Of a DNA stretch of 20,248 bases, positions 1 to 20,248 are shown one piece after another. The notes beneath the pieces were generated by a model. The model made no database searches. It was not told the origin of the DNA and was given only the letters and a program-made list of their open reading frames with translations. The number at the start of each line of letters is the position of its first letter. Position 1 is the stretch's first letter. Source of the DNA: a virus; the IMG/VR virus record IMGVR_UViG_3300031825_000078, positions 1 to 20,248 of that record. One strand, written 5' to 3'. The translations under genes and the position numbers were made by a program.

Positions 1-96
1 AATATGGCCCTGCTGGCGGATGCGGCGCAAGGTCTTGTCGCTGATGTGGAGGCGCTTAGCTGCCTCCATGGGCGTCAATAGGACCGGGCCGCTCAT
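1..96 (-). CDS. Excisionase/AlpA-like HTH protein (partial, 3' end outside window)
   Basis: Only the first 32 codons are inside the window; the rest lies to the left. The visible N-terminus contains LTPMEAAKRLHISDKTLRRI, which matches the first helix-turn-helix of the MerR-like HTH_17 fold used by excisionases and AlpA-type regulators. The start at 96 overlaps the stop of the upstream methyltransferase gene as ATGA, so the gene is the last visible member of the long early operon. In temperate phages a gene of this kind usually sits beside the integrase, so an integrase and att site may lie just left of the window; that is inference. It could equally be another small DNA-binding phage regulator. 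Confidence 0.7.
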   Translation of the reverse strand, partial: MSGPVLLTPMEAAKRLHISDKTLRRIRQQGHI

Positions 97-788
97 GCCG
101 CGAACCTCAACTGCTTTTCCATCTGGGTCTTCTCGCGGGGAGGTATCCAGAAGGTCGGGGCGAATGGCCGACCTTGAAAGTCCGTCATGGGGGCGCGGCG
201 CTTATCCCAGACCACCCACATATAGTCGATCTTGCCATGATCGTATGCGTTTTCGCCCAGCTGCTCGATGACGTCGCCGGGGGGCATGGAGGGCCGTTCA
301 CAGAGGATCCACACGCCGATCGGCGTCTCGTCCGTGAAAAGGCGGTAGCGGCCTTCGCTGGCGAGCCATTTCAGGGGCAGCAGGGCGCAGACCTTATGCG
401 TGGCGATCGAGAGGGCGCGGCGGATGCACTTTTCCGCCAGACCGCGCACAAGGCGGCCATTCTGGAAAGAGAAGGGCGGGTTGAACATGATCGACAGGCC
501 GTTCGACGCCTCCAGCAGATGGCGCTGGTCGCCGAGCAGGTCATGTTCGCCCATGAACAGCCGGTGCCCGGCGGCCCGGTCGAACAGATCCGTGCCATAG
601 GCATTGAAGCCGCGTTCGGTCAGCGCCTCCGGGATATGCAGCTGGCCGCAGCATGGATCCAGATAGGTGACGTCCGATTCCAGGGTGATCATGTCGAGCA
701 GGCGATGCGTCACCCATTTTTCCTCAACATACCAATCCCAAGGATGGCGGCTGCTGCCCTTCGGGCGGGAAGTGAGTTCGCCGCTCAT
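93..788 (-). CDS. DNA N6-adenine methyltransferase-like protein
   Basis: This 231-residue protein has the motif order of an S-adenosylmethionine-dependent amino-methyltransferase. The cofactor-binding motif I is seen as YLDPCCG (residues 42-48), followed by an acidic YGTDLFD strand end (64-70). The catalytic motif IV is NPPF at 103-106, the variant typical of DNA adenine-N6 enzymes. The frame stays open further upstream, but ATG at 788 overlaps the end of the preceding cytosine methyltransferase gene and leaves the conserved part intact, so this start was chosen. The likely role is protective methylation of phage DNA at an unknown target. No restriction endonuclease is next to it, so it is probably an orphan enzyme. 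Substrate and base specificity are inferred from the motif only. Confidence 0.75.
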   Translation of the reverse strand: MSGELTSRPKGSSRHPWDWYVEEKWVTHRLLDMITLESDVTYLDPCCGQLHIPEALTERGFNAYGTDLFDRAAGHRLFMGEHDLLGDQRHLLEASNGLSIMFNPPFSFQNGRLVRGLAEKCIRRALSIATHKVCALLPLKWLASEGRYRLFTDETPIGVWILCERPSMPPGDVIEQLGENAYDHGKIDYMWVVWDKRRAPMTDFQGRPFAPTFWIPPREKTQMEKQLRFAA

Positions 789-1447
789 GCCGCCAGCCTC
801 ATTTCCTGCATCGCAGCGGATCCCCACTGATCGGCCATAGCGGCGGCGATTCCGGGGAAGAAGCGCGACCGTTCTTGAGCCTGCTTTGCGTTGCCGGGCA
901 TCCTGTGGACCCGCGACCAACGCTTGTGTTCGTCCGACCCGCGCGCTGGTGGTGTAAGGCGATCTGTGTCGATCAGCGGAGGCAGGTTTTTGAGCCACAG
1001 ACAGGTGCGCTTAAATTCGGGGTGGCCGAACTGCCAAGGTTGAACGGATTGGCTGAATTCCTGATAATTCACTATCCGCTGCTTTGCATGACGGTGCATC
1101 ACCGGATTTTCGACCGCGATCCGCTCGATCGGTGCATTCCAAAAATCGGAGAAGAGGGACGCACCTTCGTCCAGTTCGGCCCACATGTCGGCCATCGTGC
1201 GGCCCGGCGGCGGCGAAGAAAGCCAGCGGACCCCGCTGTTGCAAAGCCGGGTGCAAGGCGGGTGAGCAACGATCAGAAGATCCCAGCCATCGCCGAGATA
1301 ATCGCGCGCATCGCCGGTGATGTGGCGGTTGCTGCGGTTTTCATCAGGAAGAAGATCGCACGACCAGGCATCGTATCCGCGAGCCAAAAAGGCATCGCGG
1401 ACCGTGCCCGAAAATTCACATGCGACCAGAATGCGCGGCGTCATCAT
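785..1447 (-). CDS. C5-cytosine-type DNA methyltransferase (short phage form)
   Basis: A 220-residue protein with the hallmarks of a C5-cytosine methyltransferase. Motif I is VACEFSGTVRDAF (8-20), the next strand ends in DLLP (31-34), the catalytic proline-cysteine is HPPC with Cys65, and motif VI is VENP (112-115). It is much shorter than bacterial C5 enzymes, which have a large target-recognition domain, so its specificity cannot be guessed. ATG at 1447 overlaps the stop of the preceding small gene as ATGA; a longer in-frame start at 1786 would read through neighbouring genes and was rejected. Its place between other methyltransferase and regulatory genes in the early operon suggests self-protection of phage DNA against host restriction. 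Confidence 0.75.
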   Translation of the reverse strand: MMTPRILVACEFSGTVRDAFLARGYDAWSCDLLPDENRSNRHITGDARDYLGDGWDLLIVAHPPCTRLCNSGVRWLSSPPPGRTMADMWAELDEGASLFSDFWNAPIERIAVENPVMHRHAKQRIVNYQEFSQSVQPWQFGHPEFKRTCLWLKNLPPLIDTDRLTPPARGSDEHKRWSRVHRMPGNAKQAQERSRFFPGIAAAMADQWGSAAMQEMRLAA

Positions 1448-1614
1448 TGCTGCGCCTCCATCCCGTCGCGAAGCGAGCGCAGGGCGTGCTGGTAGTTCTG
1501 GAATCCTGCATCGCGGGCAACGCGCTCCAACGCGTCGGCGTGCTTGATGCCCTGTTCTTTTTTCAGGCGCTTGGCGGCCCGTTTCAGGCCGTCGATCGTG
1601 GTGAACTGCGTCAT
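1444..1614 (-). CDS. Small helical protein of unknown function (56 aa)
   Basis: This 56-residue gene starts at ATG 1614, overlapping the upstream stop as ATGA, and its own stop overlaps the methyltransferase start in the same way. The sequence is strongly helical and basic. It carries a block GIKHADALERVARDAGFQNY that resembles a short helical domain found at one end of some proteins annotated as glyoxalase-superfamily or DUF5623. That resemblance is from memory and weak. No catalytic residues can be named. It is most likely a small nucleic-acid-binding or accessory protein expressed with the methyltransferases; the function is unknown. Confidence 0.65.
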   Translation of the reverse strand: MTQFTTIDGLKRAAKRLKKEQGIKHADALERVARDAGFQNYQHALRSLRDGMEAQQ

Positions 1615-2060
1615 GCAGCGTTCCTTTGTTCGATGGTGGCGGCGCGGAGATCGAGGGCGGGCAGCGCCCAGACGTGGACGTAAAGATGCGCCCAGCGCCA
1701 AATGAGGTAGAGGTGCCGATAGACGGGCAGATGATCGCGATCGGCGGCCTTATCGAGCGCGCGGCGCGCGGTGGCGACGATGGCAAGCCAGCCTTCCCGA
1801 TCAGTGGGATTGGGTGGTCGGCCTTCGCCGGTCAGTTCCTCGCGCTCCAGCGTCGGGATCCCCAGCTTGCGAGCGATCAGCACGGCCATGATGTGCCATT
1901 GCGCCATGTCGGCGTTGCGGGCTTCGGTCAGACGCCAGCGTTTATCGCCGTTGCCTGCCTTGCGGATCTCTTCCGCCCATCCCGCTTCCCGGCGCTTGCA
2001 CTCCGACACGATGGCGTCCCAATGGGCATCCGTCGTGATGGCCCATGGGGCGGCGGTCAT
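1611..2060 (-). CDS. Hypothetical phage protein (149 aa)
   Basis: I do not recognise this 149-residue protein. It has a mixed charged N-terminal half (for example HWDAIVSECKRREAGWAEEI at 13-32) and a tryptophan- and aromatic-rich C-terminal half around LIWRWAHLYVHVWALP. There is no signal peptide, no clear membrane segment and no cysteine cluster. Both ends overlap neighbouring genes by 4 bases (ATGA), so it is translationally coupled inside the early operon between the zinc-ribbon/winged-helix gene and the small helical gene. That context suggests an early function in DNA metabolism or host interaction but does not say which. Confidence 0.65.
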   Translation of the reverse strand: MTAAPWAITTDAHWDAIVSECKRREAGWAEEIRKAGNGDKRWRLTEARNADMAQWHIMAVLIARKLGIPTLEREELTGEGRPPNPTDREGWLAIVATARRALDKAADRDHLPVYRHLYLIWRWAHLYVHVWALPALDLRAATIEQRNAA

Positions 2061-2539
2061 GGCTGCACCGCCCTGCGCCCCGCGTCCGTGATGGAATAGG
2101 TCGCATAATAGCCGTCGGGGGTCTTGGCATGATCAACATAGCCCCAGCGTTCGAGGCGGCGGAGCATGTTGCGGACCTGCGGCAAGCACCGGCGGCCAGA
2201 GATATATCCGCAGGCGCGGGCGATCTCCCATGTCATGCCCTTTGCTCTGTCGGCCAACAAACTCAAGGCAGTATGCTCTTGCAGCGACAGCTTGCGCGAC
2301 TGGTCCGCTTGGGGCGGATGCATCGTCGTCATGTAGTCCGTCATGCGATCATGCTGGGCCTGCGCCATGCTGCTGGCGCAGTCAGGGCAGCGGACGAAGG
2401 GAGCGCCGGAACAATCCATGGCGATCAAGGCCCAGCCCTTCGGCACGTCGGCGGTCTGGCTGTTGTGCTGGCGGCCGCAATCGGCGCAGATGAAGATGAC
2501 GGCGGACTGAGCGCGGGCGATTTTCTGGTGAGCGGTCAA
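2057..2539 (-). CDS. Zinc-ribbon/winged-helix DNA-binding protein, TTG start
   Basis: The 160-residue product joins two recognisable parts. The N-terminus has a zinc-ribbon pattern, CADC at 18-21 and CPDC at 51-54. The C-terminal half reads as a winged helix: LSLQEHTALSLLAD, then ARACGY, then NMLRRLERWGYV and the wing DGYYATYSITDAGRR, a layout common in MarR/PadR-like regulators. No ATG precedes the zinc ribbon in the free space. The best start is TTG at 2539, which overlaps the upstream stop as TTGA and has AGGAAGA eight bases before it. It is probably a phage transcription regulator or replication accessory factor in the early operon. The fusion is seen directly; the role is inference. Confidence 0.65.
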   Translation of the reverse strand: MTAHQKIARAQSAVIFICADCGRQHNSQTADVPKGWALIAMDCSGAPFVRCPDCASSMAQAQHDRMTDYMTTMHPPQADQSRKLSLQEHTALSLLADRAKGMTWEIARACGYISGRRCLPQVRNMLRRLERWGYVDHAKTPDGYYATYSITDAGRRAVQP

Positions 2540-2736
2540 CGGCGTTCTTCCTGAATGGAGGCCACGAAACGGGCGATGATGAAGGGGATGGCGCAGACGA
2601 CAGCGACCAAGAAAAGCGCGCGGGTGACGCCCTTGATCGCCAGTTCGAGGCGGCGGCTGCGGCGGCCAGCGGTGCCGCAGGAAGCGCAGCGGCAACCGAT
2701 GGGATGGATGGCGGGGGTGGACCGGCGCATGGTCAT
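2536..2736 (-). CDS. Small single-pass membrane protein (66 aa)
   Basis: The 66-residue protein has a basic, cysteine-bearing N-terminus (GCRCASCGTAGRRSRR, 14-29). One hydrophobic stretch follows at about 38-58 (VTRALFLVAVVCAIPFIIARF), with a short charged tail. The arrangement predicts a cytoplasmic N-terminus and one membrane span. It begins at ATG 2736, overlapping the GapR-like gene by ATGA, and ends overlapping the TTG start of the next gene. I know no family for it. The three clustered cysteines could bind a metal, but the pattern is incomplete. It is a candidate for a membrane-acting phage early protein. Confidence 0.6.
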   Translation of the reverse strand: MTMRRSTPAIHPIGCRCASCGTAGRRSRRLELAIKGVTRALFLVAVVCAIPFIIARFVASIQEERR

Positions 2737-3128
2737 TCGATCCCCAGCGCGGTCTTGTAGGTTTCGAAGATCGCCTCTTCTTCGAGCAGGGCGTTCCGGT
2801 CTTTCTTCCGGCGTGCGATGATGTCCCGCATGGCCTTTTTGCTGTAGCCGTTGGCCTTCGCCTCCTGATAGACGTCGTTCCGATCTTCGATCCCGGCGAG
2901 GATTTCGGCGTCGATGCTCTCGATCCGCTCGATAAACTGGCGCAGATGCTGCGCGGCGGCGTCGGGATTGGCCTTGATCGGATCGGGGATGATCCGCTTT
3001 TTCTTGCCTTTGCGGACCGGCGCGGTGTCGTTGGCCGGAACCAGCTTGTGGACGAAGCCGCCCTTGCCATCGGGCACGGATGCCATGCGCATTGCGGGCG
3101 CGGGGGTATCTACAGTCTGAGCCTGCAT
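2733..3128 (-). CDS. GapR-family (DUF2312) DNA-binding protein
   Basis: Residues about 57-129 match the GapR/DUF2312 family: a long helix ERIESIDAEILAGIEDRNDV, then EAKANGYSKKAMRDIIARRK, then a helix ending ETYKTALG. GapR of Caulobacter is a small nucleoid protein that encircles overtwisted DNA ahead of replication and transcription and stimulates topoisomerases. This copy is 131 residues, longer than the roughly 90-residue chromosomal protein, because of a 50-residue basic N-terminal extension (KGKKKRI at 40-46). The start ATG 3128 follows a strong AGGAAGG site five bases away. It lies 14 bases after the primase-helicase gene, which fits a role in handling torsional stress on phage DNA. That role is inferred from the family. 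Confidence 0.88.
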   Translation of the reverse strand: MQAQTVDTPAPAMRMASVPDGKGGFVHKLVPANDTAPVRKGKKKRIIPDPIKANPDAAAQHLRQFIERIESIDAEILAGIEDRNDVYQEAKANGYSKKAMRDIIARRKKDRNALLEEEAIFETYKTALGIE

Positions 3129-3142
3129 GATTGCCTTCCTGT

Positions 3143-5857
3143 TTATGCGGTGGGGGTTGTGCTGGGGCGTGCGAAAACCCAGCAGTTGACGGTCTTGCCG
3201 GTGCGGGAATTGACCGGCTTGTGAGCGAGGAATTTCCGGGCCTTGCTGGATTTCAGCAGCCGCTTGAGTTCATTCATCGGGGGGAGCGACAGGCGCAGAT
3301 CGCCGCATTTCTGCTCGAACTGCACAAGGTTGATCGCGAAGACGTCGTTGGTGCGGCTGTGATCAATGGGCCGATCCGTCGTGTCGGATTCCTGTGCCGC
3401 GATCCAATCGAACCGCTCCCAGAACAGTTCGACATGGGGATGATCATGTTCGACCAGGCGCTGCCGCTCGGTCAGCATTTCGCGGATGAAATCATGGGTG
3501 GCATCAGCCGCGGATCTGGGCACGTTGCGCACCACGATCTGCATGGCGTCGAACATGGCGGCCAGCTGGGCATGGTTCTTCGCCAAGCGGTCGTTGCGGA
3601 CGCCGGGCTGCTTGAGCATCGCCTCGTAATGCTGGGCGAACCGCTCCCGATAGCATTGCAGGATTTCCGCCTCTTTGCGGACGATATGGACGATGAACCC
3701 CGACACGTCGTCGCGCTCGAACCGGCTGATTTTTTCCGCTGCGGTGCGGGTGTGCGGTCCCCAGCCCGTCTTGTCGATCGTCAGACCCATGATGCGCTCG
3801 CGCATCGCCGGGGACGCCTCGACCGGGTCATTCTGCACGATGGCGATGGCACCCCGGAAAGGCGGTTCAAAGGTTTCCATGCCGCCGTTGGCGATGGCGC
3901 GGGTACGGACCGCGCGCCCGTTATAGGCGGTTTTCAGTTCGTCCCATTCAAACCGGCGGCTATGGGGAGTGTCCTGCGTCCGGTCGCCCTCGATCAACAC
4001 CACGGGCAGGTTTCCGACCTGCCCCAGCGTGCGGGCGATACCGGCGTTGGTGGCCTTGGTCGGGTCGAAGCCCTCATAATTGCCGACACGGCCCATCAGC
4101 TTCCAGCAGAAGGCGATAGCCGTGGTCTTGCCGGTGCCGGGAGGCCCGGTGACTTCAAGGAAGCCCAGCGATTCCTGCGTGGCGCGGATCTGCTCGGCGA
4201 ACAGCGACAGAACCCAGAAGGACAGGATGACGTAAGCCTTCGCCCCCCAAGCCTCATACATCGGCTGCACCCAATCGAGATTGAGCCGGTCCGCGTCATA
4301 ATTGATTTTCAGCAGCCGGTCCGCAGTGCGCAGCTTCACTGCCTTGCGGGAAAAGACGAAATAGTCGTCGGCGTTGACCTTCTCGACCTTGCCGTTGCTG
4401 ACGCCGATGTCGCCCAGCAGATAGGCTTCATGGTCGATGGAATAGCCGGTGAACTGGATCGCCTCGACCATGCGGATGCTGGCCCATTGGCGCTGCATCA
4501 GCTTGTCCAGATGCCCGGTCGCGCCGGTCCACTGCGCGCCGGGGGCGACCGATGACAGGCGCTTTTTGAACTCGGCACCGGCGGACAGGTTCGCGCCGGA
4601 AAAGGTGGCCTTCACCGCATCGCGGCGCGGCTGTCCCTTGATCCGGGGGAAGTCGATGCGCAGGAAATATGCGCCTTCCTCCAGATAGGCGTCCTTCTGG
4701 AAATACAGGGTGCGGAAGGTGCAATTCGCCAGTTCGGTGATGTCGGCGGCCTGACGGGCGGCCTTTTCCCATTGCTCCTCATAGGGCAGCTTCTGGATCG
4801 ACGGGTCAGTCTCGCGCAGCCCTTCAAGGATGCTCTCGATCCGCTCCAGCGAGAAGGACGCCCACAGCTGTCGCTGGTTGAAGATCAGGGGGAAAGAGGC
4901 GGTCTTGAACCGCTTGTAGATCAGGAACGCCTTTTCGTCGGCGGTGGCGGCGATCGTGACGTCGCCCGCCCACAGATATTCCTCAATGTGCTGGGCCTTG
5001 AGCCGATCGGCTTGGTGCAGATCGTTCCAATCCCGCTTTTCGCCCTCGCCATCGACACGGACCTGCGCCGCACCCGCCATCCAGCCAGCCTTGCGGGCTT
5101 CGGCGACATGCGAGATTGCATATTCGACACCGGCGGCCCCCTGATCATAGGCAAAGATCAGGCGCGGCCCGGCCCCGGCTTCGGGATCGTCGCCGATGGC
5201 TTTGCGGAGATCGGCGAGAAACTGCTTGGGGAAATTGTTGCAGGACATGGCCGACACCGCGACAATGCCATTCTGCCGCAGGGCGATGGCGTCGAAGATG
5301 CCTTCCGCGATCCAGATTTCCCGCGAGCGGGCCAGCGTTTCGACGGTATCGCCAGGATAGGTCCAGACCAGCCCGCGATAGCCGCCACCATAGGAAAAGG
5401 TGGCCTTCTTGTCGCCGAAGCGGTGGGCCTGATCTATCAGCCGCTGCCAATAGCCGCCGCCGGGCATCGGGAATCGCACGGTCGCGGAACCGATGTTCAG
5501 TTCCTGATCGTGATAGCGTTCCTGCGTATAGGCGCCCTTGAGCGGGGCGATGTCGAGGCCGCGCGCGGCGATCAGATAGGCGTCTGCGGCAGCGTTCGGA
5601 TTTTGCGGCGACTGCTTATACCGCTTCGACCAGTCGTCGAAAATTTCAGGGTAGAGCTTCTTGGTTTCGCCTTCCCAACCGCATTTATCTACGCGACCGC
5701 AGCGGAGGATCCATGGGTGCCCGGCTGGCGTCCAAAGGGATTTCTTGCCCTCCTTACATTGGGGGCATTTACCCTCGCGCAGAAAGTCGCCGTTCTCGCG
5801 GAGATTATAGTCTTTGATCAGGCGGGCTGTGACTTCGCGGAGTATGTCTTCACGCAT
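3143..5857 (-). CDS. Phage DNA primase-helicase (zinc ribbon, Toprim, ATPase)
   Basis: This 904-residue protein is the replication core of the early operon. The N-terminus has a zinc ribbon with Cys31, Cys34, Cys53 and Cys59. A Toprim catalytic region follows, with IAEGIFDAIAL (183-193, the conserved Glu) and FAYDQGAAG (235-243, the DxD-like metal site). The C-terminal half is a P-loop ATPase: Walker A GPPGTGKT at 571-578, Walker B VVLIEGD at 619-625, and a sensor-like IVQND at 673-677. It would make RNA primers and unwind DNA at the phage origin. The last about 30 residues (FLAHKPVNSRTGKTVNCWVF) recur at the end of the antirepressor in this window. The ribosome site before ATG 5857 is weak and a GC hairpin precedes it. 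Confidence 0.9.
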   Translation of the reverse strand: MREDILREVTARLIKDYNLRENGDFLREGKCPQCKEGKKSLWTPAGHPWILRCGRVDKCGWEGETKKLYPEIFDDWSKRYKQSPQNPNAAADAYLIAARGLDIAPLKGAYTQERYHDQELNIGSATVRFPMPGGGYWQRLIDQAHRFGDKKATFSYGGGYRGLVWTYPGDTVETLARSREIWIAEGIFDAIALRQNGIVAVSAMSCNNFPKQFLADLRKAIGDDPEAGAGPRLIFAYDQGAAGVEYAISHVAEARKAGWMAGAAQVRVDGEGEKRDWNDLHQADRLKAQHIEEYLWAGDVTIAATADEKAFLIYKRFKTASFPLIFNQRQLWASFSLERIESILEGLRETDPSIQKLPYEEQWEKAARQAADITELANCTFRTLYFQKDAYLEEGAYFLRIDFPRIKGQPRRDAVKATFSGANLSAGAEFKKRLSSVAPGAQWTGATGHLDKLMQRQWASIRMVEAIQFTGYSIDHEAYLLGDIGVSNGKVEKVNADDYFVFSRKAVKLRTADRLLKINYDADRLNLDWVQPMYEAWGAKAYVILSFWVLSLFAEQIRATQESLGFLEVTGPPGTGKTTAIAFCWKLMGRVGNYEGFDPTKATNAGIARTLGQVGNLPVVLIEGDRTQDTPHSRRFEWDELKTAYNGRAVRTRAIANGGMETFEPPFRGAIAIVQNDPVEASPAMRERIMGLTIDKTGWGPHTRTAAEKISRFERDDVSGFIVHIVRKEAEILQCYRERFAQHYEAMLKQPGVRNDRLAKNHAQLAAMFDAMQIVVRNVPRSAADATHDFIREMLTERQRLVEHDHPHVELFWERFDWIAAQESDTTDRPIDHSRTNDVFAINLVQFEQKCGDLRLSLPPMNELKRLLKSSKARKFLAHKPVNSRTGKTVNCWVFARPSTTPTA

Positions 5858-5889
5858 GGGGGCGGGTTCTCAGGCAATAAGGGGCCGAT

Positions 5890-5911
5890 CCCGGCGGCGG
5901 GGTCCGCCGGG
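5890..5911 (-). promoter_or_regulatory. GC-rich hairpin just upstream of the primase gene
   Basis: A 7-base stem CCCGGCG/CGCCGGG with an 8-base loop lies in the 97-base gap between the Ogr-like gene and the primase start. This is the only long gap in the early operon. There is no T-run behind it, so it is not a standard terminator. It could act as an attenuator, an RNA-processing site or a brake on primase expression. In GC-rich DNA such a stem can also arise by chance. Confidence 0.3.
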
Positions 5912-5954
5912 CTTGGTTTCGTTCGTCAGGGAAGCGCGGGCGCGGCCCGCCGGG

Positions 5955-6251
5955 TCAGTCGGCTACAGCGGCGGCAGCGGGTTCATGGTCCGGTCCGTCA
6001 TCGTTGGCTGCGGCGCGGTCGTTGGCCGCCGCGTGCCATGTGGTGAGGGGAAGCACCGCGAGCGGCGTGGGAAAGCGGCTCGCCTTCGTGGCGCGCACCG
6101 CGACCATTTCGACCACGAATTCGTGGCCGCAGGCGTCAGGATTGCGGCAGCGATAATAAAGCTCTCGATAGAGCGTGCTGTTCTTTCCAACGGCCCGAGA
6201 ATGGGCACGGCCCCCGCAGGCCGGACAAGTGACGTGAGGCAGTCCCGCCAT
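5955..6251 (-). CDS. ogr: Ogr/Delta-like zinc-finger late-gene activator
   Basis: Residues 9-45 match the Ogr/Delta family of P2 and P4 (PF04606): CPAC at 9-12, then GRAHSRA, then RELYYRCRNPDACGHEF, with Cys35 and Cys41 completing the zinc site. In P2, Ogr binds upstream of the late promoters, contacts the RNA polymerase alpha subunit and turns on head, tail and lysis genes. The chosen start, ATG 6251, overlaps the upstream stop as TGATG. An in-frame start seven codons earlier would run back into the preceding gene. The tail after residue 60 is alanine-rich and low in complexity. The gene sits inside the early operon before the primase, unlike P2, where ogr follows gene D. Family assignment is firm; the late-promoter targets were not found. 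Confidence 0.88.
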   Translation of the reverse strand: MAGLPHVTCPACGGRAHSRAVGKNSTLYRELYYRCRNPDACGHEFVVEMVAVRATKASRFPTPLAVLPLTTWHAAANDRAAANDDGPDHEPAAAAVAD

Positions 6252-6739
6252 CAGCTTTCCCCCAATAACCACTGCGCGGCACCATTGCCGGGCAGGAATG
6301 ATTTGAGACGGGTCAGCAGCCGGTTCATGGCCCCGCTGGCTTCCTCAGTCTCTTTGATGGCGTGATAGATCTCGGTGGGCGTCGAGCCGGGCAGCGTCAC
6401 ATGGATGCTGCTGCTGATCGCGTCCGCCGTTTCCTGCGTTGCCTGAGCGATGTCGTCGGCCAGCGCCTCGCGGCAAGCCAGCGTATCGAGCAGCGATATG
6501 TCCATCTGGCGGGCGTAGGATTCGAGGATCGGGGCGAAGCCGCCGCCCGCTGCCATGAACGCCTTGTCTAGCGCCATTGCCTGATTCAGCGTCGGCAGTC
6601 CGCCCTGATCGCTCTCGCTCCAGTAGCGGACAGCGCGCTTCGACCGCCGCGTGATCTTCGCGGCCTGATCCCAGCCAATCACGCCGACAGCCGTGGTGAT
6701 GGCGAGGGAAAAGGAGAGAGGGGCGCGGACCTTCGTCAT
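6251..6739 (-). CDS. Hypothetical phage regulator-like protein (162 aa)
   Basis: The 162-residue protein begins LSFSLAITTAVGVIGWDQAA and continues ITRRSKRAVRYWSESD. The segment at about 18-42 looks like a helix-turn-helix, with a small hydrophobic helix, a turn and a basic second helix. A second conserved-looking block is ALDKAFMAAGGGFAPILESY. Proteins of this shape are common in alphaproteobacterial prophages next to Ogr-like genes, to my recollection, and stay hypothetical. It overlaps its neighbours on both sides (ATGA at the start, TGATG at the end). A CII-like activator role is conceivable from its position early in the operon, but I see nothing that proves it. Confidence 0.65.
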   Translation of the reverse strand: MTKVRAPLSFSLAITTAVGVIGWDQAAKITRRSKRAVRYWSESDQGGLPTLNQAMALDKAFMAAGGGFAPILESYARQMDISLLDTLACREALADDIAQATQETADAISSSIHVTLPGSTPTEIYHAIKETEEASGAMNRLLTRLKSFLPGNGAAQWLLGES

Positions 6740-7026
6740 TTGCGCTCCCCGTCCTTGCAATCGCATGGCCCCGGCGAGGCAGCGAAGAAAGCAATGCAAT
6801 CCGCCTCATGGGTGATGGCTGCGAACGCTGCATCTTTCGGGAAAAGGTCGGCCACCGCCGCAGGTTCGCTGGGGTGCAGGACGGACTGGATAAAATCGTG
6901 CAGCGTTTCGGCAGGGCCGAACCACGCCACGTCGTCGCACACCTTCCCGTCCATGACGGCGGCGTCGATGCGCTCCAGCGCCTCGCGGTAGCGAAGGGCA
7001 GATGATTCCTCTCCAAGACGTGTCAT
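6736..7026 (-). CDS. Hypothetical early phage protein (96 aa)
   Basis: A 96-residue acidic protein of unknown function. The N-terminal part is a predicted helix, SSALRYREALERIDAAVMDG, followed by VAWFGPAETLHDFIQSVL. The C-terminus holds two close cysteines (PGPCDCKDGE). No membrane segment or known domain is seen. ATG 7026 overlaps the stop of the methyltransferase gene as ATGA, and the end overlaps the next start likewise, so it is coupled in translation. Function cannot be assigned. Confidence 0.6.
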   Translation of the reverse strand: MTRLGEESSALRYREALERIDAAVMDGKVCDDVAWFGPAETLHDFIQSVLHPSEPAAVADLFPKDAAFAAITHEADCIAFFAASPGPCDCKDGERK

Positions 7027-7592
7027 GCGGCGGACCTTTCCGCTGCAAACATCCCGAACTGGATGTTGCCGGTTCGAGCATCCAACCATGAACGATGCGC
7101 CTCAGCGACAGCACCGCTACCGGGGAAAAGATCTACAAGCTCATCTTCTGGCTCTATGTTGAGCCAGTCGAATATCCACCAGCAGACGGCATGAGGCTTG
7201 GCGCCCGGAAATCCTTTCCTCATGGCGATGGGTTCCGACACCGCAGGGGCCTCAACAAAATCCCGGATTGTCGGCTGCGTGGTTGGTATCGGCCTTCCAC
7301 CACGAATTATGATCGGTTCCCAGCACCAAGCCCGCGTCACATGCTTTTTGAAGGCAGCGAATGGCTTGACCCAAGCCGCAACCCTGACATCGGCGGGACA
7401 CATATTCAGTATCGTGCGCAGCGAAGGTTCATTGAGCGACAGCGCCCAACCATCGGGAAACTCATCGCACAAGCGATCAATCAGCGCCTGATGCCATTCA
7501 GGCCGATCACAATCGGCTGCATTTTCATGGAGAGCGCCATAATGCTTTTTGCCCTGCCCTAAATACGGGGGATCTGCATAAGCGAACCGCAT
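7023..7592 (-). CDS. DPPY-type DNA methyltransferase (circularly permuted order)
   Basis: A 189-residue enzyme in which the catalytic motif comes first, FAYADPPYLGQGKKHYG with DPPY at 7-10. The cofactor motif comes last, VDLFPGSGAVAEAH with FPGSG at about 156-160. This is the motif order of beta-class amino-methyltransferases such as CcrM, but without their extra recognition domain. ATG 7592 overlaps the preceding stop as TGATG and places DPPY six residues from the N-terminus; a longer frame upstream overlaps another gene. Likely substrates are adenine N6 or cytosine N4 in phage DNA. It is the third methyltransferase in the early operon and has no partner nuclease, so an anti-restriction role is the simplest reading. 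Confidence 0.8.
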   Translation of the reverse strand: MRFAYADPPYLGQGKKHYGALHENAADCDRPEWHQALIDRLCDEFPDGWALSLNEPSLRTILNMCPADVRVAAWVKPFAAFKKHVTRAWCWEPIIIRGGRPIPTTQPTIRDFVEAPAVSEPIAMRKGFPGAKPHAVCWWIFDWLNIEPEDELVDLFPGSGAVAEAHRSWLDARTGNIQFGMFAAERSAA

Positions 7593-7789
7593 CACGCTCC
7601 TGCTCTCCCCACCGCGCACATGGCGAAGATCGTAGCACCGCTCATGAGAAGAAAGACGGCGAGGCTGTACCACTGCGGAAGCTGGGGAGCCGGGGCCGGT
7701 TCGTCGCGGAGAGCGGTAAGTTCTTCCGGCACCGTGAAGGTGTGGCGGGCGACAAATTGCCCGCGCAGGCGATATTCGCGGCGGCTCAT
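7592..7789 (-). CDS. Small C-terminally anchored membrane protein (65 aa)
   Basis: The 65-residue product has a basic N-terminus (MSRREYRLRGQFVARHTFTV), a proline-rich linker (EPAPAPQLPQ), and one hydrophobic segment near the C-terminus, SLAVFLLMSGATIFAMCAVG. The order suggests a cytoplasmic domain of about 40 residues tethered by a single span. Start and stop overlap neighbouring genes by ATGA and TGATG. I recognise no family. Early phage membrane proteins often affect host division or superinfection, but nothing here shows that. Confidence 0.6.
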   Translation of the reverse strand: MSRREYRLRGQFVARHTFTVPEELTALRDEPAPAPQLPQWYSLAVFLLMSGATIFAMCAVGRAGA

Positions 7790-8043
7790 GCTGCGGCTCC
7801 AGTCTTCAAGCGCCAAGCGCCGAGAAGGTAGCGGACAGCCGCCCAGCAGCCGTTCGCATAGGCGGCGACGGCACCGCTGAAATGGTCATTTTCGTCGTCC
7901 CATGCGACGATCCGTGTAGGCTCGCCCCATTCATCAGGGACGCCCAGCTGCGGAAAGATCGAGGCGACCAGCCCGACAGTGATATGGCTGGATGAGGTGT
8001 GGTTCGCCGGGAACCGGGGATGATTGATCGCGGAAATATTCAT
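7786..8043 (-). CDS. Hypothetical protein (85 aa)
   Basis: An 85-residue protein with no recognised domain. The first half has HITVGLVASIFPQLGVPDEW. The middle is acidic and aromatic (RIVAWDDENDHFSG), and the end is a helix, AAYANGCWAAVRYLLGAWRL. ATG 8043 overlaps the upstream stop by four bases, and its own stop overlaps the next start. It is one of the first genes after the Cro-like regulator, so it would be expressed very early after induction. Function is unknown. Confidence 0.6.
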   Translation of the reverse strand: MNISAINHPRFPANHTSSSHITVGLVASIFPQLGVPDEWGEPTRIVAWDDENDHFSGAVAAYANGCWAAVRYLLGAWRLKTGAAA

Positions 8044-8339
8044 GCCGCCACCTGCATCATACGGCCAGCGGCGATGGCGCGACGGGCGGAAATGGTGAGT
8101 TCGACAGGCTGTCCCTTGCGGACGTTGCCGTGGCGATATTGGGCGGTGATGGCGCGGAATATGTCCCGGCGCGTATGGCGCAGACGAGATTCGAGTTCCG
8201 CGACGGTCATGGGGCGACCGGCGTCGAACAGGGCATTGAGCAGCCCGAACTCAACATAGTCGGCATGGGTCAGAGAAGCATAATCGACCTGCGCGAAAGA
8301 CTTGCCGCAATTCTGCGGTTTGATGGTGATGACAGGCAT
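8040..8339 (-). CDS. Small winged-helix-like DNA-binding protein (99 aa)
   Basis: The 99-residue protein has a pattern typical of a winged helix: LLNALFDAGRPMTVAELES, a turn, then TRRDIFRAITAQYRHG as recognition helix and VRKGQPVELTISARRA as wing. The first 30 residues are probably an extension. It is translated directly after the Cro-like gene, with start ATG 8339 overlapping that stop as TGATG, and so is likely a second early transcription regulator. Targets are unknown. The fold call rests on pattern reading only. Confidence 0.6.
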   Translation of the reverse strand: MPVITIKPQNCGKSFAQVDYASLTHADYVEFGLLNALFDAGRPMTVAELESRLRHTRRDIFRAITAQYRHGNVRKGQPVELTISARRAIAAGRMMQVAA

Positions 8340-8668
8340 CAGTGCACATCCTTTCGTTGCGTTTTCGGCTTCCGATGGCAAGCGACGGCGACGGGCGGCG
8401 TCGGTATGACGTTCCCACAATCTTCGCCGGGGTTTGATTGCCCGGTAGCCAAGGAAACGGGGTAAATGTCGGGACGAAGCAAATGCTTTGAAACTCCAGT
8501 TTCAGCTTCGACCTTCAATGCAAACTCGGCGGGCAAGCGCTTCCCAGATTGGAGCCATTTCCATACGGCAGTCTGAGAAACACCGCATATGCGGGCAAGC
8601 GCCGACTGCGATCCCGCCCGCAGAACGGCGGCCTTAAGCGCTTCAAATGGGGTGGCTTCTTCGCTCAT
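8339..8668 (-). CDS. YdaS/Cro-like HTH regulator
   Basis: This 109-residue protein has a helix-turn-helix of the YdaS/Cro type at about 8-65: SALARICGVSQTAVWKWLQS, then LPAEFALKVEAETGV and the end block LLRPDIYP, a frequent signature of Cro-like proteins of lambdoid and P2-like prophages. The remaining 40 residues look unstructured. It is the first gene of the leftward early operon and is divergent from the S24 repressor, the exact place of Cro. It would compete with the repressor at the shared operators and commit the phage to lytic growth. ATG 8668 follows AGGTGA at a six-base distance, and that site lies inside an operator-like repeat. Confidence 0.88.
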   Translation of the reverse strand: MSEEATPFEALKAAVLRAGSQSALARICGVSQTAVWKWLQSGKRLPAEFALKVEAETGVSKHLLRPDIYPVSLATGQSNPGEDCGNVIPTPPVAVACHRKPKTQRKDVH

Positions 8669-8752
8669 AGGCTTTCACCTACAACCGAAGTTACAATCTC
8701 GTCAACACGATAATTTCATTTGTTTCTACATCTAGGGTTGTAGGGTGCGCCA
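8669..8752. promoter_or_regulatory. Divergent immunity (immC-type) operator/promoter region
   Basis: The 84-base spacer between the Cro-like gene and the repressor is AT-richer than its surroundings. It is framed by a perfect inverted repeat, CCTACAACC at 8678-8686 and GGTTGTAGG at 8736-8744. A smaller dyad, CTACA (8726-8730) with TGTAG (8739-8743), overlaps the right arm. Each arm runs into the ribosome site of its gene: AGGTGA for the Cro-like gene and AGGG for the repressor. A minus-strand TTGACG at 8705-8700 could be a -35 element, but the matching -10 is poor. These are candidate operators, not proven ones. Confidence 0.65.
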
Positions 8753-9415
8753 ATGTTGATCCCAGACCGTCTCGTCTCGCGCATGGAGCAATGCGGGGAG
8801 ACCCAATCCAGCCTTGCGCGCAAGGTCGGGGTCTCCCCGCAAATGATAGGGAAGCTGGCGCGGGGCGACGGAGGTTCCAGCACCAAGCTGCACCTCATTG
8901 CCCAGCATTTACGCACGACGCCCGCCTATCTGACGGGGCAGGTCGAGGATCCCGAAGAAGGCGCGTTCATTCCGCCGACGCCGGAGGAAATCGCCGAGCA
9001 GATGGGGCTGGTGAAAGTCGAGGAAGTCGATCTGGCGATCGGTATGGGTGCGACCTATCTGGACGAAGCGGCCATTGCTACCGTCGAGCGCTGGATTCCT
9101 GCGGATTGGGTGCAGCAATTCACTGACGCCCCCGCCTCTTTTCTGACCATCGCCCGGCCTGTTGGCGACAGCATGTATCCGACGATCAATGATCGCGACA
9201 TCATCCTGATCGACAGGTCGAAGCGATCCATCGACCGGCAAGAAGCCATATGGGTTCTGGTTTATGGCGGGCTGGGCACGATCAAGCGGGTCCGCGCCAT
9301 GCCCGATGGCACCTATAAGTTGATGGGCGACAATCCCCAGGTGCGAGAAGAAACGGCGGCGGACGGCGAAATGTTCGTGATTGGCCGCGTGGCTGGTGTA
9401 ATCAGGCGCACCTAA
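8753..9415 (+). CDS. CI-like prophage repressor (XRE HTH + S24 peptidase domain)
   Basis: The 220-residue protein has an N-terminal helix-turn-helix (SSLARKVGVSPQMIGKLARG, 19-38) that binds operators. A C-terminal S24/LexA-like domain follows, with catalytic Ser140 in VGDSMYPTI and Lys178 in GTIKRVR. In this family the C-terminal domain dimerises the repressor and can cleave the linker after RecA activation. Between the two domains I find no Ala-Gly or Cys-Gly bond of the usual kind, so self-cleavage is uncertain. ATG 8753 has AGGG seven bases upstream. The gene is divergent from the Cro-like gene and is followed 23 bases later by the OB-fold gene, probably on the same transcript. Confidence 0.92.
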   Translation: MLIPDRLVSRMEQCGETQSSLARKVGVSPQMIGKLARGDGGSSTKLHLIAQHLRTTPAYLTGQVEDPEEGAFIPPTPEEIAEQMGLVKVEEVDLAIGMGATYLDEAAIATVERWIPADWVQQFTDAPASFLTIARPVGDSMYPTINDRDIILIDRSKRSIDRQEAIWVLVYGGLGTIKRVRAMPDGTYKLMGDNPQVREETAADGEMFVIGRVAGVIRRT

Positions 9416-9438
9416 CAGTCTGGTTACAGGGGAAATTG

Positions 9439-9897
9439 ATGACCGAAGAGAAGAAGAAATCGAAGTTCGGGCGAGGCTGCCTGATCGTTCTGGGTATATT
9501 TGTCATTCTCGTGGTGATCGGTGCGATTGCCGGTGGTGATGGTGCAAAGGAAGGCAAGAAAGAAGCGGCACCTGCCGCCGAATCAAAGCCTGCTCGTGCG
9601 GTAACAGCCCGTGAAATCGCCAAGGCCTATGATGCCAATGAAGCTGCGGCGCAGAAGGAATATGGCGGGCAGAAGCTGGCAGTCACGGGCACCGTGGCTG
9701 GTGTCGATCTGGGCCTGATGGATGAACCGATCATCAAGCTGGAAGGCATCAATCAGTTTATGCCGGTGCAGGCATCGTTCGACAAAAGCTTTACAGATCG
9801 CTCCGCCCAACTGGCGAAGGGACAGAAAGTCACCGTGACATGCGAAAAGCTGGGTGAAGTTGCAGGCTTTGCCATGCTGGACGATTGCACGATGTAA
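9439..9897 (+). CDS. Membrane-anchored OB-fold (tRNA_anti-like) protein
   Basis: The 152-residue product starts with a charged segment and one membrane span at about 14-32 (CLIVLGIFVILVVIGAIAG). A lysine- and alanine-rich linker follows. The domain from about 57 onward has the layout of the tRNA_anti-like OB fold: EIAKAYDANEAAAQKEYGGQ, then LAVTGTVAGV, and near the end LAKGQKVTVTCEKLG. That family is widespread and its ligand is mostly unknown; it need not bind tRNA. ATG 9439 follows AGGGGAA; an overlapping TTG at 9436 is less likely. Being just behind the repressor, it is probably expressed in the lysogen. That suggests lysogenic conversion, for example changes to the envelope or blocking of superinfecting phage, which is inference. 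Confidence 0.75.
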   Translation: MTEEKKKSKFGRGCLIVLGIFVILVVIGAIAGGDGAKEGKKEAAPAAESKPARAVTAREIAKAYDANEAAAQKEYGGQKLAVTGTVAGVDLGLMDEPIIKLEGINQFMPVQASFDKSFTDRSAQLAKGQKVTVTCEKLGEVAGFAMLDDCTM

Positions 9898-9949
9898 CGC
9901 GCCCTTATCGCATCTGGTGAACCGGCGCTCAGAGGGATATGATGGCACC

Positions 9950-10114
9950 ATGCCTGATGAGCCGCCGGTCATTTTCGATGACGATAACCCGGAGTGGACC
10001 GTGGAAGATTTTGCGCGGGCGAAGCGCGGGGACGACATTCCCGCGCCATTGCGTGAAGCCTTCCCCAAGCTGGCGTCCGGCGTGAACCAATCGCGTGGCC
10101 GGTCAGGCAGATAG
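9950..10114 (+). pseudogene. Truncated BrnA-like antitoxin N-terminal fragment
   Basis: This 54-codon frame begins at ATG 9950 and reads PPVIFDDDNPEWTVEDFARA (4-23), the signature of the N-terminal part of BrnA-type antitoxins. In full proteins a ribbon-helix-helix DNA-binding domain follows. Here the frame stops after QSRGRSGR, just where that domain would begin. No BrnT toxin gene is next to it, and no good ribosome site is seen. Its last 12 bases overlap the 3' end of the convergent antirepressor gene. It is best read as a remnant cut off at a module junction. A short functional peptide is possible but less likely. Confidence 0.55.
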
Positions 10115-10972
10115 CAGCGGCACCGCCTCTGCGATGTGGAATATCCAGCAGTTGACCGTCTTGTCCAACAGGCCGCTATTGACGGGCTGTTGTTTGACGA
10201 AGCGAGGCTGCTCATTCAGTTTCAGCGCGTCCTTCATCAAGCGATCAATGGCGACTGCGATACCTTCGCTTTTGAAATGGGCCTCGACTTCCTTCATCGA
10301 CAGGGCGAGCAGATCGCCGCGGCGACTGTGATTGATGGCAATGCCCTTCGCCTTCAATATTTCGATGCCGTTCCAAAAGGTGCGGACAATATCGGGCTGG
10401 GTCGGAGCATCGTGCCCCAGCTGGTCGAGCGCCGGAGTGTCGATGCCCAAAGTGGCGCAGTCCTGTTCCAGCAATTGATGGATCAGGCGGCGATAGGCCG
10501 GGTGCGATTCCCGGATCAATAGGCGCGCATAGCGCTCCACGCCGCGCTTCGCCTCTGACCGCTCCGACAGGCCAAGGCGGGCGAATGACGGATTGGTGGC
10601 ATAGCCCTTGGTCCAATAATCATGGAGAACCTGATAGCCTTCAACCTGCATCCCCTCCACGATCGGGCGGGCGCGTTCGTTGATGGTGTTCAGGTTCAGC
10701 TTGAACAACCAGCCATGCCACATCCGCAAAGGCAGGCAGAGGACTTCGCGCCTGTGCGGTGGTTCCGTTGTCAAATTGACAACGGAACTCGACAGAATTG
10801 GGTCTTTCGTGATGCGCCGATACTCATTCGACCAGTCCAGCCCCAGAGCCTCAACGCAGGGGCGCATAGCGACATAGACTTCACCGTCTACCGTCATGGT
10901 CAGCAGATCGCTTCCGGCCACCGGCACTACTGCGTATCGGACGGCTGCATTCTTCTTCGCTTCGTCGCTCAT
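10103..10972 (-). CDS. ant: P22-type phage antirepressor
   Basis: The 289-residue protein carries an N-terminal P22_AR_N domain at about 12-128: VVPVAGSDLLTMTVDGEVYV, CVEALGLDWSNEYRRI, LCLPLRMWHGWLFKLNLNTI and VEGYQVLHDYW. In P22, Ant binds and inactivates prophage repressors. After a helical middle part the protein ends with RFVKQQPVNSGLLDKTVNCW, a segment shared with the primase of this prophage. ATG 10972 overlaps the stop of the preceding gene as ATGA. It is the last gene of an operon controlled from the promoter opposite the Arc-like gene. It is the likely trigger that releases the S24 repressor. A perfect 13-base palindrome lies inside its coding region at 10762-10788. Confidence 0.88.
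   Translation of the reverse strand: MSDEAKKNAAVRYAVVPVAGSDLLTMTVDGEVYVAMRPCVEALGLDWSNEYRRITKDPILSSSVVNLTTEPPHRREVLCLPLRMWHGWLFKLNLNTINERARPIVEGMQVEGYQVLHDYWTKGYATNPSFARLGLSERSEAKRGVERYARLLIRESHPAYRRLIHQLLEQDCATLGIDTPALDQLGHDAPTQPDIVRTFWNGIEILKAKGIAINHSRRGDLLALSMKEVEAHFKSEGIAVAIDRLMKDALKLNEQPRFVKQQPVNSGLLDKTVNCWIFHIAEAVPLLSA
10762..10788. repeat. Perfect 27-bp palindrome inside the antirepressor gene
   Basis: The arm GTTCCGTTGTCAA (10762-10774) is followed by one base and then its exact reverse complement TTGACAACGGAAC (10776-10788). In the antirepressor frame it encodes SSVVNLTTE. A related, less perfect palindrome lies at 11253-11273 in front of the preceding gene of the operon. It may be an operator, an RNA hairpin that pairs with its partner, or conserved coding sequence. 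Confidence 0.8.
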
Positions 10973-11229
10973 TGCAGGCTTTCCCCCCGTTCGATCAACA
11001 CCCGGCGCGTAGCGGCAGGGTCGCCTGCGGCGCAAGCGCGGGCGAGGATAGTGGCGACACCGACCAGTGCGGAGGTTTCCATCATGGTCATACGGTCGGA
11101 CAGGGTGGAGGCGAGCCGGATCAGTTCGGGCACCATGTCGGTCAGGGTGATTTCCGGCGGCGCGGTCGATGCCAGCTGCACCATCATCAGGCGCACTTCA
11201 TCTTCGGTCAGTTTCCGGGGGTTCATCAT
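10969..11229 (-). CDS. Hypothetical protein of the antirepressor operon (86 aa)
   Basis: The 86-residue protein is all-helical in appearance, rich in methionine and leucine (RKLTEDEVRLMMVQLAS, MVPELIRLASTLSDRM). It has no recognised domain. ATG 11229 is preceded by GAGAGAACGAAC; a second ATG follows at once. The frame continues upstream as VVKFTTAFQSERTN, which resembles a stretch of the antirepressor (SVVNLTTE) and lies in the palindrome at 11253-11273. This may be a relic and is probably not translated. The stop overlaps the antirepressor start, so the two are coupled. In P22 small genes in this position modulate immunity; here the role is unknown. Confidence 0.6.
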   Translation of the reverse strand: MMNPRKLTEDEVRLMMVQLASTAPPEITLTDMVPELIRLASTLSDRMTMMETSALVGVATILARACAAGDPAATRRVLIERGESLQ

Positions 11230-11252
11230 GTTCGTTCTCTCAGATTGGAAAG

Positions 11253-11273
11253 CCGTGGTAAATTTCACCACGG
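11253..11273. repeat. Inverted repeat in the gap before the 86-aa gene
   Basis: CCGTGGT (11253-11259) and ACCACGG (11267-11273) form a 7-base stem around an AT-rich centre. Read on the minus strand, this stretch matches the palindrome at 10762-10788 along GAGTTCCGT and on through the centre, with differences at every third base. No T-run follows, so it is not a terminator. Confidence 0.75.
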
Positions 11274-11276
11274 AAC

Positions 11277-11561
11277 TCAGGCGAAGTGTAACTGCGACTC
11301 ATAGGCTTCATGCGCATTAACGGGGCCACGGCTCTGATCGACGCCATAGAGCGGGCGCATTTTCATGCAGCCATCGTCCTCGCCTAGATCGAGCGGGTCG
11401 CCTGCGAGTTCGTCTTCTTCCATGTCGGGATCGCCGTCCAACTGGTCGAGCAGGTCAATCAACGCCTCGATCTGCTGTTCGACCGCCTTCCGATCGAGCG
11501 ATGACAGCCCAAGAGAGATGGTGCGCGGCTGGAATGCCGTGCTAGGTATGATTGCAGCCAT
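11277..11561 (-). CDS. Acidic hypothetical protein, first gene of the antirepressor operon (94 aa)
   Basis: A 94-residue protein with a helix KAVEQQIEALIDLLDQLDGD followed by a very acidic stretch PDMEEDELAGDPLDLGEDDG. The end is neutral and polar. No domain is recognised; the acidic part could mimic DNA or bind a basic partner, which is speculation. ATG 11561 is chosen because GGAG lies 9 to 10 bases before it. Possible starts further up lie in the leader hairpin region. It is the first gene behind the leftward promoter opposite the Arc-like gene, with the 86-residue protein and the antirepressor behind it. Confidence 0.65.
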   Translation of the reverse strand: MAAIIPSTAFQPRTISLGLSSLDRKAVEQQIEALIDLLDQLDGDPDMEEDELAGDPLDLGEDDGCMKMRPLYGVDQSRGPVNAHEAYESQLHFA

Positions 11562-11562
11562 A

Positions 11563-11620
11563 ATCGTCTCCGTAACGATGGTGGTTAGGAGCGGCGCGAG
11601 GGGTAGTGACCCTTGCGCCG
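11563..11620 (-). promoter_or_regulatory. Structured leader of the antirepressor operon
   Basis: Two hairpins lie between the leftward promoter and the first gene. The outer one pairs CGGCGC (11592-11597) with GCGCCG (11615-11620) and continues inward as GGGT (11601-11604) with ACCC (11609-11612). The second pairs ATCGT (11563-11567) with ACGAT (11575-11579) and holds the GGAG ribosome site in its 7-base loop. This suggests control of translation of the operon, but it has not been folded computationally. Confidence 0.45.
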
Positions 11621-11628
11621 TTCTGCTT

Positions 11629-11676
11629 ACTGTCATTACAGTCACCATTGCGCACTGTCAATACATGGCATATAAA
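11629..11676. promoter_or_regulatory. Divergent promoters with two operator repeats for the Arc-like repressor
   Basis: Plus strand: -35 TTGCGC at 11648-11653, 17-base spacer, -10 TATAAA at 11671-11676, about seven bases before the Arc-like start codon. Minus strand: -35 TTGACA at 11661-11656, 17-base spacer, -10 TAATGA at 11638-11633. Two related 14-base sites overlap both promoters: ACTGTCATTACAGT at 11629-11642, a perfect 5-base dyad, and ACTGTCAATACATG at 11654-11667. They lie 25 bases apart and match at 11 of 14 positions. They are good operator candidates for the ribbon-helix-helix protein. Confidence 0.7.
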
Positions 11677-11682
11677 GCGCAC

Positions 11683-11835
11683 ATGGATGACGCTACAAAA
11701 GACCGCGCGTTTCAGATGCGCGTATCACCGCAATGGCTCGCTAAGATTGATGAATGGCGTCGGTTGCAGCCGGACTTGCCGCCTCGCGCCGAAGCAATCC
11801 GCCGCCTTGTCGAAAAGGGGCTGGAGCGGCCATGA
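11683..11835 (+). CDS. Arc-like ribbon-helix-helix repressor (50 aa), leaderless
   Basis: The 50-residue protein has the ribbon-helix-helix layout of P22 Arc, which is 53 residues. A short strand FQMRVS (10-15) is followed by helix PQWLAKIDEWRRLQ and helix RAEAIRRLVEKGLER. Arc and Mnt act as DNA-bound dimers or tetramers and repress the antirepressor gene of P22. ATG 11683 is about seven bases after the -10 element, so the transcript probably has no leader and no ribosome site. An in-frame ATG at 11668 would lie upstream of the predicted transcript start. It is divergent from the operon that ends in the antirepressor, and its stop overlaps the next start as ATGA. It is the likely repressor of that operon and of itself. 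Confidence 0.8.
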   Translation: MDDATKDRAFQMRVSPQWLAKIDEWRRLQPDLPPRAEAIRRLVEKGLERP

Positions 11836-12047
11836 AGGACATGAGTAGCGTTCGGGCGAATGAGAAAATCAAGCGCGGCTCCACTCTGGTCGGCAATGGC
11901 GGCCTGACATTGCTGGGCGCTGGTCTGGCACGGCTTTTTCTGGCCGCGACGGACCTGACGGCGGCCATATGGATTTTGTTAGGCGTGGCCCTTATATTCG
12001 TGGCCGTGCAGATGAACGATCTGATTGATTCGGAGGACGAGATATGA
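11832..12047 (+). CDS. Small two-span membrane protein (71 aa)
   Basis: The 71-residue protein starts with a charged segment (SSVRANEKIKRG) followed by two hydrophobic stretches at about 20-37 and 41-59 (STLVGNGGLTLLGAGLARLF and AAIWILLGVALIFVAVQMND). It ends in an acidic tail. It is translated right behind the Arc-like gene (ATGA overlap) and overlaps the next small gene in the same way. Similar tiny proteins with a RANEKIK start occur in alphaproteobacterial prophages, to my recollection, without known function. A holin-like or superinfection-exclusion role is possible. Co-expression with a lysogenic regulator favours exclusion, but this is inference. Confidence 0.65.
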   Translation: MKDMSSVRANEKIKRGSTLVGNGGLTLLGAGLARLFLAATDLTAAIWILLGVALIFVAVQMNDLIDSEDEI

Positions 12048-12169
12048 CGCTGGCAGAAATGGCTCCAGCCATTACGGCGGTCGTCGTCACTGGCGGCCTC
12101 TACCTTTATCTGTGGAACGAGCGGCGCAAGGCGCGGAACAGCCACCGGCCTATTCACCCCGCTGAATGA
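12044..12169 (+). CDS. Tiny single-span membrane protein (41 aa)
   Basis: A 41-codon gene from ATG 12044 to TGA 12167-12169 reads MTLAEMAPAITAVVVTGGLY and then LYLWNERRKARNSHRP. It has one hydrophobic segment at about 7-24 followed by a basic tail, which predicts an outside N-terminus and cytoplasmic C-terminus. ATG overlaps the stop of the two-span gene as ATGA, and this coupling is the main evidence that it is real. It ends 15 bases before the convergent tail gene D. Function is unknown; it probably works with the two-span protein in the membrane. Confidence 0.6.
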   Translation: MTLAEMAPAITAVVVTGGLYLYLWNERRKARNSHRPIHPAE

Positions 12170-12194
12170 GCGCATTGCTGACCGTCAGGGCGCT
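12169..12194. terminator. Possible bidirectional hairpin between convergent genes
   Basis: AGCGC (12169-12173) pairs with GCGCT (12190-12194), and CTGAC/GTCAG lies between them. The site is where the rightward membrane genes meet the leftward late tail operon. No T-run is present on either side, so termination would be weak or factor-dependent. Confidence 0.3.
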
Positions 12195-13195
12195 GTCTCC
12201 ATTTTCAAATCCGTGGTGAAGCCGCCTGCTTTGTCGAGCCGGTGCGTCACCTCCGAAATCAGCCATGTGGTCGCGTCGATCTCATCCTTATAGCCGCTGA
12301 CCTTCGCGCGGGCTTCGGGAATGGCGTCGGCGCGGCCAAGAGCCAGCTTCATGTCCAGCGTGGCCGGGGCGCGCTTGAGACGGTCCCGTTCCGCGACAGC
12401 GGCGCGCTTCGCGGATGCCTCATCAGGATAGACCTTCCGCAGCTTTTTCGCGCCGTCTTCCTTGCCCACGGTGAAGGTTTTGCGCTTCGCGCCCTTCTTG
12501 TCATGCCAGCTGGCCGTGACGCCTTCCTGACCGTCCCGCTTCTGCCGCTGCCAGTTGTGGCGGTCGCCATCGGTGCGGCGAATCGTCAGGGTCGGCATGG
12601 CCTTGCCGCTGGTCGTGGTGCCTGCGCCCTTTCGCGCGAAGATCAAATGCTTGTCCTTGATCGTCGCCACCGCGTCATTCTCGCGGCCAAGGCGGCGCAG
12701 GAAGGCGATGTCGCTTTCCCGGCTCTGGCTGATCGATGGGAGCGCGATCGAGGACAGGTCCGACGCAATTTTCAGGGTCAGGCCATTCCGGCCAGCGACG
12801 TCTTTCAGCACCGCGCCCAGCGTCGTGTTCTTCCAGCTCTGCTCGCGGCGGTTGCGGATCTGGCTGGTGAAGTCGGCGGCCCGCGCCTTTATCGTGATCT
12901 GATCGGGCGGGCCGCTGTGCGAGACATCGTCCACCTTGAAACTGCCCTTGTCGATCAGCCCGGCGGTCACGTCGCGGCCCTGTTTCCAGCCCAGCTGCAC
13001 TTTCAGCACCGCGCCTTCCTTCGGGATCCCCAACATGCCGTCGGTATCGTTCAGCACAATGTCCAGCTGATCGGCTTCGTCGCCGCGCTTTTCCGACAGG
13101 GAGAGGGAGACGAGGCGCGGGCGCAGCCGGTCCGATAGATCCGTGCCGTCCAGCGTCACGCGCCAGTCCGCGATATTGTTGATCTTCTCGCTCAT
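12185..13195 (-). CDS. D: P2 gpD-like tail protein (late control D)
   Basis: The 336-residue protein matches the phage late-control gene D family, which forms the tail hub at the end of the tube. Seen are the N-terminal DWRVTLDGTDLSDRLRPRLV, the block KRGDEADQLDIVLNDTDG, and GWKQGRDVTAGLIDKGSFKV. The middle has the SRESDIAFLRRLGRENDAVA signature typical of this family. It is somewhat shorter than P2 gpD (387). The start overlaps the stop of gene U as ATGA. It is the last tail gene, as in P2, but ogr does not follow. Confidence 0.92.
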   Translation of the reverse strand: MSEKINNIADWRVTLDGTDLSDRLRPRLVSLSLSEKRGDEADQLDIVLNDTDGMLGIPKEGAVLKVQLGWKQGRDVTAGLIDKGSFKVDDVSHSGPPDQITIKARAADFTSQIRNRREQSWKNTTLGAVLKDVAGRNGLTLKIASDLSSIALPSISQSRESDIAFLRRLGRENDAVATIKDKHLIFARKGAGTTTSGKAMPTLTIRRTDGDRHNWQRQKRDGQEGVTASWHDKKGAKRKTFTVGKEDGAKKLRKVYPDEASAKRAAVAERDRLKRAPATLDMKLALGRADAIPEARAKVSGYKDEIDATTWLISEVTHRLDKAGGFTTDLKMETAP

Positions 13196-13605
13196 GCCGA
13201 TGCCTGGGCATTATTGGCCGCCGCCGGATCATCCACGCGCAGCAGGTCTATGCCGAAGTCGATGCGACGGGCGCGGCCATCGGACATCATGAAGGCATGC
13301 CGCTCATCAAGCGCGGTAATGACGAAATTGCCATAGACGGTCCCGCTGCCATCGACCAGCGGCAGCGCCTCGCCATCGTCCGCCATGGTGCGCAGATCAT
13401 CGAGCGAAACGCGCCCGTCCGCGATCTCCGCATAGACCGCGCCTGACAGGCTGATCGTTTCATCGCCGGGGCCGACATATTGCGTCGCGTCCCGCGCGCC
13501 GATGCGCGGGCTTTTCGCATGTTGCCAGTCCGTTTTCCGCTGCATCTCATCATAGGCCAGCGTCCCGATCTCGAACAGGAACATGCCCAGAGCCATCAAG
13601 TGCAT
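13192..13605 (-). CDS. U: P2 gpU-like tail protein
   Basis: The 137-residue product starts MHLMALGMFLFEIGTLAYDE and has KTDWQHAKSPRIGARDATQY, both typical of the gpU family that caps the head-proximal end of the contractile tail and fixes tube length. The conserved GPGDETISLSGAVY region and the C-terminal RIDFGIDLLRVDD also fit. ATG 13605 has AGGGGGAC at a suitable distance. It lies 14 bases after the tape-measure gene and overlaps gene D, the same order as P2 (T, U, D). Confidence 0.9.
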   Translation of the reverse strand: MHLMALGMFLFEIGTLAYDEMQRKTDWQHAKSPRIGARDATQYVGPGDETISLSGAVYAEIADGRVSLDDLRTMADDGEALPLVDGSGTVYGNFVITALDERHAFMMSDGRARRIDFGIDLLRVDDPAAANNAQASA

Positions 13606-13619
13606 CTTACGTCCCCCTG

Positions 13620-16100
13620 TCAGTCGTCGCCAAAGCCGCGCCCGCGCCGCTCGCGCTCGATCTGCTCGATCGCTTCGCGGACCTGTTCGGCAATGTCCTG
13701 CGCGTTCCCGCCATTGGCGTTGATGGTGATATTGTAGGTCGCCTGCTGGACTGGCGCGGATGCCGCCCCCGCCGCACCCGATGCGCTGCCGGGGACTTGA
13801 GCAGCCAAGGGTGAGGCCGTGGCAATCGCCATGCCCCCCGCGCCCACCGCTAGCGCGCGGGTCATCTGGCCCGACAGATCGGTGATGCGCGCGAGCGGGC
13901 CGGATGCGTTGGCGGCAATCCCCTGATCCAGACCGGCCATGACATGGCCGCCGATTTGAGCAAAAACACGACTTGGCGAGTGAATGTCGAGGATCTTCTT
14001 AACCCAATCGGGTAACGACCTAGCCGCACTGACAATGGTATCCTTGAGCGCGCCGAGCCGCCCGGTAATGCCGTTGATCAGCCCTTGGATCATGTAGCTG
14101 CCTATCTGAGACAGTCGGGCAGGCACGGAAAAGCCGAGCCAGTTCAGCAGCGCGGCGATGCCGCCATAGAGCAGGCCCATGGGCGAGAAATTGACAAGGA
14201 ATGCGGTGATTCCAGCGATGCCGCCCGAAAAATAGCCGGTGATCTCCGCCCATACGCCGCCCAGCCAAGCGGAGATTGCGCCCCATTTGGAGTAGATCAG
14301 ATAGGCCCCTGCCGCCAAAGCGCCGATGCCGATGACGACGCCCGCAGCAATGCCGATCAGCGGCAGCAAGCCGATGCCGAGCAGGGTCGCCGCAGCAGAT
14401 AGCGCGGCGAACGGCGCAACAAGAGCGGCCAGCACAATAGCGCCGCCGCCCACGACGATGAACAGCGCGGCCAAAACCCCGGCAGCGACGGCGGCGGCCC
14501 GCGTCAGGTTCGGGTGACGCTTCGCCACGGCGGCTATGCTTGCGCCCCATTTCGAGAAGCGATCTGAGATAGATCCAACCATCGGCAGCAGTTGGTCGCC
14601 GACGGTCAGGGCCAGATCCTTCGCTTGGATCTGCAAACGCTTCACCTTCTCGGCGTCATCGCCCATGCGATCGGCAAAATCTTTGTTTACCGTGCCGCTG
14701 GCGCTCAAGGCTTCCGTTCGGATCGACTGATATTCTTTCATATTCGCCATCAGCGGGCGCAGAGCCTGCTGGACCTGCATGTCACCGAACAGGCTGGAGA
14801 GTTTGGCCTGATCGCCGCCAGTGGCCTGCTGGGTCAGGCGCACGATTTCCTCGATCGGGCTGCGCCCTTCCTTGGCCGCCTTCTTCATCGCAGCAGGGAC
14901 GTCGATACCGAATTTCTTGAAATTCTTGGCCGTGTCGCCCGCATTGATCTTTGACAGGAGATTGTTGAGGTTGTTCGCGGCCTCTTCGGCGCTGCCTGCG
15001 CCCTTCCGGGTGATTTGAAGCGCCGCCGTCAAGTCGCCAACCGCCTGCAAGCCGGTCGATCCCAAGCCCTGCATATTCGCGGTCAGCGTGGGGAAACTCT
15101 TGGACATATCCCTGAGTTCGAAAGCCCCACGCTTTCCGCCCGCAGCCATAATATCGAGAGCGCGACTTGCCTGTTCGAAAGGCACCTTCAGGTTGTCCGT
15201 TACGGCCCAAGACGTCGCGCTGAGATCTTCGATTTCCGCTTTATATGCCGTGGCCGCCTTCCCGATGCCTCCCAGCATCCCTTTGGCCTGCGACGCCGAC
15301 GCGCCAAAGCCGGTCAGAATATCCATGCCCTTCTGGAGATTGTCGGGCAGCTGGTTGGAATCGAGCGCCATCTTGCGCAGTTCGAGGCCCATCAGGCGGC
15401 CCGCCTCGCGGCTCTGGTTCACCTTCTGGTTGATGTCGGTCATGACCGACTGGAATTCCATGGAGCCTTCCACGGCGACCGTCAGCGGGGCCGCGATTGC
15501 CATTCCGGTGCCGATCGACGCCATGCCGCCCGCCGCGAGGCCCGTTGCCGTGCCCTGCAATTGCGAGAATTTGCCCTGCGCCTCCGAAAAGCGCCGCGCC
15601 CGATCCGTCACTTGCTGGAGCCGCCGCTCCTGCGCGCGCAGATGATCGGTGGTTTCCGCCACTTCCGACCGCAGCCGCCGTTCCCCGGCGACAAGATCCC
15701 GCGTCGAGACGCCCGCAGCCGAGAGACGGCCCCTCAGTTCCTGCAATCGGGCGGACTGCTGCTGATGCTGGGTCGAGAGGTTCGCCGATTCCCGGCGTGC
15801 CCGCTCAAATTCGGTGCGCAGCTTCTTCGTCGGATTTTCCGTCTGCGCCAGTTCCCGGCCCAAGCGCGCGGTCCGCGCCTGCGCTTCCGCCATTTTCCGC
15901 TCAGTTTCGGATAGGCCGGTTTTCATCTGACGGAAATCGCCGATGGACGCCTGCGCCGCCTCCAGATCCTTGAGCCGGTCGCGGGTCGCTTTCAGTGCCT
16001 GGGCGAGCCGCCCGCTACCGGCGGCAGCTTCGCGCATCGGGCGGGTCAGCCGGTCCGCACCTTCCATCAGCACGCGAATTCGAAGGTTTCTGTCGGACAT
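13620..16100 (-). CDS. T: Tail tape measure protein (P2 gpT-like)
   Basis: At 826 residues this is close to P2 gpT (815). Residues about 30-180 form a long coiled coil with many Arg, Glu and Gln (ARLQELRGRLSAAG and similar). A TP901/T-type conserved core follows: MEFQSVMTDINQKV, GFGASASQAKGMLGGIGKAA and LTAALQITRKGAGSAEEAAN. A strongly hydrophobic stretch at about 534-603 (VAAGVLAALFIVVGGGAIVL) would form several spans and may insert into the host membrane during DNA injection. The C-terminus is Ala/Gly-rich and ends in EREERRG-like basic residues. Start ATG 16100 overlaps the stop of E' as TGATG. It sets tail length and is assembled inside the tube. Confidence 0.93.
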   Translation of the reverse strand: MSDRNLRIRVLMEGADRLTRPMREAAAGSGRLAQALKATRDRLKDLEAAQASIGDFRQMKTGLSETERKMAEAQARTARLGRELAQTENPTKKLRTEFERARRESANLSTQHQQQSARLQELRGRLSAAGVSTRDLVAGERRLRSEVAETTDHLRAQERRLQQVTDRARRFSEAQGKFSQLQGTATGLAAGGMASIGTGMAIAAPLTVAVEGSMEFQSVMTDINQKVNQSREAGRLMGLELRKMALDSNQLPDNLQKGMDILTGFGASASQAKGMLGGIGKAATAYKAEIEDLSATSWAVTDNLKVPFEQASRALDIMAAGGKRGAFELRDMSKSFPTLTANMQGLGSTGLQAVGDLTAALQITRKGAGSAEEAANNLNNLLSKINAGDTAKNFKKFGIDVPAAMKKAAKEGRSPIEEIVRLTQQATGGDQAKLSSLFGDMQVQQALRPLMANMKEYQSIRTEALSASGTVNKDFADRMGDDAEKVKRLQIQAKDLALTVGDQLLPMVGSISDRFSKWGASIAAVAKRHPNLTRAAAVAAGVLAALFIVVGGGAIVLAALVAPFAALSAAATLLGIGLLPLIGIAAGVVIGIGALAAGAYLIYSKWGAISAWLGGVWAEITGYFSGGIAGITAFLVNFSPMGLLYGGIAALLNWLGFSVPARLSQIGSYMIQGLINGITGRLGALKDTIVSAARSLPDWVKKILDIHSPSRVFAQIGGHVMAGLDQGIAANASGPLARITDLSGQMTRALAVGAGGMAIATASPLAAQVPGSASGAAGAASAPVQQATYNITINANGGNAQDIAEQVREAIEQIERERRGRGFGDD

Positions 16101-16240
16101 CAGCGTTTCCTGCGTTTTCCGGTGCTTTCAGGGGGACGGGAGCGCAATTCGGCCAGCACCCGCCAAGCCATCAATTCAGCAAGGGTCATGCTGTCCATGG
16201 CGGGTGGCGGCCAGTGGAACACGACCGCCAGATCCGCCAT
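16100..16240 (-). CDS. E': P2 GpE'-like tail protein, frameshift extension region (46 aa)
   Basis: The frame encodes MADLAVVFHWPPPAMDSMTL and then AELMAWRVLAEL, the signature of the GpE family (PF06528): a hydrophobic VFHWPP block and a short helix. In P2 this region is reached by a -1 ribosomal frameshift at the end of gene E. The same is possible here: the frame is open upstream to the T6G site at 16297-16291. A separate start at ATG 16240, inside the E/T gap, is also possible and has GAGGAA close in front. It acts in tail assembly, probably as chaperone for the tape measure. Confidence 0.85.
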   Translation of the reverse strand: MADLAVVFHWPPPAMDSMTLAELMAWRVLAELRSRPPESTGKRRKR

Positions 16241-16551
16241 GACTTCCTCTACCCGTTCGGGGAGAGAGCCGCTTTGGCGGCCTTCGGCAGCAAAAAATCC
16301 ATGACCTCGCTGCCCAGCTGGATCAGGTCGGACGGATCGAGTGCCGCGACTTCCGGCTTGGTGAGCGGCGGAATCGTGATGCGCGGCAGCAGGGTTTCCA
16401 GCGCGCCATAATCGAGATTGAGCAGCGCCGAGAGCGACAGGCCGCGCAATTCGCCGCCATGGGGCTTGCGGACCTGCACGGTGTCGATGGTCTGCTCGCC
16501 GCGCGCGATCGGCGCGTCGAGGGCAACAGAGCGGAGTTCGGCTTCGTTCAT
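16100..16551 (-). CDS. E+E': E-E' fusion made by -1 frameshift
   Basis: Ribosomes that read gene E from 16551 and slip one base back at TTTTTTG (16297-16291) continue as AAEGRQSGSLPERVEEV into the E' frame. They would make a protein of about 150 residues (87 codons of E, then 63), close to the P2 E+E' product of 142. Similar fusions of two tail-assembly chaperones are common in long-tailed phages, where the ratio of short to long form matters for tape-measure folding. The slippery heptamer is the same as in P2. The slip itself is inferred, not shown. Confidence 0.8.
16249..16551 (-). CDS. E: P2 gpE-like tail assembly chaperone
   Basis: The 100-residue protein has the form of the phage tail assembly family: a polar start, the block VRKPHGGELRGLSLSALLNL, then LLPRITIPPLTKPEVAALDP and a final helix DLIQLGSEVMDF. 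These features match P2 gpE (91 residues) and Mu gp41-like proteins. ATG 16551 has GGAAACGATC upstream; a TTG four codons earlier is less likely. The last part of the gene contains the slippery sequence that lets ribosomes enter the E' frame. It lies between the tube protein and the tape measure, the usual place for tail assembly chaperones. Confidence 0.88.
   Translation of the reverse strand: MNEAELRSVALDAPIARGEQTIDTVQVRKPHGGELRGLSLSALLNLDYGALETLLPRITIPPLTKPEVAALDPSDLIQLGSEVMDFLLPKAAKAALSPNG
16291..16297 (-). promoter_or_regulatory. T6G slippery site for -1 ribosomal frameshift
   Basis: The minus strand reads GAT TTT TTG in the E frame, giving the heptamer T TTT TTG. A slip by one base yields TTT TTT GCT, which is open as FFAAEGRQSG into E'. 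P2 and many relatives use exactly T6G at this place. No strong downstream stem was identified by eye. Confidence 0.82.
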
Positions 16552-16582
16552 GATCGTTTCCAAAGGTCAAAGGGAGATAGGG

Positions 16583-16606
16583 CGGCCCGGCGGTAAGGCC
16601 GGGCCG
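16583..16606 (-). promoter_or_regulatory. Strong hairpin between tube gene FII and gene E
   Basis: CGGCCCGGC (16583-16591) and GCCGGGCCG (16598-16606) form a 9-base stem with a 6-base loop in the 62-base gap. Only a weak pyrimidine run follows on the minus strand. It could be a partial terminator or an RNA-stabilising end that keeps tube and sheath mRNA more abundant than the downstream chaperone and tape-measure mRNA. Confidence 0.5.
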
Positions 16607-16613
16607 GTTGAGA

Positions 16614-17126
16614 TCAGAACATGCCGATCGAGGAGCGAAGTTCGGCGCTGCGGTCCACGCCGCCCACGATCTCGACCATGTTGATCGGGTCGATCTCGAT
16701 TTCCGTGCGCCCGTTCCAGACCAGCTTATAATAGGCCAGTGCCATGGTGATCTTCGATTCCCCGACCTCGCCCACTTCTTGATCGCCCATTTCGATCTCG
16801 GAATAGCGACCGCGCACGATGACCTCGATCGTATCGACCGCGCTGCTGTCATCCGACTGGTAGGAGCCGGAAAAGCGGAGATAGACGCCGTCCACGGTGG
16901 GCGTGCCCCACTGGCGCAGGACGTCGCGGACCGGACCGCCGAAGGTGGCAGTCAGTTCCATCGCCTCCATGCCCATGTCGATCTGGACCGGGCCGCCCAT
17001 GCCGCCGCCGCGATATTCCTCCATCTTGCGGGTCAGGGTCGGAAGGGTGACGGTCTTGGCCTCGCCGCCATAGGCGAAGCCTTCGTTAAAGAAATTCATG
17101 TTCTTGAGGATGCGGGGCAGTCCCAT
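16614..17126 (-). CDS. FII: Major tail tube protein (P2 FII-like)
   Basis: The 170-residue protein matches the P2 FII family (172 residues in P2): start LPRILKNMNFFNEGFAYGGE, then LTRKMEEYRGGGMGGPVQID and the end ALAYYKLVWNGRTEIEIDPI. It forms the stacked rings of the inner tail tube. ATG 17126 follows AGGAGCC at a good distance. It lies 39 bases behind the sheath gene, as in P2. Confidence 0.94.
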   Translation of the reverse strand: MGLPRILKNMNFFNEGFAYGGEAKTVTLPTLTRKMEEYRGGGMGGPVQIDMGMEAMELTATFGGPVRDVLRQWGTPTVDGVYLRFSGSYQSDDSSAVDTIEVIVRGRYSEIEMGDQEVGEVGESKITMALAYYKLVWNGRTEIEIDPINMVEIVGGVDRSAELRSSIGMF

Positions 17127-17165
17127 CGCTGGCTCCTATGTGATGAAGGGATGAAGGGGGCGGGA

Positions 17166-18341
17166 TCAGGCCGTTTCGGCCAGCTGGCTCGCGAAGTCCG
17201 CGAGATAGCTGTCCGTGATGCGCTGGTTGAAACCCAGATCTTCCAGCGGCGGCGGCACGGTGTAATCATAGTCGATGCGCAGCTTGCCCGCCTTGAGGCT
17301 GGCGAGGCTGTTGTTCGCTTCATCGAACCTTGCATTGAAGCCGAGGACGATGCCCTGCGCCTTCAACTGGCGGCCAAAGCCGTTGATTGTTTCGATGATG
17401 TCTTTCGCCAGCGCCGGGGTCAGGGGCTTGTCGATGGCCCAAAGCATCCCGTTGACCACGGTGTCGGCCAGCAGCTGCGCGACGCGCGTGGTGCTTTCGA
17501 AGGCGAACAGGCTTTCCGCCTCCGCCGTGGTCCGGTTGCCCCAGAAGCGATAGCCGGTGTCGGTGCGGACCAGTGCGGTCACTTCCGCCGCATTGAGCAG
17601 CCCCGCTTCGCTCCCCGCATCCTCAATATCCCAATGAATATCTTTGGTGAGGCCGACGACGCCCTGCACCGCGATATTGGACAGGGTCTTGTGAGGCCCA
17701 ACGGTTTCATCGATCAGCGCGCGCATACCCATGGCGCGGGCGGCGGCGTAGCTGGTAACATTGGCGCTGGTAGCCGTATCCCATGCAAGGAAGTCGGGCA
17801 TCAGCAGCATGAGTTCGCGGGCGCTGAAATTGGCGCGATACAGCGTCGCGGCGGCAACGGTTTCGCCGATCGCACGGGCGTAGGCAAAGCCGCGCAGCTT
17901 CTGCGCCACGACAGCCAGCGCCGCCGTTACCGCCTGCGTTTCAAGACCCGGCGTGCCGAGGATCTTCGGCTTGACGCCCAGCTGCGCCTGCGCGGCCAGC
18001 AGCGCCTGCATCCCGGTCTTCTGGCCCGTCCCGTCCGTGGTGCCGATAACATTGGTGGCGGTTTCGGCAGCATCCTCGCCTTCCGCGATGCGGACGACGA
18101 CAATGACGGGACGGGTCTGATCAGCGATGGCGCGCAGGGACTTGGCCAGCGTGCCCATTACGCCCGCCTTGCCGATGGCAGCTTCCACGTCCGTTACCAG
18201 CGCAGGGCGATTGAGCGGGAAGACGTCGGCGTCAGCATCCGACGCGGTGGCGACCAAGCCGATGATCGCGGTGGAAACAGCGGTCAGCGTGCGTGCGCCT
18301 TCGCTGATCTCGGTAACGGTGATACCATGCTTAAAAGGCAT
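17166..18341 (-). CDS. FI: Tail sheath protein (P2 FI-like)
   Basis: The 391-residue protein is close in length to P2 FI (396) and carries its signatures: HGITVTEISEGARTLTAVST at the N-terminus, PDFLAWDTATSANVTSYAAA in the middle, HWDIEDAGSEAGLLNAAEVT and TDTGYRFWGNRTTAEA, and a C-terminal domain with GFNARFDEANNS. Subunits form the contractile outer sheath. AAGGAGCC precedes ATG 18341. In P2, genes J, I, H and G and others lie between W and FI; here W ends only 15 bases upstream. Confidence 0.95.
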   Translation of the reverse strand: MPFKHGITVTEISEGARTLTAVSTAIIGLVATASDADADVFPLNRPALVTDVEAAIGKAGVMGTLAKSLRAIADQTRPVIVVVRIAEGEDAAETATNVIGTTDGTGQKTGMQALLAAQAQLGVKPKILGTPGLETQAVTAALAVVAQKLRGFAYARAIGETVAAATLYRANFSARELMLLMPDFLAWDTATSANVTSYAAARAMGMRALIDETVGPHKTLSNIAVQGVVGLTKDIHWDIEDAGSEAGLLNAAEVTALVRTDTGYRFWGNRTTAEAESLFAFESTTRVAQLLADTVVNGMLWAIDKPLTPALAKDIIETINGFGRQLKAQGIVLGFNARFDEANNSLASLKAGKLRIDYDYTVPPPLEDLGFNQRITDSYLADFASQLAETA

Positions 18342-18356
18342 GTCAGGCTCCTTGGG

Positions 18357-18707
18357 CTAGAGAGAGAGGGGCAGGACGAGGCGAGTGCGGGCGTTCGCGG
18401 CGGCGGTGTCGGTCCGGTCCGCGTCTAGGATGACGGTGGCGGCTCCAGGGCGATCTCCGGCGGCAAGGCCGACGCGGCGAAGGCGGATGCGATCTTCATT
18501 GCGCGAGCAGGCCACCGCCGTCGCGGCATAGAGGCGCAGGATGTTGGCTGGCGTCAGAGGCTGGTCGATCAGTTCGGGCAGCAGCGAGCCATATTCCCGG
18601 CGACCGGCGCGCGAACCGACGGGCGTGGACAGGATGTCCAGCACCGATTGCTTGATATGGGCGAGGCCGTCGAGCGTAGCGCCGGTGGTGCGTGCCATGC
18701 CCGCCAT
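18357..18707 (-). CDS. W: Baseplate protein gpW (gp25/lysozyme-like family)
   Basis: The 116-residue protein has the gpW/gp25 signature: HIKQSVLDILSTPVGSRAGR, then REYGSLLPELIDQPLTPANI. It equals P2 gpW (115) in length. In the baseplate it forms the wedge-to-hub link that starts sheath assembly. ATG 18707 overlaps the stop of gene V as TGATG; a second ATG three codons in is possible. It is followed directly by the sheath gene, unlike P2, where J follows. Confidence 0.92.
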   Translation of the reverse strand: MAGMARTTGATLDGLAHIKQSVLDILSTPVGSRAGRREYGSLLPELIDQPLTPANILRLYAATAVACSRNEDRIRLRRVGLAAGDRPGAATVILDADRTDTAAANARTRLVLPLSL

Positions 18708-19243
18708 CAGACAGGTGCCCCGGTCTGCGCGCCGCCAGCCTGCACGCCGCTGTGCCTATGTCCCTTGAGGCTTTTGCCGCCACCGATCACGTCCGTCGTG
18801 GCGGTCAGAGTGCCGCTAAGGTTGATGTCGCCGGTCCATGTGGTGCCGCCGGGGGCGTCAACCGTTGCCGTGCCTCCTGCGGGGAGCGTGATAGCGAGGG
18901 CGTGGGTGGCATGGTTGTAGCTGAACGACGCGCCATCGGGCATGTCGATCTGAATGACATCGGGATCATTGGACGGCGGTGGGTTGTCGTCGGAATAGAG
19001 GCCCAGAACGACCAGCCCGTTTTCCAGATCGCCTTCCGGGGCCAGCACGACGCACTGTTCCCCGACAGTGGGCGGCGACCAGTAGCGCATCCCGCCCGCG
19101 CGCTGGGCCACCCACGGCAGTTCGCCCGTGGTCAGGTCACCCAGCGTGACGGTGCAGGTGGCATTGGCATAATCGACGGTTGCGATCACGCCATACTGGA
19201 TCGCTTCACCGACCTGCTGTTCGGGATCTTGGGTCTTTGCCAT
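18707..19243 (-). CDS. V: Baseplate spike protein gpV
   Basis: The 178-residue protein begins with an OB-like domain (YGVIATVDYANATCTVTLGD, then LPWVAQRAGGMRYWSPPTVG and GEQCVVLAPEGDLENGLVVL). It continues into a repetitive beta part (NLSGTLTATTDVIGGGKSLK) and ends with a His-containing tip KGHRHSGVQAGG. This is the plan of P2 gpV (211), the trimeric membrane-piercing spike, whose tip binds iron by an HxH motif. HRH here fits that, although it is followed by a short tail. Start ATG 19243 keeps the conserved part; a longer frame from 19288 would begin in a strong hairpin. No good ribosome site is seen. Confidence 0.9.
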   Translation of the reverse strand: MAKTQDPEQQVGEAIQYGVIATVDYANATCTVTLGDLTTGELPWVAQRAGGMRYWSPPTVGEQCVVLAPEGDLENGLVVLGLYSDDNPPPSNDPDVIQIDMPDGASFSYNHATHALAITLPAGGTATVDAPGGTTWTGDINLSGTLTATTDVIGGGKSLKGHRHSGVQAGGAQTGAPV

Positions 19244-19280
19244 GCGCGGACCATGGCGTGCGCGATGCGCCGTTTCGCGT

Positions 19281-19316
19281 CCCTGCATTTGGACAGGTGG
19301 CTATCCAAATGCAGGG
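19281..19316. promoter_or_regulatory. Perfect 13-bp hairpin between the methylase gene and V
   Basis: CCCTGCATTTGGA (19281-19293) and TCCAAATGCAGGG (19304-19316) pair fully around a 10-base loop. No T-run follows on either strand, so it is not a textbook terminator. It lies ten bases after the methylase stop and 38 bases before the V start. It could separate the methylase gene from the tail operon, shield mRNA ends, or be a regulator site. Confidence 0.7.
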
Positions 19317-19325
19317 CGTTGCCGA

Positions 19326-20144
19326 TCAGACGTCGTTCGCGGGCAGCGGGAAATTGCTGATCAGCACTTCCCCCGCCTTGGTGGGTTTTCCGCCGATGCT
19401 ATAGGTCGTGTCGATCGGCGCGATGGCGAAGCGGGCGAAGGTGTCGCGCACGCCCTGATTATCATTGAGCGACATCAGGAAGCGACCCTTGATCCCGGCC
19501 AGCTGATCAGCGAGCGCGGCGAAGTCATCCCGCCCGAAAACGTCCGCGCCATAGTCGCGCTCGCACGCCCAATAGGGCGGGTCGAGGTAGAACAGCGCGC
19601 CGTCGCGGTCATAGCGGCGGATGAAATCGCCGTAGGGCAGGCGCTCGATGACGACGGATTGCAGGCGTTCATGCACTTCTGCCAGCATCGGCTCAATCTT
19701 GCCAACGTCGAACCGCGCCGGGGATGCTGCATCGACGCCGAAGCCCCGGCCCCTTACCTTTCCGCCGAAAGCGAGGCGCTGGACGTAGAGGAAGCGAACC
19801 GCGCGCTGGAGATCGGTCAGGCGGTCAGGATCCTGCCCCAGCAGCCGCTCGAACTCGGCGCGGCTCGTCACGCGGAATCGCAGCATATCGATCAGATAGG
19901 GATAATGTTCGGCAAGGCAGCGGAACAGCGTCACGACGTCGCCGGAAATGTCGTTTATGGCTTCTGCGCGAGGGCGGCGCGTGCGGCGCAGGAAGATGCC
20001 GCCCATGCCCACGAAAGGCTCCGCATAGCTGTTGTGCGGGATGCTATCGATGATGGCGCATATCCGCCGGGAAAGGTTGCGTTTTCCGCCGATATATCCG
20101 GCGACGGGCGAAACGGGACGGACGAGAACAAAAGGGGTAGACAT
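19326..20144 (-). CDS. D12-class DNA adenine methylase (Dam-like)
   Basis: The 272-residue protein has the alpha-class (D12) motif order of Dam. It opens with SPVAGYIGGKRNL (12-24), the cofactor motif is YAEPFVGMGGIFL (40-52), and the catalytic motif is LDPPY (187-191, DPPY at 188-191) in a TRD-containing frame with GGKVRGRGFG (127-136). The length is near Dam (278). It methylates adenine N6, possibly at GATC or another short site; specificity cannot be read from the motifs. ATG 20144 has AGGA eight bases upstream; a GTG 13 codons earlier is in frame but has no ribosome site. It is the fourth methyltransferase in the window and the only one in the late block, perhaps acting on DNA before packaging. 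Confidence 0.9.
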   Translation of the reverse strand: MSTPFVLVRPVSPVAGYIGGKRNLSRRICAIIDSIPHNSYAEPFVGMGGIFLRRTRRPRAEAINDISGDVVTLFRCLAEHYPYLIDMLRFRVTSRAEFERLLGQDPDRLTDLQRAVRFLYVQRLAFGGKVRGRGFGVDAASPARFDVGKIEPMLAEVHERLQSVVIERLPYGDFIRRYDRDGALFYLDPPYWACERDYGADVFGRDDFAALADQLAGIKGRFLMSLNDNQGVRDTFARFAIAPIDTTYSIGGKPTKAGEVLISNFPLPANDV

Positions 20145-20193
20145 GTAGGAAATCCTGCACGATGTCCCGACGCGGCAAGCCACGGAGGGAACT

Positions 20194-20217
20194 CAAAAAC
20201 GGGCGGGCGCGCCGCCC
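20194..20217 (-). terminator. Possible intrinsic terminator upstream of the methylase gene
   Basis: On the minus strand GGGCGG (20217-20212) and CCGCCC (20206-20201) form a stem with a 5-base loop and are followed by GTTTTTG (20200-20194). The shape fits an intrinsic terminator for a transcript coming from the right edge. A frame ending at TGA 20195-20193 could be the last codons of a gene outside the window, in which case the stem lies in coding sequence. Confidence 0.45.
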
Positions 20218-20248
20218 TGAGAGTGCGAGTGCAGGCTCGCGGTTTGGA

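Follow-up and report, generated by a model that had tools for sequence, protein, structure and literature searches.

The genes between positions 10103 and 12169 of the window (the whole stretch of viral DNA analyzed, 20,248 nt) are best explained as an accessory regulatory cassette of a prophage, similar to phage P22 immI in how it works but assembled from other parts. In this view, a ribbon-helix-helix (RHH) protein would silence the promoter, the leader would add RNA-level control, and an antirepressor would be one of the cargoes often carried. We give this reading an even chance of being right. Gene positions are as described in the initial annotation, with an RHH-type gene divergent from a three-gene operon (11561 to 10103, minus strand) that ends in the gene for a P22_AR_N protein (Ant):

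11683 to 11835, plus strand: RHH-type regulator, 50 aa (ATG at 11683, stop at 11835), from family alignment and an AlphaFold model; an alternative in-frame ATG at 11665 would give 56 aa
11832 to 12047, plus strand: predicted membrane protein, 71 aa, overlapping the RHH gene by 4 nt
12044 to 12169, plus strand: predicted small membrane protein, 41 aa, overlapping the 71-aa gene by 4 nt
11277 to 11561, minus strand: acidic 94-aa protein, first cargo gene
10969 to 11229, minus strand: 86-aa protein, second cargo gene
10103 to 10972, minus strand: antirepressor-like 289-aa protein (Ant), last cargo gene, with P22_AR_N (residues 16 to 125) and a phrog_20645 winged-helix-like domain (148 to 280)

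The pairing of RHH and antirepressor genes, on which the initial proposal of a second immunity circuit was built, is kept beyond chance: a divergent RHH gene, a conserved mRNA leader, and a P22_AR_N gene occur together at eight independent loci (the window, L014, L023, L035, L055, L129, L131, and L136). The RHH-leader arrangement is not found upstream of three P22_AR_N relatives (L101, L134, and L130/L133), and the single match to PF10547 over 299 genomes is one of these (L101), without RHH gene or leader. The additional small genes had been suggested as new components. The 94-aa gene represents a recurring cargo family, with 68% and 64% identical homologues at the equivalent position in L014 and L136, and no relative of the 86-aa protein was found. 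The two membrane genes, each encoding a hydrophobic segment, recur behind an RHH gene once, in Sphingobium jiangsuense (L069), where homologues of the 71-aa protein (35% identity, equivalent place) and the 41-aa protein (44% identity, equivalent order) are part of an RHH-membrane-membrane operon opposite a Rha antirepressor gene. Since this operon recurs opposite a different antirepressor, the placement of RHH opposite an antirepressor looks like a selected arrangement. Neither the RHH protein nor the 94-aa protein had a match in the named phage collection, and thus no phage in that collection has been seen with the unit.

At the family level, the regulator belongs to the RHH superfamily. RHH_1/CopG matched 7 of its 23 relatives (best, 6e-5), and no Pfam model matched the window protein alone. 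The AlphaFold model has an extended N-terminus followed by two helices (residues 16 to 27 and 35 to 48) and, at 50 aa, is too small for informative comparison by Foldseek or VIA. The label “Arc-like” holds at the level of the fold and does not extend to kinship, as hhalign comparison of the RHH family profile with P22 Mnt and Arc gave probabilities of 1.4 and 3.6, respectively, with no kinship detectable; the profile leans to RHH_1/CopG. In position, the gene matches mnt, which is divergent, and not arc, which sits in the P22 ant operon.

The intergenic region contains two putative promoters, both read from the sequence, and two putative operator copies:

11633 to 11661, minus strand: putative sigma-70-type ant promoter, TTGACA (11661 to 11656), 17 nt, TAATGA (11638 to 11633)
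11648 to 11676, plus strand: putative RHH promoter TTGCGC-N17-TATAAA, with a weak -35
11629 to 11642, no strand assigned: putative operator copy 1, near-palindrome ACTGTCATTACAGT, covering the -10 of the ant promoter
11654 to 11667, no strand assigned: putative operator copy 2, ACTGTCAATACATG, covering the -35 of the ant promoter

Relatives have the ant promoter at an equivalent place and spacing, and the -10 mostly lies 3 to 8 nt before the first leader hairpin. Transcribed from its putative promoter, the RHH mRNA would be nearly leaderless. The region holds a 17-nt direct repeat (82% identity, 25-nt spacing), and its 12-nt core, ACTGTCAWTACA, occurs without mismatch at just two places in the whole window, both in the RHH/ant intergenic region, which is significant; the window's repeats are imperfect, and an exact-word test is not significant (p 0.42). 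Of the leaders that by eye face a regulator, 32 of 62 have two-copy repeats upstream, versus 0 of the 12 that by eye lack one. The reading of the locus as P22 immI is half right, with the RHH-antirepressor pairing and the promoter with repeats over -35 and -10 upheld and kinship with Mnt and Arc not. No Alphaproteobacterial LexA-type repeat was found near the ant promoter. The one copy of that box (GTTC-N7-GTTC and its reverse), at 4199 to 4213 inside the primase gene, is at chance level.

A conserved leader on the ant mRNA had been overlooked, consisting of a 5'-terminal hairpin with a covarying stem, CUAACC, mostly a second hairpin, and AUG:

11589 to 11623, minus strand: hairpin I, an inverted repeat where the ant mRNA is predicted to start
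11583 to 11588, minus strand: conserved CUAACC, directly 3' of hairpin I
11563 to 11579, minus strand: hairpin II, ATCGT-TACGGAG-ACGAT, with the Shine-Dalgarno sequence in its loop

RNA model R2 matches positions 11580 to 11625 (E 5e-5; E-values of RNA models are rough, and the window is among the training sequences). For hairpin I, the 42-sequence family has 70 compensated cells versus 22.4 ± 3.8 in shuffles, a value reached by 0 of 500 shuffles, and slid controls fail. Folding of the window leader gave a z of -3.8, and hairpin II in the window has a shuffle p of 0.01. The hairpin II stem is present in 49 of 75 leaders and beats shuffles at p ≤ 0.05 in 40 of the 75; in the minimum-energy fold of the window, the Shine-Dalgarno sequence pairs with CUCC and hairpin II is not formed. 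Whole-leader MAFFT alignment misaligns hairpin II, which is therefore judged from per-sequence shuffles. With leaders from nine sources, no family in Rfam 15 reached its gathering score (best weak matches, E 0.12 to 0.25). The outer stem of hairpin I has few G-U pairs, and helix 1 has none, which could hint at an element acting at the DNA level; the G-U pairs of the inner stem, together with the Shine-Dalgarno hairpin, speak rather for RNA. The possibility of an integron attC-like site was discarded, as the 5' arm has no matching core by eye. The hairpin II loop contains GGA, and the case for CsrA as its reader is weakened by a search that found CsrA in none of 5 genomes, all from a single genus.

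The leader is present in 51 of 299 genomes of the family Sphingomonadaceae (strict filters; about one in six), 19 of 289 class genomes, and 15 of 299 phylum genomes. It often stands opposite a small divergent regulator, with two-copy operator-like repeats between them, and some leaders have no recognized divergent regulator. The promoter-and-leader design recurs in many unrelated prophages with interchangeable cargo, which includes P22_AR_N, BRO-N, or Rha antirepressors as well as HNH-like, acidic, Tat-like, and unknown genes, and at most leader loci the cargo is something other than an antirepressor. These loci, where an equivalent RHH/promoter/leader cassette serves other genes, lend no support to a dedicated immunity module. 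At 10 leader loci, found without using Ant, an antirepressor-type gene follows on the same strand at a distance of no more than 2 kb, its family confirmed by Pfam for those tested. Across the 299 Sphingomonadaceae genomes, the Ant C-domain gave two strong non-primase matches, both 0.7 to 1.0 kb downstream of a leader on the same strand; these two, found via their leaders, were among the nine proteins that built the profile. A third, weak non-primase match (genome G045, L101) has no leader. We tentatively suggest, with somewhat less than even confidence, that the two-hairpin leader defines a new type of cis-acting RNA element in prophages of Alphaproteobacteria and perhaps other Pseudomonadota. 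It would supply a standard mRNA 5' end that joins exchangeable operators, each with a divergent mini-regulator of its own, to exchangeable cargo, recurrently antirepressors of three unrelated families, and a host or phage factor acting on all cassettes at once would read it. Whether many prophage cargo operons answer jointly to a single RNA-binding activity thereby becomes a testable question. The leader is not in Rfam 15 but is present in about one-sixth of Sphingomonadaceae genomes, and it offers a sequence handle for antirepressors and accessory genes annotated as hypothetical.

The antirepressor shares part of its sequence with a replication protein of the same phage, and its presumed target lies nearby:

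3143 to 5857, minus strand: Toprim/AAA primase-like protein, 904 aa, with a C-terminus homologous to that of Ant
8753 to 9415, plus strand: S24-type CI-like repressor (Ser140/Lys178), presumed antirepressor target
8339 to 8668, minus strand: Cro/YdaS-type HTH protein, divergent from the S24 repressor

P22_AR_N was matched far above the cutoff (E 6.9e-28), and the N-terminal part of Ant shares 32% identity with P22 Ant across 156 aa (probability, 99.5). The P22_AR_C domain of P22 Ant is absent, with phrog_20645 in its place. This C-domain is about 29% identical over 104 aa to the C-terminus of the phage's own primase, a relation supported by phrog_1139 in L014 and L129 as well, and its fold neighbors are SaPIBov1 Rep (Z 6.3), DUF1528 (Z 6.0), and TcpK (Z 5.5 to 5.8), values under 8 that may reflect just a common fold. 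The S24 repressor has no Ala-Gly or Cys-Gly 34 to 38 residues before Ser140 (the sole Ala-Gly is at 214 and the sole Cys-Gly at 14), and by its sequence it would not be a LexA-type repressor self-cleaving at the usual bond, though it may cleave at another. The lack of either pair at the usual distance would suit inactivation by an antirepressor.

In a lysogen, the RHH protein would bind the two operator copies over -35 and -10 and keep the cargo operon off, while it and the two cotranscribed membrane proteins would be made at a low level from the nearly leaderless message. Were the RHH protein lost, titrated, or not yet made (e.g., when the phage has just entered a naive cell), transcription from the promoter would start, and the ant mRNA would begin with hairpin I, CUAACC, and hairpin II with its Shine-Dalgarno loop. 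This leader, the structure of which is backed by covariation, may set mRNA life and/or translation whatever promoter and cargo flank it. A cargo protein of the P22 Ant type would neutralize the S24 repressor, perhaps by binding via P22_AR_N, and its winged-helix C-terminus may meanwhile contact nucleic acid.

A true relative of P22 immI (mnt-arc-sar-ant; Salmonella phage P22, BK000583), with the RHH protein as Arc/Mnt orthologue, Ant as P22 Ant orthologue, and the rest as decoration, would share the logic and order seen here, i.e., a small RHH repressor gene in divergent orientation, a pair of operators over the divergent promoters, Ant with a homologous P22_AR_N domain opposite, and an additional control of ant through RNA (in the window, a candidate one). 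However, the RHH profile is unrelated to Mnt and Arc; the arc gene, cotranscribed upstream of ant in P22, is missing from the operon, where the two genes upstream of ant have no RHH match; and Ant carries the replication-type phrog_20645 domain instead of P22_AR_C. An equivalent of the antisense sar was not identified by Rfam match search, the candidate RNA layer being a cis leader, and the window-type cassette changes position, has a leader and an exchange of cargo that are both without P22 counterpart, and has two membrane genes behind RHH, all of which makes true kinship very improbable. Ant could instead be a regulator that acts in replication or binds DNA, with a C-domain that competes with or recruits the primase and a P22_AR_N domain that binds DNA. 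The homology to the primase C-terminus, the resemblance to replication and relaxase winged helices, and the presence of the Ant-type C-domain on BRO-N cargo proteins (L110 and L126) are consistent with this. We consider it unlikely, as all three protein types (P22_AR_N, BRO-N, and Rha) carry the annotation of phage antirepressors, the Rha cargo in L069 and L026 has an ANT/KilAC domain instead of the Ant-type C-domain, and the fold similarities may be generic.

The RHH and membrane genes might form a toxin-antitoxin or superinfection exclusion unit with which the Ant operon merely shares a promoter region, given that the RHH-membrane-membrane operon is kept as a unit in L069, that a PemK-like toxin gene follows the RHH-type gene in L116, and that a frame with a strongly hydrophobic stretch lies behind 13 of the 53 RHH genes checked (about a quarter). 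The genes behind RHH vary by locus, however, and none is close in L014, L023, and L131, whereas RHH, promoter, and leader are constant, so that such a unit appears improbable. Another possibility, though a doubtful one, is that the leader itself is the functional unit, a general device for expression of prophage cargo of which the antirepressor is one item, with no second immunity circuit. Its many cargoes, its occurrence also without a recognized divergent regulator, and its spread over family, class, and phylum genomes would fit, but antirepressor-type cargo of three families at 10 loci looks, as a raw count, too frequent for one among many, and the L069 RHH unit accompanies a different antirepressor.

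If the cassette does work like immI, two-layer control of antirepressors extends beyond P22-like phages by unrelated parts, which would be convergent design. In the TF-smORF induction modules of polylysogens, which are dissimilar in sequence and common in logic, a divergent transcription factor likewise adjoins a gene for a repressor-inactivating product (Silpe et al. 2023, PMC10432266), as would be the case here; the factor of those modules is an activator of an unrelated small protein, whereas the window has an RHH protein, probably a repressor, opposite recognized antirepressor families and a conserved RNA leader. The Gifsy antirepressor gene also lies outside the immunity region and its product acts on the phage repressor, but it is LexA controlled (Lemire et al. 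2011, PMC3121763), unlike the window promoter, near which the Alphaproteobacterial LexA-type repeat is absent. The leader resembles the stem-loops of ompA and papA, 5'-terminal mRNA stabilizers cited in a review (PMC3997798), in lying at the (predicted) extreme 5' end of a bacterial mRNA. Those stem-loops are gene-specific; the leader is common to unrelated genes, contains the conserved CUAACC, and in most copies adds a further hairpin whose loop holds the Shine-Dalgarno sequence.

The locus lies in an IMG/VR virus record whose 20,248 bases are the entire window, not in a host-genome fragment, and consists of two facing units between an S24 repressor gene (8753-9415) and the P2-like tail gene D (end at 12185). 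As the initial annotation had described, a ribbon-helix-helix (RHH)-type gene is divergent from a three-gene operon ending in an antirepressor-like P22_AR_N protein (Ant):

11683-11835, rightward: RHH-type gene, 50 aa, first of the rightward unit
11561-11277, leftward: 94-aa gene
11229-10969, leftward: 86-aa gene
10972-10103, leftward: Ant gene, 289 aa, P22_AR_N domain (E 6.9e-28)

Genes of 71 and 41 aa follow the RHH gene rightward, with a 4-nt overlap at each junction. Behind the S24 repressor, a gene at 9436-9897 (+) has matches to phrog_8545 ("superinfection exclusion Sie-like"; E 4e-27) and to tRNA_anti-like; it is followed at 9950-10114 (+) by a gene for a 54-aa acidic protein that recalls BrnA-type antitoxin tails and found no match in family searches.

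The larger find is an mRNA leader and a cassette design (divergent regulator, promoter and repeats, leader, and cargo genes) common to many loci. Comparison of the regions upstream of RHH revealed a hairpin of ~32 nt (hairpin I) followed by CUAAC or CUGAC in 14 viral loci, including the window. A model from these loci found the leader upstream of RHH, on the opposite strand, in roughly half of the collected genome loci; because those loci had been collected with the RHH protein alone, this confirms the leader independently. In 42 sequences, the hairpin I stem has 70 compensated cells compared with 22.4 ± 3.8 after shuffling (0 of 500 shuffles reach 70), although the sequences were aligned to the model and the alignment therefore leans towards the structure; slid versions of the stem, used as controls, fail the covariation test. 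In 49 of 75 leaders, CUAACC is separated from the start codon by a second hairpin (hairpin II), whose stem has four or more Watson-Crick pairs and whose loop contains a Shine-Dalgarno-like GG motif; 40 of 75 are better than shuffles (p ≤ 0.05), with highly variable stem sequences (CGATC, CGTCT, CGTTC, CGCAT, CGAAA, ATCGT, and others). The window leader has a folding z of -3.8. As an alternative to hairpin II, the minimum-energy fold of 11559-11626 (-) pairs CUCCUAAC with GUUACGGAG (Shine-Dalgarno with CUCC), a predicted pairing that can hide the Shine-Dalgarno. The leader had no match in Rfam. The first cargo gene likewise opens with conserved sequence (AUG..GCUGA..........UAGC, with proteins beginning MxQA, e.g., at loci L015, L019, L020, L021, and L028), as if the element extended into the coding region.

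For the majority of regulator-facing leaders, the -10 that scores best by a simple consensus score ends 3 to 8 nt before hairpin I, so that the mRNA would start with this hairpin at its 5′ end. An exact two-copy repeat within 75 nt upstream (p ≤ 0.05 versus shuffles) accompanies 32/62 regulator-facing but 0/12 regulator-less leaders, as classed by eye. The two window copies match imperfectly (82% over 17 nt, with a spacing of 25) and are not significant in the exact-word test (p 0.42); the exact copies of their core, ACTGTCAWTACA, occur in the window only at this intergenic region.

At E ≤ 1e-3, the leader was found in 51/299 genomes of the family Sphingomonadaceae, 19/289 at class level, and 15/299 at phylum level, with rough E values; these counts may be low because filters were strict and few candidates were scored per genome, and chance may account for a few of the weak matches. 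Loci outside the family include Bradyrhizobium (L053); the copies on viral contigs lie in prophages by way of their collection. The regulators facing the leader are mostly RHH and sometimes HTH, and the genes downstream are not conserved between loci. Antirepressor cargo is of the P22_AR_N, BRO-N (L015, L110, and L126; L177 by eye), or Rha (L004, L026, and L069) kind; other cargo comprises acidic relatives of the window 94-aa protein and, as assigned by eye, HNH-like, Tat-like, and unknown proteins. An uncharacterized cargo protein with "SPLIVHAWSEKAKRQM" recurs downstream of the leader in L006, L017, L095, and L104 (phrog_4652 for L104).

The initial annotation called the RHH protein Arc-like. 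The RHH type held: its relatives are encoded at 26 viral and 40 genome loci, 7 of 23 aligned relatives match RHH_1/CopG (best, 6e-5), and the predicted structure has an extended N terminus and then two helices (mean pLDDT, 83); as a single query, the window protein reached no Pfam model. The kinship did not, as profile comparison gave no link between this family and P22 Mnt or Arc. The protein is a CopG-sort RHH that is Mnt-like in placement.

P22 Ant binds the C2 repressor, and ant is controlled by Mnt, Arc, and sar (PMC11016777). Residues 10 to 168 of the window Ant align with P22 Ant at 32%, but it lacks the P22_AR_C domain of the C-terminal part of P22 Ant; its remainder is phrog_20645, and its C-domain is homologous to the C terminus of the primase encoded by the same phage (29% over 104 aa; single-comparison E, 5e-9). 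The motif KTVNCW ends the domain common to Ant (10103-10560, -) and primase (3143-3400, -). In the predicted structure, the N-domain resembles the N-terminal domain of CpGV Orf22, a granulovirus protein (Z 9.4). The C-domain resembles replication and relaxase winged helices at Z 5.5 to 6.3, values low enough that they may reflect a common fold only. The module previously read as P22 immI-like probably works like immI but, judged by domain content and regulator kinship, is not a member of it. Ser140 and Lys178 are present in the S24 repressor, but its sequence has neither Ala-Gly nor Cys-Gly at the usual distance, which suggests that classical self-cleavage is not how it is inactivated; it may depend on an antirepressor.

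The co-occurrence of RHH and antirepressor genes expected in relatives was found with loci gathered by searches with Ant and, separately, with the RHH protein: divergent RHH, leader, and P22_AR_N gene stand together at eight independent loci (window, L014, L023, L035, L055, L129, L131, and L136). In L129, the cassette likewise follows gene D, with an S24 repressor close by. The P22_AR_N relatives L101 and L134 have neither RHH nor leader, and in L130/L133 the leader points away and RHH is absent. P22_AR_N genes are scarce in the family (1/299 genomes). In the 299 genomes, two non-primase proteins matched a profile of the Ant C-domain strongly, and both are encoded 0.7 to 1.0 kb downstream of a same-strand leader. 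They are the L110 and L126 BRO-N proteins, first met via leaders and part of the profile itself. No further strong non-primase copy, leader-linked or not, was found in these genomes, and a third match, the L101 protein in genome G045, is weak. Since these BRO-N proteins carry the Ant C-domain, N-domains are swapped on a common C-domain. L069 keeps the whole RHH-71-41 operon (35% and 44% identity) opposite a Rha antirepressor, and there is thus good sequence support for an RHH unit tied to antirepression rather than to one Ant family.

A second pairing within one prophage occurs at L004:2344-3660, where an Arc-family gene (PF03869) is divergent from a Rha antirepressor. At L116:894-1295 (-), a PemK/MazF-like toxin gene comes after the RHH-type gene facing the leader. 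At L034:3203-3961 (+), the cassette has a BRO-N antirepressor gene on its RHH side, where it overlaps the RHH gene, and not on the leader side.
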